From positions 124,001-188,000 of the forward strand of contig CAADGV010000024.1 in NCBI GenBank assembly GCA_900696645.1: a stretch of DNA of 64,000 nucleotides. Direction: 5' to 3'. The notes under the pieces were generated by a model. The model made no database searches, was not told where the DNA came from, and saw only the letters and a program-made list of their open reading frames with translations. This stretch comes from an uncultured Chlorobiota bacterium. GTDB taxonomy: Bacteria; Bacteroidota; Ignavibacteria; UBA10030; UBA6906. Shown here in pieces: positions 1 through 64,000 of this stretch. Within the stretch, counting starts at the first letter, position 1. Each line of letters begins with the position of its first letter. The position numbers and the translations under genes were made by a program.

Positions 1-2
1 AA

Positions 3-68
3 GTGAAGAACCGCGGCTACAAGTTCGAATGCTTCGCGGCAGAGGAGGGGATGGAGTTGCAGTGGTGA
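3..68 (+). CDS. C-terminal end of an unidentified protein (partial)
   Basis: The first 66 bases read open in one frame to a TGA at 66-68. They give a 21-residue tail beginning VKNRGYKF and ending GMELQW. The rest of the gene lies upstream of the window, so neither start nor family can be seen. It is called mainly because the next 45 bases lead into a promoter for the following gene, which fits the end of a preceding gene. I do not recognise the family from this tail, and a chance open stretch of this length is possible. Confidence 0.4.
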   Translation: MKNRGYKFECFAAEEGMELQW

Positions 69-113
69 TGAGTACTCAGGCTTCGGGTTGCATCGGGGTT
101 TCCGAGAAAAATC

Positions 114-142
114 TTGACAATCGCTCCAATGCTGTTTATATT
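114..142 (+). promoter_or_regulatory. Sigma-70-type promoter for the cold-shock gene
   Basis: A perfect TTGACA -35 box (114-119) is followed after 17 bases by TATATT (137-142). The predicted transcription start near 149 leaves about 45 bases of leader before the cold-shock ATG at 196. Placement and spacing fit a housekeeping sigma factor. No transcript data were available. Confidence 0.6.
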
Positions 143-195
143 GCCGCAAGTTCACAACGGCACTTCGCAAACCCTCACATCATTCCGGAACGCTG

Positions 196-396
196 ATGGA
201 ACGCGGCAAAGTCAAGTGGTTCGACGAGAAAAAGGGGTATGGCTTCATCGAAAAAGAGTCGGGAGGAGATGTATTCGTGCACGTGAGCGGCCTGCAGAAC
301 ATCGAGTTGAAGACTCTGCAACCGGGTGCCGTTGTCGAATTTGAAATCAAGACCGGTAAGAAAGGTCCCCAGGCAATGAATGTCGTTCTCGTATGA
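196..396 (+). CDS. Cold-shock domain protein (CspA family)
   Basis: A 66-residue single cold-shock domain, the usual length for CspA-type RNA/DNA chaperones. Such proteins bind single-stranded nucleic acid through an OB-fold beta barrel and loosen RNA secondary structure in the cytoplasm. The N-terminal GKVKWFDEKKGYGFI carries the RNP1 motif (KGYGFI) and VFVHVS is RNP2, with the surface aromatics expected for nucleic-acid stacking. The C-terminus KKGPQAMNVV is also typical. It has its own promoter (114-142) and its own terminator (423-465), so it is probably monocistronic. Whether it is cold-induced or constitutive cannot be told from sequence. Confidence 0.95.
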   Translation: MERGKVKWFDEKKGYGFIEKESGGDVFVHVSGLQNIELKTLQPGAVVEFEIKTGKKGPQAMNVVLV

Positions 397-422
397 GAAA
401 CGTTCAGTCCCAGATTGTCATG

Positions 423-465
423 AACCCCGAGTATTGATGCTGCGTCGGGGTTTTGTTGTTTTTTC
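423..465 (+). terminator. Rho-independent terminator after the cold-shock gene
   Basis: Perfect 8-bp stem AACCCCGA (423-430) / TCGGGGTT (445-452) with a 14-base loop, followed by the T-rich run TTGTTGTTTTTT. It sits 27 bases after the cold-shock stop codon and just before the next gene. Confidence 0.8.
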
Positions 466-477
466 GATGAGAGAACC

Positions 478-993
478 ATGTCGTTTACATTTTCACCGGC
501 CGACTTTAGAAGAATCGGCAAGTTACTGAACACGCGTCCGAAAGTGATGGGTACAAACTATCGCTATGAAGTGGGTGGAATGGACCCGCATCGAAGACTT
601 GCCCTTGAGATTTTTCCGCACATCCGCATCGGCAATGAAAAGGGGAATCTGGTTTCCGTGTACACAGAATCGTCTCATCTGCAGTTGCATTTCTGTTCAG
701 GCTTTGTGGTGAGCGAAATGCTCGGCGAGGTGACATTCATCGGGGAACACAACGGAAAACTCTCGGGCCTGATTATTGAAAAAGGAGGAGGCTGTTCCTT
801 GTACGCAAACGTCGATCGTGAATTGCTGTCGGGGGATTTCACAAAACTCGGCCCCGAAGTAATGTTGTCGGGAATTGCCCTCTCCTTGACGGACAGTATT
901 TTGGAGGGGCCTGTCACCCCACCGGCGAAATCACGATCAAACCGGACTTCTGCCCGAAACAAGAGAAGCAAGTCAGGAAAGAGCAGGGTGTGA
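478..993 (+). CDS. Conserved-looking hypothetical protein, basic C-terminal tail
   Basis: A 171-residue soluble protein without signal peptide or membrane segment. The body (about 1-145) looks like a mixed alpha/beta domain with several beta-strand-like stretches. The last 25 residues are strongly basic (KSRSNRTSARNKRSKSGKS), as in RNA- or DNA-binding tails. I do not recognise the family. Its stop overlaps the ybeY GTG start by four bases (GTGA at 990-993), so it is translationally coupled to a conserved RNA-processing/topoisomerase operon. That context and the basic tail suggest nucleic-acid association, which is inference only. Confidence 0.75.
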   Translation: MSFTFSPADFRRIGKLLNTRPKVMGTNYRYEVGGMDPHRRLALEIFPHIRIGNEKGNLVSVYTESSHLQLHFCSGFVVSEMLGEVTFIGEHNGKLSGLIIEKGGGCSLYANVDRELLSGDFTKLGPEVMLSGIALSLTDSILEGPVTPPAKSRSNRTSARNKRSKSGKSRV

Positions 994-1424
994 GTGCTGC
1001 GGTTACTGTGATTAACGCGCATCGCAGGTACCGGAATCCGAAGAAGCGGATAGCGCGGTACGTACAACGGGTTATTGGGAAGAAGAAGGCGAACATCACT
1101 GTCATTTTCATCGATTCACGCTACAGCAAGGCCATCAACAGGCGCTATCTGAACCATAATTTCACAACTGACGTTATAAGTTTTGCTCTCGAATCAACGC
1201 CTGTGTTGGAGGGCGAAATCTACGTTAATCTCGACAGGGCAAAAATGCAGGCGCGTGAATACGGCGTAAGCTTCTCCAATGAGGCTGCCCGGCTTGTTAT
1301 TCATGGCGCGCTTCACTTGATCGGGTATGATGATACGACAACGCGAAAACGGCGGGTAATGAAGAACATAGAAGATATGCACGTACAGCATTGGTTTCCT
1401 TTGCAGAAGGGAAATGCGATATGA
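990..1424 (+). CDS. ybeY: Endoribonuclease YbeY (rRNA maturation factor)
   Basis: A 144-residue UPF0054/YbeY metalloprotein; the family acts in 16S rRNA 3'-end maturation and ribosome quality control. The signature is HGALHLIGYDD at residues 105-115, corresponding to the family motif HGxLHLxGYDH. His105 and His109 are kept, but the third metal ligand, normally His, is Asp115. I recall Asp or another residue at this place in Bacteroidetes homologues as well, so this is probably a lineage variant. The GTG start overlaps the upstream stop (GTGA) and the stop overlaps the smg start (ATGA at 1421-1424), so translation of the three genes is coupled. Confidence 0.9.
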   Translation: MSAAVTVINAHRRYRNPKKRIARYVQRVIGKKKANITVIFIDSRYSKAINRRYLNHNFTTDVISFALESTPVLEGEIYVNLDRAKMQAREYGVSFSNEAARLVIHGALHLIGYDDTTTRKRRVMKNIEDMHVQHWFPLQKGNAI

Positions 1425-1876
1425 AAGAACGTGTCGTGGAAATATTGGTGATTCTCATGTCGGAGATTGAAGCGAACAAACGTCTCAGCGACATCGACGT
1501 CGAGGTGTTGAAGAGGAGAGGATACACGCAAACCGAGATCAGTGCTGCATTCAGTTGGTTGTACGACAATATGCCTGTTCAAGACGGCATTGTTGTACGC
1601 GGCGCGCTTGCAGCAAAAGAATCTCACCGCATTCTGCATGAAGCGGAAAAAATGATGATGTCCACCGAAGCGCAGGGCTACTTGATGCAACTCTGCGAAG
1701 TAGGATTGCTCGACAATCGTGATTTGGAAAATGTTATCGAACGGGCAATGATGTCCGGATTGGAACAGCTTACCATGTACGAAGTGCGGGAGATTGCAGC
1801 TTCAGTGCTGTTCGCGCGTCCAAGCAAGTGGCATGAAAGCCGTTCGATTCTTGATAACAACGACACTGTTCATTAA
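1421..1876 (+). CDS. smg: Smg family protein (DUF494)
   Basis: A 151-residue protein matching the Smg/DUF494 pattern. It has an N-terminal segment resembling MKERVVEILVILMSEIE, a helical middle with GYTQTEISAAFSWL, and a C-terminal half with EAQGYLMQLCEVGLLDN followed by an ERAM..GLEQLT region like the E. coli Smg C-terminal half. The molecular function of Smg is not established. The ATG at 1421 is chosen over an earlier in-frame start at 1391 because it overlaps the ybeY stop as ATGA. The stop overlaps the topA ATG (TAATG at 1874-1878). Location next to topA is a long-known arrangement for smg genes. Confidence 0.85.
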   Translation: MKERVVEILVILMSEIEANKRLSDIDVEVLKRRGYTQTEISAAFSWLYDNMPVQDGIVVRGALAAKESHRILHEAEKMMMSTEAQGYLMQLCEVGLLDNRDLENVIERAMMSGLEQLTMYEVREIAASVLFARPSKWHESRSILDNNDTVH

Positions 1877-4251
1877 TGGTAAAACGCAAAGCAGCAGTAC
1901 CCTCAAACGGCGAAGCGCAGGTTGAGGAGAAGAAGAAGAAAACCGTGAGGGCTCGTACAAAGAAAGCTCAGCCGGAACCCGAAGCCGGCACGTCGCTGAT
2001 TATTGTAGAATCCCCCTCGAAAGCAAAAACAATCAACAAATACCTCGGCAAGAATTATTTCGTCGAGGCATCGGTTGGCCATATCAAGAACCTTCCCAAG
2101 AGCAAACTGGGTGTTGATGTAGAAAACGGTTTTGCCCTTTCTTACGAAACAATCAAAGGCAAAGACGAAGTGTTGGTCAAGCTGCGGCATCACGCGGCAA
2201 AAGCCTCAACAATTTATCTTGCGACCGACCCTGACCGCGAGGGGGAAGCCATTGCATGGCATCTGGCAAAGGAAATTGAAGACGTCAACACGAATGTCTA
2301 CAGAGTGTTGTTTCACGAAATCACCGAGCGCGGTATTACCGAAGCGATGGAGAATCCGAGCAAAATCAACAAGAGACTTGTGGATTCGCAACAAGCCCGC
2401 CGTGCTATGGATCGGCTCGTCGGATACAAGGTGACGCCGTTTCTCTGGAAGACAATGTTCTTCGGAGTTCTCTCGGCGGGCCGTGTACAATCTGTTGCAG
2501 TCAGGCTTGTCTGTGAGCGTGAAGAGGCAATACGGTCGTTTATTCCTGAAGAATACTGGTCAATCGTTGGCGAGTTTGAAGTACAGGGAAGCGAGCCGTT
2601 TCTTGCCAAGCTCTTCAAAGTGGCGGGCGCGGATCCAAAAATCGGCGATACCAAAACTGCCGAAGGGTATGTCAACGACATCACCAAGCAGAAGTACCGC
2701 ATTGCCGATGTTCAACGCAAGCCTGTCAAACGCAATCCTCCCGCACCATTCATTACCAGTACGCTGCAACAGGAAGCCGCCCGCCGTCTCCGGTTCAACG
2801 CAAAGCGAACGATGATGTTCGCACAGAAATTGTACGAAGGTCAGGACCTCGGTGATGAAGGCCGGGTCGGTTTGATCACGTATATGAGAACGGATTCAAC
2901 CCGGTTAAGCGATGATGCCGTTCGGGATGTTCGTGAGTACATTTTTTCCAACTACGGCAAGGAATACGTTCCGGATGCGCCCAGACAATTCAAGAAAGGG
3001 AAGAGTTCGCAGGATGCGCACGAGGCAATCCGCCCGACATCAATCAAATACACACCAAAGTTTGTGAAGCGCTTTCTTGACAAGGAGATGTACGAGCTGT
3101 ACGAGTTGATTTGGAACCGGTTTGTTGCATGCCAGATGAATCCTGCCGTATTCGAGCAAACGACAGTCGATGTTGCGGGGGGAGACTATCTTTTCCGCGC
3201 TACAGACTCTATTCCGAAGTTCCGCGGATTCCTGCAAGTGTATGACGACATTGTCGATGAGTCGGAGAAAGATGCAGAGAGCGACGAAGATCCGAAATCA
3301 AGACTCCCTGAAAACTTAAGGCCGGACGTTACCGCAATACTGACAAACATTCTTCCCAATCAACACTTCACAAAACCTCCGGGACGCTTTACCGACAGTT
3401 CTCTTATTAGGGAACTGGAAGCTCTCGGCATAGGACGGCCAAGCACGTATGCATTGATAGTCGACACCATTCAGGCAAGAAAATATGTCGAATCGAAAGA
3501 GAGACGCCTGTATCCGACTGAACTTGGTATGACGGTGAACAGGATTCTGACCCGGAGTTTTCCTCATCTCTTCAACGTCGAGTTCACGGCAAAGATGGAG
3601 GATGAGTTGGAAACGGTTGCGACAGGCGAACAATCCTACCAACAAGTGATGGAGGATTTCTATCATCCGTTTATGGATGATCTTGCCGCTGTCGACAAGA
3701 CTGCCGGAGAGATCAAGAAATCACTTCAGGAATCCACCGATGAGTTGTGCGAAGTGTGCGGTAAGCCGATGATTATCAAATGGGGGCGAAACGGCAGGTT
3801 CATGGCGTGCAGCGGCTATCCGAAATGCAAAACCACAAAGCCGCTCAAGGAAGATCAGGACGCGCTCAAACACGCGATTGGCGTCAAGTGTGACGTGTGC
3901 GGCGGGGATATGGTGGTAAAGGGAGGAAAATTCGGGGCGTTTCTCGGTTGTTCGCAATACCCGACCTGTACCAATACGCGACCGATTGGCATTGGTGTGA
4001 AATGTCCGAAGTGCAAGGAAGGTGATGTGATTGAGCGGAAGACGAAACGAAAGCGTTCCTTTTTTGGATGTTCGAAGTATCCGAATTGTGACTTTGCATC
4101 GTGGGACAGGCCAATTCTCCGCCCCTGCGATACGTGCGGAAACCCCTATATGGTTCAGAAGTTCACGCAAACCCGGGGCGACTTCCTGTTGTGTCCTGCT
4201 TGCAAAGCCGAAGTAGCAAGAGAAGAAGTCAGCGAAGAGGTTGCCGGTTAA
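1876..4251 (+). CDS. topA: DNA topoisomerase I (type IA)
   Basis: A 791-residue type IA topoisomerase, which relaxes negatively supercoiled DNA by passing a strand through a transient 5'-phosphotyrosine break. A lysine/glutamate-rich extension of about 38 residues precedes the Toprim domain (SLIIVESPSKAKTI near 40, acidic motif DPDREGEAIAWHL near 116). The catalytic tyrosine is in LITYMRTDST (Tyr336). Four C-terminal zinc ribbons start near residues 625, 672, 710 and 751, each with CxxC pairs (CEVC, CDVC, CPKC, CDTC). The last keeps CPAC as its second pair. The start overlaps the smg stop. Length and domain set are normal for a full TopA. Confidence 0.97.
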   Translation: MVKRKAAVPSNGEAQVEEKKKKTVRARTKKAQPEPEAGTSLIIVESPSKAKTINKYLGKNYFVEASVGHIKNLPKSKLGVDVENGFALSYETIKGKDEVLVKLRHHAAKASTIYLATDPDREGEAIAWHLAKEIEDVNTNVYRVLFHEITERGITEAMENPSKINKRLVDSQQARRAMDRLVGYKVTPFLWKTMFFGVLSAGRVQSVAVRLVCEREEAIRSFIPEEYWSIVGEFEVQGSEPFLAKLFKVAGADPKIGDTKTAEGYVNDITKQKYRIADVQRKPVKRNPPAPFITSTLQQEAARRLRFNAKRTMMFAQKLYEGQDLGDEGRVGLITYMRTDSTRLSDDAVRDVREYIFSNYGKEYVPDAPRQFKKGKSSQDAHEAIRPTSIKYTPKFVKRFLDKEMYELYELIWNRFVACQMNPAVFEQTTVDVAGGDYLFRATDSIPKFRGFLQVYDDIVDESEKDAESDEDPKSRLPENLRPDVTAILTNILPNQHFTKPPGRFTDSSLIRELEALGIGRPSTYALIVDTIQARKYVESKERRLYPTELGMTVNRILTRSFPHLFNVEFTAKMEDELETVATGEQSYQQVMEDFYHPFMDDLAAVDKTAGEIKKSLQESTDELCEVCGKPMIIKWGRNGRFMACSGYPKCKTTKPLKEDQDALKHAIGVKCDVCGGDMVVKGGKFGAFLGCSQYPTCTNTRPIGIGVKCPKCKEGDVIERKTKRKRSFFGCSKYPNCDFASWDRPILRPCDTCGNPYMVQKFTQTRGDFLLCPACKAEVAREEVSEEVAG

Positions 4252-4269
4252 CCACGTACACTTCGCAAG

Positions 4270-5184
4270 GTGATGCAAGAACACGTCCGCACATTTCTAT
4301 CCTCGCTCGGGGGAGAGCGTAACTACTCGCCCCATACTGTTGCGTCGTACGAAGACGATCTCCGGCAGTTTGCCGATTTTCTGATGAGACATTTTTCCGA
4401 TTCCGGTTTCGCATTAACAAAGGTTGATCAGGTCACGATCCGGTTGTTTCTTCACGATTTGGTAGAACAGGGATTTTCACGGCGTAGCATTGCAAGGAAG
4501 CTCGCTTGTCTGAAGTCCTTCTTCCGATATTTGCGCAAGCAGAAGATTGTTCCGACAAACCCGGCGACATCGGTTCAATCACCAAAATTGAGCAAGCCGC
4601 TTCCTTCTATTCTGAGCGAAGCGGATGTGTCCGCATTGATGGATCAGCCGGACACCTCCACGCCGGAAGGAGTGCGTGATCGTGCGATACTTGAGTTATT
4701 CTATGGATCGGGAATACGCTTGAGCGAGTTGATCGGCTTGGATTGGAAGGATGTGAATCTCTCCGATGCAACACTCAAGGTAACGGGCAAAGGAAGCAAA
4801 CAGCGAATTATTCCGCTGGGGCGGAAAGCAAAGCAGTCATTGAAGCAGTACTCGAAGACCCGTCATCACATTTTGCATGAAAAGTTTCACGACGAAACGG
4901 AAGGGGTTGCCGTTTTCATTACACAACGCGGCAAGCGGCTTTCTCCCAAAGCAGTAAATGTTCTGATGAACAGGTACATTGGCCGTGTTTCCGAGATCAG
5001 GAAGAAGAGTCCGCATGTGTTACGGCACAGCTTTGCCACACATTTGCTGGATCACGGGGCCGACCTGCGGGCGGTGAAGGAACTGCTCGGACACGAAAGT
5101 CTCGCAACAACGCAGATATACACACATGTAAGTGTCGAGCGTCTCAAGAAAGTGTACGCACAGGCACATCCGAAAGCATCCTAA
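4270..5184 (+). CDS. Tyrosine recombinase XerC/XerD type
   Basis: A 304-residue site-specific tyrosine recombinase; Xer proteins resolve chromosome dimers at dif. The N-terminal core-binding domain (about 1-110) includes NYSPHTVASYEDDL. The catalytic domain has the arginine in GSGIRLSEL (near 150), lysine in GKGSKQR, HVLRHSF (His249, Arg252), GHES (His275) and the nucleophile in TQIYTHV (Tyr284). All catalytic residues are present. It lies directly after topA, away from any integrase-type cargo, which favours a housekeeping Xer. XerC versus XerD cannot be decided here. The start may be GTG 4270 or ATG 4273; no clear Shine-Dalgarno separates them. Confidence 0.93.
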   Translation: MMQEHVRTFLSSLGGERNYSPHTVASYEDDLRQFADFLMRHFSDSGFALTKVDQVTIRLFLHDLVEQGFSRRSIARKLACLKSFFRYLRKQKIVPTNPATSVQSPKLSKPLPSILSEADVSALMDQPDTSTPEGVRDRAILELFYGSGIRLSELIGLDWKDVNLSDATLKVTGKGSKQRIIPLGRKAKQSLKQYSKTRHHILHEKFHDETEGVAVFITQRGKRLSPKAVNVLMNRYIGRVSEIRKKSPHVLRHSFATHLLDHGADLRAVKELLGHESLATTQIYTHVSVERLKKVYAQAHPKAS

Positions 5185-5219
5185 TTCCACAACTCATTGG
5201 CAAGTGAAAGGAACCCGAC

Positions 5220-5552
5220 ATGGATATCAATTTCACGGCACGGCGGTTCAGAGCTCATTCCGAAATCAAGGAATATGCAATTGACGAAGTGAAGAAATTG
5301 CAGAAACTGTACGACGGCATAGTGCGGGCGGATATTATCCTGTTTTACGAGCGGGGGGTCAATAGCATTAAAACTGCCGAGATAGGCCTTCATGTGTACG
5401 GAACAAAATTGCTTGCTCATCACGGCTCCAACGATTACATCAAATCGATTGACAACGCAATCGAGAAACTGGGAAGGCAATTGAGCAAATACAAGTCAAA
5501 ACTGCGCGGGAAAGACAAGACGAAAGTACGCCGTATCCAAGAAAAAGTGTGA
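5220..5552 (+). CDS. hpf: Ribosome hibernation promoting factor (short HPF / RaiA family)
   Basis: A 110-residue single-domain ribosome-associated protein, the short HPF/YfiA length. This family binds the small-subunit decoding region and promotes 100S dimers or inactive 70S when growth slows. The start MDINFTARRFRAHSEIKEYA and the lysine-rich helices (KLQKLYDG, KLGRQLSKYKSKLRGKDKTK) fit the family. The C-terminal dimerisation domain of long HPF is absent. A purine-rich ribosome site (AAAGGA) precedes the ATG. It is 21 bases from hprK, and pairing of these two genes recurs in many bacteria. Confidence 0.9.
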   Translation: MDINFTARRFRAHSEIKEYAIDEVKKLQKLYDGIVRADIILFYERGVNSIKTAEIGLHVYGTKLLAHHGSNDYIKSIDNAIEKLGRQLSKYKSKLRGKDKTKVRRIQEKV

Positions 5553-5573
5553 GAGCCTTTCGGGAGTACACCG

Positions 5574-6584
5574 GTGAAAGCAGATAAGAACAGGGAAACA
5601 CGCAAGAAGTATATTACGGTACGCTCATTTTTTGAAGCAAACCGGGAGCGGTTCAAACTCCGGCTGCTGAACGGAGACCACGGCTTTGACAATCAGATAA
5701 AGGATAGAAACCTTCATCGGCCCGGCCTGGCTCTTGCCGGTTACGTTGAATTGTTCACATTCGACCGCGTGCAGATCATCGGCAACACGGAGGTGAACTA
5801 TCTCAAATCGCTATCGCAGGAGAAGCGCCGGTCGGCATTCTCGAAATTGCTGGAATTCAAAATTCCGTGCATCGTGTTAACTGATAGCAATGTGTTGGAA
5901 CCAGAAATGCTGGAGGAGGCCGACAGGAAACATGTTCCGATATTCGGGACATCGTTCGAGACAACAAAGATCTCATACTTCATTGCTGATTTTCTGGACG
6001 ATCAATTCGCTCCGCAGATTGTCTTGCACGGCTCGTTTGTAGATGTGTATGGAATAGGCGTTCTGCTCATCGGTCGGTCGGGTATCGGGAAGAGTGAAAT
6101 AGCGCTCGATCTGATTGAACGGGGTCATCGCCTCGTTGCTGATGACGTTGTCAACGTCACGCGTAAAGGCGAAGGTATCCTCATGGGATCGGGAACCGAG
6201 CTTGTAAAACACTTCATGGAGATCCGCGGTTTGGGACTCATCGATGTTCGCAGCATGTTCGGGATTCGAGCCATTCGTTTTCAGAAGCGTGTTGAAATTA
6301 TTGTTGAGTTGGAGGATTGGAAGCCCGGACAGGAGTACACACGAACGGGGCTCGACGATGAAACCGTTCCTGTTCTTGATGTGGACATTCCACACGTACG
6401 TTTGCCCATTTTCCCCGGTAAAAACGTCACCGTCATTACCGAAGTGATCGCCTTGAACTATCTGTTGCGACACTATGGATACGATGCGGCGAAGGAGCTT
6501 GCCAAGAGATTGGAGGGGACGATCGCGGAAAAGAAGAAAAGGGGGGACAGGGCCATCAACTACTTTGAGCACGATTTCGAGTAG
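5574..6584 (+). CDS. hprK: HPr kinase/phosphorylase
   Basis: A 336-residue bifunctional kinase/phosphorylase that phosphorylates HPr on a regulatory serine. The N-terminal domain (about 1-150) precedes the P-loop GRSGIGKS (167-174). This is followed by GHRLVADDVV and the family signature MEIRGLGLIDVRSMFG, which is needed for dephosphorylation. The GTG start is supported by a CGGGAG site 7-12 bases upstream. The gene follows hpf in an apparent operon. No other PTS gene occurs in the window, so the sensor circuit cannot be judged; in many Gram-negatives HprK belongs to an incomplete, purely regulatory PTS. Confidence 0.94.
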   Translation: MKADKNRETRKKYITVRSFFEANRERFKLRLLNGDHGFDNQIKDRNLHRPGLALAGYVELFTFDRVQIIGNTEVNYLKSLSQEKRRSAFSKLLEFKIPCIVLTDSNVLEPEMLEEADRKHVPIFGTSFETTKISYFIADFLDDQFAPQIVLHGSFVDVYGIGVLLIGRSGIGKSEIALDLIERGHRLVADDVVNVTRKGEGILMGSGTELVKHFMEIRGLGLIDVRSMFGIRAIRFQKRVEIIVELEDWKPGQEYTRTGLDDETVPVLDVDIPHVRLPIFPGKNVTVITEVIALNYLLRHYGYDAAKELAKRLEGTIAEKKKRGDRAINYFEHDFE

Positions 6585-6670
6585 AAGAGGCATATTCGCG
6601 TACGTGGTAGAGCGTACGAGTTTCTCCTGGAAGAAAATTCGTTAAAAAACTCTAATACCGAAAAAACACC

Positions 6671-6699
6671 TTGACAAATCATTAGGGTTTTTTTATAAT
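6671..6699 (+). promoter_or_regulatory. Full-consensus sigma-70 promoter before the M23 peptidase gene
   Basis: TTGACA (6671-6676), 17-base spacer, TATAAT (6694-6699): a perfect match at both hexamers with optimal spacing. The predicted start near 6706 gives a leader of about 130 bases before the ATG at 6840. This is the strongest promoter visible in the window and implies high basal expression of the peptidase unit. Confidence 0.75.
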
Positions 6700-6839
6700 T
6701 CCACAGCCCGTAAAGAGTTGCACGCCCCAACACCTTGTTTTTCAGTTCTTCTTTTTTTCTGATTCCAAGGACCAAACGCCAACGTAGGCATCCAATTTGT
6801 ACCAACTATGCTTCGGGGAGAGACACAATTCACTGAAGC

Positions 6840-7814
6840 ATGAAGCAAACACGAGAGGTGTCAGTGCTACGGAAGATAAAGATTTTCTATTTCTCGGATT
6901 CGACGCTCGGCTATCACGAAGTCAAGTATTTCAAAACCAAGGCTCTGGTTTCTGTCGTTGTACTTGGATGTGCACTCTTCGGTGCATTCTATGGAATCAA
7001 CTACCTTCTTGGCGATCCGCTGAACGTTACAAATCAAAACAACCTTGCCACCGAGAACACCGTCCTTAAAGATCAACTCCGCCAATTGACAGCAAAAGCA
7101 ACATTCGTTCAAAAAAATCTAGACGAGCTTGCAAACCACAGCAATCAACTTCGATTGATGGTTGACCTCAAAACAATCGACTCGGAAACACGGAAAGCCT
7201 CGGTTGGCGGCTCGTTGAATACCGCCGAGTTCGGGTTCCTTGGTCGAGAAGCCGGAACCCTTCTTGCAGGTTCGTACGACATCCTCTCGAAGTTGGAGCG
7301 TGAAGTAAGCCTTCAAAAGAAAAGCTACGAAGAAATCAACAAGCAGTACGTTGCAAACCAGACCAAGTTCAAACATCTTCCCGCCATCAAGCCTGCGCAA
7401 GGACCCTATTCGATAAATGGCTTCGGTATGAGAGTTCACCCGGTGCTTGGAGTGTGGAGAATGCACGAGGGGGTTGATATCATAGCAGACATTGGCGCCC
7501 CGGTTTATGCAGCAGGAGACGGTGTGGTTCGCTTTGCGGGAAGGACCCTGGGTGGGTACGGCTCTGTTGTTGAGATTGACCACGGTTACGGGTACACGAC
7601 GCTGTATGCCCATCTTTCGAAAGTTCAGACAAGGCAGGGTACCCGCGTGAAACGGGGGGAACTTATCGGGCTGGTCGGTCGTTCGGGTTTGGTGAGCGGG
7701 CCGCACCTGCATTATGAAGTCCGCTTGAACGGAAGGCAGCAAAACCCGGTTGATTATTTCTTCGATGACGTGGATGCGACCCGTTACCGTGCGCAACTGG
7801 CAAATGCAAAGTGA
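6840..7814 (+). CDS. Membrane-anchored M23 family metallopeptidase
   Basis: A 324-residue LytM/M23-type zinc endopeptidase acting on peptidoglycan cross-links or as a divisome/elongasome regulator. A short cytoplasmic N-terminus is followed by one transmembrane helix (about residues 37-58). A coiled-coil-like stretch follows (about 70-170, with QLRQLTAKATFVQKNLDEL), then the M23 domain. Metal ligands are visible in MHEGVDI (HxxxD), and GPHLHYEV supplies the HxH. With all three motifs intact it is predicted to be an active enzyme rather than a degenerate LytM activator. A consensus promoter lies upstream. The DUF2795 gene follows 39 bases later. Confidence 0.9.
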   Translation: MKQTREVSVLRKIKIFYFSDSTLGYHEVKYFKTKALVSVVVLGCALFGAFYGINYLLGDPLNVTNQNNLATENTVLKDQLRQLTAKATFVQKNLDELANHSNQLRLMVDLKTIDSETRKASVGGSLNTAEFGFLGREAGTLLAGSYDILSKLEREVSLQKKSYEEINKQYVANQTKFKHLPAIKPAQGPYSINGFGMRVHPVLGVWRMHEGVDIIADIGAPVYAAGDGVVRFAGRTLGGYGSVVEIDHGYGYTTLYAHLSKVQTRQGTRVKRGELIGLVGRSGLVSGPHLHYEVRLNGRQQNPVDYFFDDVDATRYRAQLANAK

Positions 7815-7853
7815 ACGTAGTGTAAATTGCTTTAGAAAGGTAGTGGTACACCG

Positions 7854-8078
7854 TTGATTTGGACGATGGAACTTGCTTCGTATTTGGATGATGCTCCATG
7901 GCCTGCGACGAAGGAAGAGTTGATTGATTATGCTGTCCGGACCGGCGCCCCGGTTGAAGTTGTCGAGAATCTTCAGGAATTGGAAGATAGTGAAGAGCCG
8001 TACGAAAGTATGGAGGAAATCTGGCCCGATTATCCGACGGACGAGGACTTTTTCTTCGAGGATGAGGGAGAATACTAA
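7854..8078 (+). CDS. DUF2795 family small acidic protein
   Basis: A 74-residue, very acidic cytoplasmic protein. Its core ELASYLDDAPWPATKEELID and the tail with WPDYPTDEDFFFE closely follow a small family (DUF2795) that I recall from Bacteroidetes/Chlorobi genomes, where function is unknown. The TTG start at 7854 gives MIWTMELAS. It is preferred to the internal ATG because family members, as I recall them, begin with a short segment of the form M-x-WT before ELAS, and an AGAAAGG ribosome site lies 13-20 bases upstream. It is probably cotranscribed with the M23 gene; the unit ends at the terminator at 8126. Confidence 0.85.
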   Translation: MIWTMELASYLDDAPWPATKEELIDYAVRTGAPVEVVENLQELEDSEEPYESMEEIWPDYPTDEDFFFEDEGEY

Positions 8079-8125
8079 CCTACGCTGTCTCCCTTGATAC
8101 ACTTAGAGCAATCCTCCATTGTTGC

Positions 8126-8165
8126 AACCCATTCCGAGTGGTCGGGATGGGTTTTGTGTTTCTTT
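8126..8165 (+). terminator. Rho-independent terminator
   Basis: Stem AACCCATTCCGA (8126-8137) / TCGGGATGGGTT (near 8142-8153) with a single mismatch and a GTGG loop, followed by TTGTGTTTCTTT. It ends the M23-DUF2795 unit. Because it lies just before 8179, an upstream TTG start for the Omp85 gene at 8119 is implausible. Confidence 0.8.
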
Positions 8166-8178
8166 GCCCTACTGTGCC

Positions 8179-10335
8179 ATGAAGGCTGAACGCGCCAGAA
8201 CATATCGAAACCTGAACCGCTCCGGATACCTTCCTGTTGCAGTTCTGTGCTTGAGCGCACTCGTCATGCTTTCATTGCACTTGCCCTCACGCGCCGTGGC
8301 GCAAATCAATCCTGCTGATTACGAAATAGCTTCCATCCGGTTCGAAGGGAACGAAAGCTTCAGCAATAACGAGTTGATACAACAAATTCAAACGCGGGAA
8401 ACGCCCGGTTTCATCAACAAGTTTCTTCACAATAGCATCAGCGAACGACTGGGAAGGAAAAGCGAATTTCTCGATGAGCGGATGCTTGCCGAAGATCTCG
8501 ATCGCCTCCGGCAATTCTACAAAGATCACGGATTTCAAGATGTGAAGATTGACAGCCTGCTCTTGTTCTCGGAGCCTGAACGTATTGTTGACGTCAGTAT
8601 CCGCGTTGATGAGGGATATCGTTCTGTAATCGATACTCTTGTCTACAAAGGAATTGTTGGTGTTCCGCCGGCTGTGCTCGAAGAAATCATGTCGGACAGC
8701 AAGATTGCCGTCGGCGATCCATTCAACAAGAATCTCATTGAGGAGGATGTCCGCCACGTTCTCCAGGTTCTCAAGAACAACGGCCACGGGCAGGCAGCGT
8801 TTGCGCGTCAAAATTCTTCGATCACATACTACACGAGTACACGCAATTTTAGTGTGGTTCTACAGTTCGAACTCGGCAAGTTCCATCGGTTTGGGGAGAT
8901 TACTGTTCAGCAGGAATTAGATCCAATCAGGGAAGATATCCGGGAAGAAGATATTCTGCGCCAACTCGACTACGCAACAGGTGAGGACTACAGCCTCGAC
9001 AAAATAAAAACCAGCGAGCGCAATCTCAACCGGATCGGCATATTTGACCGCGCGTGGATTGAGACCGAGTTTCCCGACGCCGCCAATCCTGAATCAATCC
9101 ATGTGAAGACGCATGTCAAAATTCGCCCCCGCGACAAACACGAGCTTGCTCCGGAGGTGCTGTTCGGCAGTGACGACAATAATAACTTCACGCTTGGAAC
9201 CGGTATTGGCTACACGAACAGGAATTTTCTCAGCGGTGCACGGACGTTCACAACACATCTTCGCTTCCGCACACGGAATTTCAGGGATTTTCCTGATGTG
9301 TTCAATGCAAACAACAATGCCATCGCCAATGCCGACCTGACCTTCGAAATCATTCAGCCGTACATTTTTTCGAACAAGATCAGAGGCTCATGGTCGCTTT
9401 CGGCAATTGTGGACAAGCAGACCTTCTACATCAACCGTATTCTTCAAAACAAGTTCGGCTTTGTAAGCCGCTTCGCGGAATTCACAACGGGATATCTCGA
9501 TTGGACAACACAGCTTGTCAGCCTGGAGAAGAAAAGCTCGATAGTGATTGACTCGACAAATCTTGAGGTGTTGCGCGGCCTGCGCGATCTGGAATTACAG
9601 GATTCGCTTCAGCAATTCAACTCCATTCTCTCATTTACTATTCAACGGGATATGACGGATGATATTTTTTCGCCATCCCGCGGGTTCTTCCATTCTCTCA
9701 CCGTGGAAGAATCAGGTTTGCTTCCTCTCATTCTCCAGCGGTGGCGGCCTGATTTACCGTTCACGCAGTTTTATCGAACTAGCTTCCTCCTCCGTTGGTA
9801 TCTTGATCTCACCGGAAGTCGCCGGTTCTCGATTCTTGCACTCAAACTGAAGGGCGGGTACGAAGGCAAGTACGGCATGAGTTACTCGGATTCCACGAGA
9901 ATCATTCCGCAAACCCATCGATTCTATGCCGGAGGTGGCGGCAGCGTTCGCGGGTGGCGCTCCCGTGATTTGGGGATTGGGGGAAACCCGCAGTTGGGGG
10001 GCAATGTTCTCGCCGAGGGAAGTCTGGAGCTTCGAACGAATGTGTTGCAAAGCCTGAGGGACGATTTCTGGGATAAACTGTGGACTGTTCTGTTTATCGA
10101 TGTCGGAAATGTCTGGGCGGAAGCCAGAAACCTGCAAGTACGAACAACCGCCATTGCCGCCGGATTCGGAATCCGGTACGACACATTTTTCGGCCCGTTC
10201 CGGATTGACTACGGGATTCAAATACACGACCCGCGTGGCAGCGTCAGCGGAAAGAATTGGGTAACGCAACGGAAGTTCTGGAGCGAGACCCTCCGGCTCG
10301 GCGTTCTCCATTTCGGCATCGGTCACGCCTTTTGA
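8179..10335 (+). CDS. Omp85 family outer membrane protein (BamA/TamA-like)
   Basis: A 718-residue outer membrane insertase-type protein. A signal peptide with hydrophobic core VAVLCLSALVMLSLHLPS ends near VAQ. POTRA-like domains cover about residues 40-340 (YEIASIRFEGNESFSNNEL, then VSIRVDEGYRSVIDTLV, then FHRFGEITV). The last 380 residues form the D15/Omp85 beta barrel. The loop-6 motif appears as GGGGSVRGWRSRDLG, with the conserved VRGW. The C-terminus ends HFGIGHAF with a terminal phenylalanine as expected for BAM recognition. The ATG at 8179 is chosen because an earlier TTG start would begin inside the terminator hairpin region. Fewer POTRA units than BamA suggest a TamA-like or lineage-specific paralogue. 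Confidence 0.88.
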   Translation: MKAERARTYRNLNRSGYLPVAVLCLSALVMLSLHLPSRAVAQINPADYEIASIRFEGNESFSNNELIQQIQTRETPGFINKFLHNSISERLGRKSEFLDERMLAEDLDRLRQFYKDHGFQDVKIDSLLLFSEPERIVDVSIRVDEGYRSVIDTLVYKGIVGVPPAVLEEIMSDSKIAVGDPFNKNLIEEDVRHVLQVLKNNGHGQAAFARQNSSITYYTSTRNFSVVLQFELGKFHRFGEITVQQELDPIREDIREEDILRQLDYATGEDYSLDKIKTSERNLNRIGIFDRAWIETEFPDAANPESIHVKTHVKIRPRDKHELAPEVLFGSDDNNNFTLGTGIGYTNRNFLSGARTFTTHLRFRTRNFRDFPDVFNANNNAIANADLTFEIIQPYIFSNKIRGSWSLSAIVDKQTFYINRILQNKFGFVSRFAEFTTGYLDWTTQLVSLEKKSSIVIDSTNLEVLRGLRDLELQDSLQQFNSILSFTIQRDMTDDIFSPSRGFFHSLTVEESGLLPLILQRWRPDLPFTQFYRTSFLLRWYLDLTGSRRFSILALKLKGGYEGKYGMSYSDSTRIIPQTHRFYAGGGGSVRGWRSRDLGIGGNPQLGGNVLAEGSLELRTNVLQSLRDDFWDKLWTVLFIDVGNVWAEARNLQVRTTAIAAGFGIRYDTFFGPFRIDYGIQIHDPRGSVSGKNWVTQRKFWSETLRLGVLHFGIGHAF

Positions 10336-10348
10336 GATTGGACTGACT

Positions 10349-11476
10349 ATGTGGCATCGCGTTATCGGACAACAACGAGTCAAGAACATCCTTCTCAGCG
10401 CATTGCGCACGAATCGGTTGCCGCACGCCTATTTGTTTGCAGGAAACGAAGGTGTAGGCAAAGATGCGATGGCTCTCGAGCTTGCGCGTGTGCTACATTG
10501 TGAGAAGAAGAATGAAGAAGCCTGCGGTGAGTGCGCTTCATGCCTGAAACTGAACACGCTCCAGCATCCCGATGTCAAGTTCATCACGGCATTGCCCTTG
10601 GGGAAAAGCGAGAAAAGCGACGATCCGCCGATGGAAAAACTGGCTGCGGCGGATGTTGAATCCGTCCAGGAGCAATACAGACTCAAAGGCGAAAATCCCT
10701 ATCACCGCATTGCGATTGCGAGAGCCAACATCATCAAGATCAACAGTATCCGGGACGTTCGCCGCGAGTCGGCAATGAGCTCGTTGTACGGCGGGAAAAA
10801 AGTATTCATCATCTCCAACGCCGACGAGATGGGCGATGAGGCGTCCAATACGTTGCTTAAGACTCTTGAAGAGCCGCCCGGTGATACTCTTCTCATTCTC
10901 ACAACGTCCCGCCCCGAAACGTTGCTGCAAACGATTATCTCACGGTGTCAGCTTGTCCGGTTTGACCCGTTGACGGAAGGTGACATCCGGGCGGCGCTGA
11001 TCGAACGCGAGCAGGTTGAGGATAGCAAGGCGACTCTTGTAGCGCGACTCGCAAACGGCAGCTACGTTCGTGCATTGGAATTATTGAAGGATGATGTAGA
11101 TGGCTTGCGGCAGGATGTTGTGAATTTTGTCCGCACAACGCTTACGGGCAATGCCGTTGCTATCTCGGAGCAGGTTGAGCAGTTGGCATCATCGAAGGAT
11201 CGGGAGTTTGTTGTTCGCTTTCTGACCCTTATGCTTATCTGGTTTCGTGATGCGTTTGTGCTGCTCCAGGGCGGCAGCATCATCAATCTCGACCAACAAG
11301 AAGATTTGAAAAGATTTACAGCAAAATTTCCGGACGCAAACCTCAATGACGTGATGAATGCCGTTGAGCAGTCTATTTCTCTTATCTACAAAAATGGCTA
11401 CATTCCTCTCACGCTGCTTCAGCTTACAGTGAGGCTGCGGCGTGCAATCCTTGAACACTCACTGCAACGGATATAG
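10349..11476 (+). CDS. holB: DNA polymerase III delta-prime subunit
   Basis: A 375-residue clamp-loader AAA+ protein. The N-terminus WHRVIGQQRVKNILLSAL and the P-loop GNEGVGKD begin the ATPase domain. A zinc-binding cluster CGECASC, preceded by Cys in VLHC, fits delta-prime/gamma-type subunits. The sensor region is SNADEMGDEASNTLLKTLEE, and TLILTTSRPETLLQTIISRC contains the SRC arginine-finger motif. The C-terminal third is helical, as in clamp-loader collar domains. The presence of SRC and the length distinguish it from DnaX. It lies 13 bases after the Omp85 gene and 17 bases before metG, a probable operon. Confidence 0.88.
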   Translation: MWHRVIGQQRVKNILLSALRTNRLPHAYLFAGNEGVGKDAMALELARVLHCEKKNEEACGECASCLKLNTLQHPDVKFITALPLGKSEKSDDPPMEKLAAADVESVQEQYRLKGENPYHRIAIARANIIKINSIRDVRRESAMSSLYGGKKVFIISNADEMGDEASNTLLKTLEEPPGDTLLILTTSRPETLLQTIISRCQLVRFDPLTEGDIRAALIEREQVEDSKATLVARLANGSYVRALELLKDDVDGLRQDVVNFVRTTLTGNAVAISEQVEQLASSKDREFVVRFLTLMLIWFRDAFVLLQGGSIINLDQQEDLKRFTAKFPDANLNDVMNAVEQSISLIYKNGYIPLTLLQLTVRLRRAILEHSLQRI

Positions 11477-11493
11477 AAACGGCATCAGGTTCC

Positions 11494-13563
11494 ATGGCTG
11501 AACGCATTCTGGTTACTGCTGCATTACCATACGCTAACGGGCAGATCCATCTCGGCCATCTGGCGGGAGCGTACCTGCCGTCAGATATCTACGTCCGGTT
11601 TCAGCGGTTGAAGGGACGTGAGGTCGTCTTCATCTGCGGCTCCGACGAACACGGCGTTCCCATCACGCTTACCGCGGATAAAGAAGGCATCACTCCGCAG
11701 GCGGTTGTCGATCGGTATCACGCGATGAACAAAGCAGCGTTCGAGAAGTTCGGTATGAGCTTCGATAACTACTCGCGGACTTCGTTACCCTTGCATCACC
11801 GGACTGCGCTGGAGTTCTTCCTTGATTTTCATAAAAGGGGGATTCTGAAAGAGAAGAAGGAACAGCAGTTCTTCGATCCGAAAGCAAACATGTTCCTTCC
11901 TGACCGTTACGTGGAAGGAACGTGCCCCGTGTGCAGCAACCCTGAAGCCCGCGGCGATCAATGCGAGCGATGCGGATCGTATCTGAATCCGACTGAACTG
12001 ATCAATCCGAAAAGCAAAATCTCGGGCGAAGTTCCCGTGTTGCGCGAGACGTCGCATCTCTACTTTCCGCTAGGAGAGTACCAGAAGAAACTTGAATCAT
12101 ACATTGACATCCGCAACAAGCGCGACAGATGGAAAGACAATGTGCTGAAGTACTGTCAATCATGGTTCAAGGATGGCTTGCAGGATCGTGCCGTTACGCG
12201 GGATTTGGATTGGGGCGTCAAGATTCCGTTGCCCGGCTACGAAAGCAAAGTTCTGTACGTTTGGTTTGATGCCGTGCTGGGGTATATCTCATCAACAAAG
12301 GAATGGTCGGAAAGAACCGGCAAGCCGGATGAATGGAAGAAATTCTGGCAGGATGAATCGACGAAGTATGTGGCGTTCATCGGGAAGGATAATGTTGTGT
12401 TCCATTGCATCGTTTTTCCCGCAATGCTTATGGCATGGAACGAAACGCATCAGCAGAAATATGTTTTGCCTGAGAATGTGCCCGCCAACGAATTTTTGAA
12501 TTTTGAAGGACAGAAGTTCTCGAAAAGTCGCGGGATTGGGATTGACGTACAGGATTTCCTTGAGCGGTTTCCTGCCGATCCGCTCAGGTACTATCTCGCT
12601 TCGTCGTTGCCCGAATATCGAGATTCGGATTTTTATTGGAGGGATTTTCAAGCGAAGAATAACAATGAGCTTGCCGATATTCTTGGGAATTTTGTGAATC
12701 GCACGCTGGCGTTTGCAGGCAAAACATTCAACGGTGTTGTGCCCGAGCGAGGAGACATCACTTCGCTCGACCGAACGATCCTTGATGCGCTGAATGCGAC
12801 ACCGACTGCGGCTCAAAAGTGCTTCGAAGAATATCGTTTTCGTGATGCATTGCTGGAAATTATGAACCTTGCCCGTGCCGCGAACAAGTATTTCAATGAC
12901 AGCGAGCCCTGGAAAACCGCAAAGTCCGACGCGTCGCGTTGTGCAACGACTATCAACGTCAGCATTCAAGTTGCCCGCTCCCTTGCTGTGCTGATGTTTC
13001 CGTTTGTTCCTTCTTCATGCGAGAAAATCTGGCGTATGCTTGCTCTTGAAGGAAAGGCGGCAGAACAGTCGTGGGACTCTGCCGGATCGGCAGTAATTCC
13101 CCCCGGCCACAAATTAGGCACAACGGAAATTCTCTTCACCAAAATCGAGGATGATGTGATTGAACAGGCAATACGCGAGACTACAAATCAACAACCGGCA
13201 CCATCTGCAACCCCAAAACAGGTTGAAGAAAAGCCGTCGATAACCATTGATGACTTCAAGAAAGTGGAATTACGTGTCGCGAAGATACTTGAATGTGAAC
13301 CGGTGCCAAAATCTGAGAAGCTGTTGAAATTGCAAGTAGAGGTCGGCACGGAGCGGCGTCAAATTGTAGCAGGCATTGCGAAACATTACAAGCCGGAGGA
13401 TCTCATCGGTAAAAGTGTTGTGGTGGTGTACAACTTACAGCCTGCAAAGCTGATGGGGCAGGAGTCGAAAGGGATGATTCTTGCTGCTTCGTCGGACGAC
13501 GACGGAAAGTTGTTCGTCGTGTCCCCGTTGGGTGAAATAGCCAGCGGTAGTGTGGTTCGCTGA
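11494..13563 (+). CDS. metG: Methionine--tRNA ligase
   Basis: A 689-residue class I aminoacyl-tRNA synthetase that charges tRNA-Met. The HIGH-equivalent HLGH (about 19-22) lies in LPYANGQIHLGHLAGAYL. A zinc knuckle is seen as CPVC and CERC near residues 145-160. The KMSKS-equivalent is KFSKS (341-345). The anticodon-binding helical domain follows. After a low-complexity linker, a C-terminal tRNA-binding EMAP/Trbp111 domain starts near 580 (DDFKKVELRVAKILECEPVP) and ends at the C-terminus. This long form with the appended OB-fold dimerises in other bacteria. All key motifs are intact. Confidence 0.97.
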   Translation: MAERILVTAALPYANGQIHLGHLAGAYLPSDIYVRFQRLKGREVVFICGSDEHGVPITLTADKEGITPQAVVDRYHAMNKAAFEKFGMSFDNYSRTSLPLHHRTALEFFLDFHKRGILKEKKEQQFFDPKANMFLPDRYVEGTCPVCSNPEARGDQCERCGSYLNPTELINPKSKISGEVPVLRETSHLYFPLGEYQKKLESYIDIRNKRDRWKDNVLKYCQSWFKDGLQDRAVTRDLDWGVKIPLPGYESKVLYVWFDAVLGYISSTKEWSERTGKPDEWKKFWQDESTKYVAFIGKDNVVFHCIVFPAMLMAWNETHQQKYVLPENVPANEFLNFEGQKFSKSRGIGIDVQDFLERFPADPLRYYLASSLPEYRDSDFYWRDFQAKNNNELADILGNFVNRTLAFAGKTFNGVVPERGDITSLDRTILDALNATPTAAQKCFEEYRFRDALLEIMNLARAANKYFNDSEPWKTAKSDASRCATTINVSIQVARSLAVLMFPFVPSSCEKIWRMLALEGKAAEQSWDSAGSAVIPPGHKLGTTEILFTKIEDDVIEQAIRETTNQQPAPSATPKQVEEKPSITIDDFKKVELRVAKILECEPVPKSEKLLKLQVEVGTERRQIVAGIAKHYKPEDLIGKSVVVVYNLQPAKLMGQESKGMILAASSDDDGKLFVVSPLGEIASGSVVR

Positions 13564-13576
13564 TACGAACGTCACG

Positions 13577-13825
13577 CTATTGTGCGTAGTGAAAGAGAAT
13601 CGGAAGCAAAATATAGGCTGCGCTCATACCCGAAACAATCAGTGCAGCCATTGAGCCTACTGCCCAGAAGAACATCTTGATATCGCCGTCCCGCTCGCCC
13701 GACACGTTGAGGGCTTTACGAAAGCAGAAAATGGCGACGGCGAGTCCGATGATCGCCAGCGTTCCGAAAAAGATGGAAAGTGTAATGTCGAGAGTTGCCA
13801 TAACAAATTGTAGAGATCGTGACAT
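13577..13825 (-). CDS. Small two-helix membrane protein, function unknown
   Basis: An 82-residue protein with two predicted transmembrane helices (about 10-33 and 49-76) joined by a short charged loop (RKALNVSGERDGDIK). A second start at residue 9 (ATG at 13801) would give MATLDITLSIFFGT and is equally possible; no convincing ribosome site marks either. It is convergent with metG and divergent from the M49-like lipoprotein gene, whose promoter must lie within or very near this gene. I do not recognise a family. Hydrophobic patterning and lack of a competing + strand gene support a real gene. Confidence 0.6.
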   Translation of the reverse strand: MSRSLQFVMATLDITLSIFFGTLAIIGLAVAIFCFRKALNVSGERDGDIKMFFWAVGSMAALIVSGMSAAYILLPILFHYAQ

Positions 13826-13833
13826 CTGAATAT

Positions 13834-15501
13834 ATGAAAAAAATGAACCGGTATCGGCTGAGTTTAGGTGCAGCGTTTGTTGCTGTTTCTTTGTTGGGAT
13901 GTTCCGGGGAACCAGATCCCCGTATGATAGATGTTAACGCACGACTCGCCCGTCTGGAGAGAGTCCCAATGAAGTTCGATGCCCGTGGCCTTTCGCAGCA
14001 AACGAACGAAATGCTCAAGGCCCTCACGGAAGCCGGGCAGTTGTTGCATGAAGCATACCTGTACCAATACGCACCGGAAGGCATTGCAATACGCGATAGC
14101 CTTGGCAGACAAGATGGTGATCTGAGCAACAAGCTGCTTCGTCTCGTCGAGCGGAACGGCGGCCCTTACGACAAGATGGATGACTTCACGAATTTTGTCA
14201 ACAACAACCCCAAGCCTCCCGGCTCTGGCTTCTATCCTGCAGACCTGACGAAAGAAGAGTTCGAAGGCTACCTCGCCCGCTACATGCACCGATCGAAGGC
14301 CTTGATGAGTCCGTACACGGTTGTCAGGCGTGACAACGGCGGATTGAAGGCAATTCCTTTCCACGAGGAATACGCGCGATACGTAGTCCCCGCTGCCGAG
14401 CTGCTGAAGAAAGCAAGCAGACTGACGGATAATGTCAGCTTCAAGAAGTTTCTTGAACTGAGAGCCGAGGCATTGCTTACCGACGACTACACTGAAAGTC
14501 ACCTGGCTTGGCTTGAGGTAGTCGATTCGGACATCGACTTGCTTATGGCTCCTGATGAAGTGTACGACGACGGGTTGATGGGGTTGAAGGCATCGTATGA
14601 AGTTTCTGTTATGCTGAAGGATTCTGCCGCAAGCGCAAAAGTGGATTTCTTCGGCAGCTATCTGAACGAACTCGAAATGAATCTGCCGATTGATGAGAAG
14701 TACAAGCGTCCATCTGCAATCCTCAAGTCGCCCATGTACGTTGTCAATGACATTTTCCGGGGCGGTGATATTGCTACAGGGTATCAGGCGGTCGCCACAA
14801 CATTGCCCAACGATCCGATTGTCCGGAACACGAAAGGAACCAAGATCATCTTCTGGAAGAATATGATGGTGGCGCGAGTCGAGAAGATCATTCTGCCGAT
14901 TGCCTATGAACTCATTTCTTCCGACCAGATCGGATTCGTAACGACGCAGGGCGTATTCAGCAACACTATCATGCACGAGTTGTGTCATTCCGTCGGCCCC
15001 ATTTACGTGCACGGTACGGGGGAAACGATTTCCGTGAACGAGGCGCTCAAGGAACACTACACAACCATCGAAGAAGCGAAAGCCGATGCCGCCGGCTTGC
15101 ATTCAATGCGATATTTCATCCGGAAGGGGATTCTCGGGAAGGAGATGGAGCAGATTCATGCAGTGTCGGCGCTCGCGTCGATTTTCCGTACTATTCGTTT
15201 CAGTACCACGGAGGCGCATGCAAAGGCATCACTCTGTGCGTTGAACTATTTGCGCAATGCTAACGCAATCCGGTTTGATCAGAACACTAAGAGATGGTCG
15301 GTGATATTCGACAGGTTCGGACCCGCTGTTGCCGATTTGGCCGGCGAACTTCTGTTGCTTGAAGCCACGGGAGATTTCGAGGGAACGGAAAAGTTCCTGA
15401 ATCGATGGTCGGTGATGTCCGTTGATGTGGAGCAATCGCTTCGGCGACTGAACCACGTGCCGGTTGATATTGAGCCGGTGTATGATGTGAAGTGGAAATA
15501 A
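13834..15501 (+). CDS. M49-like zinc metallopeptidase lipoprotein
   Basis: A 555-residue lipoprotein. The signal peptide ends in the lipobox SLLGC with Cys23, so it is anchored in a membrane after export. The zinc-site motif is MHELCHSVGP (H381, E382, H385) followed about 28 residues later by IEEAKAD (413-418). This matches a bacterial branch related to dipeptidyl peptidase III (family M49), where HELxHGLGP plus EEAKAD is common. Gly after the second His is replaced by Ser. Substrate is unknown. The ATG at 13834 is preferred to GTG 13819 because it gives a canonical signal peptide. The hemerythrin gene begins two bases after its stop. Confidence 0.75.
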   Translation: MKKMNRYRLSLGAAFVAVSLLGCSGEPDPRMIDVNARLARLERVPMKFDARGLSQQTNEMLKALTEAGQLLHEAYLYQYAPEGIAIRDSLGRQDGDLSNKLLRLVERNGGPYDKMDDFTNFVNNNPKPPGSGFYPADLTKEEFEGYLARYMHRSKALMSPYTVVRRDNGGLKAIPFHEEYARYVVPAAELLKKASRLTDNVSFKKFLELRAEALLTDDYTESHLAWLEVVDSDIDLLMAPDEVYDDGLMGLKASYEVSVMLKDSAASAKVDFFGSYLNELEMNLPIDEKYKRPSAILKSPMYVVNDIFRGGDIATGYQAVATTLPNDPIVRNTKGTKIIFWKNMMVARVEKIILPIAYELISSDQIGFVTTQGVFSNTIMHELCHSVGPIYVHGTGETISVNEALKEHYTTIEEAKADAAGLHSMRYFIRKGILGKEMEQIHAVSALASIFRTIRFSTTEAHAKASLCALNYLRNANAIRFDQNTKRWSVIFDRFGPAVADLAGELLLLEATGDFEGTEKFLNRWSVMSVDVEQSLRRLNHVPVDIEPVYDVKWK

Positions 15502-15502
15502 T

Positions 15503-15976
15503 ATGGCAAAGCGGCACCGAAGCCTCATACCGTTATCACAGGATCATCATCACGGACTTGCACTGGCGGTACGGCTTCAGCAGGGGAACAATGCGCTCTT
15601 GAATGACGGCTGGACACACGACAGGGTTGAACAGGCGAGGCGTGTCCGGCATTTCTATGAGAACGACCTTCGTCCGCATTTCAAGGCCGAAGAGGCAATT
15701 GTGTTCCCGACGATGAGCCGTCATGTATCCGGTTCTTCATTGCTGATCGACGAGTTGATTCGTCAACATCGCGAAATGGAGCGGTTGATAGATATGCTGG
15801 ACCATTCTGAGGGGGATCAGTTGGAGAAAACTCTTGCGGCTTTGGGCGACCTTCTTGAAAAACACATTCGCAGCGAAGAGCGTGAATTATTCGAGATGAT
15901 GCAGCAACAACTCCCTTCCGATCTTCTTGAGGAGATCGGAGACGGCGTCAAGAAGTTGTTGATGAGAGATGGTTGA
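15503..15976 (+). CDS. Hemerythrin HHE domain protein
   Basis: A 157-residue four-helix-bundle protein with the histidine/glutamate pattern of hemerythrin-like domains. LSQDHHHGLAL is in helix 1, HFKAEEAIVFP in helix 2, RQHREMERL in helix 3 and EKHIRSEERELFEMM in helix 4. Such domains bind a di-iron site and serve in oxygen, NO or iron sensing or storage. No additional regulatory domain is fused. The ATG is two bases after the stop of the M49-like gene, indicating cotranscription. The partner for this domain is not apparent in the window. Confidence 0.9.
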   Translation: MAKRHRSLIPLSQDHHHGLALAVRLQQGNNALLNDGWTHDRVEQARRVRHFYENDLRPHFKAEEAIVFPTMSRHVSGSSLLIDELIRQHREMERLIDMLDHSEGDQLEKTLAALGDLLEKHIRSEERELFEMMQQQLPSDLLEEIGDGVKKLLMRDG

Positions 15977-16021
15977 AGCTGTGCTGTCTAATATTACCTT
16001 CTAACATTCGAAATACTCCCG

Positions 16022-16402
16022 ATGGAAGATAAGCAACTGACCATCCTGATTTCTGAAGATGAGGTTGATATCAACAATCTTCTCACTCTTGTTCTTCAAC
16101 TCGAGAACTTCACCGTCCTTCAGGCATTCGACGGGCTCACGGCCTATGAAACATTCCTTGCCCACAAGGATGAAGTTGATCTGATGGTAACAGATCTCGG
16201 CCTGCCGAAAATGGGCGGCGTGGAGTTGATAGAAAAAGTGCGGGGATTGAAGCCATCGGTGAAGATTATCGGCGCAAGTGGCTTCGGCAGAGTCAATGTT
16301 CGCGAAGAAGTGATGAATGCGGGAGCCGATGAATTCATGCCGAAGCCGTACATTACCGCAGACTTGGTCCTTCTTGCCAAGAAACTCCTTGGTCGTTCCT
16401 GA
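16022..16402 (+). CDS. Single-domain response regulator (CheY-like receiver)
   Basis: A 126-residue stand-alone receiver domain. The acidic pocket is in LISEDEVD near residues 9-16, the phospho-acceptor is Asp58 in VTDLGLP, the switch position is the serine in GASGF, and the conserved lysine is Lys108 in MPKPY. There is no output domain, so it must act by protein contact or as a phospho-relay step. No histidine kinase is adjacent. Its stop overlaps the ATG of yjbQ (TGATG at 16400-16404), so the two are translationally coupled. Confidence 0.92.
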
Positions 16403-16815
16403 TGAAATCACACACTGAATACCTGTGGTTCAACACCAAAACGCAGCGCGCGTACATCAATATCACTGAAACGGTTGATGGAATTGTCCGTAAGAGCGGC
16501 GTGAAGGAAGGCATGGTGTTGGTGTCGGCAATGCACATTACTGCCGGCGTGTATGTCAACGATGCCGAAGACGGGCTGATTCAGGATATTGACGAATGGC
16601 TCGAACAGCTTGCCCCGTTCAAAGCTGGCTATCGCCACCATCGCACCGGAGAAACCAACGGCGATGCGCATCTGAAAAGTCTGATCATGCACCATGAAGT
16701 CATCGTTCCCATCACAAACGGAAAACTCGATTTCGGACGGTGGCAGCAAATTTATTACGCCGAATTCGACGGGCAGCGCCGTAAAAGAGTCATTGTGAAG
16801 GTGATGGGAGAATAG
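16402..16815 (+). CDS. YjbQ family protein (UPF0047)
   Basis: A 137-residue protein of the YjbQ/UPF0047 family. Members have weak thiamine-phosphate synthase activity in vitro, and the physiological role is uncertain. Family hallmarks are the conserved [10 protein letters not shown] segment, the [20 protein letters not shown] block with its histidine cluster, and a C-terminal region ending KVIVKVMGE-like, with [16 protein letters not shown]. Histidines near residues 50, 82-83 and 93 are the expected metal or active-site residues. The start overlaps the upstream receiver gene. The gene is full length for the family. Confidence 0.9.
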
Positions 16816-16893
16816 ATTGCAATTCGTGCCGGCCTTCAGTAGATTTTCTGTAGCACACCATCGTCATTGAACTCAATATATTCAGGCATAGTC

Positions 16894-18252
16894 ATGAATT
16901 ATCAGGCAAGAATGTTTGCTGTTCTTTTGGCCGTTTGTCTTGGTTTATCGCCCGCCGATGCGCAAATGAACGGACAAGGTACCCTGGGAATCCAGGTGGA
17001 CGTAGCCCGCTTTCGCGGGGATGATCTCCACAGTTACGTGGAGGTATACTACGCTTTTCCTCAACGGTCTCTGACATATGCTCAGAGCGCCGAAGGTTTC
17101 AAAGGTGGGGTCGAGCTGCTGGTGGTTGCACGATCGAAGGACTCGATTCACTTTGCGGATCGCTTCGTGATGCCGCATGTGACACAAGATACCGTGGCGG
17201 GCAGCATGAATCTCGTCAGCTTGTCCGGGATGATGTTGCCCGATGGCAATTATACGTTGTCTGTGTCAGGAAAGGATGTCAATAACCCTTCACGCAGCGA
17301 CAGCGTGGTGGTGCAGATTGCGACCAGAGTGCCCCCCGCGAGCAATGTCGTTCTCAGTGATATTGAGTTTGCATCCAATATCAAAAAAGGAGAAAAGGAT
17401 TCGCCCTTCTTCAAAAATACTCTCGAGGTAATTCCCAATGTTGACGGAGTGTTCGGCAACGGAAAGAACTGCTTCTTCTATGCCGAGGCGTACAATTTGC
17501 TGGCGAACAACGATATGTCCGACCTGACATTGAAGACGACGGTATTGAATGCAATCGGCAAGGAAGTGATTTCGCGCGAACGCCCCCGCAAGCGGAGCGG
17601 TGAATCGACAGTGCTTGTCGATAACATCGACGTCTCCAATCTCAAGAGCGGCACCTATACTCTGATGCTCGCCATCGACGATACAAGCAGGAAAACCCTG
17701 ACAACGAGCTGGAAGAAATTCTTCGTGTTTAATGATGCAATGGGTATAGACTCAACACTGCTCGCACTGGACCCGACATTGGCTGTGACGGCCTATTCCA
17801 CAATGCAGGAAACTGAACTTGATAAGGAGTTCAGGCTTTCACGTTGGGAGGCTCGTGACATTGAGAAGGACCAGTATGCAAAGCTGAAGGGTGTTGAACC
17901 AAAGCGGAGGTTCCTGGCGGATTTCTGGTCAAAACGCCCGGTTGGTGCACGTGAGGTGTATTTTCAGCGTGTGAACGCTGCAAACTCGGCGTACGCGAGC
18001 ATGGGAATCGAGGGCTATCGCAGCGATCGAGGCAGAGTTCACATTACGTACGGTCCGCCGGACGACGTTGATCGCCATCCGAATGAGGCAGGAACAAAGC
18101 CGTATGAGATTTGGACGTACAACAATATTCAAGGGGGAGTGATTTTCGTTTTCGTTCAACGTCAGAACAGCGGGGACTACGAGTTGATGCATTCGACTCA
18201 CCGCAGCGAATTGAACGATGAAAACTGGATGCGCTACGCCAGAACAAATTGA
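16894..18252 (+). CDS. GWxTD domain-containing secreted protein
   Basis: A 452-residue exported protein with signal peptide MNYQARMFAVLLAVCLGLSP ending near ADA|Q. The N-terminal half is predicted beta-rich. The C-terminal third matches the GWxTD domain of FCB bacteria: FWSKRP, then ANSAYASMGIEGYRSDRGRV, then ITYGPPDDVDRHPNEAG and KPYEIWTYNN. The defining GWxTD motif itself is GYRSD here. Function of the domain is unknown; it often occurs in envelope proteins near secretion-related genes. The ATG at 16894 is chosen over TTG 16867 because it yields a clean signal peptide. A strong terminator follows at 18275. Confidence 0.85.
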   Translation: MNYQARMFAVLLAVCLGLSPADAQMNGQGTLGIQVDVARFRGDDLHSYVEVYYAFPQRSLTYAQSAEGFKGGVELLVVARSKDSIHFADRFVMPHVTQDTVAGSMNLVSLSGMMLPDGNYTLSVSGKDVNNPSRSDSVVVQIATRVPPASNVVLSDIEFASNIKKGEKDSPFFKNTLEVIPNVDGVFGNGKNCFFYAEAYNLLANNDMSDLTLKTTVLNAIGKEVISRERPRKRSGESTVLVDNIDVSNLKSGTYTLMLAIDDTSRKTLTTSWKKFFVFNDAMGIDSTLLALDPTLAVTAYSTMQETELDKEFRLSRWEARDIEKDQYAKLKGVEPKRRFLADFWSKRPVGAREVYFQRVNAANSAYASMGIEGYRSDRGRVHITYGPPDDVDRHPNEAGTKPYEIWTYNNIQGGVIFVFVQRQNSGDYELMHSTHRSELNDENWMRYARTN

Positions 18253-18274
18253 GTGTGAAGGGAGCGTGATGCCT

Positions 18275-18310
18275 GAAGCCGCCCGATGAAGGCGGCTTCT
18301 TTGTTATGTT
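18275..18310 (+). terminator. Rho-independent terminator after the GWxTD gene
   Basis: Perfect 9-bp stem GAAGCCGCC (18275-18283) / GGCGGCTTC (18291-18299), 7-base loop, then TTTGTTATGTT. It lies 23 bases after the GWxTD stop codon and separates it from the lipid A/GT9 operon. Confidence 0.85.
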
Positions 18311-18409
18311 CACATCGTCGGCGGTATCTTTTCTTGCCGGAGGTCAGCAACGGATCTGTCAGATTGTAACTTGGAATCGATTTATGTAAGTTAGCCCGAG
18401 CGTTTTCCC

Positions 18410-19321
18410 ATGAGAGAGTACATCGAATTTTTTCTGTTCAGCTGTGTTGACCGGCTTGCCCGGAGGTTGTCATTCCGTTGGGCAGGAAGAATCGGAGCCT
18501 GGCTTGGTGGCGCTGTGTTTTCGGTAGTCGGCTATCGCAAAGAAGTCACGCTCGACAATCTGAGCAAGGCATTCCCGGAAAAGGCGGAAGAGGAACTTCA
18601 GAACATTGCGCGCCGCGCATACAGGAACTACGGTATCGCGCTGGTTGAATCGATGTGGGCAAGCGGCCAGTCTGCCGACGCGTTGAAGAAGGTCGTCCAC
18701 GCAACAAATCCCGAAATAGTGCATAATGCCAGGAAGGCTGGTAAGGGCGTTCTGTTTCTCTCAGCTCATTTCGGTTCGTGGGAGTTTCTCTCGACAAGTG
18801 TGCCGCTTGTCTTGGGTCTCCCGTTCGGCATGATCGCTCAGCGCCAGCGCAATAAACATATCGACGCGTTGTTTGAAGCAAACAGATCCCGATTTGGAAA
18901 TTTCATCATCGGCATGGGAACATCGACTCGCAAAGTGATCAAGGCCCTGGCGGACAATCACGTTGTCTTGTTACTCGGCGATCAAAGCGGTCCGAAAGAA
19001 GCTGTATTTGTCGAGTTCTTCGGCCGTCCCTCGGCAACGCATCGTGGCGCTGCGGCGTTCAGCCTTAAAACAGGAGCTCCGATTGTGATGGGCGTTCTCC
19101 TCCGGCAACCGGACGGCACGTACACAATTACGTTCGAGGAAGTGGATCAAAGGGGATTGGATTCGTCGTCTGAAGAAGATGTTACAGAACTGACACGCCG
19201 CCATGTAGCTATTCTGGAGCGGTGGATTCGCGCCAACCCGGACCATTGGCTGTGGATGCATAAACGTTGGAAACACACACCGTTCTTTCAGGCACAACAA
19301 CAAGCAGAAGAGGTTCGTTAG
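18410..19321 (+). CDS. LpxL/HtrB-type lysophospholipid acyltransferase
   Basis: A 303-residue membrane-associated acyltransferase of the lauroyl/myristoyl transferase family that adds secondary acyl chains to lipid A or related lipids. The catalytic motif is HFGSWE (123-128). Downstream blocks LLLGDQSGPKEAVFVEFFGR and TGAPIVMGVLLRQPDGTY are typical. The C-terminus keeps NPDHWLWMHKRWK, diagnostic for LpxL-type enzymes. The N-terminus carries one hydrophobic segment (about 25-45). The stop overlaps the GTG of the next gene, a GT9 enzyme, consistent with a lipopolysaccharide unit. Confidence 0.9.
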   Translation: MREYIEFFLFSCVDRLARRLSFRWAGRIGAWLGGAVFSVVGYRKEVTLDNLSKAFPEKAEEELQNIARRAYRNYGIALVESMWASGQSADALKKVVHATNPEIVHNARKAGKGVLFLSAHFGSWEFLSTSVPLVLGLPFGMIAQRQRNKHIDALFEANRSRFGNFIIGMGTSTRKVIKALADNHVVLLLGDQSGPKEAVFVEFFGRPSATHRGAAAFSLKTGAPIVMGVLLRQPDGTYTITFEEVDQRGLDSSSEEDVTELTRRHVAILERWIRANPDHWLWMHKRWKHTPFFQAQQQAEEVR

Positions 19322-20376
19322 TGCAGTCTCCCGGACGGATTCTCATCTTTCAAACAGCATTTACGGGAGATGTGGTCCTGACATTGCCGCTCATCCAGCA
19401 CTTGCATGAAGCATTGAGCGGAGTGTTAATCGATATTGTAGCCGTGCCCGCGGCTGCACGGGTTCTTCGCGGACATCCGGCAATTCATAGAATAGTCGAG
19501 TATGACAAAAAGGGGAAGCAGAAAGGCCCTGCTGCGGCCTACTCGCTTGTCCGAAGTTTGCAGGAATCGCAATACGGCGTTGCCATCGTACCGCATCGAT
19601 CGATACGCAGTGCGGCGATATGTTATTTTGCCGGAATCCCCCGCCGAATCGGTTTCTCAAAAAGCTCGGGCAGATTCCTCTTCACCGATATTGTGTCGTA
19701 TCAGAAGGATCAGCATGAAGTGTTGCGGAACCTGAGCCTGGCAGAACCGCTGGATATCTTTCCGAAGGGTGATCTTCTGCCGCGTCTGTATCCCTCCGAC
19801 GATGATAAGCGGGTAGTTGAAGCGTTGCTAAGTGCGAATCCTTCCGCAAGAAACAGTTCGACAGTGGCAGTAGCTCCGGGATCAGTGTGGGCAACAAAAC
19901 GCTGGTTGCCGGAGCGATACGCCGAATTAACCGGGCGACTCGTACGTGAAGGATTGTCTGTTGTGTTGATTGGCGGAGAAGATGACCTTCCAATCGGCAA
20001 CATGATTGAGTCAAATGTTCAGAGTGATCGGATTCTGAATACGATGGGGAAGTTGACGCTTCTTCAGTCTGCAGAAATGATTGGTCGCTGCAAAGTTGCG
20101 GTCACGAATGACAGTTCGCCAATGCACCTTGCCGTCGCTATGCGGACTCCGGTCGTTGCCATCTTCGGCGCGACAGTTCCCGAATTCGGGTTTGCGCCGC
20201 TGGGTTCACGTGACGAGATTGTTCAAACGTCCGGGCTGGATTGCCGGCCATGCGCGATCCATGGCGGGAACTCTTGTCCCATCAAGACGTTTGTGTGTAT
20301 GAAGAACATTGCGGTTGAAACTGTTCTCGGCAAGGTTCATGCTCTCCTTTCCAAAAGCAGGGTGGAAGTCGCGTGA
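19321..20376 (+). CDS. Glycosyltransferase family 9 (heptosyltransferase type)
   Basis: A 351-residue GT-B fold enzyme of the heptosyltransferase family, which transfers ADP-heptose or similar sugars onto the LPS core. The N-terminus ILIFQTAFTGDVVLTLPLIQ is the usual first Rossmann motif. The C-terminal domain has APGSVWATKRWLPERYAELT and the nucleotide-binding stretch VTNDSSPMHLAVAMRTPVVA. The true start is most likely the GTG at 19321 overlapping the previous stop (TAGTG), because the in-frame ATG at 19267 would overlap the acyltransferase by 55 bases. The stop overlaps tsaC by four bases. Confidence 0.9.
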   Translation: MQSPGRILIFQTAFTGDVVLTLPLIQHLHEALSGVLIDIVAVPAAARVLRGHPAIHRIVEYDKKGKQKGPAAAYSLVRSLQESQYGVAIVPHRSIRSAAICYFAGIPRRIGFSKSSGRFLFTDIVSYQKDQHEVLRNLSLAEPLDIFPKGDLLPRLYPSDDDKRVVEALLSANPSARNSSTVAVAPGSVWATKRWLPERYAELTGRLVREGLSVVLIGGEDDLPIGNMIESNVQSDRILNTMGKLTLLQSAEMIGRCKVAVTNDSSPMHLAVAMRTPVVAIFGATVPEFGFAPLGSRDEIVQTSGLDCRPCAIHGGNSCPIKTFVCMKNIAVETVLGKVHALLSKSRVEVA

Positions 20377-21017
20377 GCCGGATTCTAAACGTGTCGTACG
20401 ATGTTCCCGAACATGAAGTATTGAATGATGCTGCAACGGTTGTGTTGAATGGCGGAGTAATTGTCTATCCGACCGAAACTCTCTACGGGATCGGCGCAGA
20501 TGCTACAAACCCGGCCGCTGTTGCGAATGTCGTTAAGGCAAAAAGAAGAAGTGACGAAAAACCGATTCTCGTTATCATTCATACGCGTGACCTGCTGAAG
20601 AATCTTGTTGCCCGAATACCGGACTCCGCCGAGCAATTGATGCAACGTTTCTGGCCGGGGCCTCTCACGCTTGTCTTCGAGTCTGCTCCCGGCGTGCCAT
20701 ACGAACTCACTCGAGGAAGCGGAACAATAGGTGTTCGTATTCCGTCGAACACATTCTGCATGGAACTTCTGGCCCGGTGTAACCGCCCTCTTACTTCTAC
20801 AAGTGCCAACATATCAGGGGAACCTGTGCACCGGACTATTGACGAAATCCGCCTTGCTGTAACTGATGGAATTGATTTGTATATCGATGCCGGCACATTG
20901 CCTGAAAGCAAGCCATCGACAGTTGTCTCTGTTGTCGGAACAAAACCGAAACTCTTACGTGAAGGAGTCATTCCATTTGATGTACTTCAAGAAGTTCTTC
21001 CGATTGTTGAGATGTAG
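20373..21017 (+). CDS. L-threonylcarbamoyladenylate synthase (Sua5/YciO/YrdC family)
   Basis: A 214-residue enzyme that makes threonylcarbamoyl-AMP from threonine, bicarbonate and ATP for t6A37 of tRNAs. Motifs: GGVIVYPTETLYGIGADA, AKRRSDEKPILVI (the KxR...S/N-KP pattern), WPGPLTLVF, GTIGVRIPSN and TSTSANISGEP. The long Sua5 C-terminal domain is absent, so this is the TsaC/YrdC-length form. The GTG start overlaps the GT9 stop (GTGA). One base separates its stop from the ATG of the PIG-L gene. Confidence 0.93.
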   Translation: MSRILNVSYDVPEHEVLNDAATVVLNGGVIVYPTETLYGIGADATNPAAVANVVKAKRRSDEKPILVIIHTRDLLKNLVARIPDSAEQLMQRFWPGPLTLVFESAPGVPYELTRGSGTIGVRIPSNTFCMELLARCNRPLTSTSANISGEPVHRTIDEIRLAVTDGIDLYIDAGTLPESKPSTVVSVVGTKPKLLREGVIPFDVLQEVLPIVEM

Positions 21018-21018
21018 T

Positions 21019-23367
21019 ATGCCCGTCAGGTACGCCCTTCTCTGTTTCATGTTGTGTGGCAGAGTGATCTTTGCCCAACAACCCGTCGAGCTTCAGCAGG
21101 CATTTCTTGATCTGACGAACGACGCCGTTGTGATGAATATCTCCGCTCATCCTGACGATGAAGACGGTTCCACGCTCGCATATTACCGGATGAAGTACGG
21201 TGTAAAGACATATTCTATTCTGTTCACACGCGGCGAGGGAGGGCAAAATGAAATAGGGCCTGAGTTGTACGAAGAGCTCGGCGTTTTGCGGACGGACGAG
21301 ACTCATGAAGCAGGGACCATACTCGGCGCGGAAGTTCATTTCCTGAACCTGAACGATTTCGGATACTCCAAAACAGCGACTGAAACATTTCAGAAATGGG
21401 GGGGCGCGAAGGAGGTGTTGCGCAGGCTGGTGTATGTGATTCGCAAGTACCAGCCCGATGTTCTCTTTACAAATCACAACACAATCGGCGGACACGGCCA
21501 CCATCAGGCTGTAGCGATTACCGCCATCGCAGCGTTCGATGCCGCAGCAGATTCAACGATGTTTCCTGAGCAACTTCAGCTTCCGGGAATGGCATGCTGG
21601 CAGCCGAAGAAATTGTTCTTCAGAAATTTCGGCGGGGCCGACCAGACTGCCGACGTCGTGAATCAGATTGGCGAAATAAATCCGGCAAGGGGAATTTCGT
21701 ATCTCGACATTGCATCGGAGGCTCTTACCCGGCATAAAACGCAGGGAATGGACAGGGCCGATCTGCGACGCTTCACGAGAGGACTGAGCTTGTACAGGCT
21801 GATGCGGGCCAATAGTATGTATGGCAGGGACACAACGACATTTCTTGGAGGGATAGATGTGTGGCGTGATCCCCGATTGGCTTCCTTGCAGAATAGTAAG
21901 GCGTTATTATCACGGCTGCATCCCGAAATGAGTCGGGATTCGGTGCTGGAAATCGCTTCCCAGATCATGCGATTGAGTGCCCGGAAAATGCAATTGAGTT
22001 TTATTGCGCAGCGTGTCCTTTCCCACTGGCAGGAGAACCTCGAAGCACTTGTCACTCGACTTTGCGGTATTCATGCAGCATGGGAGTTTGCCGACACGGT
22101 TGTCGTTCCGACACAGAAAGTGAACAGCACACTTATTCTGCGCGCAACAGAATGTAAATTGAGCGAGTTTCGTTACTCGGTCACTGTTCCCCAAGGATGG
22201 GCAGTCAATGAAAATGCTGAAGCTGTTCCTGTTCCCTACAAAGGAGTATTGACGAAGGGGTTCGACGTTATTGTGGGCGATAACGCAACTCTCACACTCC
22301 CCAAACCGGTAGCCCAGTACAATTCGCTTGAATCGGAACAGACTGTGGCGTTGCACGCCCATGTTCTCGCAAACGGAAAACCGATAACACTGACACTGCG
22401 GCCTCGATTTGACGTTGCGCCATTTCAGGTGATGACGGTGACTCCGAAGGTTGCCCGCTTTTCATCCGATGAAGCAAAAAGGGGGAAAAAGTTTTCGTTT
22501 TTGCTTACCAACCATGCGCCACGAAAATCTGCCGGCAGAATTTCGGTGCAGATGCCTCCGGGTTGGCTTTCAGAACGGGCTTCGTACGAGATTCAGGGGG
22601 AAGACGGTTCGGCAACCGGTCAGTTGACGATTCAACCGCCGAAGGATGTGAAGCCGGGCGAGTACCGGTTGCGGGTAAAATCAGAATATGCATGGGATGA
22701 TATAACGGCGAGAGTTTTTGACGTGAACGTAGAGAAGGGCATCACGGTTGGCATTATCAAAAGCTACGATACGACATTGGAGACTGCTGTCGAAGAGCTC
22801 GGCCTGAACTACAAACTTCTCGGCCCGGCTGATCTTGAAAAAGACCTTTCATCCTTTACAACAATTGTGGTTGATATTCGTGCGTACCTTGTCCGTGATG
22901 ATCTGAAGAAGAACAATCATCGTCTTCTTGACTACGTTTACAAAGGCGGGCATCTCGTGGTGATGTATCACAAGGATCAGGAGTGGAAGCCGGAGTACGC
23001 TCCTGTTCCGATCAAGTTGAGCCGCAGACGTGTTACGGTGGAAGAGGCTCCTGTCCGGGTTCTGCAACCGGAGCATCCGCTCTTCAATCATCCCAATAAA
23101 ATAACGGAGCAAGATTGGGAGGGTTGGATTCAAGAACGCGGAGTGTATTTCCCCGGCGAACTCGCGAAAGAATATGTTCACCTCCTTTCTTCAAGCGATC
23201 CTGACGAGCCGCCGCTCACGACGGGATATTTGCTTGCACACCACGGTGCAGGCTCATATATCTATACGTCGTATGTTTGGTATCGTCAACTTAAAGAGTT
23301 CAACGCCGGCGCCTTCCGGTGTTATGTGAATATGATTTCCTACCCCAAATACCGTTCAGCACCGTGA
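21019..23367 (+). CDS. Secreted PIG-L/LmbE family deacetylase with C-terminal NEW3-like and amidotransferase-like regions
   Basis: A 782-residue exported protein. The signal peptide MPVRYALLCFMLCGRV ends near IFAQ. The N-terminal LmbE/PIG-L domain (about 30-300) has the zinc motif AHPDDE (43-48), TRGEGGQNEIG and a downstream TNHNTIGGHGHHQAV with the HxxH-type metal ligands. PIG-L enzymes de-N-acetylate sugars. Residues about 440-570 look like a NEW3-type beta domain, and about 575-780 resemble a ThuA/glutamine-amidotransferase-like fold (TVGIIKSYDTT, GGHLVVMYHKDQEW). Such three-part proteins recur in Bacteroidetes/Chlorobi; substrate unknown. The ATG at 21019 is chosen for the signal peptide, although earlier in-frame starts exist. 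Confidence 0.85.
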   Translation: MPVRYALLCFMLCGRVIFAQQPVELQQAFLDLTNDAVVMNISAHPDDEDGSTLAYYRMKYGVKTYSILFTRGEGGQNEIGPELYEELGVLRTDETHEAGTILGAEVHFLNLNDFGYSKTATETFQKWGGAKEVLRRLVYVIRKYQPDVLFTNHNTIGGHGHHQAVAITAIAAFDAAADSTMFPEQLQLPGMACWQPKKLFFRNFGGADQTADVVNQIGEINPARGISYLDIASEALTRHKTQGMDRADLRRFTRGLSLYRLMRANSMYGRDTTTFLGGIDVWRDPRLASLQNSKALLSRLHPEMSRDSVLEIASQIMRLSARKMQLSFIAQRVLSHWQENLEALVTRLCGIHAAWEFADTVVVPTQKVNSTLILRATECKLSEFRYSVTVPQGWAVNENAEAVPVPYKGVLTKGFDVIVGDNATLTLPKPVAQYNSLESEQTVALHAHVLANGKPITLTLRPRFDVAPFQVMTVTPKVARFSSDEAKRGKKFSFLLTNHAPRKSAGRISVQMPPGWLSERASYEIQGEDGSATGQLTIQPPKDVKPGEYRLRVKSEYAWDDITARVFDVNVEKGITVGIIKSYDTTLETAVEELGLNYKLLGPADLEKDLSSFTTIVVDIRAYLVRDDLKKNNHRLLDYVYKGGHLVVMYHKDQEWKPEYAPVPIKLSRRRVTVEEAPVRVLQPEHPLFNHPNKITEQDWEGWIQERGVYFPGELAKEYVHLLSSSDPDEPPLTTGYLLAHHGAGSYIYTSYVWYRQLKEFNAGAFRCYVNMISYPKYRSAP

Positions 23368-23384
23368 GAGCCCAGGCCCCCAGA

Positions 23385-24440
23385 ATGAGCGAATTCCGAT
23401 TGTCGGTGAGAATGGTTGCATGCATACTCTGTAGCGCCGGTGTTCTTCTGGTCACCGGCTGTTCAACGGATGCCGGAAAGCGGAAACTTGTCGTGTACTC
23501 TCCTCACGGCAAGGAAATGCTATCGGCTTTCGAGAAGCAGTTTGAAGCCGGTTATCCTGATGTTGACGTGCAGTGGCTCGACATGGGATCGCAAGATGTC
23601 TATGATCGGATTCGGACGGAAAGGGTGAATCCGCAGGCCGATATCTGGTGGGGCGCGCCGCTCACAACGTTTGCGAAAGCCGAGGCCGAGAGTCTTCTCG
23701 AACAATACACGCCGAGGTGGGCAGAGTTTGTCGAGGCGGAAATGAAAAGTCCGGACGATTTCTGGTACGGAACGTTTGCAACTCCCGAAGTGATCATGTA
23801 CAACAATCGTCTCGTGCGTGATGAGGACGCTCCCCGTGATTGGGACGACTTGCTCGATCCAAAATGGCGGAATAAAATCATCATCCGGAATCCTGTAGCA
23901 TCAGGAACCATGCGGGTCATCTTCTCGGCAATTATTCAGAAGGAAACAGCCCGAACAGGGAATCCAGAGGCAGGGTTCGAATGGCTGCGCAGGCTCGATG
24001 CAAACACGAAGACATACGCGGCTGACCCGACACAGTTGTATCTGAAGATTGCACGGGAGGAGGGACTTGTATCCCTTTGGAACCTGCCTGATGTTGTGCT
24101 GCAGAAGGAAACCAACGGCTATCCGTTCGGCTGGAATATTCCCGCGAGCGGCACTCCGCTCATTACGGATTGCATAGCAATTGTGCGCGGCACCAAGAAC
24201 CGTGCTGATGCTGAACGGTTCTATGAATTTGTGACTTCGAGGGACGCGATGATTCAGCAAGCGTCCGAATTCTTCCGCATTCCCGCACGTACCGACATTC
24301 CGCGCAATGACTTGCCCGATTGGATCAGTAATCTGACTTTCGTCACGATGAAGCTCAACTGGCAGGAAATCGAAGCGAATGAAAGAGCCTGGATGAGGAA
24401 ATGGGATGAAGAAGTGAAGGGCAAGGGAATATCACGCTGA
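23385..24440 (+). CDS. ABC transporter substrate-binding lipoprotein (iron(III)-type)
   Basis: A 351-residue periplasmic binding protein anchored through the lipobox LVTGC (Cys26). Features of the AfuA/FbpA class are KLVVYSPHGKEMLSAFEKQF, NPQADIWWGAPLTTF and YGTFATPEVIMYNN. The next two genes supply the ATPase and a fused permease. Family and gene order fit Fe(III) import, but this class also includes polyamine, thiamine and phosphonate binders, and the ferric-site tyrosines cannot be assigned by eye. The ATG at 23385 gives a proper lipoprotein signal; the earlier in-frame ATG at 23319 would overlap the PIG-L gene. Confidence 0.87.
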   Translation: MSEFRLSVRMVACILCSAGVLLVTGCSTDAGKRKLVVYSPHGKEMLSAFEKQFEAGYPDVDVQWLDMGSQDVYDRIRTERVNPQADIWWGAPLTTFAKAEAESLLEQYTPRWAEFVEAEMKSPDDFWYGTFATPEVIMYNNRLVRDEDAPRDWDDLLDPKWRNKIIIRNPVASGTMRVIFSAIIQKETARTGNPEAGFEWLRRLDANTKTYAADPTQLYLKIAREEGLVSLWNLPDVVLQKETNGYPFGWNIPASGTPLITDCIAIVRGTKNRADAERFYEFVTSRDAMIQQASEFFRIPARTDIPRNDLPDWISNLTFVTMKLNWQEIEANERAWMRKWDEEVKGKGISR

Positions 24441-24477
24441 ACACGAAACACATCATGCATCTCCACAGGTCAACTCC

Positions 24478-25536
24478 GTGTCCCGAATAGCTCTTCATAA
24501 CATCTCCCGGCAATTTGACGACACTCTTGCAGTTCACGAGGTGAGTCTTGAGATTGCATCGGGCGAGTTCTTTTCGATTCTGGGACCAAGCGGATGCGGC
24601 AAGACAACACTCCTGCGCATAGTTGCCGGCTTCGAACGGCCGACTTCCGGTACCATCTCCATCGACTCAAGAGATGTGACACAAGTTCCGACGCAACACC
24701 GCGGGATAGGGATGGTGTTTCAGAACTATGCGTTATTTCCTCACATGTCGGTGTTCGAGAATATCGCTTTCGGACTTGAAACAAAGAAGATGGAGAAAAT
24801 GGCCATCAGAAGACGGGTTGAAGATATTCTTGATTCGGTACATTTGCTGGAGAAGATCGATGTTCCCGTCCCTCTGTTAAGCGGAGGAGAACAGCAGCGT
24901 GTTGCGGTTGCGCGTGCACTTGTCGTTGAGCCAGCCGTGCTGCTGATGGACGAGCCGCTGAGTAATCTTGATGTTGCACTCCGGTTGAAGACGCGGGAAG
25001 AAATCCGGCTGCTGCAGAAGAAAACCGGCATCACGACCGTGTATGTGACGCACGATCAATCGGAGGCGATGAGTCTTTCCGACAGGATTGCGGTAATGCG
25101 CTCGGGAAGGATTGAACAGGTCGGGACGCCTGCACAAATGTATGAAGCCCCGGCGTCTTCTTTCGTGGCGGAATTTTTGGGTGGGGCGAATGTTCTTCCT
25201 GCACGAGTATCTCGCTCCGAACAAAAAATCATTGCAGGCAAACTTGTGCTGTCGGCTCCCGCGACGTTTCTGGACGGATTTGGAGATGAGGATGCGACGC
25301 TGGTGGTGAAGCCTGAGGCAATCGTGCTATCTCCATCGGTTGACGATGGAGACGTTACAGCCGTGATTGTACACAAAGAGTATCTTGGATTTACGACGAA
25401 CTTTCTTGCCCAGGTTGGCGACGTAACACTGCGTATCGCGTCGATGAGTTCCGAGCGTACGAAACACCTTCGTTCCGGTGATGCGGCCGGTATCCGGTTC
25501 GACTGGTCTCGCTGCACATTGCTTCCTCATGCCTGA
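24478..25536 (+). CDS. ABC transporter ATP-binding protein (FbpC/PotA type)
   Basis: A 352-residue import ATPase. Walker A is GPSGCGKTTLL (about 36-46), the Q-loop is in VFQNYALFPHM, the signature is LSGGEQQRVAVARAL, Walker B is VLLMDEPLSNLD and the H-loop is VYVTHDQSEAM. Residues about 235-352 form the C-terminal TOBE-type regulatory domain usual in FbpC, PotA and MalK-like importers. The GTG start at 24478 lies 37 bases after the binding-protein gene; the permease ATG follows six bases after its stop. The protein would dimerise under the fused permease at the inner membrane. Confidence 0.93.
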   Translation: MSRIALHNISRQFDDTLAVHEVSLEIASGEFFSILGPSGCGKTTLLRIVAGFERPTSGTISIDSRDVTQVPTQHRGIGMVFQNYALFPHMSVFENIAFGLETKKMEKMAIRRRVEDILDSVHLLEKIDVPVPLLSGGEQQRVAVARALVVEPAVLLMDEPLSNLDVALRLKTREEIRLLQKKTGITTVYVTHDQSEAMSLSDRIAVMRSGRIEQVGTPAQMYEAPASSFVAEFLGGANVLPARVSRSEQKIIAGKLVLSAPATFLDGFGDEDATLVVKPEAIVLSPSVDDGDVTAVIVHKEYLGFTTNFLAQVGDVTLRIASMSSERTKHLRSGDAAGIRFDWSRCTLLPHA

Positions 25537-25542
25537 CACCGC

Positions 25543-27240
25543 ATGAATAGGTTCACTATCAAACGATTGATTCCTGTTCTGTTGCTTGGAACCGTGTACG
25601 CGGGTTACGTCATCTACCCCCTTACAGAAACCCTCCGTGAAAGTGTGAATATCGGCGGTGCCTTCAGTGTGGCGAACTATGTCGATATTCTCAGGCCCGG
25701 AAATTCGGCTAACTTTGAAGCATTGTGGAATTCTGTTCTTGTTTCGATTCTCTCGGTGTTGTTCAGCGGAATTCTGGGGACCTTTCTTGCCTTCGTCCTG
25801 ACGCAATTCACATTCCCGTTTCAAGGGTTGTTAAGCCGGCTTGCCGTTGTACCCATTGCTTTGCCGCCGCTCGTCGGGGTGATCGCATTTCTTTTTGCGT
25901 TCGGAGAAAGCGGAATCATCCCGCGCATAGTGCAGGAAGTATCCGGCTTGAGTGGAAGCGTAATTGCATTGGAGGGGTTCAGCGCAATTGTTGCCGTTCA
26001 CACATATTCATTCTATGTGTACTTCTATCTGTTTGTTTCAACATCTCTTCGTCAACTTGAGGCGGCCCAGCTTGAGGCTGCGCAAACGCTCGGAAGTACA
26101 GCGCTGCGAACTCTCAGAGTGATTGTTCTGCCTGAGTTGAAACCGGCGTTGTTGGGTGCGGCGATCCTGACGTTTATGGCCAGCATGGCTTCATTCTCGG
26201 CTCCCCTGCTGTTTGGCGGCGATATGCGATTCATGACGTTGCAAATCTACAATGCCAAACTCAATGGTGAGCTTGATGTTGCAGCATCCCATTCAATAGT
26301 TCTTACCGCCGTCTCAATCTTCTTCTACATTGTCCTCAAGATTGTCACTCCACGTGGATCGGGCGTTCGACGAAGCAAGGGAACGGGAAGGAGCGGGTTG
26401 GTATCATTGTCAGCTCCTGTGCGTCGAATGTTGATAGCCTGTTGCGTCGCATTGCTTGCGTTGGAACTGCTGCCTATAGCTATAATCATCCTGATATCAT
26501 TTGCCAAAGAAGGCTCGTGGACGTGGCAAATTCTGCCTGCCGCGTACACACCGGAAAACTATCAGAAGCTCTTTGCCGATCCCTATGTGTTCGACCCTAT
26601 CATCAACAGTTCGTTGATGAGTCTTGTCGCCGTTGCTGCCTGTATCCTTGTTGGTGTCGGCATCTCCTATGTGTTGGTGAAAGGGAGCCTTCGTCGCTTC
26701 CGGGATATCGGTGACGTTGCTGCAACTCTGTCGTTTGCGATTCCGGGAACCGTCATAGCCATCAGTCTCATTCTCGCATTCAATACGCCCGGTATTTTCA
26801 CCGCTCAGAATGTTCTGGTCGGAACGTTCTGGATATTGCCGTTGGCATATTTCATCCGTATGTTTCCGTTTGTTGTCCGATCGACTTCGGCTTCGTTGGA
26901 TCAATTGGACGATTCCTTGATCGAAGCAGGAGAATCGTTCGGTGCCGGGAGCTTCCGGCGGTTCCGGAAAATTGTCCTTCCCGGCATCTTGCCCGGTATT
27001 ATTGCAGGGGCACTTCTTGTGATCATTACCGCGATCGGCGAGTTTGTTTCATCAGTCCTGCTTTATACCTATTCCAATCGACCTATTTCGGTCGAAATTC
27101 TTGCCCAAATGCGGACCTATAATTTCGGAGCGGCTGCCGCTTATTCTGTGTTCCTTCTGATGCTGGTTATGTTGCTTTCGGTGCTGGCAGGTTATATTGG
27201 CAAAGAGGGAAAAACTCATCCATCAAGTGTCAATATTTAG
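25543..27240 (+). CDS. ABC transporter permease, two permease units fused (FbpB type)
   Basis: A 565-residue inner-membrane protein with about twelve transmembrane helices in two homologous halves (about 1-270 and 285-560). Each half has its own EAA coupling loop: EAAQTLGSTALRTLRVIVLP near 180 and EAGESFGAGSFRRFRKIVLP near 465. One polypeptide therefore supplies both membrane subunits, as in FbpB/AfuB of iron(III) importers and in contrast to the separate PotB/PotC pair. This supports the iron-type assignment of the operon. It is the last gene of the three-gene unit. Confidence 0.92.
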   Translation: MNRFTIKRLIPVLLLGTVYAGYVIYPLTETLRESVNIGGAFSVANYVDILRPGNSANFEALWNSVLVSILSVLFSGILGTFLAFVLTQFTFPFQGLLSRLAVVPIALPPLVGVIAFLFAFGESGIIPRIVQEVSGLSGSVIALEGFSAIVAVHTYSFYVYFYLFVSTSLRQLEAAQLEAAQTLGSTALRTLRVIVLPELKPALLGAAILTFMASMASFSAPLLFGGDMRFMTLQIYNAKLNGELDVAASHSIVLTAVSIFFYIVLKIVTPRGSGVRRSKGTGRSGLVSLSAPVRRMLIACCVALLALELLPIAIIILISFAKEGSWTWQILPAAYTPENYQKLFADPYVFDPIINSSLMSLVAVAACILVGVGISYVLVKGSLRRFRDIGDVAATLSFAIPGTVIAISLILAFNTPGIFTAQNVLVGTFWILPLAYFIRMFPFVVRSTSASLDQLDDSLIEAGESFGAGSFRRFRKIVLPGILPGIIAGALLVIITAIGEFVSSVLLYTYSNRPISVEILAQMRTYNFGAAAAYSVFLLMLVMLLSVLAGYIGKEGKTHPSSVNI

Positions 27241-27241
27241 G

Positions 27242-27270
27242 TTGAACACAATCCCGTTTTTCGATACCTT
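27242..27270 (+). promoter_or_regulatory. Promoter before the tRNA-Arg-like sequences
   Basis: TTGAAC (27242-27247), 17-base spacer, TACCTT (27265-27270). The same -35 hexamer and spacing precede the tRNA-Asn gene (46180-46208). The tRNA-like fragment starts 17 bases after this -10 box, a distance like that seen for tRNA-Asn (21 bases). It may drive the intact tRNA-Arg about 130 bases downstream. Confidence 0.45.
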
Positions 27271-27286
27271 TAGTGGCGCTCTTCAC

Positions 27287-27337
27287 GCACTTGCAGTTCA
27301 ATTGGATACTTGTCCGCCTCCGGCGGAGAGCGTTGGC
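27287..27337 (+). pseudogene. Broken copy of the tRNA-Arg 5' half, split by a 19-bp palindromic insertion
   Basis: GCACTTGCAGTTCAATTGGATA split from GAGCGTTGGC matches the first 32 bases of the intact tRNA-Arg at 27403 with 29 identities. The two parts (27287-27308 and 27328-27337) are separated by 19 extra bases (27309-27327) containing the perfect hairpin TCCGCC-TCC-GGCGGA. Nothing resembling the anticodon-loop 3' side, T arm or 3' acceptor follows. It cannot fold as a tRNA, so it is read as a partial duplication that later received a small palindrome. Confidence 0.6.
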
Positions 27338-27402
27338 GAAAATGAGAAGAAGAGCATCAACAAAGCAATAAACAAGTTAAAGAGAAAAAATAGCTCAACC
27401 TT

Positions 27403-27476
<74 letters not shown>

Positions 27477-27525
27477 CAAACGATCACCATCTCATCCATA
27501 TTTCAGGAGGCAGTTCGTTTTCGCC

Positions 27526-28215
27526 ATGCTCAAAGCGCAAAAGAAGATTTCGAAGAAGCAACTCAAGCAGGATGCACTGCTGACAAATGTCGCCAAGATA
27601 ACTTCGTTCTACGAAGATAATAAGCGAACGCTTGGCATTATTCTCGTCGCATTGGTGGTAGTGGTAGCCGGTACTCTTATCTATGCCAGAAATCAGGCAG
27701 CGAATAATGAAAAAGCCACGACGGCTTTGGGCAAAGTGCTTGAGTTTTATGATACGAACCAACTTCAACTGGCGATTGATGGGTCCGCCGAGCGGGGTAT
27801 TGTTGGCTTGAAGTCCATTGTCGACAATTACGGCAGCACCGACGCCGGCAACCTTGCCAGGTTCTATCTGGCCGACGCCTATTTTCAGTTGCGCAAGTAT
27901 GATGAGGCGCTCGAACAGTTTGACAAATTCAGCGGCAGCGAACAATTGGTCTCCGTATCACGTCTCACCGGAATGGCTGGTTGCTACGAGGCGAAAGGTG
28001 AGTATGAGAAGGCCGCAGAGCATTATGAAAAGGCGGCCACGAAGTATCCCAAAGATGTTGATGCAGCAGGAAACCTGAATCACGCGGCAGATAACTATGC
28101 GCGTGCCGGGAAGAAGGATCGTGCGCTGGATATCTACAAGAAACTCAAGAAAGAATACCCGACCACGCAATTCGGTCGTGATGCCGACCGCGGCATTGCG
28201 CGGCTTTCCGTGTGA
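27526..28215 (+). CDS. Membrane-anchored TPR protein (YfgM-like)
   Basis: A 229-residue protein with a cytoplasmic lysine-rich N-terminus (MLKAQKKISKKQLKQDALL), one transmembrane helix (about 37-58, IILVALVVVVAGTLIYA) and a periplasmic region of tetratricopeptide repeats (FYLADAYFQLRKYDEALEQF, GCYEAKGEYEKAAEHYEKAA, NYARAGKKDRALDIYKKLK). Architecture and length match YfgM-type ancillary proteins of the Sec translocon/periplasmic chaperone network, but TPR proteins are hard to assign. The ATG at 27526 is the first start after the tRNA; an upstream in-frame start lies inside the tRNA. An AGGAGG site is present, though 15 bases away. Confidence 0.8.
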   Translation: MLKAQKKISKKQLKQDALLTNVAKITSFYEDNKRTLGIILVALVVVVAGTLIYARNQAANNEKATTALGKVLEFYDTNQLQLAIDGSAERGIVGLKSIVDNYGSTDAGNLARFYLADAYFQLRKYDEALEQFDKFSGSEQLVSVSRLTGMAGCYEAKGEYEKAAEHYEKAATKYPKDVDAAGNLNHAADNYARAGKKDRALDIYKKLKKEYPTTQFGRDADRGIARLSV

Positions 28216-28249
28216 CTTTCTCTGCAAAGAACAATCCCGGCGACGGAAC

Positions 28250-28414
28250 ATGACACGCGGCCATCTGGTCGTCTGCGCTAAAGTTCTGTCGCCTTGTTAT
28301 TTTGGGCGGGAGTGCCAACATTGTACCGGGCAGTGCAACTTTTCCCGTTATTTGCCGAACAATCACGTGGCAAACCTTGCGCCGACCGCTGAGCAGGCAC
28401 AGAACCATCATTAA
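28250..28414 (+). CDS. Possible cysteine-rich 54-residue protein
   Basis: An ATG-initiated frame of 54 codons fills the gap before the first partner-switching phosphatase and stops six bases before its ATG. Five cysteines are spaced C-x6-C-x5-C-x2-C-x3-C (positions 9, 16, 22, 25, 29), suggestive of metal binding or redox activity. A histidine-containing tail (NNHVANL, ending NHH) follows. There is only a weak ribosome site (GACGGAA). I do not recognise it. It could be chance, since the frame is also open further upstream. Confidence 0.35.
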   Translation: MTRGHLVVCAKVLSPCYFGRECQHCTGQCNFSRYLPNNHVANLAPTAEQAQNHH

Positions 28415-28420
28415 TGCCCG

Positions 28421-30574
28421 ATGAAACTTCGCCGTATTTTATATCTCGCCGTTTCAGCTTCGCTTCTTCTCTTTGTATTTGTGATTGATATGATGAGAAA
28501 GAACGTGGAGTTGAACGTCATCGGGCTCCCTCTCGTTCGGGATCTTCTCATCATTGCATCGTTTGTTCTGATTTACCTGTACCTCGAAGCGAGACAAGTT
28601 CATCGGGCGCTGACGCCGATCAAGCGCATCGGGTTGATGATGATCTATACGGTGATCACGGGATTTGTCTGCCTTGTCATTTCTTTCATATCCGAAGATA
28701 ATTTCGATCAGAAGGATTTTGCCCTCATCCCGCTCACGTACGGTCAGCTTTTTATTGCTACGTTTCTCTCGGTTCTTCTCGGCATCTTCACAATTCTGAT
28801 GTTCCGCCTTGCACGCGGATTGGTGTTGTTCAAGCGCAAGCGGGGTACTGAGCGCAATTTTACCATCTTCATCGGATTTGCGCTTGCAACTGCCGTCTCG
28901 ACAATGACGCTTGAGCCTCTCGAGTACAGCTTATTCACAAACATTCTCTTCGGTTTTGCGATACTGTTCGCCGTGCTCAACTCGTTCCGGCTTCCGTGGA
29001 TTGTCTATCTGACAAAACGGGAGAAGATCTTCGGGTTGATTTACGGATTGATCCTGTTTGGTGTACTGATCGGGTTGAATGTGGCTGTCGGAATGGAACG
29101 AAGCCTGATCGGGAAATCGCTTCTGTATCATTCGTACCCGCTCAGCCGCTTCATTCTGCTGACGATGATCTTCTCAAACATCTACTTCGGAATGGCGTTC
29201 ATCAGCACGCTGTTCCATTTGCCTACAGCGGAGGCGTTCGACAGAAAATCCACGGAGGTGACTTCGCTTCATAACCTGGGCAAACTCGTCACGCAGGTGT
29301 TCGACTTCAATGAATTGGTTGAAACGGTTACATCAATGACGCTTCAAGTGTGCGAAGCCCAAAGTTGCTGGCTTGAAATCATCCATCATGAACATGACCA
29401 GGATCGCAACGCAATCGGAACGAACGAGCTTGTTGTACACAGCGATGCAGTCGGGACGTACCATGTACAGTTGGCAGGCAGGAAAAACATCTCGCAACTG
29501 GAAATCAATGCACTGCTGCCGACCGGAGAGCGGACATTGCGCGACGAAGTCATTGAGGAACGAAAGGCCATTGTTGTTGACGACCTGGCGCGGGATACCC
29601 GGTTCCGGCGTCTTGAAAAATCAAAAGCGCCGATTGGTTCGATGGTTGTCGTGCCGCTTGTCTCACACGCCGGATTGATCGGTGTTTTGTATGCCACAAA
29701 GGGGAACGCCTACGGTTTTTTCAAAGATGATGTTGACGTAATTTCGGCCTTTGCCGATCAAGCAACTGTCGCGATCGAGAACTCACGTCTCATCAAGAAA
29801 TCCATCGAGCGAGAGCGCTTATTGCGTGAGATGACACTTGCCCAGGAGATTCAACGAAGGCTGTTGCCGCAACGCCTTCCCTCATACGCGGCAATGGACA
29901 TTGACGCGAGTTCCATTCCCGCCTTTGAGGTGGGGGGTGATTATTACGATGTTGTCGAACTTGACGACAACAAGTTTGGCATTGTCGTCGGTGACGTTTC
30001 GGGAAAGGGAATTTCAGCCGCCTTTTACATGTCTGAAGTAAAAGGCATTTTCCAGTCGCTCAGCCGTTTGTATCCTTCACCGCGGGAATTCATGATCAGG
30101 GCAAACGAAGCCCTCTCAAGCTCTATTGACAAACACTCTTTTGTTAGCTTAATTTATGCTGTTATCGACCTGGCCAGCGACACGCTGACGTTAGCGCGTG
30201 CCGGACATTGTCCGCTGTTGCACCTTTCGGGGGAGAACGCTGCCTACCTTCGTCCCGGCGGAATGGGACTCGGACTTTCTAACGGAACAGCATTTGCACA
30301 AAGTATCGAAGAGAGTATAATCCACCTCAACCCCGGCGATGTATGCGTGTTCTATACCGACGGCATCACCGAGGCGCGGCGGGGCGACGACGATGAGTAC
30401 GGGTATGATCGGTTGATGCACACGGTGATAGGATCGAAACAAGAGAGTGCTTCGGCGCTCAAGGAGCATATCCTGCACACAGTGCGGTCGCACGCCGACA
30501 AGCCGGAGAATGACGATGACATGACGGTGGTGGTACTCAAATGGCGGGGTGGGGGTTCACAGAAGTCTGCATGA
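28421..30574 (+). CDS. Membrane SpoIIE/RsbU-type PP2C phosphatase with GAF domain
   Basis: A 717-residue sensor phosphatase. About seven to eight transmembrane helices occupy residues 1-265. A GAF-like domain follows (about 285-465, with DEVIEERKAIVVDDLARD and IGSMVVVPL), then a linker helix LAQEIQRRLLPQRLP and the SpoIIE/PP2C domain to the end. Metal-binding aspartates are in EVGGDYYDVV, VVGDVSGKG, FYTDGITEAR and ENDDDMTVVV. RsbU-type enzymes dephosphorylate a STAS antagonist, here probably the next gene product, in response to a signal sensed by the N-terminus. It leads the four-gene partner-switching unit. Confidence 0.9.
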   Translation: MKLRRILYLAVSASLLLFVFVIDMMRKNVELNVIGLPLVRDLLIIASFVLIYLYLEARQVHRALTPIKRIGLMMIYTVITGFVCLVISFISEDNFDQKDFALIPLTYGQLFIATFLSVLLGIFTILMFRLARGLVLFKRKRGTERNFTIFIGFALATAVSTMTLEPLEYSLFTNILFGFAILFAVLNSFRLPWIVYLTKREKIFGLIYGLILFGVLIGLNVAVGMERSLIGKSLLYHSYPLSRFILLTMIFSNIYFGMAFISTLFHLPTAEAFDRKSTEVTSLHNLGKLVTQVFDFNELVETVTSMTLQVCEAQSCWLEIIHHEHDQDRNAIGTNELVVHSDAVGTYHVQLAGRKNISQLEINALLPTGERTLRDEVIEERKAIVVDDLARDTRFRRLEKSKAPIGSMVVVPLVSHAGLIGVLYATKGNAYGFFKDDVDVISAFADQATVAIENSRLIKKSIERERLLREMTLAQEIQRRLLPQRLPSYAAMDIDASSIPAFEVGGDYYDVVELDDNKFGIVVGDVSGKGISAAFYMSEVKGIFQSLSRLYPSPREFMIRANEALSSSIDKHSFVSLIYAVIDLASDTLTLARAGHCPLLHLSGENAAYLRPGGMGLGLSNGTAFAQSIEESIIHLNPGDVCVFYTDGITEARRGDDDEYGYDRLMHTVIGSKQESASALKEHILHTVRSHADKPENDDDMTVVVLKWRGGGSQKSA

Positions 30575-30595
30575 TTTTTTTCGGAGGAATCTCGA

Positions 30596-30949
30596 ATGAA
30601 TGAATTCAAAATCGCCCAGCGCGAGGCAAGCAATGTGAATGTGCTTGAGTTGAAAGGATATCTGGACGCGCACACCGCGCCGAAACTGGAGGAGGCGTTC
30701 CAGACTCTCCTGAAAACGAATCGCACGAACATTGTCGTCAACTGCAAAGATCTCTCGTATATAAGTAGTGCGGGGCTTGGTGTGTTTATGGCTTATATCG
30801 AGGATGTCCGCAACAAATCAGGGGACATCAAGCTGACGAATATGTCGAACAAGGTGTACAATGTGTTCGATCTGCTGGGCTTTCCGCTTCTGTACGAGAT
30901 TTTCAAAGACGAGTCGGAAGCCGTGAAAAAATTCAACGACAAGAAATAA
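30596..30949 (+). CDS. Anti-sigma factor antagonist (RsbV/SpoIIAA, STAS domain)
   Basis: A 117-residue single STAS domain. The phosphorylation site is YISSAGLGVF, with Ser58 the expected target of the partner kinase. The N-terminus NVNVLELKGYLDAHTAP and the end LLGFPLLYEIFKDESEAV are typical. In partner switching, the unphosphorylated form binds the anti-sigma kinase and frees its sigma factor or other target. GGAGGA lies 8-13 bases before the ATG, a strong ribosome site. The gene sits between the phosphatase and the kinase-like gene. Confidence 0.93.
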   Translation: MNEFKIAQREASNVNVLELKGYLDAHTAPKLEEAFQTLLKTNRTNIVVNCKDLSYISSAGLGVFMAYIEDVRNKSGDIKLTNMSNKVYNVFDLLGFPLLYEIFKDESEAVKKFNDKK

Positions 30950-30970
30950 GGGCTTTCTGACGGCATTGCT

Positions 30971-31390
30971 GTGAAGAAACAAACCCTGAAAATAGAGAGC
31001 AAAACCGAGCAGCTGATCACTGTGCGCAACTTCGTTTCACAGGCGGCGTATGCGTCCGGGTTCAACGACGAAGACGTGAGCAAAATCGCCCTCGCAGTTG
31101 ATGAAGCCTGCACGAACGTCATCAAGCATGCGTATCAGTATGACGCAAAGAAGAAGATCACAATAACCGTTGGCGATTCGAACGGCAACTTCGAGGTATC
31201 GATTGTTGACAGCGGCAAGCAATTCGATCCGAAGAGAATCAAACAGCCCGACATGAAGGAGTACCTCAGTTCGTACCGCCGCGGCGGGCTAGGCGTGTAT
31301 CTGATGAAATCCTTGATGGACAAAGTAGAATACGATATCGAGCCGGGCAAACGCAATCAAGTCCGTCTTATTAAACAACTTCCCCGTTAA
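30971..31390 (+). CDS. Anti-sigma regulatory factor, serine kinase (RsbW type)
   Basis: A 139-residue GHKL ATPase. The N-box is VDEACTNVIKHAY, G1 is VDSGKQFDP and G2 is RRGGLGVYLMKSLMD. RsbW-type kinases phosphorylate the STAS antagonist and sequester a sigma factor or another partner. GTG start. No sigma factor gene lies in the window, so the final target must be encoded elsewhere or be something other than sigma. The second SpoIIE phosphatase begins 17 bases downstream. Confidence 0.92.
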   Translation: MKKQTLKIESKTEQLITVRNFVSQAAYASGFNDEDVSKIALAVDEACTNVIKHAYQYDAKKKITITVGDSNGNFEVSIVDSGKQFDPKRIKQPDMKEYLSSYRRGGLGVYLMKSLMDKVEYDIEPGKRNQVRLIKQLPR

Positions 31391-31406
31391 CTCGTCTCCT
31401 CCGTGC

Positions 31407-33155
31407 ATGGCAACGGCACGTCGCACATCACGTTCTTCCGCCTCATCCTCGTATGAGAGCTACTTCGAACACACCGCGTTGTTCGAGTTCAGCAAAGTCA
31501 TCAACTCGTCGCTCGATCCCCGCTTCATCTATAGTCATATTCTTCTCACCATTATGGGGAAGATTTTGTCATCGAAGGGGATGGTGATTGTCGAAAAGGA
31601 ATCCCGGCACTTCACCGTCGTAATGGCGAAAGGATTTTCGCAAGACGTTGTTGGAACATCAATGCATATCCGGCAGATTCCACCCTCCATTTTTCTTGTT
31701 GACAAAGTGAACGCAACAAAATATCCGTGGGTGAAATTCTTCAAGAGGCTTGGAGTGAAGATGCTGCTGCCGATGTACATGGCCGACACACCGATCGGGC
31801 TGTTGGCATTTGGCGAGAGATTTTCAAAGAAGAAGCTTCACTCAAGAGAGGTGACCTACCTTCGTTCGTTGGCGAACATTTCCGCCACCGCAATTGAAAA
31901 GAGCCGGACATTCGATGAGTTGCAGCAAGTCAACCGGAAACTGGATCGGAAGATTCAGGAGTTGAATACACTGTTCGATCTGAGTAAGGAATTCGGTGCA
32001 CTGCTTGACGCGGAGAAACTGATCCGCCTGCTCGAGTTTTCACTGCTCGGCCAGGTTGGCGTCAACCGCTACATTATTTGCCTGCGTCAGGGAAGTGATG
32101 TTCGGGTTGCCGCATCGCGGGTTGACGGCCCTGTGCCGCAGGCGGAATTGCTGCAGACGCTGTTCAAGTTGAAGGGGACGACGCCCGTCGCAAATCTCTC
32201 GGCAAGCGGAGTGCAGAACGCCCGCGATGTTCTGACCGGATTGAAAATGGCACTTGTTGTGCCGATGGGTTTGCAGGGCGAAAACAAAGGCTTGATGATT
32301 TTGGGAGAACGCCTTTCCGGCAATCCGTACGAGGAAATCGATTACGAATTCCTGACCTCGCTCGCTAATCTCGCCATTATATCTCTTGAGAATGCGAGAC
32401 TTTTCAAAGAGGCGATTGAAAAGCAGAGGATGGAAGATGAGTTACTGATTGCACGGGATATCCAAAAGGGACTTCTGCCCAGTGTACTGCCTTCAATTCC
32501 GGGCTTCGATATTGCAGCCGCGAATATTTCTTCGAAGCAGGTTGGCGGCGACTACTACGATGTCATTCCCGCCGACAACAACCGGCATGTCATTGCCATC
32601 GGCGATGTATCGGGAAAGGGAACGCCAGCCGCGCTGCTGATGGCAAGCATTCAAGCAAGTATCCGGGCGCTGGTGCCGTTGAATCTGTCGCTCAGCGAAC
32701 TGACCGGCAGGGTTAACGACCTGATGTGTGAAAACACAGGCGGCAACAAATTCGTCACGTTCTTCTGGGGGTTCGTAGATCCTGTTGCGATGACGTTGAA
32801 CTACGTGAACGCCGGACACAACTATCCGTACCTCATTCATGCCGACGGTTCCATCGACAGGCTTGATAAAGGGGGGATGATTCTCGGCGTGCTCAAGACA
32901 GTGATGCCGTACGAAGAGGCGACCGTGAAACTCAAACACGGCGACCTGTTGTTGTTATTCACCGATGGCGTCAGTGAGGCGATGAGCCACGACTCGATGG
33001 AGTACGGCGAAGAACGCATCGAGGCTGTGCTGAAGAAACACGGCTGCGAACCGGCCCAACGCATCATCGACCTTCTGCATGAAGATATCATCCAGCATGC
33101 CGACGGGGCGCAGCAATCCGACGACATCACGATGATGGTGTTGAAGGTGGCATGA
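31407..33155 (+). CDS. Soluble SpoIIE/RsbU-type PP2C phosphatase with tandem GAF domains
   Basis: A 582-residue cytoplasmic phosphatase. Two GAF-like domains (about 25-170 and 190-340) are separated by a helix (LQQVNRKLDRKIQELNTLFD). A signalling helix (EDELLIARDIQKGLLPSVLP) leads to the SpoIIE/PP2C domain (about 370-582), with QVGGDYYDVI, AIGDVSGKGTP, LFTDGVSEAM and QQSDDITMMV. It lacks the membrane part of its paralogue at 28421, so the module probably integrates one envelope signal and one cytoplasmic signal on the same STAS protein. Catalytic acidic residues are intact. Confidence 0.9.
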   Translation: MATARRTSRSSASSSYESYFEHTALFEFSKVINSSLDPRFIYSHILLTIMGKILSSKGMVIVEKESRHFTVVMAKGFSQDVVGTSMHIRQIPPSIFLVDKVNATKYPWVKFFKRLGVKMLLPMYMADTPIGLLAFGERFSKKKLHSREVTYLRSLANISATAIEKSRTFDELQQVNRKLDRKIQELNTLFDLSKEFGALLDAEKLIRLLEFSLLGQVGVNRYIICLRQGSDVRVAASRVDGPVPQAELLQTLFKLKGTTPVANLSASGVQNARDVLTGLKMALVVPMGLQGENKGLMILGERLSGNPYEEIDYEFLTSLANLAIISLENARLFKEAIEKQRMEDELLIARDIQKGLLPSVLPSIPGFDIAAANISSKQVGGDYYDVIPADNNRHVIAIGDVSGKGTPAALLMASIQASIRALVPLNLSLSELTGRVNDLMCENTGGNKFVTFFWGFVDPVAMTLNYVNAGHNYPYLIHADGSIDRLDKGGMILGVLKTVMPYEEATVKLKHGDLLLLFTDGVSEAMSHDSMEYGEERIEAVLKKHGCEPAQRIIDLLHEDIIQHADGAQQSDDITMMVLKVA

Positions 33156-33232
33156 TCTCGAAAACGCCGTGCTGTTCCGGCACAGTGTAGAATTCCGTTC
33201 ATTATTTCATTACACAATATGGAAGGAATACT

Positions 33233-33556
33233 ATGGCACACACCTACGAACAACTCAGCAAAATGACCGTTACCCAGCTTCGGGAGATTGCCCAAGGAAT
33301 CGAGCACGAGGCGGTCAAGGGTTTCAGTACAATGCACAAGGAGAAACTCCTGCCTGCACTCTGCACGGCGCTCGGCGTTGAAGCACACGTCCATCATGAA
33401 GTGAAAGGCATCAACAAGGTGGCCGTGAAAGCCGAAATCAAGATGATGAAAGCAAAACGTGACGCGGCGTTGAAGGAAAAGAACTACGCGGAGCACAAGC
33501 AAGCGCTGCGGAGAATCCACGACCTGAAGCGTGCATTACGGAAGGCGATAGTATAA
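33233..33556 (+). CDS. Small basic helical protein with Rho-N/SAP-like N-terminus
   Basis: A 107-residue protein. Residues about 8-50 (KMTVTQLREIAQGIEHEAVK, followed by MHKEKLLPALCTALGV) resemble the helix-extended-helix Rho_N/SAP-like fold. The C-terminal half is lysine/arginine-rich and helical (KMMKAKRDAALKEKNYAEHK). This could bind nucleic acid, but I do not recognise a specific family. AAGGAATACTATG supplies a ribosome site. It follows the partner-switching operon by 77 bases and may be cotranscribed or separate. Confidence 0.8.
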   Translation: MAHTYEQLSKMTVTQLREIAQGIEHEAVKGFSTMHKEKLLPALCTALGVEAHVHHEVKGINKVAVKAEIKMMKAKRDAALKEKNYAEHKQALRRIHDLKRALRKAIV

Positions 33557-33674
33557 AGTCGGCATCCGGCAGCTCCCTGACCGTGCAGCAAATGTTCTTT
33601 CACGCATCGTCCCGACAGTCTGTGCCGGTTCCGGCATTCCGGGAAGATTTACTCTTCACTAAGGAGAAGAAGCT

Positions 33675-34157
33675 ATGTCCGGTTTCAAGTCGAGCGGGTA
33701 CAAACGGGTCCGGTATTTTGAAGGAAAGATGCTCACTGTCGATGATCTCGCGACGGAACAGAATTATCATCGTGAGAAGCAGAAGTTGCACAACAAAGCA
33801 TTGCACGGGGCAGGCATTGTTTCGGGTTTGGAAATCAGCGTCAAAGGTACATCACTCAGCGTAAACCCGGGCCTCGCGCTTGATCCCTTTGGCAACGAAA
33901 TCCTTGTGCCTGGTTCCGTTCGTCAGAATCTACCCTCCGGAAAGAAGACTGTGTACGTCTGCCTTGCGTATTCCGAGCGTGAAACCGATCCCGTCCCTTC
34001 CGGGCACAGAACCCCCCAGTACAGCCGGACTGAGGAGGGGTTTACGTTGTTGATCGAAACAGCGCCGGGGCAGGACTGCATACCCATTGCACGACTCGCT
34101 AAAACAGGCAACAGGTGGCGAACCGACAAGAAGTTCAAGCCCCCGCGAACAAGGTAG
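33675..34157 (+). CDS. Small protein of the tail/contractile-injection-associated type
   Basis: A 160-residue protein. Its N-terminal half reads RVRYFEGKMLTVDDLATEQN, then YHREKQKLHNKALHGAGIVS, then GLEISV. This pattern (RYF-G-L---DF-EQ-Y---K---HN--LHG-GIV-GL) is one I associate with small proteins encoded in contractile-injection or phage-tail-like clusters and in a few stand-alone loci. The next part (VNPGLALDPFGNEILVP) fits the same group. No sheath, tube or baseplate gene is nearby. AAGGAGAAG ahead of the ATG is a strong ribosome site. Function here is unknown. Confidence 0.75.
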   Translation: MSGFKSSGYKRVRYFEGKMLTVDDLATEQNYHREKQKLHNKALHGAGIVSGLEISVKGTSLSVNPGLALDPFGNEILVPGSVRQNLPSGKKTVYVCLAYSERETDPVPSGHRTPQYSRTEEGFTLLIETAPGQDCIPIARLAKTGNRWRTDKKFKPPRTR

Positions 34158-34210
34158 TTGTCAATCGGCGTGAGTATATCTTCTCCATAACCATCCAAGA
34201 AAGAACGAAT

Positions 34211-35899
34211 ATGTTCATCAGGATACTGAGTGTCGTTGCCGGTCTGCTGTGTTACGCAACGCTCGGATTAGCACAGACAAGCCAGCCATCTTTCACACGC
34301 ACCGACTCGCTGCGCGGCATGTTGACGCCCCTGCGTACCTGCTACGACGTAACGTATTATCATCTCTCGGTTAAGGTGGACACGGCAACACGCTCGATCG
34401 AGGGATTCACTACAATCAAGTTCAATGTTGTGCAAGACTTTGATGTATTGCAGGTGGATTTGTTCGAGACTATGAAGATTGGCCGGATACTGTTTGAGGG
34501 GAATTCTGAACTGCAATACGAGCGTGAGCATGCCGCCGTGTTTGTCCGCTTTCCGAGAAAGCTGAAGCGAAAAGGCGTGCATGAGATTACGATTCACTAT
34601 TCCGGCACCCCTCAGGAAGCACAGAGGCCACCGTGGGGCGGAGGATTTACATGGGCACGCGACGGCGAGGGGAATACCTGGGTTGCCGTTACGTGCCAGG
34701 GTTTGGGTGCAAGCTCATGGTGGCCCAACAAGGATCATCAATCGGACGAGCCGGACAGCATGATGATCAGCGTGACGGTTCCTTCGAATCTCATGAATGT
34801 CTCCAACGGCCGCCTGCGGAAAATGGAAGATTTGCCGGACGGCTCGACCAGATACGATTGGTTCGTCAGTTATCCGATTAACAACTACAATGTTACGCTG
34901 AACATTGCCCGCTACGCCCGCTTCAGCGATGTGTATGTAAGCGGGAAGGATACGCTTACGCTCGACTACTACGTTCTTCCCGAAAATGTGGCCAAGGCCC
35001 GCAGGCAGTTCGAGCAGGTGAAGCCAATGATGAAATGCTTCGAACACTATTTCGGGCCGTATCCGTTTGTTCGAGACGGCTACAAACTTGTGGAGTCGCC
35101 GCATTTGGGAATGGAGCATCAGAGCGCCGTTGCGTACGGCAACAACTACTTGCAGGGATACAGGGGCAGATCATCATCCGAGGTGGGACTGATGTTCGAT
35201 TTCATCATCATTCATGAAACGGCCCATGAGTGGTGGGGGAACAGCGTCACATCGAACGACATCGCCGATATGTGGATTCATGAGAGTTTTGGCGCGTACG
35301 CCGAAGCCGTGTACGTTGAGTGTCTGTTCGGGTATCATAAGGCGATGCAATACGTGAACGGCAAGAAATGGAATGTGCAGAACGACCGTCCCATCATCGG
35401 CACGTATGGCGTTCATCAACGCGGCTCCGGCGACATGTACGACAAGGGACAGCTTGTGCTGAACACGCTGCGGCACGCCATCAACAATGATTCCCAGTGG
35501 TGGGATATCGTGAAGAGCATTGCGCAGCGGTTCAGATACAGTTCTATCGATGCAGAGGATATTTTCAGGCTTGTCAACGAAAAGACGAAATCGGATTACA
35601 CCTATTTCTTTGAACAATATTTCAAAAGTACAAAACCGCCCCGGCTTGAGGCAGCCTTGACCAAAAAGGGGGCTGCCGTTGAACTGCGCCACCGATGGGT
35701 TGCAGATGTAGAGGATTTCCGTATGCCCGTCAAAATCACCGCCGGAGCGGGTGAGTATGCCTTTATCCATCCGACGACATCGTGGCAAACGACCCGACTC
35801 GACAAGCTAAATCCACTGGAATTCCGTGTTGCAGAAGAGCAGTTCTATGTGGATGTGAGAGTGACTGTTCAATACCTGGATCCGGCCGGAGGGCACTGA
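34211..35899 (+). CDS. Secreted M1 family aminopeptidase
   Basis: A 562-residue exported gluzincin. Signal peptide MFIRILSVVAGLLCYATLGL ends near AQ. The N-terminal beta domain is followed by the thermolysin-like catalytic domain. The exopeptidase motif usually written GAMEN is represented by GMEHQSAV. The zinc motif is HETAHEWWGN (H335, E336, H339), with the third ligand in WIHESFG (Glu358), matching HExxH-x18-E. The C-terminal helical domain of large M1 enzymes is missing or reduced, as in several bacterial secreted members. The ATG at 34211 is chosen because longer in-frame starts overlap the previous gene and lack a signal peptide. Confidence 0.9.
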   Translation: MFIRILSVVAGLLCYATLGLAQTSQPSFTRTDSLRGMLTPLRTCYDVTYYHLSVKVDTATRSIEGFTTIKFNVVQDFDVLQVDLFETMKIGRILFEGNSELQYEREHAAVFVRFPRKLKRKGVHEITIHYSGTPQEAQRPPWGGGFTWARDGEGNTWVAVTCQGLGASSWWPNKDHQSDEPDSMMISVTVPSNLMNVSNGRLRKMEDLPDGSTRYDWFVSYPINNYNVTLNIARYARFSDVYVSGKDTLTLDYYVLPENVAKARRQFEQVKPMMKCFEHYFGPYPFVRDGYKLVESPHLGMEHQSAVAYGNNYLQGYRGRSSSEVGLMFDFIIIHETAHEWWGNSVTSNDIADMWIHESFGAYAEAVYVECLFGYHKAMQYVNGKKWNVQNDRPIIGTYGVHQRGSGDMYDKGQLVLNTLRHAINNDSQWWDIVKSIAQRFRYSSIDAEDIFRLVNEKTKSDYTYFFEQYFKSTKPPRLEAALTKKGAAVELRHRWVADVEDFRMPVKITAGAGEYAFIHPTTSWQTTRLDKLNPLEFRVAEEQFYVDVRVTVQYLDPAGGH

Positions 35900-35915
35900 T
35901 TCTCCTAAATGCCTG

Positions 35916-36092
35916 AGCAATGCAAAGGAGCTGAATCACAGACGCCCTGCGCAAGCCGCCGCCAATCTCCCCCACGAAAAAACCGCAATCGAGCGTCAAA
36001 TCGCCGCTACCGACAAGCAGATCGACGCTCTCGTCTATGAACTCTACGGCCTGACGGACGAAGAAATCAAAATCGTAGAAAGTACCCCGTAG
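35916..36092 (+). pseudogene. Remnant 3' end of a restriction-modification methylase/specificity gene
   Basis: One frame reads NLPHEKTAIERQIAATDKQ followed by IDALVYELYGLTDEEIKIVE and a TAG at 36090-36092. This tail (ER-I-ATD--ID-LVYELYGLT-EEI-IVE) is the characteristic C-terminus of Eco57I/TaqI-like N6-adenine methylase and restriction proteins. No start codon or upstream domain exists: the frame merges into the end of the M1 peptidase gene at once. Only the last 50 or so residues of a protein normally around 1000 residues are left, so it is a deletion scar. Confidence 0.75.
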
Positions 36093-36322
36093 GAACGTTC
36101 AGTTGAACGTCCCCCACCAAGTGAAGAGGAGACTGGGAAGAGAGAATGGGGTTTAGGGCAGGCCGTGGGTTTCTTGTCAGATTTCCCTCCTCTTTGTAGA
36201 AGATTCAATCGACATTTTGCCAGAGCATCCCGATTCCCGCAGCCGTTCGGCTTTTGGTCTGCTTGGCATGTGTGTTGCTTATTTTCACACAGTTCGGATA
36301 GCCTTCAACAAAGCGTAGTACT
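36093..36322 (+). other. Intergenic stretch between the restriction remnant and the pilin-like operon
   Basis: No gene was seen here. It contains a short inverted repeat ACGTTCA-GT-TGAACGT just after the remnant stop. A longer-range pair, AAGAGGAG (36124-36131) and CTCCTCTT (36187-36194), is also present; it could form a stem around a purine-rich loop. No convincing promoter for the downstream operon was found. Confidence 0.4.
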
Positions 36323-36850
36323 ATGTCAAGCTTTCATGCTATGATGTCAATAGGCGCCCTTGTATTGCTCACGACAATACTCATGGGTTACAATCAGCGC
36401 ACCGCAATGTCTGCTCTTGATATCACCCGGGCAAAGGAAGCTCAGGCCATGACTGCGCTGGGTTCATCATACATCGAGTTTGCCCAGGGGTTGGCGTACG
36501 ACAGGTATTCCGACACTGCATCAGTTGCCCCGGGCAACGCATCTCTTTTTACTCCCTCAGCTTCCCTCGGGCCCGACGGCGGTGCCGAGGATACTCTTAC
36601 CTCGTTCAACGACTTTGATGATTTGAACGGATATCAACTCGACAGAACAGGGCCTGACGCTAAAGGGTATCGGGCATTGTTCAATGTTCGCTATGTGTTG
36701 CCGGGCGATGTGAATGCCTACACAAGCAATAAGACCTTTTCGAAACGACTTGATATCAAGCTCTGGAGAATCAATCCCCCGTTTCACGGTGCTGACAAGG
36801 CAGATACTGTCCGCCTTCACTATGTCATGGGATATTTCCTCTTTGAATGA
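36323..36850 (+). CDS. Pilin-like membrane-anchored protein, first of three
   Basis: A 175-residue protein with a single N-terminal hydrophobic helix (about 6-25, MMSIGALVLLTTILMGYNQR) starting almost at the N-terminus. It is followed by an amphipathic extension (ALDITRAKEAQAMTALGSSY) and a C-terminal globular part. This is the general design of pilins and minor pseudopilins, but there is no GFxxxE prepilin-peptidase motif. It begins the three-gene unit with 36860 and 37475 (gaps of 9 bases each). Family not recognised; the pilin-like reading is inference from architecture and neighbours. Confidence 0.75.
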   Translation: MSSFHAMMSIGALVLLTTILMGYNQRTAMSALDITRAKEAQAMTALGSSYIEFAQGLAYDRYSDTASVAPGNASLFTPSASLGPDGGAEDTLTSFNDFDDLNGYQLDRTGPDAKGYRALFNVRYVLPGDVNAYTSNKTFSKRLDIKLWRINPPFHGADKADTVRLHYVMGYFLFE

Positions 36851-36859
36851 AAAGGTAAA

Positions 36860-37465
36860 ATGGCAACTGCATTAGATTTGCTCATTTCGATGTTCATCGG
36901 CATTGCCATTTTCGGAATCATCATTGCCGGAACCCGGAATGCTGCGGATGACTCCTCCTTTCAGCGTTATGAAACGCAAACCATGGAATCGCTGCTTTCG
37001 ACAATGGAAGTACTGGAATCGGACATGCGGAATGCAGGGGCGGGAGTAGCGGATACGTTGCCGATGATCAGCCGCGCCGAGTTTTCTGAGGTGATACTGC
37101 ATCAGGTTATCAAACGAGGTTCGGCAAAGGTGGATACCATCCACTACTCATTGGGTTCGACGGGCGAGTTATCGAAAACAGAAAATCCCAACGACAGATA
37201 CCTGTACAGAAAGGTGAACAAGGAACCGGCTCTGCGTGTCGGGGTTGTAACGGAATTTGGGCTCCGCTATCTAACGGCGGCCAATGTCGTATTACCCGTA
37301 CCCGTTCCAACTGATCGCCTGTCGGAAATCAATGCGGTTGAACTGACTATCGAAGTCCAGAGCATGAATGCACTTGAAAATGCCGCAGGAATAGAAGGCC
37401 CAAAACGCTATTCTGCTTCCCGTTTTGATAACCGAAGGTTTGAATCTAAAAATCTGAAACGTTAG
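36860..37465 (+). CDS. Pilin-like membrane-anchored protein, second of three (PilW-like)
   Basis: A 201-residue protein. A hydrophobic helix (ATALDLLISMFIGIAIFGII) begins right after Met1. The following segment (YETQTMESLLSTMEVLESDM, then RNAGAGVADTLPMI) resembles the PilW/GspJ minor pilin pattern in which an acidic residue and RNAG follow the helix. The C-terminal part is beta-rich with DTIHYSLGSTGEL. A canonical prepilin cleavage motif is absent. It is nine bases downstream of the first gene and nine upstream of the third. Confidence 0.78.
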   Translation: MATALDLLISMFIGIAIFGIIIAGTRNAADDSSFQRYETQTMESLLSTMEVLESDMRNAGAGVADTLPMISRAEFSEVILHQVIKRGSAKVDTIHYSLGSTGELSKTENPNDRYLYRKVNKEPALRVGVVTEFGLRYLTAANVVLPVPVPTDRLSEINAVELTIEVQSMNALENAAGIEGPKRYSASRFDNRRFESKNLKR

Positions 37466-37474
37466 GAGATTTCA

Positions 37475-38734
37475 ATGCTCAGCAAAGCTTCGTTAATCAT
37501 GGTAATGGGATTTGGCGCAATTATCGGCTACGTCGGGCTGAATATGGCCCGGAATGCGGGCACAGCCAACGACGGTAGCTCGATATACGCCGAGAAGGCA
37601 ACATTGCAGAATCTCGCATTCACCGGAGCAAACATAGGCCTGGCAAACCTCTACCAGGATTCGCTATGGCGCGGGCCAGTAACACAGCAGGTTAATGTGA
37701 ATGGAATAGCGGGAAGCTTCACGGTTCTTGCGGAGAAGGGAGCCTCAGGGGCACTCGTCCGCAGTATTTCCTCTTTGAGATCAATTGCAGGGCCTATGAG
37801 GCACGATACTGTCGAAATATCCTTCACGGAATTCGAGGAAAACAGCTTCTCGCTGTACGCATGGATGAGCAACAATGAAGGGAAGGTTTACTGGTTTACG
37901 GGAGACACAGTGCGGGGTGCCCTGCATTCGAACTCAAGCCTGAATGTTTCCGGCTATCCGGTGTTCATGGAAAAAGTGACGACTGCAGGTGACATTAAAG
38001 GGGATAAGACGAATGCACAGTTCAAAAAGGGATACAAGACCGGTGCTTCGCGCATTACATTCCCGAGTGATCTCTCGAGACTGGTGACAGCGGCAAACAC
38101 GGGGGGGCGATACTACACACAGGCGGTTGAAGTAACGTTGCAACCAGGGTCAAGTGCTGCGGGTGACGGAAGGGCTATTGTGCGTTCGCTTTCAGGTACC
38201 GCGATCAATGACACCATCCGTGTTTCTGCTTCAGGCTTCAATGGGGTTATCGGAAGTTCCCAAAAAGTGAACGTAAAGGGAACACTCGACGGGAAATTGA
38301 CGGTGTTTTCTCAACAAGATATCTGGATCCAGGACGATGTGATCTACGCAAGCGGATCCAATTACTCAACAGGAAACGACTTGCTGGGACTGGTTGCTGA
38401 AAGGAATGTTATCATCGCAAACAATCAAGCCAATGCCCAATTGGTTAAGGTACAGGCCAGCATCTTCTGCAGAAGCGGCTCCTTCTATGCCGAAAACTAC
38501 CAGAACCGGCCAAAAGGTGTTCTGCATGTCCAGGGCTCCATCGTCCAAAATGATCGAGGGGCCGTTGGTACTTTCTCCGGCTCATCTCACTTATCCGGAT
38601 TCTTGAAACGGTATACGTATGACCAACGGCTTGCCAACAACCAAGTCCGGCCGCCATTCTATCCGGGGTTCTTCGATCTGCGCCGGAGAATAGCAGGTTG
38701 GTGGATTGGGGGTGGAGGGGTAGAAGCCGGATGA
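37475..38734 (+). CDS. Membrane-anchored DUF4900-like/PilX-like protein, third of three
   Basis: A 419-residue protein with an N-terminal helix ([20 protein letters not shown]). An [19 protein letters not shown] segment like that of PilX-type proteins follows. After the middle domain it has a long beta-rich region. [12 protein letters not shown] and [17 protein letters not shown] match the DUF4900 pattern I recall from FCB proteins, where an outer surface beta-solenoid is likely. GGAGATTTCA precedes the ATG as a ribosome site. The hydrophobic, glycine-rich end [11 protein letters not shown] is unusual. The unit is followed by a terminator at 38790. Confidence 0.78.
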
Positions 38735-38789
38735 AGTTCCATCCGGCAAAACTCACCTTGTGAGAGCAACGGGCGTTCAACTCGAGCAG

Positions 38790-38826
38790 AGGGCCGATAA
38801 TAAGTGTATCGGCCTTTTCCTTTTTG
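38790..38826 (+). terminator. Rho-independent terminator after the pilin-like operon
   Basis: Perfect 8-bp stem GGCCGATA (38792-38799) / TATCGGCC (38807-38814), 7-base loop, followed by TTTTCCTTTTT. A second hairpin without a T-run (GCCGGATG 38726-38733 / CATCCGGC 38740-38747) lies over the stop codon just upstream. Confidence 0.8.
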
Positions 38827-38924
38827 CAGGGGAAAGGAAAGTTTGTACCTTTCAAGTGTGCCGAACTTGGCAATTGTGGCGATTGCTTCCTATCAAGGAC
38901 AGAATTCACAACGCAATTATACCC

Positions 38925-41051
38925 ATGCATTTCCCAAAGAGACAAAACCGCCTCGCCCGCGAAAAAAGTCCGTATCTCCTTCAGCATGCAAACAACCCCG
39001 TTGATTGGTATCCGTGGGGGGAAGAGGCATTCGCTAAAGCCCGGTCAGAGGGTAAGCCGATTTTCCTTTCCGTCGGCTATTCAACGTGCCATTGGTGCCA
39101 CGTGATGGAGCGTGAATCATTCGAAGTCGAATCCATCGCCGGGATCATGAACGAACATTTTGTCAACATCAAAGTCGATCGCGAGGAACGTCCTGACGTT
39201 GACAAGGTGTACATGACGTCACTCCAGGCGATGGGTGAGAACGGCGGCTGGCCGATGTCGATGTTTCTTACTCCCGAGCTTAAACCATTTTTTGGCGGAA
39301 CGTACTTCCCTCCCGAGAACAGATACGGCAGAATTGGATTTCCCGAATTACTGCAACGCATCACCCACGCTTGGAAGAACGAACGCGAACGGGTAGCGGA
39401 ATCTGCCAAGAGTATTGCACAGTTTCTGCACGATTTGCCGACGGCAATGAAAGGAACAGAATCGCTTGACATCGCGTTGTTGCAGACTTGTTTCACCCAG
39501 GCAACAAGGAACTACGACACGCAGTTCGGCGGGTTCGGAGGCGGACCGAAATTTCCCCGGCCGGCGGTGTTCAACTTTCTGCTTCGTTACTTCAACCGCA
39601 CGGGCGAACTGAAAGCTATTGACATGACCTGCCATACGTTGCGTCAGATGTCCAACGGGGGCATGTACGACCACATCGGCGGCGGTTATCATCGCTACTC
39701 CGTGGATGGCCAATGGCGGGTTCCGCATTTCGAGAAGATGTTGTACGACCAGGCACAGATTTGCATTTCACTGACGGACGCATACCTAATAACCCGAGAC
39801 CCCTTTTTTGCGCGCCGATTACGTGAAACCCTCGCGTACGTGTTGCGAGACTTAACGGACAAGAAGGGTGGATTTTATTCTGCTGAAGATGCAGACAGCA
39901 GACTTCCGGATGCTATCGATGAAACAGGTGAGGGGGCATTTTATGTGTGGTCGAAAAAGGAAATAAACGATGCGCTCGGTCAGGAAGCAAAGATGTTCAG
40001 CTTCTACTACGGCGTGGAGGAAAGCGGAAACGCATTGAACGATCCGCAGCATGAATTCACGGGAAAGAACATTCTGTATGTTGCCAACACAGTTGCTGAA
40101 ACTGCGGCCTTTGCCCGCGTGAGCGAAGCAGAGGTTGAGGCACGGCTTGAGCGTGCACGGAAGCAGTTGTTCGATATCCGGTCGAAGCGATCGCGGCCTC
40201 ATCTTGATGACAAAATCATTACTGCCTGGAACGGCCTCATGGTCTCCGCATTTGCGCGTGCAGCGCAGGCGCTGAATGAGACGGCGTATGTGCAGGCAGC
40301 TGAACGAGCCGCAGCGTTTATTGCGGACACTCTCTACAACAAACAATCAAACACTCTCCTTCGCCGGTTTCGTGAGGGAGAAGCAAAGTTCGAAGCATAT
40401 CTTGATGACTACGCATTCCTCATTCAGGGGCTGATTGATTTGTATGAAACATCGTTCGAGCCCCGGTGGCTTCAACAAGCAATGCAGTTGACGGAAAAGA
40501 AGATTGAGTTGTTTTGGGATGAAGGAGGGGGAGGGTTCTTTGATACAACAGGAAGGGATATCTCAATTCTGGTTCGTATGAAAGAACAGTATGATGGTGC
40601 CGAGCCAACGGGGAATTCTGTAGCAGCAATGAACCTGCTCCGCTTGTCCGCAATGACGGATAATCGTGATTGGCGTGAGAAAGCCGAACGAACGTTGAGG
40701 GCATTCGGCGATGTGCTGCAGAAGGCGCCGCTCGCAATGCCCCAGATGGCTGCGGCGTTTGATTTTTCAATTGATGGCGTAAAGCAGATTGTGCTTGCAG
40801 GAAAGCGGCATGATGAGACAACACGCAAGATGATAAGGGAAATCCACTCCCGCTATCTCCCGAACAAAGTCCTCATCCTTATTGATGAGGAAGCACAACA
40901 GATGGATTTCGGAAGTGCGGGCACGTTTCTGAAATCCGTTTCGATGATTGATGAGAAGCCGACTGCATACGTGTGTGAGGACTTTGTCTGCCAACTTCCG
41001 ACAACCAGCATCTCAGAAATGATCAAGTTACTTGAAAGAAGATCGAAGTAG
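38925..41051 (+). CDS. YyaL/DUF255 family protein with thioredoxin-like N-terminus
   Basis: A 708-residue cytoplasmic protein. The N-terminal thioredoxin-like DUF255 region contains [31 protein letters not shown] (CHWC pair) and [20 protein letters not shown]. The rest is an (alpha/alpha)6 glycosidase-like toroid ([50 protein letters not shown]). Human SPATA20 and bacterial YyaL share this design; biochemical function is unclear. The first in-frame start at 38760 lies before the upstream terminator, so the ATG at 38925 is taken. Length is normal. It ends at a bidirectional terminator. Confidence 0.9.
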
Positions 41052-41088
41052 AACGAACGAGCTTCACAAAGGAATTGCGGTGAACAGC

Positions 41089-41120
41089 AAAGCCGGAACG
41101 GCGTGTTCCGGCTTTCATTT
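41089..41120. terminator. Strong terminator between convergent genes
   Basis: Perfect 11-bp stem AAAGCCGGAAC (41089-41099) / GTTCCGGCTTT (41105-41115) with a 5-base loop. T-rich sequence follows on the + side and the A-run supplies T's on the - side. It lies between the converging YyaL gene and the small - strand gene, and can serve both. Confidence 0.8.
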
Positions 41121-41368
41121 TAGTGGATTGGGCGGTTGAGGGTCCACCCGGGTTTGCGTTTCTTCATCTTCTCTTCAGCAGGATTTGTTTTGAGTTGCTC
41201 TGCAAGTTGCCGGGCGAACGTGTCTGCCTGATTCTTGTCCAAGAACCAATCGGTGCTGATGCTCTTCTTAAACAGCAGTCTCTTTCGTTGAAGGCGAACA
41301 ATCCAGGGCATTCCCTTCTCGTTTGCCTGCCTTGTTTCAATGATATAGTCGCCGATGGTTGTGTTCAT
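41120..41368 (-). CDS. Small basic protein of unknown function
   Basis: An 82-residue protein from ATG 41368 (MNTTIGDYIIETRQANEKGM), ending KRKPGWTLNRPIH. It looks soluble and basic, with a short beta-like start and a helix (KNQADTFARQLAEQLKTN). A longer GTG-initiated form from 41407 would add 13 residues; the ATG form is preferred since it gives a cleaner N-terminus. It sits between the YyaL gene (convergent) and arfB (divergent, 84 bases away). I do not recognise a family. Confidence 0.55.
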   Translation of the reverse strand: MNTTIGDYIIETRQANEKGMPWIVRLQRKRLLFKKSISTDWFLDKNQADTFARQLAEQLKTNPAEEKMKKRKPGWTLNRPIH

Positions 41369-41452
41369 GGGAGAAATCCGCGGGAATGTTATGTATATTG
41401 TGAACACAAAGTACGCAGAAGCACAGCCAAGTTCAACATCGGCTCTCTTTCG

Positions 41453-41881
41453 ATGACGATTCAGATTACATCGGTGTTGTCCATTCCCGAACGTGAGGTA
41501 ACATTCCGGTTTGCCCGGAGCAGCGGTCCGGGCGGACAGAATGTCAATAAAGTGGCAACGCGTGTCGAGTTGGTGTTCAACGTCAGGGATTCAGGGTCAC
41601 TGACGAACGAGCAGAAAGAACGGGTCTTCGCCCGACTGGGTTCGCGCATCGATTCAGGCGGGAACCTTCACTGTGCATCACAAGAATCGCGGAGTCAATG
41701 GAGAAACCGCGAGGTTGTCGTTGAGAAGTTCGCGTCATTGTTGCGAAAAGCCCTCGCTGTTCAGAAGAAAAGAAAACCAACCAAACCCTCAGCAGCATCG
41801 CGGCATTCTCGCATCTGCAACAAGAAATCACACAGCGTGAAGAAGAAACTGCGGGGAAGAGTGAGCCCCGCCGGTGAGTGA
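41453..41881 (+). CDS. arfB: Alternative ribosome-rescue factor ArfB (peptidyl-tRNA hydrolase, YaeJ)
   Basis: A 142-residue class I release-factor-like hydrolase. The GGQ motif is in SSGPGGQNVNKVATRVEL (GGQ at 27-29). No codon-recognition domain is present, and the C-terminus is a long basic tail (RKPTKPSAASRHSR, KKSHSVKKKLRGR) that in ArfB enters the empty mRNA channel of stalled ribosomes. These features distinguish it from prfA/prfB. The ATG at 41453 is the first start with family-like sequence; the upstream in-frame extension crosses the divergent gene and is not credible. Confidence 0.93.
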   Translation: MTIQITSVLSIPEREVTFRFARSSGPGGQNVNKVATRVELVFNVRDSGSLTNEQKERVFARLGSRIDSGGNLHCASQESRSQWRNREVVVEKFASLLRKALAVQKKRKPTKPSAASRHSRICNKKSHSVKKKLRGRVSPAGE

Positions 41882-41894
41882 TGGCCATACTGCT

Positions 41895-41930
41895 CTTCTT
41901 TAACACGGAACTTCTTTAACACGGAACTTC
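41895..41930. repeat. Two tandem 16-bp repeats
   Basis: CTTCTTTAACACGGAA occurs twice without gap (41895-41910, 41911-41926) followed by a partial third CTTC. It lies 62 bases before the ATG of the TonB receptor, in the only non-coding gap upstream of that gene. It could be a regulatory protein site or a simple slippage product; nothing decides between them. Confidence 0.7.
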
Positions 41931-41987
41931 GTCCGCTGCTTCAGTGTTCTTAGCGTGCACTGCTCTTTCAATTAAGACATCCATACG

Positions 41988-44264
41988 ATGAAGAGGCTTC
42001 TCGGAACATTATTGCTGCTGTTTGCGGGTTCAATTGTGCGGATTCATGCACAAACAGGAACCATCACCGGAACAGTTGTCAACCAGATTACACAGGAACC
42101 CTTGCCGTTTGCAAACGTCAGAGTTCTCGGAACACAACTCGGCGCTGCGACTTCAGTTGACGGCACGTTCTCGATCGCAGAGGTTCCGGTCGGGACGTAT
42201 CAGGTTCAGGCATCGCTTGTCGGGTTCGCGCCGTTCATTCTGAGCGATGTGGTGGCAAGAGTGGGGAAACCCGCCGATCTGAAATTCCAATTGCAACCTA
42301 CCGATATTGCTTTCGAAGAAGTTGAAGTGAGTGGGAGGTACTTTCAGAAATCGCCTGATGCAGCCGTCAGTGTTCAGCGGCTTTCCTATGAAGAAATTCG
42401 ACGGTCGCCGGGTGGATTTGAAGATGTGGTGCGGGCCATTTCCGTCCTGCCGGGTGTTGCGCAAGTGTCGCCGGGACGAAATGATCTCGTTGTCCGCGGC
42501 GGAGCTCCGTCTGAGAATCTCTTTGTGGTGGACAATATTGAAATTCCCAACATCAATCACTTCGGCACGCAAGGCGCGAGCGGAGGCCCGCTCAGCTACA
42601 TCAACCTGGATTTTGTACGAGAGACGGCCTTCTCCACCGGCGGGTTCGGTGCAAAATACGGAGACCGCATGTCATCGGTACTCACAATTGATTTGCGAGA
42701 CGGGAGAAATGACAAGCTGGGAGGCAAAGCTACCATCTCTGCAAGCCAATTCGGCCTCAATGCTGAAGGGCCGCTTGACGACAACGGCACGTTCGTTTTT
42801 TCAGCGAGGCGAAGTTATCTGGATTTGATTTTCAAAGCAGCGGGCTTTGCGTTTGTTCCCGAGTATTGGGACTTCCTTGGAAGAGTCTCGTACAGAATCG
42901 ACAACACCAATCGATTGACGTTTCTGGGTGTCGGGGCTATCGACGACGTGAGTTTCTTCAATGATGATGCAACCAAAAGATTCGACAACTCACGCGTACT
43001 CGGCACGGCGCAGCGGCAATATGCGAGCGGAGTGAGTTGGATTCGCCTTTTTGGCAACGGCTTTTCAACTGTGACGCTTGGCCGCAGTTATGTGAACTAC
43101 AACGGAGTTCAACGCGATTCTCTTCTCGTCCCCTTCTTTACTAATCGCTCAAAAGAAGGGGAAACAAGTCTCCGCGGCGACGTTGTGTTGCAACTGCCGC
43201 ATTCGGAACTATCATTTGGTGCACAGGCGCGCTACATCAATTTCAAAGCAAACCTTGCAATACCGGCATACATATCAACTTTTGGAGATACGCTCGATGT
43301 TCTGGTGAATAATTATGCAGAAACCGGTCATAAGATCGGAGTGTACGGACAGTACTCGCAACGGGTGACGAGAAATCTTCAACTGACCGCAGGTGGAAGA
43401 TTTGACTATTTCAACATGATCAACAAAAAAACATATCTTTCACCTCGGGGCTCCATCACGTATGATTTTTCAGATCTTACATCAATCAGTGCCAGCGCCG
43501 GGATGTACTATCAGAATCCGTCGTACATCTGGTTGGTGGCGAACCCTCTGAACAAGAATCTTGAAGCTACTCGTGCCGACCAATTTGTTCTGGGCGTGGA
43601 ACATTTGCTGCGGGCCGATCTGAAGCTGCGCGTTGAAGGATTCTACAAGAACTACAGCAACTACCCTGCAAGCGTGACGCGGCCGTATCTTGTTCTGTCC
43701 AACACAGGCGGAGGGTTTGGCGGATCCGATGAGAACTTTGCTTCGTATGGACTTGACCATCTGGTGAGCGGCGGAAGGGGACGGTCATACGGCGTTGAGT
43801 TCCTTCTGCAGAAGAAGCTGTCGGAAATACCGATATACGGACTTGCAAGCCTGACACTAAGTTCAGCACAATTTAGCGCGCTTGATGGTGTTGAGCGGCC
43901 GGGTGCCTTTGACCAACGCGTTATCTTCAATGTGAGCGGTGGCTATCAGTTCAATGAGCGGTGGGAAGCGAGCGTGAAATTCCGTTTTGCCTCCGGCAGC
44001 CCGTACACGCCGTTCAGGCAAGACGGAACGCAGAACGCTGCTGAGTACAACTCTTCCCGATTGAAGAATCTCCACAGCCTTGATATACGGGTAGATCGTC
44101 GCTGGAATTTTGCGAACTGGGACTTGATTGTGTATCTCGACATTCAGAATATCTATAACAACAAGGCAGTCAGCCAGATTCGCTGGAATGCGCGTGAGCA
44201 GCGCACAGAAGCGAATGAAAGCATTGGAATTCTCCCCTCCATCGGAATCAGTGCCGAGTTGTAG
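41988..44264 (+). CDS. TonB-dependent receptor with carboxypeptidase-like regulatory domain
   Basis: A 758-residue outer membrane receptor. The signal peptide MKRLLGTLLLLFAGSI ends near HAQ. An N-terminal CarboxypepD_reg-like domain (GTVVNQITQEPLPFANVRVL) covers about 24-105. The plug (about 115-240) has RRSPGGFEDVVRAISVLPGV and NDLVVRGGAPSENLFVVDNI. The barrel continues to the end with a final strand GISAEL. This domain order is typical of FCB group receptors. The ligand is unknown and there is no SusD partner next to it. It is full length and appears monocistronic. Confidence 0.92.
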   Translation: MKRLLGTLLLLFAGSIVRIHAQTGTITGTVVNQITQEPLPFANVRVLGTQLGAATSVDGTFSIAEVPVGTYQVQASLVGFAPFILSDVVARVGKPADLKFQLQPTDIAFEEVEVSGRYFQKSPDAAVSVQRLSYEEIRRSPGGFEDVVRAISVLPGVAQVSPGRNDLVVRGGAPSENLFVVDNIEIPNINHFGTQGASGGPLSYINLDFVRETAFSTGGFGAKYGDRMSSVLTIDLRDGRNDKLGGKATISASQFGLNAEGPLDDNGTFVFSARRSYLDLIFKAAGFAFVPEYWDFLGRVSYRIDNTNRLTFLGVGAIDDVSFFNDDATKRFDNSRVLGTAQRQYASGVSWIRLFGNGFSTVTLGRSYVNYNGVQRDSLLVPFFTNRSKEGETSLRGDVVLQLPHSELSFGAQARYINFKANLAIPAYISTFGDTLDVLVNNYAETGHKIGVYGQYSQRVTRNLQLTAGGRFDYFNMINKKTYLSPRGSITYDFSDLTSISASAGMYYQNPSYIWLVANPLNKNLEATRADQFVLGVEHLLRADLKLRVEGFYKNYSNYPASVTRPYLVLSNTGGGFGGSDENFASYGLDHLVSGGRGRSYGVEFLLQKKLSEIPIYGLASLTLSSAQFSALDGVERPGAFDQRVIFNVSGGYQFNERWEASVKFRFASGSPYTPFRQDGTQNAAEYNSSRLKNLHSLDIRVDRRWNFANWDLIVYLDIQNIYNNKAVSQIRWNAREQRTEANESIGILPSIGISAEL

Positions 44265-44512
44265 CAGCCTGCTCGGCAAAGAGAGGTGCCATGAGTTGAA
44301 TCGTTGCACCCTCAAATCATTTCCCATATATTAACTGCGGGTACCAGCAGCCTACGGATACCTGTTCTTCTTACTTTCCCAAAAACACAAGCAGCGGTAC
44401 ATTGAATGTAAAGCGATGAACGATCAAGGACGTTTCAGCGCCTCCTGAATACATATGTACGCTCTGTTTCTGCTTTTGCATTCTCGCACACATTATAAGG
44501 GTCAGAACCTTC
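44265..44512 (+). other. Intergenic stretch before the phosphate-transport genes
   Basis: About 250 bases without a credible gene. A hexamer-like TATAAG lies 10 bases before the DUF47 ribosome region, but no matching -35 box is at the right distance. No Pho box was recognised. Confidence 0.4.
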
Positions 44513-45163
44513 ATGAAACTTGACAGTTTTCTTCACGCACTTCTTCCGAAGGACGACAAGTTCTTCAGATATTTTGAGAAGGATGTTCAGAATCTCCACC
44601 AGGCGGCAAAGATGTTCAGCGAACTGATGTCGAACTCAATGTCCAAAGAGGAACGCGCACAAAAGATCCGCCGCATCGAAGAGTTCGAGCACAAAGGAGA
44701 TGAGATAACACATCAGATTTTTTCCGAACTCGGATCAACGTTCATCACGCCATTCGACAGGGAAGATATCCATGCCCTTACCTCAAAACTGGATGATATT
44801 CTCGATTACATACAAGGGGCGGCAAACCGGATTGTGTTGTACCGTGTTGATATCATTCTGCCGGAAATGGAGCGACTCGCCAGTTTGATCTATCAGGCTG
44901 TGCAAGAACTGAGCATGGCCATCCACCATCTGCGTGATTTTCAGAACGAACCGAGTATTCGCGAAAATCTTGTGAAGATCCACAGTATTGAAAATGAGGC
45001 GGACGATCTATTCGAGCGAGCAATCGCTAACCTATTTGATACCTGCAAGGATCCGATCCTTCTCATCAAAAACAAAGAGTTGATCGTCAGTTTGGAAACG
45101 GCAACGGACAAGTGCGAGGATGCCGCAAACGCCATTGAATCCATTATAGTCAAGAACTCCTGA
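44513..45163 (+). CDS. DUF47/PhoU-like regulator of phosphate transporter
   Basis: A 216-residue all-helical protein of the DUF47 family (YkaA/PhoU-like). These are usually encoded directly before a PiT transporter and thought to control it. Family features are a leading LPKDDKFFRYFEKDV, then EEFEHKGDEITHQIFSELG, FITPFDREDIHALTSKLDDI, IENEADDLFERAIANLF and a C-terminal ETATDKCEDAANAIESI with the metal-binding ExxxD/DxxxE pattern. The PiT gene starts immediately after, one base downstream of its stop. Confidence 0.92.
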   Translation: MKLDSFLHALLPKDDKFFRYFEKDVQNLHQAAKMFSELMSNSMSKEERAQKIRRIEEFEHKGDEITHQIFSELGSTFITPFDREDIHALTSKLDDILDYIQGAANRIVLYRVDIILPEMERLASLIYQAVQELSMAIHHLRDFQNEPSIRENLVKIHSIENEADDLFERAIANLFDTCKDPILLIKNKELIVSLETATDKCEDAANAIESIIVKNS

Positions 45164-45164
45164 T

Positions 45165-46166
45165 ATGCTGACACTCGTCATTATCATCATCGGGTTGGCG
45201 TTACTGTTCGATTTCCTGAACGGCATGAACGATGCCGCCAACTCCATTGCGACAATTGTTTCGACGCATGTTCTTTCTCCGCGCCTTGCGGTATTGTGGG
45301 CGGCATTCTTCAATGTGGTGGCCGCATTCGGGTTCGGTGTGCATGTTGCCAATACAATCGGCAAGGGGATTGTGGAACTTTCCGTTGTCAACGAGTATTT
45401 GATTCTCGGTGCCTTGATTGGCGCCATTGTGTGGACGCACGTATGTACTCGTTTCGGACTGCCCATCAGTGTGTCACATGCACTAATCGGAGGATTGGCC
45501 GGTGCAGGTCTTGCAAAAGGAGGCATTGGGGCACTCGTGATGGGAGGACTAATCAAGGTGTCGTTGTTCATTTTCCTTTCACCGCTTCTCGGACTTATCA
45601 TTGCATACTTCTTCATGGTTGGCGTAACGTGGCTGTCCCGGAAATCATCCCCGCACAAGGTAGACCGGGTGTTTCGCGTTGGCCAGTTGATATCGTCCGC
45701 TGCGTACAGTCTTGGTCACGGCACGAACGATGCACAAAAGACCATGGGCATCATTGCTCTCGTTCTATACACTTCAGGTTACCTTGGCAATGAGTTTTAT
45801 GTGCCTGTATGGGTCATCCTCTCTGCTCATGCTGCAATTGGGCTTGGCACGTATATGGGAGGGTGGAAAGTTGTCCGCACGATGGGCATGAAACTGACAC
45901 ATCTCAGGCCCATTGGCGGGTTTTGTGCTGAAACTGCAGGTGCATCGGTCCTTCTGGGAACTGCGTTGGCTGGGATTCCTGTGAGTACGACACATACGAT
46001 AGCCGGCGCGATTATGGGTGTTGGATCTACAAGACGCTTGTCTGCTGTGCGATGGGGGATTGCGGGAAAAATAGTCTGGGCGTGGATTCTTACCATTCCG
46101 GCATCTGCAACAGTTGCTGCCGGCGGATATTTAGTTGTTGAGGCGATTCATCAACTGCTCAGTTAG
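45165..46166 (+). CDS. PiT family inorganic phosphate transporter
   Basis: A 333-residue inner-membrane phosphate/cation symporter with about ten helices in two inverted halves. The PiT signature repeats are FDFLNGMNDAANSIATIVST near the N-terminus and SLGHGTNDAQKTMGIIALVL in the second half, each containing the conserved GxNDA core. Length is that of the short bacterial PiT form. The ATG follows the DUF47 stop by one base, so the pair is certainly cotranscribed. Energy coupling (proton or sodium) cannot be told. Confidence 0.94.
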   Translation: MLTLVIIIIGLALLFDFLNGMNDAANSIATIVSTHVLSPRLAVLWAAFFNVVAAFGFGVHVANTIGKGIVELSVVNEYLILGALIGAIVWTHVCTRFGLPISVSHALIGGLAGAGLAKGGIGALVMGGLIKVSLFIFLSPLLGLIIAYFFMVGVTWLSRKSSPHKVDRVFRVGQLISSAAYSLGHGTNDAQKTMGIIALVLYTSGYLGNEFYVPVWVILSAHAAIGLGTYMGGWKVVRTMGMKLTHLRPIGGFCAETAGASVLLGTALAGIPVSTTHTIAGAIMGVGSTRRLSAVRWGIAGKIVWAWILTIPASATVAAGGYLVVEAIHQLLS

Positions 46167-46179
46167 GTAAAAAAACAGC

Positions 46180-46208
46180 TTGAACTTCTTTTCTCTTTTG
46201 CGTATCAT
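46180..46208 (+). promoter_or_regulatory. Promoter for tRNA-Asn
   Basis: TTGAAC (46180-46185), 17-base spacer, TATCAT (46203-46208), ending 21 bases before the first base of the tRNA. Spacing and position are ideal for a stable-RNA promoter. Confidence 0.6.
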
Positions 46209-46229
46209 GAACACGAATTGCAAAACAAT

Positions 46230-46304
46230 TCCGCGATAGCTCAATGGTAGAGCATGCGGCTGTTAACCGCAGGGTTGCAGGTTCGAGTCCTGCTCGCGGA
46301 GCCA
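46230..46304 (+). tRNA. tRNA-Asn (anticodon GTT)
   Basis: Complete cloverleaf: acceptor TCCGCGA/TCGCGGA, D stem GCTC/GAGC, anticodon stem TGCGG/CCGCA with loop CTGTTAA (anticodon GTT at 46262-46264), T stem GCAGG/CCTGC with loop TTCGAGT, discriminator G. The CCA end is encoded (46302-46304), unlike tRNA-Arg at 27403. Confidence 0.96.
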
Positions 46305-46305
46305 G

Positions 46306-46345
46306 AAGCTCCGGTTCCCGACTTCGTCGGGACTGGAGCTTTCGT
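46306..46345 (+). terminator. Terminator directly after tRNA-Asn
   Basis: A long imperfect hairpin AAGCTCCGGTTCCCGACTTC and its complement, with outer stem AAGCTCC (46306-46312) / GGAGCTT (46335-46341) and inner stem TCCCGA/TCGGGA around a CTTCG loop, then TTCGTATTCT. It starts one base after the encoded CCA. Confidence 0.75.
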
Positions 46346-46623
46346 ATTCTATGGGCCAATCCTCGTTTTGTTTCACTTCTTCCCATTTCCTTTTTCTGTC
46401 CCGTCTCCTCTGAGTTTGTATGTGATTTCCACCGTCTTCTCGCCCTGCTTGACAGAACATCGAATCTCCTCGGCATATCACATTCAAGAGGTTGCGTTTG
46501 GTTTCGGCGGTGAGGCTGAGCAAATGAATGCGTCAATAAGTGACATTCTTCGAACGCCCGTAAGCCCTTTGCGAACCGGTCTGCCAGAACAATAGATGAA
46601 ATTGTTGCGGCAGACGATTTCAT
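46346..46623 (+). other. Intergenic stretch between tRNA-Asn and the first GH8 promoter
   Basis: No gene is supported here. Open frames on both strands are readings through the tRNA or have no ribosome site and no recognisable product. A TTGACA hexamer near 46450 lacks a good -10 box at 17 bases. Confidence 0.5.
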
Positions 46624-46652
46624 TTGACTAACGACTCCCCCCGAAGTATATT
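46624..46652 (+). promoter_or_regulatory. Promoter for the first GH8 gene
   Basis: TTGACT (46624-46629), 17-base spacer, TATATT (46647-46652). The predicted start near 46659 leaves about 100 bases of leader before the ATG at 46760. The second GH8 gene has a closely similar promoter (TTGACA-N17-TATATT, 48621-48649). Confidence 0.6.
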
Positions 46653-46759
46653 TAGACGGAATTTTGAAAGCATCGATTTGCCGATAGTATGCCGGTCATG
46701 AATCGGCCACTCTGGGCGTCTCTTCTGTAGTATTTTCATAGTCACATTTCACGAGATGT

Positions 46760-48547
46760 ATGCGTGCAACGGTAATTTGTATCGCTTTATGGAGTGCTAC
46801 GGCTCTGGTGCCGGAGATGTTAGGCGGACTGAAGGACAATCTCACCGGAGGAACCTCTGTGGATACTCTGGGCAGCGGATGCTTGAATTTTCCGTTCCCT
46901 CAAAACACCACCTTTCCGTTCGGTATCATGCCGAACGGCAGCGATCATGCTGTGGCCCATCAATCTTACCTCGCATGGAAGAACAACTACGTAACAACCG
47001 ATGGGGCCTGCGGTTTCCGCAGGGTAGTGTTCAACGACATGCATACAACTTACTCCGAGGGAATAGGATACGGGATGCTGCTTGCTGTAAATGCCGGGGA
47101 TCGGGAATTGTTTGATGATCTGTTCGGATACTACAACAATTTCCTCGATCATAACGGACTAATGCACTGGTGGATTGGCAGCAACTGTCAGGTTATCGGG
47201 ATTACGGCGGCAACCGATGCGGATCAAGATGTGGCGTTTGCACTGCTCCAAGCTCACCAGCAATGGTGCAGCGAAGGGGCAATAAATTATCTGCTGAGCG
47301 CACAAACCATCATCGATCGGCTGTACGCCTACACTGTTGAAGCAGGCACGTATGTTCTCAAGCCGGGAGATAATTGGGGGGGCTCGCATGTGACGAATCC
47401 TTCGTATTTTGCTCCGGCATACTACAGGGCATTTCGTGAGGCCACCGGCAATGCAGGCTGGGATTCGGTTATCACCAAATGCTACGAGATTCTGAGCAAC
47501 GCAGCGCATCACACAACAGGTTTGGTACCCGATTGGTGCCAGGCAAATGGTCAACCGGCAAACGGCTTTGCGTATTACTACTACTACGATGCAACACGAA
47601 CACCGTGGCGGATTGCACTTGATTACCTCTGGTATGGAGATCAACGAGCCTACGACTTTTGCACAAAGATCTCCGATTTTGTACGAGGGATTGGCGCCCC
47701 GAATATACTTGAAGGATATCATCTCAACGGAAGCCCGCTCAACTGGTCGCACATAAATGTGTTTATCGGTCCGTTCGGTGCGGGCGTAATGGCTACGAAT
47801 CAAAGTTACCAGTCGTTTTGTGATTCAATGTACAACGAGAACGTAACTACTGTCCCATGGTTCATTCCCGGCAATTATTACAACTACAGTCTAAGAACGC
47901 TAACGCTGTTTTTACAGACCGGAAATTTTCTCAACCCGAACGAAATGCCGTTGCCGGTACAGCTCGCATATTTCAGAGGGCGCGTTACTCTGCCCGGTAA
48001 CCACGCATTGCTTGAATGGGGAACACTCTCAGAGCTGAACAACTATGGATTTGAGATTCAAAAAAGGCTTCAGTCGGACCCGGCGTTTGCAACGCTACCC
48101 AATAGTTTCATCCCGGGTCACGGGACGACGCTTGAGCCTCAATTTTATTCATTCATGGATTCTGAAGCCATAAATCGCCCGACATATTACAGGTTGAAAC
48201 AAATCGATCTTGACGGGAGAGTTCATTTCACCGATGCAATATTCGTTGAGGCCTCAACATCGGTGTATGAAGAATCCGTCCCGCCGGCTTTTTCACTTCA
48301 TCAGAACTATCCAAATCCTTTCAATCCATCGACACGGATTCGGTTTGCCATTCCGAAAGACGCCAACGTTAAGGTGAGTGTTTACAACTCCCTCGGGCAA
48401 CTCGTGGCTCACCTTATTAATGAAGAGAAGCATCGCGGGTATCACGAAGTCGTATTCCACGCAGATGGGTTGTCGAGCGGTGTATACTATTACACTCTTA
48501 GAGCCGATGGCTTCGTAGCATCCAGGAAACTCATTCTCATCAAATAG
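46760..48547 (+). CDS. Glycoside hydrolase family 8 enzyme with type IX secretion sorting domain
   Basis: A 595-residue exported hydrolase. A short hydrophobic N-terminus (ICIALWSATALVPEML) serves as signal peptide. The GH8 (alpha/alpha)6 domain spans about 38-395. The catalytic acid Glu is in TTYSEGIGYGMLLAV, an aspartate in ATDADQDVAFALL, and the third acidic block is YYYYDATRTPWRIALDYLW. GH8 enzymes are endo-beta-1,4-glucanases, chitosanases or xylanases. Residues about 397-505 are a T9SS-associated beta domain (LLEWGTLSELNNYGFEIQK). The C-terminus (FSLHQNYPNPFNPSTRIRFA to RKLILIK) is a type A sorting domain. It is one of three GH8 paralogues here. Confidence 0.93.
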   Translation: MRATVICIALWSATALVPEMLGGLKDNLTGGTSVDTLGSGCLNFPFPQNTTFPFGIMPNGSDHAVAHQSYLAWKNNYVTTDGACGFRRVVFNDMHTTYSEGIGYGMLLAVNAGDRELFDDLFGYYNNFLDHNGLMHWWIGSNCQVIGITAATDADQDVAFALLQAHQQWCSEGAINYLLSAQTIIDRLYAYTVEAGTYVLKPGDNWGGSHVTNPSYFAPAYYRAFREATGNAGWDSVITKCYEILSNAAHHTTGLVPDWCQANGQPANGFAYYYYYDATRTPWRIALDYLWYGDQRAYDFCTKISDFVRGIGAPNILEGYHLNGSPLNWSHINVFIGPFGAGVMATNQSYQSFCDSMYNENVTTVPWFIPGNYYNYSLRTLTLFLQTGNFLNPNEMPLPVQLAYFRGRVTLPGNHALLEWGTLSELNNYGFEIQKRLQSDPAFATLPNSFIPGHGTTLEPQFYSFMDSEAINRPTYYRLKQIDLDGRVHFTDAIFVEASTSVYEESVPPAFSLHQNYPNPFNPSTRIRFAIPKDANVKVSVYNSLGQLVAHLINEEKHRGYHEVVFHADGLSSGVYYYTLRADGFVASRKLILIK

Positions 48548-48620
48548 TCTTCCGAACTCTGGTTTGTAAGACGAAATCGTCACAATCTGCTGCCCTCCCC
48601 GCATAATTCTTGGCAGTTCT

Positions 48621-48649
48621 TGACAACCCTCCTATCTACGTGTATATTT
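48621..48649 (+). promoter_or_regulatory. Promoter for the second GH8 gene
   Basis: TTGACA (48621-48626), 17-base spacer, TATATT (48644-48649): near-perfect sigma-70 match. The start near 48656 leaves about 60 bases before the GTG at 48718. The second GH8 gene is therefore a separate transcription unit from the first. Confidence 0.65.
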
Positions 48650-48717
48650 TAGCGCGAGACAAACCTGTATTTACAAACACACATCATTCCTTTCGCAAAA
48701 AGTAGAATAGGGGGAGC

Positions 48718-51327
48718 GTGAACCTGCTTCGATTTGTAGAGAGAATCATTCTTCTTACCGTTATAGGTGTCGGGTCGTTATGGGCACAGCAATCCGGCAT
48801 TTCCGACACGCCGGAATGCCACAACTATCCGTTCCCGCAAAATGCCATCTATCCGTATGGTCTAATGCCGGCGGATCGTAATCACCTTCACGCTCAACAA
48901 TCATATCTTAGCTGGAAGAACAACTATGTCACAGCCGACGGAGCATGCGGATTTCGGCGGGTGCTGTTCAACGACATGAGTTCGACCTATTCTGAGGGTA
49001 TTGGGTACGGAATGTTGCTCGCCGCCAACTTTGATGATCAATTACTATTCGATGATCTTTGGCGTTACTATGTTGCCAATCTTGATCAATACGGATTGAT
49101 GCACTGGTGGATTGGCAACAACTGCCAGGTGTTGGGCATCAATGCCGCAACCGATGCCGACGAGGATGTTGCATTTGCGCTTTTGCTTGCAGACAAGCAG
49201 TGGTGCAGCACCGGCCCTCTCAACTACAGGCAACTCGCAATCACACAAATCAATCGCATCTATCAACGCCAAGTTGAACGCAACACGTATGTGCTGAAGC
49301 CCGGCGATACGTGGGGAGGTTCGAACGTGACAAATCCTTCGTACTTTGCTCCCGCATACTACCGCGCATTTCGCGAAGCAACAGGGAACGCGGCGTGGGA
49401 TTCGGTGATTACGAAATGTTATCAGATTCTGAACAACGCCGCACACCCGACAACCGGACTGGTGCCCGACTGGTGTCAGGCGAATGGTCTGCCTGCAAGC
49501 GGTTTTGCCTATTATTACTACTACGACGCAACAAGAACCCCGTGGCGGATTGCACTGGATTATTTGTGGTTCGGTGATCAGAGGGCAAAGGCATTTTGCG
49601 AAAAAATCTCCTCATTTGCCCGCAACATCGGGTCCATCAATATCGGTGAGGGATACCAGTTAGATGGAAGTCCTATGGGATCGGCGCATATCAATGTGTT
49701 TGTCGGTCCGTTCGGGGCCGGTGCAATGGGAACGGGTTCGACATTTCAGGCTTTCTGTGACTCGGCCTATCAGGACAATGTTGCGACTGTGCCGCCGTTC
49801 GTGAATGGCAACTACTACAACTACAGTCTGCGAACCCTCACGCTTTTTCTTCAGACGGGGAATTTCTTCAACCCGTTGGCGGACCCGGTTCAGATACCGG
49901 CAACCCCGTCATTGGTAAGTCCGCTCAACGGTTCAACTGCTAACCCAACTTCTCCTGTACTGACGTGGCATGTGGCCGCCCGGGCGACGAGCTACAGAAT
50001 ACAGGTTGCGGAAGATTCAATGTTCACGTCAATAGTGCTGGATGATTCGACTCTTGTTGATACAATCCGGGTTGTTCCGGGATTGTCGAATGCATCCGTG
50101 TACTATTGGCGCGTTAGGGCAAAGAATCATGTTGGATGGAGTGAATTTGGGGCCTCGTGGAAGTTCACAACAATCCCTCTGCCGCCGGGTACTCCAGCAT
50201 TGAACTTACCCGCCAACGGAGCAACAGGAGTAACGACATCCCCTATTCTTTCATGGGACAGCTCGCTGACGGCAACGTGGTACCGCGTTCAAGTTTCAAG
50301 CGATTCGTTGTTCTCAAGTCTTGTCGTTGATGACTCCACGGTCTCAGCAACCTTCTTGCACATCGGGCCACTGGAGTATCTGACAACATACTATTGGCGT
50401 GCAAGCGCCCGCAACGAAGGGGGCTCGAGTTCGTTCTCGGAGGCATGGCGTTTCACGACTACGCTCTCACCGCCTTCACTCATACTGCCGCCCGACAGTG
50501 CCGCAGGAGTCTCGACAAATCCTCTGCTATCATGGGCTTCAGTGCCGGGCGCGCTTCTGTATCATGTGCAGGTTTCGCTGGACTCGTCATTCAGTGCGGT
50601 AGTTTTTGATAGTGTGGTGGTCGGCGAAACAGAATGTTATGCAGTCGGACTTGAGAATTCACTCAAATATTTCTGGAGAGTGAGAGCAAGCAACACGGAA
50701 GCTGTTGGAGTTTGGTCGGATGTATGGAAATTCACAACGATCCCTCGTTTGCCGGACCAGGTCGTGCTTGTCGCTCCGCCGAATGCAGCGATTATAACAT
50801 CCGACAGTGTGCAATTTCTATGGCGTGCAAGTCAACCGGAAGTTGAATTCTATTGGTTTGAAATAGCAAACGATTCAACGTTTGAAGGATCGAAAATCGA
50901 CTCAACACTGACCGATACAATCCGCGTGACCCGCGGTCTTCTGAATCATTCCTCGTTTTGGTGGAAGGTACGATCGAAAAACGCGGCTGGGTGGGGAGAA
51001 TTCAGCGATGTTCGGAAGTTCAACGTCGTGACCACGGGCTTGAGCACGGCGTATTCCGTTCCGGAGGAGTTCGAGCTTGCGCAGAATTATCCGAACCCGT
51101 TCAACCCTGCAACAACAATCAAGTACGGTTTACCGCGGAACTCGCACGTATTCCTGTTTGTGTTCAATACGCTTGGTCAGGTTGTGGAAGAGATGGTAAA
51201 TGATTATCAGCAAGCGGGTTATCACGAAATCACCTTCCGAAATACTCACCTGGCAAGTGGTGTCTACTACTATCAATTGCGTGCCGAAGGAGTGATTCTG
51301 ACAAAGAAATTCGTTCTGATCAAGTAG
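48718..51327 (+). CDS. GH8 enzyme with four fibronectin-III-like modules and T9SS sorting domain
   Basis: An 869-residue secreted hydrolase. The signal peptide (FVERIILLTVIGVGSLWAQ) is followed by a GH8 domain (about 35-390) with the same catalytic blocks as its paralogue: TYSEGIGYGMLLAAN, ATDADEDVAFALLLAD, YYDATRTPWRIALDYLWFGD. Four FN3-like repeats begin near residues 391, 491, 583 and 677, each carrying a pattern like YYWRVRAKN and ending WKFTTI or similar. The type A sorting domain runs from 780 (FELAQNYPNPFNPATTIKYG) to KKFVLIK. GTG start with AGGGGGA ribosome site 4-10 bases upstream. The FN3 linkers probably space the enzyme from the cell surface. Confidence 0.93.
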   Translation: MNLLRFVERIILLTVIGVGSLWAQQSGISDTPECHNYPFPQNAIYPYGLMPADRNHLHAQQSYLSWKNNYVTADGACGFRRVLFNDMSSTYSEGIGYGMLLAANFDDQLLFDDLWRYYVANLDQYGLMHWWIGNNCQVLGINAATDADEDVAFALLLADKQWCSTGPLNYRQLAITQINRIYQRQVERNTYVLKPGDTWGGSNVTNPSYFAPAYYRAFREATGNAAWDSVITKCYQILNNAAHPTTGLVPDWCQANGLPASGFAYYYYYDATRTPWRIALDYLWFGDQRAKAFCEKISSFARNIGSINIGEGYQLDGSPMGSAHINVFVGPFGAGAMGTGSTFQAFCDSAYQDNVATVPPFVNGNYYNYSLRTLTLFLQTGNFFNPLADPVQIPATPSLVSPLNGSTANPTSPVLTWHVAARATSYRIQVAEDSMFTSIVLDDSTLVDTIRVVPGLSNASVYYWRVRAKNHVGWSEFGASWKFTTIPLPPGTPALNLPANGATGVTTSPILSWDSSLTATWYRVQVSSDSLFSSLVVDDSTVSATFLHIGPLEYLTTYYWRASARNEGGSSSFSEAWRFTTTLSPPSLILPPDSAAGVSTNPLLSWASVPGALLYHVQVSLDSSFSAVVFDSVVVGETECYAVGLENSLKYFWRVRASNTEAVGVWSDVWKFTTIPRLPDQVVLVAPPNAAIITSDSVQFLWRASQPEVEFYWFEIANDSTFEGSKIDSTLTDTIRVTRGLLNHSSFWWKVRSKNAAGWGEFSDVRKFNVVTTGLSTAYSVPEEFELAQNYPNPFNPATTIKYGLPRNSHVFLFVFNTLGQVVEEMVNDYQQAGYHEITFRNTHLASGVYYYQLRAEGVILTKKFVLIK

Positions 51328-51374
51328 CCGAACAATACCCTTCTCTGTGTACCGGAAACTCTGTGACATGAAAC

Positions 51375-51421
51375 AAATGCCGGGCACTGACTTTTGCACA
51401 CAATACTGCTGTTCGGCATTT
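51375..51421 (+). terminator. Possible terminator or attenuator hairpin
   Basis: AAATGCCG (51375-51382) pairs with CGGCATTT (51414-51421) across a 31-base loop in which GCA/TGC can add internal pairs. Weak T-rich sequence follows. It lies between the second GH8 gene and the GT2 gene. The long loop makes it a less certain terminator. Confidence 0.35.
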
Positions 51422-51450
51422 AATAGTTTCGTACGCACGACAACATCGAG

Positions 51451-52587
51451 ATGACCACGTCAAATACGCCGCTTGTTTCAGTTGTTATTCCAGCCTACAA
51501 CGCAGAGAGATTTATCGGCAAAACTCTTGAATCGATTTTGTTACAGACCTACCCTCACTTCGAAGTTCTTGTTGTTGACGATGGTTCAACCGATGGTACT
51601 GCCGATATAATCAAATCATTTGCCGTTCATGATTCCCGTTTTCAACTTCTCCAAAAAACAAACGGAGGGGTGGCGACAGCACGCAACATGGCGATCCGCA
51701 ACGCATCAGGCGAGTTTATTGCCCCATGCGATTCCGACGACGTATGGTATCCGGACAGATTGAAGGCGCAGGTTGAGTGTATGATGCAGTCGGATGAGTC
51801 TGTCGGACTCGTTTATTGTTGGTCAAAAATCATTGACGAAGATGACCAGCCCATTGTTGACATTACGCACTCTTACGAAGGGAGAGTATTTGCCGATCTT
51901 GTCTATTCAAACTTTCTTGGAAACGGCAGTTGCGCTCTCATCCGGCGGAGTTGTTTTGATGCAGTGGGGGAGTATAACGGTGCTACGACACCGTGTGAGG
52001 AATGGGACTTGTATATCAGGGTTGCCGAACGGTATGAGGTTCGGCTCATTCCGACTATTCTTGTTGGATACAGGGAAGTGCTGACGAGCCTGTCCGCAAA
52101 CCACTACCGGATGGAGGGCGCTTTTGCATCGCTGCTGAGGGAGATTAGAAATCGCCACCCGCAAATTCCGAGTTCGATACTCCGGGTGGCGAAAGGTTCA
52201 TATTATCTGTATCTCACAGGCAAGAGCAATCGTCGCAGCCGGTACGGCACATCGCTCAGGTATTTAGGGGTATGTCTCTTTTCGGATCCATTGCGATTGC
52301 TTTCATCCGAATTCCATTCTACCCTTGCAAAGGCAATCGTCCGGTTTCTTGCTCATCCCGTAACATCCAGGATCTGGAAGGACGATCGCATGTGGCGCAC
52401 GATGAGGCGGAAACTTCATGTGCCTGTTGCAACGCAAGAGAGTAATGAAGCAGAGAAGGAAAAAACGTCCGCCACAGAAACTCCTTTGCGCCTGTTTGAC
52501 CGCTTGCATAACTCACGCATGAAACGATTCAGAGATGAAGCAAATGCCGTTTTGACCGCTGACAGGCAGCAGGCACACGGGAAGTAA
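51451..52587 (+). CDS. Glycosyltransferase family 2
   Basis: A 378-residue GT-A fold inverting transferase. The N-terminus VSVVIPAYNAERFIGKTLES and the block VVDDGSTDGTADII hold the nucleotide-sugar site, with the metal-binding DxD-type motif in FIAPCDSDDVWYPDRL. A C-terminal helical, arginine-rich part (about 250-330) and a charged tail follow. The acceptor is unknown. It begins 124 bases after the second GH8 gene and ends 47 bases before the third, so it is probably cotranscribed with the latter. Its presence inside a set of glucan hydrolases points to a polysaccharide-related role, which is inference. Confidence 0.9.
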   Translation: MTTSNTPLVSVVIPAYNAERFIGKTLESILLQTYPHFEVLVVDDGSTDGTADIIKSFAVHDSRFQLLQKTNGGVATARNMAIRNASGEFIAPCDSDDVWYPDRLKAQVECMMQSDESVGLVYCWSKIIDEDDQPIVDITHSYEGRVFADLVYSNFLGNGSCALIRRSCFDAVGEYNGATTPCEEWDLYIRVAERYEVRLIPTILVGYREVLTSLSANHYRMEGAFASLLREIRNRHPQIPSSILRVAKGSYYLYLTGKSNRRSRYGTSLRYLGVCLFSDPLRLLSSEFHSTLAKAIVRFLAHPVTSRIWKDDRMWRTMRRKLHVPVATQESNEAEKEKTSATETPLRLFDRLHNSRMKRFRDEANAVLTADRQQAHGK

Positions 52588-52634
52588 GAACGGCTCCAAC
52601 GTGCAGAAGAATCCAAATTCCTTTTGATAATCTG

Positions 52635-54806
52635 ATGACATTCAAACGCTTTCCATTTCCGAACTCAAGAATTCAACGGGTAGTCTTCCTCATTGTGTGG
52701 ATGGTGTTCATTTTTGTGAGTTCCACCTACTCTCAATGGATGAGCAGAACGAGCGGAAGTACAGATCCGTTCTCAGCCGTGACAAACGCCGTTGAGGGCC
52801 GTTGGTATGCAGTAGGGGCACGAGGGCTCATCGTCTGCTCGGAAGACGGCGGTGTTACATGGAGCAAGCAATCAAGTGGCACAAACAATTGGCTCAGTTC
52901 GGTCAGTTTCGTTGATGAGAATACTGGTTGGATTGCGGGATGGAATGGAACAATCCTCTCCACCTCCAATGCCGGCGGGAGTTGGCTCAGCCATAAAGGA
53001 GTGATATCAAAATCGCTGTACGGCGTCACCTTCTCTGACAAGAGAAACGGTACAGTAGCAGGTTTTGAGGGAACGATTCTTCGAACCAAGGATGGTGGCG
53101 TAACCTGGGTGGAGCAGTCAAGCGGAACAACGGCAAACCTGCGCGACATATTCTTTTCCGATAGCGTCACGGGTGTTGCCGTCGGATCAGAAGGAACGAT
53201 TCTTCGCACAACCGATGCGGGAGAGACATGGACCCCGCAGTCATCCGGGAAAACGACGCTGCTACACAAAGTTCGTTATGTCAACACGAGCTTTGGAACT
53301 GCGGTCGGCGAAGCGGGGACAATTCTGATCACGACAAACGGGGGAGTTGATTGGCAAGAGCGTTCTGCCAACACTACGTCGGATCTTTGGGATGTGTACT
53401 TTACAGACGAAAAAACCGGCTTCATCGTAGGCTCTAAAGGAACACTGTTGAAGTCGACTGACGGCTGTACTACTTGGGCAAATCAGTCAGCCGGAACGGA
53501 AAGTGACCTACGTGGTGTATCGTTTGCAACTGCTGCGATTGGTGTTGCCGTGGGCGTTCAGGGAACCATCCTCCAGACACTGAACGGAGGGGGTTGCGAG
53601 AATTTTCCGTTTCCTCAGAATCTTTCATACGAATACGGCATTATGCCGCTGCAGCGCAATCACGCGGTTGCTGAAGCATCGTACATAAGTTGGAAAACCA
53701 ACTATGTGACATCGCAGGGTGCATGCGGTTATCGGAGAGTCTTGTTCGACGATATGCGTTCAACAACGTCCGAAGGAATCGGATACGGCATGTTGTTGGC
53801 TGTTACGTTCGGCGATCAGGCACTCTTTGATGATCTGTGGTCGTACTACCAGAGATTCCTGAACAAGAGCGGATTCATGGATTGGCATATTAGTGACAGT
53901 TGCACAATTTTGGGTTACGGCGGCGCAACCGACGCTGACGAAGATGCAGCGTTTGCATTGTTGCTTGCAGACAAGCAGTGGTGCAGCGATGGCAGAATCA
54001 ACTATCGGGAGGATGCGCGTATTCTGATTGAGCGGATTTTCAAGCATCAGGTTGAACCGGAGACGTTTGTTCTCAAGCCGGGAAACGGTGCGTGGGGTGG
54101 ATCGCATCTCCTTAACCCATCGTATTTTGCCCCCGCATATTACCGGGCGTTCGAGGCTGCAACGGGCAATTCAGGTTGGTCGAAGGTCATCGAGAAATGC
54201 TATGAAGTCTTGAGAAACGCTGCCCATCCCCAAACCGGCCTTGTGCCGGACTGGTGCAAGGCAGACGGATCGCCGGGACAAGGACGCGAGAACAATCATT
54301 ACTATTTCTGGGATGCAACAAGAACGCCGTGGCGTATAGCCCTCGATTATCTCTGGTATGGGAACGATGAAGCGCGGCAGTTCTGCTTGAAGATTGCCGG
54401 ATTTGCGCGAACAATCGGCGCAGCAAATATCGCGAACGGGTATTTGCTTGATGGCAAGCCGATGGGGCCGGAGCGCAACAGCATATTTGTCGGCCCGTTC
54501 GGGGCGGTTGCAATGGCAGCGGGCGAAACGTATCAAGCATTGTGTGATTCACTGTATCGCGAGAACGTTCTCCGTGAACCTCCGGCTGCGGGGAATTACT
54601 ACAACTGGAGTCTGCGCACGCTGACCTTGCTTCTCCAAACGGGTAATTTCCGCCCTCCTGACCTGTTCCGACGTCCATTGCGGAGTTGCTTGCTGTGTAA
54701 AAAATTGCTACAATGTCTGTGGCAATACGCCGTTATATATATCTCTCTGCAACAAAAACCTCCGTTCTTTCACACCCTGCATCGGATTGCAGGTACCGAC
54801 CTGTGA
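52635..54806 (+). CDS. Ycf48/BNR-type propeller fused to a GH8 enzyme, no recognisable T9SS tail
   Basis: A 723-residue exported protein. Signal peptide (VVFLIVWMVFIFVSSTYSQ) is followed by about seven repeats of roughly 42 residues (about 45-318) of the Ycf48/BNR type, each with a core like VGSEGTILRTTDAGETW. A GH8 domain follows (about 318-670, with TTSEGIGYGMLLAVT, ATDADEDAAFALLLAD and YYFWDATRTPWRIALDYLWY). All three acidic blocks remain. After LLLQTGNFRPP the last ~50 residues (SCLLCKKLLQCLWQ, ending AGTDL) look like translated non-coding DNA rather than a sorting domain. A promoter-like element lies inside this tail, so the original 3' end has probably been lost. Confidence 0.85.
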   Translation: MTFKRFPFPNSRIQRVVFLIVWMVFIFVSSTYSQWMSRTSGSTDPFSAVTNAVEGRWYAVGARGLIVCSEDGGVTWSKQSSGTNNWLSSVSFVDENTGWIAGWNGTILSTSNAGGSWLSHKGVISKSLYGVTFSDKRNGTVAGFEGTILRTKDGGVTWVEQSSGTTANLRDIFFSDSVTGVAVGSEGTILRTTDAGETWTPQSSGKTTLLHKVRYVNTSFGTAVGEAGTILITTNGGVDWQERSANTTSDLWDVYFTDEKTGFIVGSKGTLLKSTDGCTTWANQSAGTESDLRGVSFATAAIGVAVGVQGTILQTLNGGGCENFPFPQNLSYEYGIMPLQRNHAVAEASYISWKTNYVTSQGACGYRRVLFDDMRSTTSEGIGYGMLLAVTFGDQALFDDLWSYYQRFLNKSGFMDWHISDSCTILGYGGATDADEDAAFALLLADKQWCSDGRINYREDARILIERIFKHQVEPETFVLKPGNGAWGGSHLLNPSYFAPAYYRAFEAATGNSGWSKVIEKCYEVLRNAAHPQTGLVPDWCKADGSPGQGRENNHYYFWDATRTPWRIALDYLWYGNDEARQFCLKIAGFARTIGAANIANGYLLDGKPMGPERNSIFVGPFGAVAMAAGETYQALCDSLYRENVLREPPAAGNYYNWSLRTLTLLLQTGNFRPPDLFRRPLRSCLLCKKLLQCLWQYAVIYISLQQKPPFFHTLHRIAGTDL
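54686..54714 (+). promoter_or_regulatory. Candidate promoter for the etfB-etfA-dehydrogenase unit
   Basis: TTGCTT (54686-54691), 17-base spacer, TACAAT (54709-54714). It lies within the extended open frame at the 3' end of the third GH8 gene and 235 bases before the etfB ATG. No other candidate was seen closer to etfB. Confidence 0.4.
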
Positions 54807-54948
54807 GTGAAGAGATTTTCAACGTTTCCTCATCTCCATTTTCTTTCTCCGTCCTGTATCCACAACCACCCGGCTGATGTAAAGCCCTTGGTACGCCTTT
54901 CCCATGCGGGGCATAACGGAAACATGCTTAGCCGAGGAATGATCTTTC

Positions 54949-55836
54949 ATGTACAACTCGATTGTCCTTGTAAAACAGGTACCGGATACGACTAACATCT
55001 CCGGTCAGGTGATGAAGGAAGACGGAACAGTGAACCGTTCCAAGCTTCCGGCAATCTTCAATTTTGAAGACAGGGTTGCCCTCGAATTCGCCCTTCAAGT
55101 CAAAGACCGGTGCGGCGGCAAAGTAATTGCCGTTACGATGGGCCCGCCCCGAGCATCCGATGTTCTCCGGGAATGCCTGTACATGGGAGCCGACGAAGCG
55201 TATCTCATAACGGACAGGAAGTTCGCCGGAGCCGATACATTGGCAACGTCGTATGTTCTCAGTGAAGCCATCAAGAAGATCGGTAGCGCCGACCTCATCT
55301 TCGCGGGCAGACAAGCCATTGACGGCGACACGGCACAGGTCGGGCCGCAGACAGCCGAGAAACTCGGCATTCCGCAAATCACGTACGTCGAAGAAATTCT
55401 CGACATCAGCGAAAGAACTGTTCGGGTGAAGAAGAAGATTGATGGGGGCTATGAGATTCTGGAAAGCCAGCTTCCCGTTCTGCTTACTGTACTCAAGGAT
55501 GCAGCGGAGCCGCGGCCGTTCAGCGCCAAACGCTTGATGGCATACAAGGGGGCAAAATCACTCCTCGAGTTGGAAAAGCTTGCGGAAGGGAACTCACTGC
55601 TCTACACTGACAAGCTTGTCTACGAATACAAAAACCGCTCTCTCTTCATTCCGACTCTCACAGCGGAAGACCTGCATATTGATGTTGCACGATGCGGCAT
55701 CAAAGGCTCGCCGACAAAGGTGTATGAAGTTGAATCCGTTGTGCTCACCGGGAGCAAGCCGATGCGTTTTGAGAATTCCAAGGCCGGTATGCTGTCGCTT
55801 GTCGATATGTTGATGGAAGATAGAATCCTCGGATGA
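54949..55836 (+). CDS. etfB: Electron transfer flavoprotein beta subunit
   Basis: A 295-residue ETF beta subunit (FixA/EtfB family) that with the alpha subunit carries electrons from acyl-CoA dehydrogenase to the quinone pool. Motifs: VLVKQVPDTTNISGQ at the N-terminus, NFEDRVALEFALQ, ITDRKFAGADTLATSYVLSE, and AGRQAIDGDTAQVGPQTAEK, the AMP/FAD-binding signature of this subunit. Length is a little above the short beta subunits. GAGGAA lies ahead of the ATG. It overlaps etfA (ATGATGA region at 55833-55836). Confidence 0.94.
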   Translation: MYNSIVLVKQVPDTTNISGQVMKEDGTVNRSKLPAIFNFEDRVALEFALQVKDRCGGKVIAVTMGPPRASDVLRECLYMGADEAYLITDRKFAGADTLATSYVLSEAIKKIGSADLIFAGRQAIDGDTAQVGPQTAEKLGIPQITYVEEILDISERTVRVKKKIDGGYEILESQLPVLLTVLKDAAEPRPFSAKRLMAYKGAKSLLELEKLAEGNSLLYTDKLVYEYKNRSLFIPTLTAEDLHIDVARCGIKGSPTKVYEVESVVLTGSKPMRFENSKAGMLSLVDMLMEDRILG

Positions 55837-56861
55837 TGACTATGGAAAACTGCACAAATGACGTTTGGGTGTTTGTCGAGCAACGCGACGGAAAACCCGC
55901 CGAAGTGAGTTTCGAGCTTCTGAGCAAAGGACGCAAACTCGCCGATAGCATGGGAGGGAAGCTGAAGTCGATTGTTCTCGGTGATGATGTGGAAGCAATT
56001 GCCGTTGATTCATTCCGGTTTGGTGCCGACGAAGCATATCTTGTTTCGCATCCCGAACTCGGACGCTACAAAACGCTGCCCTACGCGAGAGTGTTGAATG
56101 AGCTTGTTGGCACACACAATCCGCGCATCGTTCTTTTCGGGGCTACGATCATAGGGAGGGACCTTGCTCCGCGGATTGCCTCGCATACCCGCAGCGGGCT
56201 TACGGCGGATTGTACCGATCTGAGAATTGCCGATGTTACATATCTTGGCAAGGAACACAAAAACCTTCTGCTGCAAATCAGGCCGGCGTTCGGCGGAAAT
56301 ATCATTGCCACCATTATCACTCCCGATACACCGACGCAGATGGCGACTGTCCGTGAAGGAGTAATGGAACTTCACCCGCTTTCGCATCCTCACAAAGTGA
56401 AAATAACCCGCATTCCGTATGAGCCGGACGGATTGGATCACCTCATCACCATTATCGAACAGCATCGAACGGAGAACAAGGTGAACCTGAAGGGCGCCCC
56501 GATTATTGTTGCGGGAGGATACGGGCTTGGAACAAGAGAGAACTTCCGGCTTGTGCATGAGCTTGCGCATACGATCGGCGGCGAGGTTGCAGGCAGCCGT
56601 GCAGCGGTGGATGCCGGTTTCATACCGCATGAACGGCAGGTCGGGCAAACAGGTGTCACGGTCCGCCCGAAACTGTACATCGCAATCGGTATTTCGGGGG
56701 CTATTCAACACAGAGCCGGAATGCAGGAAGCCAAGAAGATCATTGCCATCAATACCGACCCCGATGCACCGATTTTCGATGTATCGCATTACGGCATCGT
56801 CGGGGATGCGACCGATGTTATCCCGAAATTCATTGAAGCATTCAAAAGCAGACTGAAGTGA
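55833..56861 (+). CDS. etfA: Electron transfer flavoprotein alpha subunit
   Basis: A 342-residue ETF alpha subunit (FixB/EtfA family). The N-terminal domain contains DVWVFVEQRDGKPAEVSFEL and VLFGATIIGRDLAPRIASHT. The FAD-binding C-terminal domain has IVAGGYGLGTRENF, GGEVAGSRAAVDAGFIPHER, QVGQTGVTVRPKLYIAIGIS and NTDPDAPIFDVSHYGIVGDA. Full length with all FAD-contact blocks. The start overlaps etfB by four bases; the dehydrogenase gene starts seven bases after its stop. Together they make an electron-transfer operon for fatty acid or amino acid catabolism. Confidence 0.95.
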   Translation: MMTMENCTNDVWVFVEQRDGKPAEVSFELLSKGRKLADSMGGKLKSIVLGDDVEAIAVDSFRFGADEAYLVSHPELGRYKTLPYARVLNELVGTHNPRIVLFGATIIGRDLAPRIASHTRSGLTADCTDLRIADVTYLGKEHKNLLLQIRPAFGGNIIATIITPDTPTQMATVREGVMELHPLSHPHKVKITRIPYEPDGLDHLITIIEQHRTENKVNLKGAPIIVAGGYGLGTRENFRLVHELAHTIGGEVAGSRAAVDAGFIPHERQVGQTGVTVRPKLYIAIGISGAIQHRAGMQEAKKIIAINTDPDAPIFDVSHYGIVGDATDVIPKFIEAFKSRLK

Positions 56862-56867
56862 GTTACA

Positions 56868-58589
56868 ATGCCGAATTATTTCCTTGACAATCCTGACATC
56901 CTTTTTCATTTCAACACGTTTGATCTAAAGGAAGTTGTTGCCATCACGGAAGACGACTACACGCAGTCGAGAGAGTTTTCGTATGCTCCGACGCAGTATG
57001 AAGATGCAATGGGGAACTACAGGAAAGTGCTTGAAGTAGTGGGCGATCTTGCCGGAAACTTCATTGCTCCGAGAGCAGCCGGGGTTGATCATGAGGGAGC
57101 AACATTTGCCAACGGCCGGGTCACATACGCCGAAGGCACGCGCAAGAACCTCCGGCAACTCTCGCAAGCGGATTTGATGGGAATGATTCTTCCCCGCAAG
57201 TACGGCGGATTGAACTTTCCTTTCACCATTTACATGATGACGGTTGAAATGCTTTCACGAGCCGATGCATCGTTGATGAACATCTTCGGATTGCAGGATA
57301 TCGGCGATACGATTCGCAAGTTCGGGAACGAAGGCCAGCGGATGGAATTTCTTCCCAAAATCAGCTCGGGAGAACATACCGGCGCAATGGCGCTGACGGA
57401 GCCGGATGCAGGTTCCGACTTGCAGGCGGTTAAACTTCACGCATATCAGAATGAACAAGGCGCCTGGTTTCTTCGCGGCATGAAGCGTTTCATCACCAAC
57501 GGCAATGCGCAGGTACTGCTTGTTCTTGCCCGTTCGGAACCCGGAACCAAGGACGGCCGGGGCCTGAGCCTGTTCGTGTGCCATCATGACAAAACAGTCA
57601 AGATCCGCCGCATTGAGAACAAGTTAGGCATTCACGGCTCTCCCACATGCGAGTTGCAGTTTAACGACACGCCAGCTCAACTTGTCGGTTCACGACGGTT
57701 CGGACTGATTAAGTACGTGCTGGATCTGATGTACCGGGCGCGCATGGGCGTGTCGGCACAAGCCCTGGGAATTTCACAGGCAGCGTACGAAGAGGCGCTG
57801 AAGTATGCTCGTGAACGCAGACAATTCGGGAAAGCGATTGCCGATATTCCCGTTATCTCCAACATGCTGATTGATATGCGGGTGACGCTGGAAAGTAATC
57901 GTTCGCTGTTCTACAGCACGACACAATGTGTTGATGTAAAGGAGAAGTTGGAAGACAAGATCGAGAAAATGAAAGGAGAAGGGAAGTCCGTCGCCGAGGA
58001 AACCGCAAGGCTCAAACACATCACGAAAGTGGCCAATCTGCTCACGCCCTTGTCGAAATACATGCTCGCTGAATGCAGCAACAGGATAACGTACGACGCG
58101 CTGCAAATTCACGGTGGCACAGGGTACATGAAGGAGTTTCACGTCGAGCAACTTGCCCGCGATGCGCGCATCACGAATATTTATGAAGGGACTTCGCAAC
58201 TGCAGATTGTCGCGGCGTCCGGCGGAGTTATCAATGATGTGTTAGGGGAGATGTTCGAGGCGAAAGAGAAACGCGAGTATAAGGGGGGGCTTACACGGCT
58301 TGCCAACCATCTGAAGGAAATCCGGCGGCTGTTTCTTGACAGCTTGAAGTATGTGGTTGACAAGAAGGACACGGGATTCCAGGATGTTGCTGCGAAAGAT
58401 CTTGTAGAGATGTACGGCTCTCTCTACACCGGCTATCTGTTGCTGGATGAGGCGGAGATTGAGCCGCGCAAGGTGTTCATCGCAAACCGCTACATCGTCA
58501 CCGCGCTGGCGCAGGCACGAAGGAACGCCGAGGCAATCAGGGGAGAGTTGTTCGGAGATTTGCTGCACGCAAGCAAGATTCTGCAATAA
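56868..58589 (+). CDS. Acyl-CoA dehydrogenase family protein
   Basis: A 573-residue flavoenzyme, longer than canonical short-chain acyl-CoA dehydrogenases (about 380) through an N-terminal extension of about 60 residues and a C-terminal helical extension. Core motifs: LPRKYGGLNFPFTIYMMTVE, AMALTEPDAGSDLQAVKLHA, MKRFITNGNAQVLLVLARS, YARERRQFGKAIADIPVISN and DALQIHGGTGYMKEFHVEQL, with ITNIYEGTSQLQIVA at the flavin end. Such longer enzymes paired with etfBA are common in Bacteroidetes/Chlorobi, probably for medium or long acyl chains. The catalytic base cannot be placed by eye. Confidence 0.92.
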   Translation: MPNYFLDNPDILFHFNTFDLKEVVAITEDDYTQSREFSYAPTQYEDAMGNYRKVLEVVGDLAGNFIAPRAAGVDHEGATFANGRVTYAEGTRKNLRQLSQADLMGMILPRKYGGLNFPFTIYMMTVEMLSRADASLMNIFGLQDIGDTIRKFGNEGQRMEFLPKISSGEHTGAMALTEPDAGSDLQAVKLHAYQNEQGAWFLRGMKRFITNGNAQVLLVLARSEPGTKDGRGLSLFVCHHDKTVKIRRIENKLGIHGSPTCELQFNDTPAQLVGSRRFGLIKYVLDLMYRARMGVSAQALGISQAAYEEALKYARERRQFGKAIADIPVISNMLIDMRVTLESNRSLFYSTTQCVDVKEKLEDKIEKMKGEGKSVAEETARLKHITKVANLLTPLSKYMLAECSNRITYDALQIHGGTGYMKEFHVEQLARDARITNIYEGTSQLQIVAASGGVINDVLGEMFEAKEKREYKGGLTRLANHLKEIRRLFLDSLKYVVDKKDTGFQDVAAKDLVEMYGSLYTGYLLLDEAEIEPRKVFIANRYIVTALAQARRNAEAIRGELFGDLLHASKILQ

Positions 58590-58625
58590 TCAGAAACAAT
58601 CAGATCATAACGAGGAAACAACATC

Positions 58626-58841
58626 ATGGCAAAGAGGACGGCGTACTACTACTATCGCATTTACGATGACAAAGAGCAGTTCAACTACATCCGGAGTACT
58701 TTTCAGGAGAAGAAGATCAGGAGTCTTTTGAAGAAATTCGAAAAAACTCATCAGGAATACTACAACACGGAATTTATTGATTTTCTCAAGAAGCAGGACC
58801 CGAAGGCCGAATTGATTGATGTAGCCCCGATTTCATACTGA
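58626..58841 (+). CDS. Small conserved-looking protein, function unknown
   Basis: A 71-residue protein beginning AKRTAYYYYRIYDDKEQFNY, then a lysine-rich helix (EKKIRSLLKKFEKTHQEYYN) and an end VAPISY. The aromatic start and charged helix suggest a small folded soluble protein. A GAGGAAACAACATC site lies just ahead of the ATG. It follows the acyl-CoA dehydrogenase by 36 bases and is likely in the same operon. I do not recognise the family. Confidence 0.75.
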   Translation: MAKRTAYYYYRIYDDKEQFNYIRSTFQEKKIRSLLKKFEKTHQEYYNTEFIDFLKKQDPKAELIDVAPISY

Positions 58842-58919
58842 GGCGCGATTGGCCCGGCTCCGGGGCTTCTTGATGTGATGGCTTCGGGGGAGGTCTATGT
58901 TCGGGCCGTGCCCGCCAAT

Positions 58920-58941
58920 ATCAGGATAGGAATATCCTGAT
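58920..58941. repeat. Perfect hairpin over the 3' end of the zinc-ribbon gene
   Basis: ATCAGGATA (58920-58928), GGAA loop, TATCCTGAT (58933-58941): 9 perfect pairs, overlapping the stop codon region of the - strand gene. No T-run follows on either strand, so it is not a classic terminator; it may stabilise the 3' end or be chance. Confidence 0.5.
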
Positions 58942-59172
58942 CAACGCCCGCAGGAAGGGTTTGGCGAATTCGAGCAGAATGATTCCCAACCCTATTCCCA
59001 ACAATACCACTTGTGTTACTCTCAGCGCTTTTCTTCTTACCCTCATTCCCCTCCAGTTGCACTCATGACACCTGAAGTAATGCACCGGCAAAACTGCCCG
59101 AATAGCCTTTTCTGATACGGTTTTGCTCCTTGAGCGGTACACGCGTGAGCTTTTGCAGGATGGGCATAGCAT
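58921..59172 (-). CDS. Small zinc-ribbon membrane protein
   Basis: An 83-residue protein with an N-terminal zinc ribbon (CPSC near 3-6, CHEC near 35-38) and one C-terminal transmembrane helix (about 53-75, VVLLGIGLGIILLEFAKPFL). The four cysteines form a classic CxxC-x28-CxxC site. Such small zinc-ribbon membrane proteins are widespread but mostly uncharacterised. It is isolated on the - strand, convergent with the dehydrogenase operon. Start codon choice rests on the ribbon beginning at residue 3. Confidence 0.75.
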   Translation of the reverse strand: MLCPSCKSSRVYRSRSKTVSEKAIRAVLPVHYFRCHECNWRGMRVRRKALRVTQVVLLGIGLGIILLEFAKPFLRALIRIFLS

Positions 59173-59741
59173 ACAGTCTATTGAGTTTGTTCCCTATCAC
59201 ATGAACTAAAACGGCAAAGAGTTACATACTTGAGTTGCATTGTATCACTTGAATGCACAAGATGCAAGAGACGATGCAAAAACGAGGATGCTGCAAACTG
59301 AAGTTTCCGAATTCGTTCAGGGGGGACGAATCGGGAAAACAGGGAAGTCATCCCGTGTGCTGAGGACGGCAAGTTCGGAGAGATGTCGGTCGGTTGGCAC
59401 GTTTCGCGTGTCACCTATGAGCACAGAACATAATTGACTTTCACGCATTATTCGGTTACACTAATGCGTTACTCGAACGGACTTTTCGGGCTCTAACTGC
59501 AAGTCCGGCATAATCTTAGAGTCAACTGTGTGCTTGCACTGACGACACCGGCATCAGGTCGGGCGGGAACTGCCGATGGAGTCAAATGGGGAGAGCGCAA
59601 TACCATTTCCTTTGTCATTGACGCGACGGTGCTGGAGTCACGGCGAAGGATGTCTCACAGTACCCCCTCCCACATTGCCCCATCGGATCAAGGCGGCAAA
59701 ATTTTCCGAATTTACGTTAGTAGGTTGTGACTTCCCCGGCT
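59173..59741 (+). other. Long non-coding gap with a promoter-like element and an inverted repeat
   Basis: About 570 bases with no credible gene; the open frames here lack ribosome sites and recognisable products. On the + strand, TTGACT (59434-59439), 17 bases, TACACT (59457-59462) forms a promoter-like pair. It is followed at 59478 by CGGACTT and at 59501 by AAGTCCG, a 7-bp inverted repeat around a 16-base loop. A short non-coding RNA is possible but unproven. The flanking genes are both on the - strand, so a + strand promoter has no obvious gene to serve. Confidence 0.4.
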
Positions 59742-60443
59742 TTATTGACCGAGGGAGAGTCGTTTGGCAAGTACGGTTGGCAGGCCTTGGCCCAGAATTG
59801 CCTTTGCCGCTCCTTCGACATCATATTCTGACCGGATATTCTGATATGTCCACTGTTCCGAGTCGAATATGCCGAAGCTGAGTTGCGGATTGCCATCGCG
59901 CGGTTGTCCAACGCTGCCGACATTGACAAGAAAGCGCATGTCCTTCTTGAGTGAGAAGGTCTTCAGATTTTCACCGCATACAAAAGGGATGTGTGTGTGG
60001 CCGATGAAACACAAAGGCGTTGAAAACGCAGGAAACTGGTCCCGGGCAAGAGCAAGAGATGAAACGTAGGTCCATTGCCCGGGTTCGAGCGGAGAAGCGT
60101 GCGCAAGTGTTGCAGGTTCTTTGGCCGTGGAATAGGGGAGCGAACTCAGAAAGCTGAGATTATCCGGCGTGAGTACCGAATGAGTCCACTCGGCGGCAAT
60201 ACGGCCGGGCTTCGTGAAGTAGTGGGCAACGGAAGTGTCGATGGCGGCAAGGTCGTGGTTTCCCAGAACGGTCAGGGTACAACGCTCACGGACAAGCCCG
60301 ATGCATTCGTTAGGATTGGCACCATACCCGACAATATCGCCGAGACAATAGACTTCATCAATGCGGGAACGGTCAATAATCGATAACGCCTTGGCAAGTG
60401 CCTGAAGATTGGAATGAATATCAGCAACAATAGCGACGCGCAT
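59742..60443 (-). CDS. Metallophosphoesterase (calcineurin-like / YfcE-type)
   Basis: A 233-residue cytoplasmic phosphoesterase. The five metal/phosphate blocks are present: VADIHSN (D-x-H), CLGDIVGYGANPNE, VLGNHDLAA, LAHASP and GHTHIPFV (GHxH). It resembles bacterial phosphodiesterases of the MJ0936/YfcE branch. The ATG at 60443 is chosen because the family begins with MRVAIVADIHSN; upstream in-frame codons lack family similarity. It is divergent from the tyrosine autokinase gene with 107 bases between them. Whether it acts on polysaccharide-related phosphates is unknown. Confidence 0.9.
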   Translation of the reverse strand: MRVAIVADIHSNLQALAKALSIIDRSRIDEVYCLGDIVGYGANPNECIGLVRERCTLTVLGNHDLAAIDTSVAHYFTKPGRIAAEWTHSVLTPDNLSFLSSLPYSTAKEPATLAHASPLEPGQWTYVSSLALARDQFPAFSTPLCFIGHTHIPFVCGENLKTFSLKKDMRFLVNVGSVGQPRDGNPQLSFGIFDSEQWTYQNIRSEYDVEGAAKAILGQGLPTVLAKRLSLGQ

Positions 60444-60550
60444 ATTCGGTAAGTTACTTGTTGGAACGACAAAAGCAAGTGAGGCGTGACTGTACAGAAA
60501 AGAATTGTGAACAGAGAAGTATTCGAACGTAATATCAAGCAAGGTGCAGC

Positions 60551-62902
60551 GTGGAAACAATAAACTTTGGAACAAACGGTGATATGCACGGAGGACTGCC
60601 GCGTGAATCCCATGTGCAGGAGTATGTCTCCATTATTCTTCGGGGAAAGTGGGTCATTCTTGCCTCGATGCTGCTTGCCACTGCCATCAGCGCATTCGTC
60701 ACATTGCGCACCGATCCGGTGTACGAATCCGCGGCTCTTGTTCTTGTGGATATGAAAGGAAAAGGTGGCCAGCTTCCGTTCTTTGATTTTGCAGGGACGA
60801 GCTTCAACAAGATGACGAATGAGCTTGAAATCCTCAAATCACGAACGATGGCGGAGGCGGTTGCTCAGGATCTGCTGAAGGACGCGGAACATGCCAGCCC
60901 GATCACAGAGGTAACCCCGATACTTCAGGTGATTGTTGATGGCGTTCCCCAACAGAAACTCGCCAGCGTGAGGGAGGTTGCAGGGCGACTGCTCGGGTCG
61001 GTGTCGTTTGTTCCCATTCGTGACTCGGATATCATCCGGATCACGGCACGCAGCAATCACCGGGCGGAGGCGGCATTGCTTGCCAACACCTACATGAAGG
61101 TCTATGCCGAGCGTAACATGGATGCCAGCCGTACACGTTCCCGTGCTGTGCGCGAGTTCCTGCAGAGCCAGTTGGAAACCCGCAGAAGTGCCCTGGATAC
61201 AGCCGAGGCATCCCTTCAGGCATACATGAAGTCTGCCGGCATGGTCTCGCTCGACGGTGAGTCCAACAAGGTTGTAGCCCAGTTATCTCAACTCGAGGCA
61301 AACCGCGACGCCATCGAGGTGGAAATTCGCTCGAAGGAAACCGCACTCGCTTCCTACCGTGAAGAGATTACCAAGCAGGAACCCAGCGTTGCACGAACGC
61401 TCGGCGAATCGAGCGATGCGTATATCCGCTTGCTGCAGGACAAGCTTGCCGCACTTGAGGTACAGCGTGATGTTGTCATTGCCCAGAATCCCGCGCTTGC
61501 CGGACAGTCTATTTACTCCGAGAAATTGAAGGAAATTGATTCTCAAATCTCAGCCCTGAAGAAGAATCTCAAATCACGAACAGAAGCATTCCTTAAAACC
61601 ATCGGCTCCGGCGACGACGGCATTGGAAGCGCTGCATTTGTCGGGCAGATGAGGCAGAAGATTGTGGAGCAACAGATTGAGTTGGAAGCTCTTGATTCTC
61701 GCAAGCGGGCTCTGCAGTCTGTTATTTCACAATACGAGCGGCAGTTCAACCAGATCCCGGAGAAAAGTATTGAACTGGCGAAACTCCAACGGGCTAGGCT
61801 CAGTAACGAGAAACTCTACCTCCTCGTCGAGGAAAAGTACAACGAAGCCGCCATTACCGAAAAATCCGAATTCGGGTACGTTGACATCATCGATCCGGCA
61901 ATTGTGCCGGGCGGGCCCGTCAGTCCGAACATGCGCAAGAACCTCATTCTTGGCCTGTTAGTCGGCCTCGGACTTGGTGTAGCGTACGTCCTCCTGCGTT
62001 CCTATCTCGATGTTCGGGTGAGAACTCCCGAGGATCTGAAGCGATTCGGGTTCATTCCGCTTTCCGCCGTGCATCAAATGGACAATGTGCCCAGACAGGA
62101 GGGATCCACAGGAAACGGGCATTCCCATCACGAAAGTACCGATTTCGACCCGCATCTGGTTGCGTACCACAATCCGCTGTCGCCTCTCGCCGAGGCGTAC
62201 CGCCGTTTGCGTACGAACGTTCTGTACGCACAACTTGACACGCCGCTGAAGAGTTTTCTGGTTACGAGCGCAAACCCGTCGGAAGGGAAATCCACCACTA
62301 TCTCCAATCTTGCTGTTGCATTTGCACAAGCCGAAAAGAGGGTGTTATTAGTTGATGCGGATATGCGTCGGTCGACAATTCACAACTACTTCAGGATCAA
62401 CAAGAACCCGGGGCTCACGGATGTCTTTGTAGGGAGTGTCACCATTGATGAGGCACTGAACAAGAATGTTGTGGAGAATCTGGACGTGCTGTGTTGCGGT
62501 ACAACGCCTCCCAATCCGGCGGAACTTCTCGGCTCGCGCAGAATGCGTGAATTCATCGAACAGATGAGCGGGAAGTACGACATCCTGATGTTCGATTCGC
62601 CGCCGCTGCTTGCCGTCACGGATGCGGCCGTTCTCTCGACTGTTGTCGATGGGGCAATTCTTGTAGCTTCCGCTGGGAAGACCCGTGCCACGGCAATCTA
62701 CCGTGCAACAGAATCTCTGGCCAGTGTCGGGGGAAAAGTACTCGGCGTGCTGCTCAACAATTTTGATGTCAAGAAAGCATACGGCGGCTACTACGGCAGC
62801 TACGGCTACAGTTACTACGCGCACAACTACGGCTACTACCATTCCAACGGAAACGGTGAAAGCCCCAAGAAGCGAAAGAAGTCCCTGCGAAGAAGTGCAT
62901 GA
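60551..62902 (+). CDS. Polysaccharide biosynthesis tyrosine autokinase (Wzc/BY-kinase)
   Basis: A 783-residue inner-membrane co-polymerase and BY-kinase controlling capsule/EPS chain length and export. A short N-terminus precedes the first transmembrane helix (about 35-55). A long periplasmic coiled-coil Wzz domain runs to the second helix near 475-490. The cytoplasmic kinase has Walker A ANPSEGKSTTISNLA (near 576), Walker A-prime VLLVDADMR (598-606) and Walker B ILMFDSPPLL (near 680). The C-terminus holds a tyrosine cluster, about ten Tyr in twenty residues (743-763), for autophosphorylation. Start GTG 60551, with ATG 60584 an alternative. A full-length, fused proteobacterial-style Wzc. Confidence 0.94.
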   Translation: METINFGTNGDMHGGLPRESHVQEYVSIILRGKWVILASMLLATAISAFVTLRTDPVYESAALVLVDMKGKGGQLPFFDFAGTSFNKMTNELEILKSRTMAEAVAQDLLKDAEHASPITEVTPILQVIVDGVPQQKLASVREVAGRLLGSVSFVPIRDSDIIRITARSNHRAEAALLANTYMKVYAERNMDASRTRSRAVREFLQSQLETRRSALDTAEASLQAYMKSAGMVSLDGESNKVVAQLSQLEANRDAIEVEIRSKETALASYREEITKQEPSVARTLGESSDAYIRLLQDKLAALEVQRDVVIAQNPALAGQSIYSEKLKEIDSQISALKKNLKSRTEAFLKTIGSGDDGIGSAAFVGQMRQKIVEQQIELEALDSRKRALQSVISQYERQFNQIPEKSIELAKLQRARLSNEKLYLLVEEKYNEAAITEKSEFGYVDIIDPAIVPGGPVSPNMRKNLILGLLVGLGLGVAYVLLRSYLDVRVRTPEDLKRFGFIPLSAVHQMDNVPRQEGSTGNGHSHHESTDFDPHLVAYHNPLSPLAEAYRRLRTNVLYAQLDTPLKSFLVTSANPSEGKSTTISNLAVAFAQAEKRVLLVDADMRRSTIHNYFRINKNPGLTDVFVGSVTIDEALNKNVVENLDVLCCGTTPPNPAELLGSRRMREFIEQMSGKYDILMFDSPPLLAVTDAAVLSTVVDGAILVASAGKTRATAIYRATESLASVGGKVLGVLLNNFDVKKAYGGYYGSYGYSYYAHNYGYYHSNGNGESPKKRKKSLRRSA

Positions 62903-63444
62903 CGTTTCATCCACCATCTGTCTGGAAGATCATGAAGAATTTCCTTCTGTTCGGTATTATCGGCGTTACGACGGTTCTGCTGTCTGCATCTGCACATGCG
63001 CAGCTCGATCAAACAGGGCTGCTTTCCGCCACATCGGTGGGAACCACGACGTCGAACTTCTATTTCGCGAAGCCTAATGAGCTGACCATCATCGTGAATG
63101 TTTTGGGGTTTGTGCAAAAACCCGGACGGTACGAAATCTCCAGCACCATCGATCTCATCAACCTGCTTGCACTTGCCGGCGGACCCTCTTCGGACGGAAC
63201 ACTGAAGGGGGTGAAAATCTCCCGACTCGTTCGAAACGAGGAACGCTTTGCCCGGCAGGAATTCACCATCGATCTAAATGATCTGACACGGGTTGGCGCG
63301 GAACAACTCGCTTTACAGCCCGGCGATGTTGTGGAGGTTGACAGATCCACGTGGTCGGTTGTACGTGATATCTTCGGTGTTGTGGGGTATGCTGCCGTGA
63401 TTACAACAACCGCAGCCACGGTCATCAATCTGGCCCGGAGATAA
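62899..63444 (+). CDS. Secreted SLBB-domain protein (polysaccharide export related)
   Basis: A 181-residue exported protein. From ATG 62899 it overlaps the kinase gene by four bases (ATGA); from ATG 62932 it starts MKNFLLFGIIGVTTVLLSAS, a textbook signal peptide ending AHAQ, so the true start could be either. The mature part has an SLBB-type beta-grasp (TIIVNVLGFVQKPGRYEIS, then ALAGGPSSDGTLKGVKISRL and LQPGDVVEVD) and one hydrophobic helix at the end (VVGYAAVITTTAATVI). The Poly_export domain of a full Wza is absent, so it is a partial or accessory export protein. Confidence 0.85.
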   Translation: MTFHPPSVWKIMKNFLLFGIIGVTTVLLSASAHAQLDQTGLLSATSVGTTTSNFYFAKPNELTIIVNVLGFVQKPGRYEISSTIDLINLLALAGGPSSDGTLKGVKISRLVRNEERFARQEFTIDLNDLTRVGAEQLALQPGDVVEVDRSTWSVVRDIFGVVGYAAVITTTAATVINLARR

Positions 63445-63478
63445 GTTGTCCCACACAACGGTCAGGGGGTATTTCGCG

Positions 63479-64000
63479 ATGAACCATCTCATATCTGCAA
63501 CAGGGCACACCGCACGGTGGTACGCGCTGTACACTCGTTCACGGTTTGAAAAGAAGATCGATGATGATTTTCGGCGGCGGGGAATTGAATGCTTCCTTCC
63601 GCTCGTGGAAGAGGTGCGTCTGTGGAGCGACCGGAAAAAGAAAGTGCTTGAGCCCCTGTTCAGAGGGTACATCTTTGTGCGAACGGATTTGCGCAACAAG
63701 GTCTCCATCCTCCAAACCGACGGCATCGTCCGGTTTGTGGGTGTGCGCAACACGCCATCTCCTGTTCCGGAACAACAAATCAACTGGGTTCGCATTCTTG
63801 CAGGCTCGCCTGATGCGATTCGTCGCGAAGAGTATGTGAGCGTGGGCGAGGTTGTACGGATCACTGCGGGTCAGTTCAAAGGTGTAGAAGGATTTGTCAT
63901 GAAAGTGAAGGATACGGCTCGTGTTGCCGTGTCGCTGTCGTGCATTGCCCAATCGGTATCTGTGGAAGTGCCGCAGGAATTTTTGGAGAGAATCGATCAA
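63479..64000 (+). CDS. UpxY/NusG-like transcription antiterminator (partial at window end)
   Basis: The frame from ATG 63479 stays open for 174 codons to the window edge, so its 3' end is outside. The N-terminal NGN domain reads RWYALYTRSRFEKKIDDDFR and FRGYIFVRTDL. The KOW motif is GEVVRITAGQFKGVEGFVMK. NusG paralogues of this type (UpxY, RfaH, LoaP) load on RNA polymerase and let it read through long capsule or polysaccharide operons. AGGGGG lies ahead of the ATG. It starts 34 bases after the SLBB gene, as expected for the head of a polysaccharide cluster continuing past the window. Confidence 0.9.
   Translation, partial: MNHLISATGHTARWYALYTRSRFEKKIDDDFRRRGIECFLPLVEEVRLWSDRKKKVLEPLFRGYIFVRTDLRNKVSILQTDGIVRFVGVRNTPSPVPEQQINWVRILAGSPDAIRREEYVSVGEVVRITAGQFKGVEGFVMKVKDTARVAVSLSCIAQSVSVEVPQEFLERIDQ

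Follow-up and report, generated by a model that had tools for sequence, protein, structure and literature searches.

Three genes of glycoside hydrolase family 8 (GH8) lie side by side in the window (the whole stretch of DNA that was analysed, 64,000 nucleotides), and each carries a different set of accessory domains. The locus raises the question of whether one enzyme was duplicated in place and its copies were refitted with other domains, as a sequence-only reading had proposed, and on what substrate, and in which compartment, such a set would act.

Gene content and layout

Profile searches located three GH8 genes, together with a single GT2 gene, at 46760-54806, with every feature where the sequence-only reading had put it and with the three distinct architectures that it had described: beta domain plus T9SS tail, fn3 repeats plus T9SS tail, and Ycf48 propeller without a tail. 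The features are as follows.

46624..46652, + strand: sigma70-like promoter before GH8-1 (TTGACT-17-TATATT), kept in the sister species; the site count of the consensus scan was at chance level
46760..48547, + strand: GH8-1, 595 aa; a signal peptide precedes the GH8a core, which is followed by the beta domain and a T9SS type A tail
46892..47917, + strand: GH8-1 catalytic core (PF01270 residues 45-386, Glyco_hydro_8 E=7e-71; 1cem E=2e-91)
47951..48274, + strand: GH8-1 beta domain (LPVxLxxF...YRLKQIDxDG), also present in the GH8 proteins of the outgroups (G160 and G194)
48308..48544, + strand: GH8-1 T9SS type A sorting domain (PF18962 / TIGR04183; Por_Secre_tail E=4e-8)
48620..48648, + strand: sigma70-like promoter before GH8-2 (TTGACA-17-TATATT), kept in the sister species; the site count of the consensus scan was at chance level
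48718..51327, + strand: GH8-2, 869 aa, with a GTG start; signal peptide and GH8a core, followed by four fn3-like repeats and a T9SS tail
48829..49854, + strand: GH8-2 catalytic core (PF01270 residues 38-379, E=4e-71)
49906..51042, + strand: four fn3-like repeats of GH8-2 (PF00041 and direct reading of the repeats; three stretches pass PF00041, the fourth repeat is weaker)
51088..51324, + strand: GH8-2 T9SS type A sorting domain (PF18962 / TIGR04183; Por_Secre_tail E=8e-7)
51451..52587, + strand: GT2 glycosyltransferase, 378 aa (PF00535 E=4e-36)
52635..54806, + strand: GH8-3, 723 aa as annotated; signal peptide, then a Ycf48-like propeller (seven blades predicted) and the GH8a core, without a T9SS tail
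52734..53588, + strand: Ycf48/PSII_BNR propeller of GH8-3, seven 41-aa Asp-box repeats (PF14870 E=1e-27; repeat spacing)
53592..54647, + strand: GH8-3 catalytic core (PF01270 E=1e-66)
54678..54803, + strand: non-conserved C-terminal extension of GH8-3, 42 residues (TTG here, stop codon TAG in the sister species)

A genome-wide search returned these three genes as the entire GH8 complement. The GT2 gene was confirmed between GH8-2 and GH8-3; it is read from the same strand as the GH8 genes and ends 47 bp ahead of GH8-3. In the neighbourhood of the GH8 genes, no sugar transporter, no regulator and no further cellulase was identified. The full block, GT2 gene included, is syntenic in the sister species (G001), where the orthologues of GH8-1 and GH8-2 are 87% and 86% identical to the copies described here. 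The signal peptide of GH8-1 is short and, by inspection, has a poor-looking cleavage site in the source species.

Origin of the three copies

A tree of 66 rows was built with the three cores, their sister-species orthologues and outside GH8 sequences, this being the analysis that the sequence-only reading had named as able to overturn its claim of local duplication. The claim survived: the three cores and their orthologues formed a single clade of six sequences (support 100/99), and the next split, from single-copy relatives of the same class, was also supported. The cores are 60-72% identical to one another and at most 54% identical to anything outside, and eight cysteines stand at matching alignment positions in all three (CelA of Clostridium thermocellum has three, the G160 protein two and the G194 protein four). 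Together with the syntenic trio in the sister species, these observations give good support to local (tandem) duplication. The order (3,(1,2)) received good branch support, but the alternative orders were not rejected (AU p=0.063 and 0.132). Among the relatives retrieved, no second GH8 cluster and no second fusion of a propeller to GH8 was found. The GH8 dS values between the two species (0.62-0.82) are close to the window background, so there is no sign of a recent transfer of the block between them. Purifying selection acts on all three copies (core dN/dS of 0.05, 0.03 and 0.09 for copies 1, 2 and 3).

Domain shuffling, the other half of the proposal, is likewise well supported. GH8-1 shares its architecture with the outgroup proteins (beta domain plus tail against the G160 and G194 GH8 proteins, phmmer 7e-36 and 7e-33), and its form is probably the ancestral one because these nearest outside relatives, two single-copy genes of the same class, have it too. 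The accessory parts of the other two copies match modules resident in the genome. The fn3 part of GH8-2 has its nearest non-orthologue in a metalloprotease (G000:C12; 47%, 1e-44), and the same gene gave the best match to the tail (46%, 1e-28), which scores about the same against the tail of GH8-1 (97 bits) as against that of the metalloprotease (100 bits). The propeller of GH8-3 is one of a large Ycf48-like family resident in the genome and has many relatives in the genus. On the history proposed here, GH8-1 would have retained the ancestral architecture; in GH8-2 a resident module, made up of four fn3-like repeats and a type IX tail, would have replaced the beta domain and perhaps the tail; and in GH8-3 a resident propeller would have been inserted between signal peptide and catalytic domain, with loss of the tail.

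The lack of a recognisable tail on GH8-3 is real: the sister-species orthologue (681 aa, against 723 aa here) stops directly after the GH8 domain. As its TAG is TTG here, the last 42 residues are read-through. No type A or type B C-terminal sorting domain gave a profile match in GH8-3, and a search for a type IX tail hidden in another reading frame was negative.

Two other explanations of the trio's origin and state were weighed against this history. If the three genes had been acquired separately and were neighbours by chance, their differing accessory domains would be accounted for, as would the patchy distribution of GH8 in the order (this type in only two of 98 genomes). With present sampling this is refuted by the single clade, by the shared cysteines and by the AU test, in which joining GH8-3 to its nearest outside GH8 sequences was rejected (p=0.0015), and we give it next to no weight. 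A decaying GH8-3, having lost tail, stop codon and function, would agree with the lost stop codon of the source species, with the lowest orthologue identity of the trio (83%) and with a propeller dN/dS of 0.18. Its frame is nevertheless open in both species, the catalytic residues are retained and the core dN/dS is as low as given above; as the tail is missing from both species, this form is stable, and decay is highly improbable. Duplication with domain exchange is therefore preferred: the cluster is well supported as local copies of one cellulase-type enzyme, each joined to resident accessory domains by ordinary gene-family growth. The unusual part of it is limited to GH8-3, with its fused propeller, predicted to have seven blades, and its missing secretion tag.

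Catalytic core, substrate and export

All three proteins match PF01270 over nearly its full length (E 1e-66 to 4e-71). Subfamily GH8a is defined by an acid at CelA Glu95 and a base Asp at CelA Asp278 (PMC5407803); the equivalents of both are identical in the three cores. The Glu and Asp blocks, which had been read as intact, are so at the positions of CelA Glu95, Asp152 and Asp278, and Trp132, Trp205, Tyr215, Arg281 and Tyr372 are identical as well (in the alignment, the acid position of 1kwf is occupied by Gln). An AlphaFold model of full-length GH8-3 was reliable in the GH8 core alone (pLDDT mostly >90); the propeller region, for which related rows were lacking, stayed below pLDDT 50 in this single model. 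Its sequence matched the structures 5oj5 and 2xbg with E values of about 2e-17 to 3e-17. The best PDB matches of the core model were all GH8 (alpha/alpha)6 barrels, with 1cem first (TM 0.92), and the other two cores have the identity to it reported above. By sequence, too, 1cem was the best match of the cores (E 1e-88 to 1e-91), and chitosanase structures matched much more weakly (E about 1e-33 to 1e-35). By residue and profile comparison the cores are CelA-like and of subfamily GH8a. Among the activities that had been suggested, a CelA-type beta-1,4-glucanase is thus predicted with much better support than a chitosanase, and the near-identical active-site residues make it plausible that all three copies act on the same polymer.

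SprA and PorU were found above cut-off in the genome, and GH8-1 and GH8-2 carry sorting domains above the cut-offs of TIGR04183 and PF18962, as expected of type IX cargo; GH8-3 has neither a type A nor a type B domain. The description of the trio as a surface and secreted set thus holds for copies 1 and 2 and fails for GH8-3, which bears a Sec-type signal, lacks a type IX tail and is therefore probably periplasmic. Copies 1 and 2 would leave by Sec and then by the type IX system, be either anchored at the cell surface or set free there, and cleave a beta-1,4-glucan internally by an inverting Glu/Asp mechanism; the fn3 repeats of GH8-2 may serve as a spacer or in wall contact. GH8-3 would stay in the periplasm and cut imported oligosaccharides there. 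For the account as a whole (local duplication, exchange of resident modules, surface beta-1,4-glucanases in copies 1 and 2 and a periplasmic one in copy 3) we estimate a probability of about 0.65. The gene neighbourhood and the signal peptide of GH8-1, as described above, count against it, as do the alternative duplication orders that were not rejected. A more ambitious version, in which the propeller functions in binding a glucan or a partner and is directly coupled to the periplasmic GH8 endoglucanase, and the trio forms a spatial relay from one duplicated core (surface-anchored, fn3-extended and periplasmic in copies 1, 2 and 3), is speculative and rather unlikely.

GH8 enzymes include glucanases and enzymes active on lichenan or mixed-linkage glucan, xylan and chitosan, and the same duplicated set might act on one of these other polymers, or its members might have drifted to different ones. 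All three cores have Gly at subsite +3 (Tyr369 in CelA), GH8-3 has Trp in place of CelA Tyr277, and the next structural match is a Paenibacillus beta-1,3-1,4-glucanase (5xd0). Of the solved relatives, however, CelA is the nearest by a wide margin, the base stands at the GH8a Asp position, the chitosanase matches are much weaker and the tested -1/+1 residues are identical across the cores; a different polymer is accordingly a minority prospect, at odds of roughly one in five. BcsZ is a periplasmic GH8 enzyme, and the trio could also trim a polysaccharide of the cell itself during export, with GT2 as biosynthetic partner. The position and orientation of the GT2 gene just ahead of GH8-3 and the possible periplasmic location of GH8-3 would suit such a role. 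Against it stand the export tails of copies 1 and 2, the CelA-type GH8a enzymes as nearest relatives of the cores, BcsZ model scores of 65-71 bits (cut-off 299) and a genome with no cellulose synthase (BcsA) above cut-off (best 126 bits against 699); the GT2 protein, itself no cellulose synthase, matched TIGR03030 weakly (23 bits against the same cut-off). We regard this role as improbable and retain the CelA-type beta-1,4-glucanase as the preferred assignment.

Comparison with known systems

The core is about 42% identical to CelA (1cem), a GH8a endoglucanase, in the structure alignment, and the Glu acid, the Asp base and key aromatic and charged residues are alike. CelA is a cellulosomal enzyme, whereas the trio carries type IX tails or a propeller; the trio also differs in Gly for Tyr369 and in its extra conserved cysteines. 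The G160 and G194 proteins, of the same class, form the sister clade and resemble GH8-1 in combining GH8, beta domain and type IX tail, but occur as one copy only, have no fn3 or propeller version, have Pro for CelA Trp205 and have a different cysteine set. The locus is a clean natural experiment, with one catalytic core in three accessory contexts, two fully syntenic species and two single-copy outgroups showing the starting architecture, and allows the effects of fn3 repeats, type IX tail and propeller on an endoglucanase to be tested directly. The general view of GH8 and of type IX secretion is unchanged by it.

Within the same phylum, GH8 enzymes linked to type IX secretion, and periplasmic ones, have a published precedent in Cytophaga hutchinsonii and Sporocytophaga, with several GH8 genes per genome (CHU_3440 and CHU_3441 are neighbours), GH8 joined to Ig-like domains and to type IX tails, and one GH8 in the periplasm, MYP_2156 (PMC6247017). 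These proteins are larger than those of the trio, no Ycf48-like propeller is mentioned for them in the passages of PMC6247017 consulted, and in the 66-row tree the Cytophaga and Sporocytophaga relatives fall outside the clade of the trio. The Ycf48 / HCF136 propellers (2xbg, 5oj5) have seven Asp-box repeats, as has that of GH8-3; they serve as a photosystem II assembly factor, whereas in GH8-3 the propeller is attached as a module to the N-terminal side of a glycoside hydrolase.

Organisation of the GH8 block

Gene calls and Pfam searches confirmed what had been read from the sequence, namely three GH8 genes with three different accessory architectures (copies 1, 2 and 3 are GH8-1, GH8-2 and GH8-3). 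The features are as follows:

46760-54806, + strand: block of GH8-1, GH8-2, GT2 and GH8-3, all on the same strand
GH8-1, + strand, 595 aa: Glyco_hydro_8 and type IX sorting domain
GH8-2, + strand, 869 aa: Glyco_hydro_8, fn3 repeats and type IX sorting domain
GT2 glycosyltransferase, + strand, 378 aa: between GH8-2 and GH8-3
GH8-3, + strand, 723 aa: PSII_BNR/Ycf48 domain and Glyco_hydro_8
46624-46652: predicted sigma70-like promoter before GH8-1, kept in the sister species
48620-48648: predicted sigma70-like promoter before GH8-2, kept in the sister species
Upstream of the block: TonB-dependent receptor, PhoU-like protein, PHO4 transporter and tRNA-Asn gene
Downstream of the block: EtfB, EtfA and acyl-CoA dehydrogenase (the last two identified by reading)

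The Glyco_hydro_8 match was near full-length in each protein (E 1e-66 to 4e-71), and these are the only GH8 genes of the 4.2 Mb genome. Three of the four fn3-like repeats in GH8-2 passed Pfam; the GH8-3 propeller has seven repeats with a spacing of 41 residues. Type IX sorting domains were found in GH8-1 and GH8-2 only. Both predicted promoters have near-identical hexamers, with a site count in the scan at chance level. GT2 lies 47 bp from GH8-3 and the two could share a transcript; by sequence, GT2 is recognisable as a generic glycosyltransferase. A cellulose synthase-linked (BcsZ) role for the trio is unlikely, because no cellulose synthase match above cut-off was obtained in the genome.

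Duplication and descent of the catalytic cores

The sequence-only reading had proposed local duplication, and this survived the refutation it had named for itself, here a maximum-likelihood tree of 66 rows that included GH8 from many phyla and CelA, the Clostridium thermocellum endoglucanase. The three cores and their three orthologues from the sister species formed one clade (100/99), followed by the single-copy GH8 genes of two genomes of the same class (G160 and G194); a constrained topology joining copy 3 to these outgroups was rejected (AU p=0.0015). Core-to-core identity within the trio was 60-72%, and at most 54% to the nearest outside sequence. Eight cysteines occupy matching alignment positions in all three cores; at these positions cysteine was present at three in CelA, two in G160 and four in G194. 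The tree preferred the branching order (3,(1,2)) (97/89), with alternative orders not rejected. The trio is a well-supported case of ordinary paralogue expansion, in which one domain combination is uncommon.

The entire block, GT2 included, is syntenic in the sister species. Its synonymous divergence between the two (0.62-0.82) is similar to that of most of the window (0.4-0.8, GH8 genes included), which fits vertical inheritance since the species split. PhoU/PHO4 (44513-46166) and EtfB/EtfA/acyl-CoA dehydrogenase (54949-58589) showed values of 1.0-2.4, and these flanking genes were possibly replaced in one species. The third species of the genus (G002) is without the block and carries different genes after PHO4 and before etfB, so the site is variable; by reading, these (L185, L188) are type IX cargo genes after PHO4, and apparent polysaccharide-lyase, transporter and regulator genes before etfB. 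Since this GH8 type was found in only 2 of 98 genomes of the order, those of the window species and its sister, the block may have been gained in their common ancestor or lost repeatedly elsewhere.

Accessory domains and location

Domain shuffling, also proposed earlier, was borne out. The beta domain of copy 1, between core and tail, occurs together with the tail in both outgroup proteins, so this architecture is likely the ancestral one, retained. The fn3 repeats and the tail of copy 2 both had their best match in one metalloprotease gene of the same genome (47%, E 1e-44, and 46%, E 1e-28, respectively), which points to an fn3-tail module captured from the resident stock; copy 2's tail is roughly equally close to that of copy 1 and alone is not diagnostic of source. 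The propeller of copy 3 belongs to a resident family, for which each genome of the genus gave between 19 and 52 matched stretches. Among the matches listed, no other GH8 open frame carried this propeller, save the sister-species orthologue, and no second locus had two GH8 genes. Ycf48-like stretches numbered 19, 32 and 52 in the window genome, the sister species and G002, most in G002, which is without the block; the fn3-tail module gave about 150 matches in each.

SprA and PorU matches above cut-offs, and about 150 module matches in the genome, mostly to the tail, make it credible that copies 1 and 2 are exported by the type IX system. Inspection of copy 3 shows a Sec-type signal; as the protein lacks a tail, its most likely location is the periplasm. 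The proposed "surface and secreted set" thus holds for the two tailed copies and is overstated for the tailless third. No tail was found for GH8-3 in any frame, and its sister-species orthologue ends immediately after the GH8 domain, so both are tailless. The C-terminus of GH8-3 as it now stands arose by a minor change of recent date: TTG at 54678-54680 replaces the stop TAG of the orthologue, adding 42 unconserved residues. Part of this read-through is a predicted helix (moderate confidence), hydrophobic by reading.

Comparison with known GH8 enzymes

Among solved structures, CelA (1cem) came closest both in sequence (E 1e-87 to 2e-91) and in the fold predicted for the GH8-3 core (TM 0.92). 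Glu95, Trp132, Asp152, Trp205, Tyr215, Asp278, Arg281 and Tyr372 (CelA numbering) are identical in all three cores. Gly replaces Tyr369 of the +3 subsite in every core, and copy 3 has Trp in place of Tyr277. Action on one shared polymer, as the sequence-only reading had it, would be plausible given how little the active-site residues differ. Subfamily GH8a is recognised by its Asp at position 278 (PMC5407803), and inverting catalysis by the Glu/Asp pair (PMC6173055) would follow for the trio from the literature. All three cores are under purifying selection (dN/dS 0.05, 0.03 and 0.09); the accessory parts evolve faster (0.11-0.18). For Cytophaga and Sporocytophaga, PMC6247017 describes GH8 enzymes linked to type IX secretion, two GH8 genes that are neighbours and a periplasmic GH8 of high abundance.
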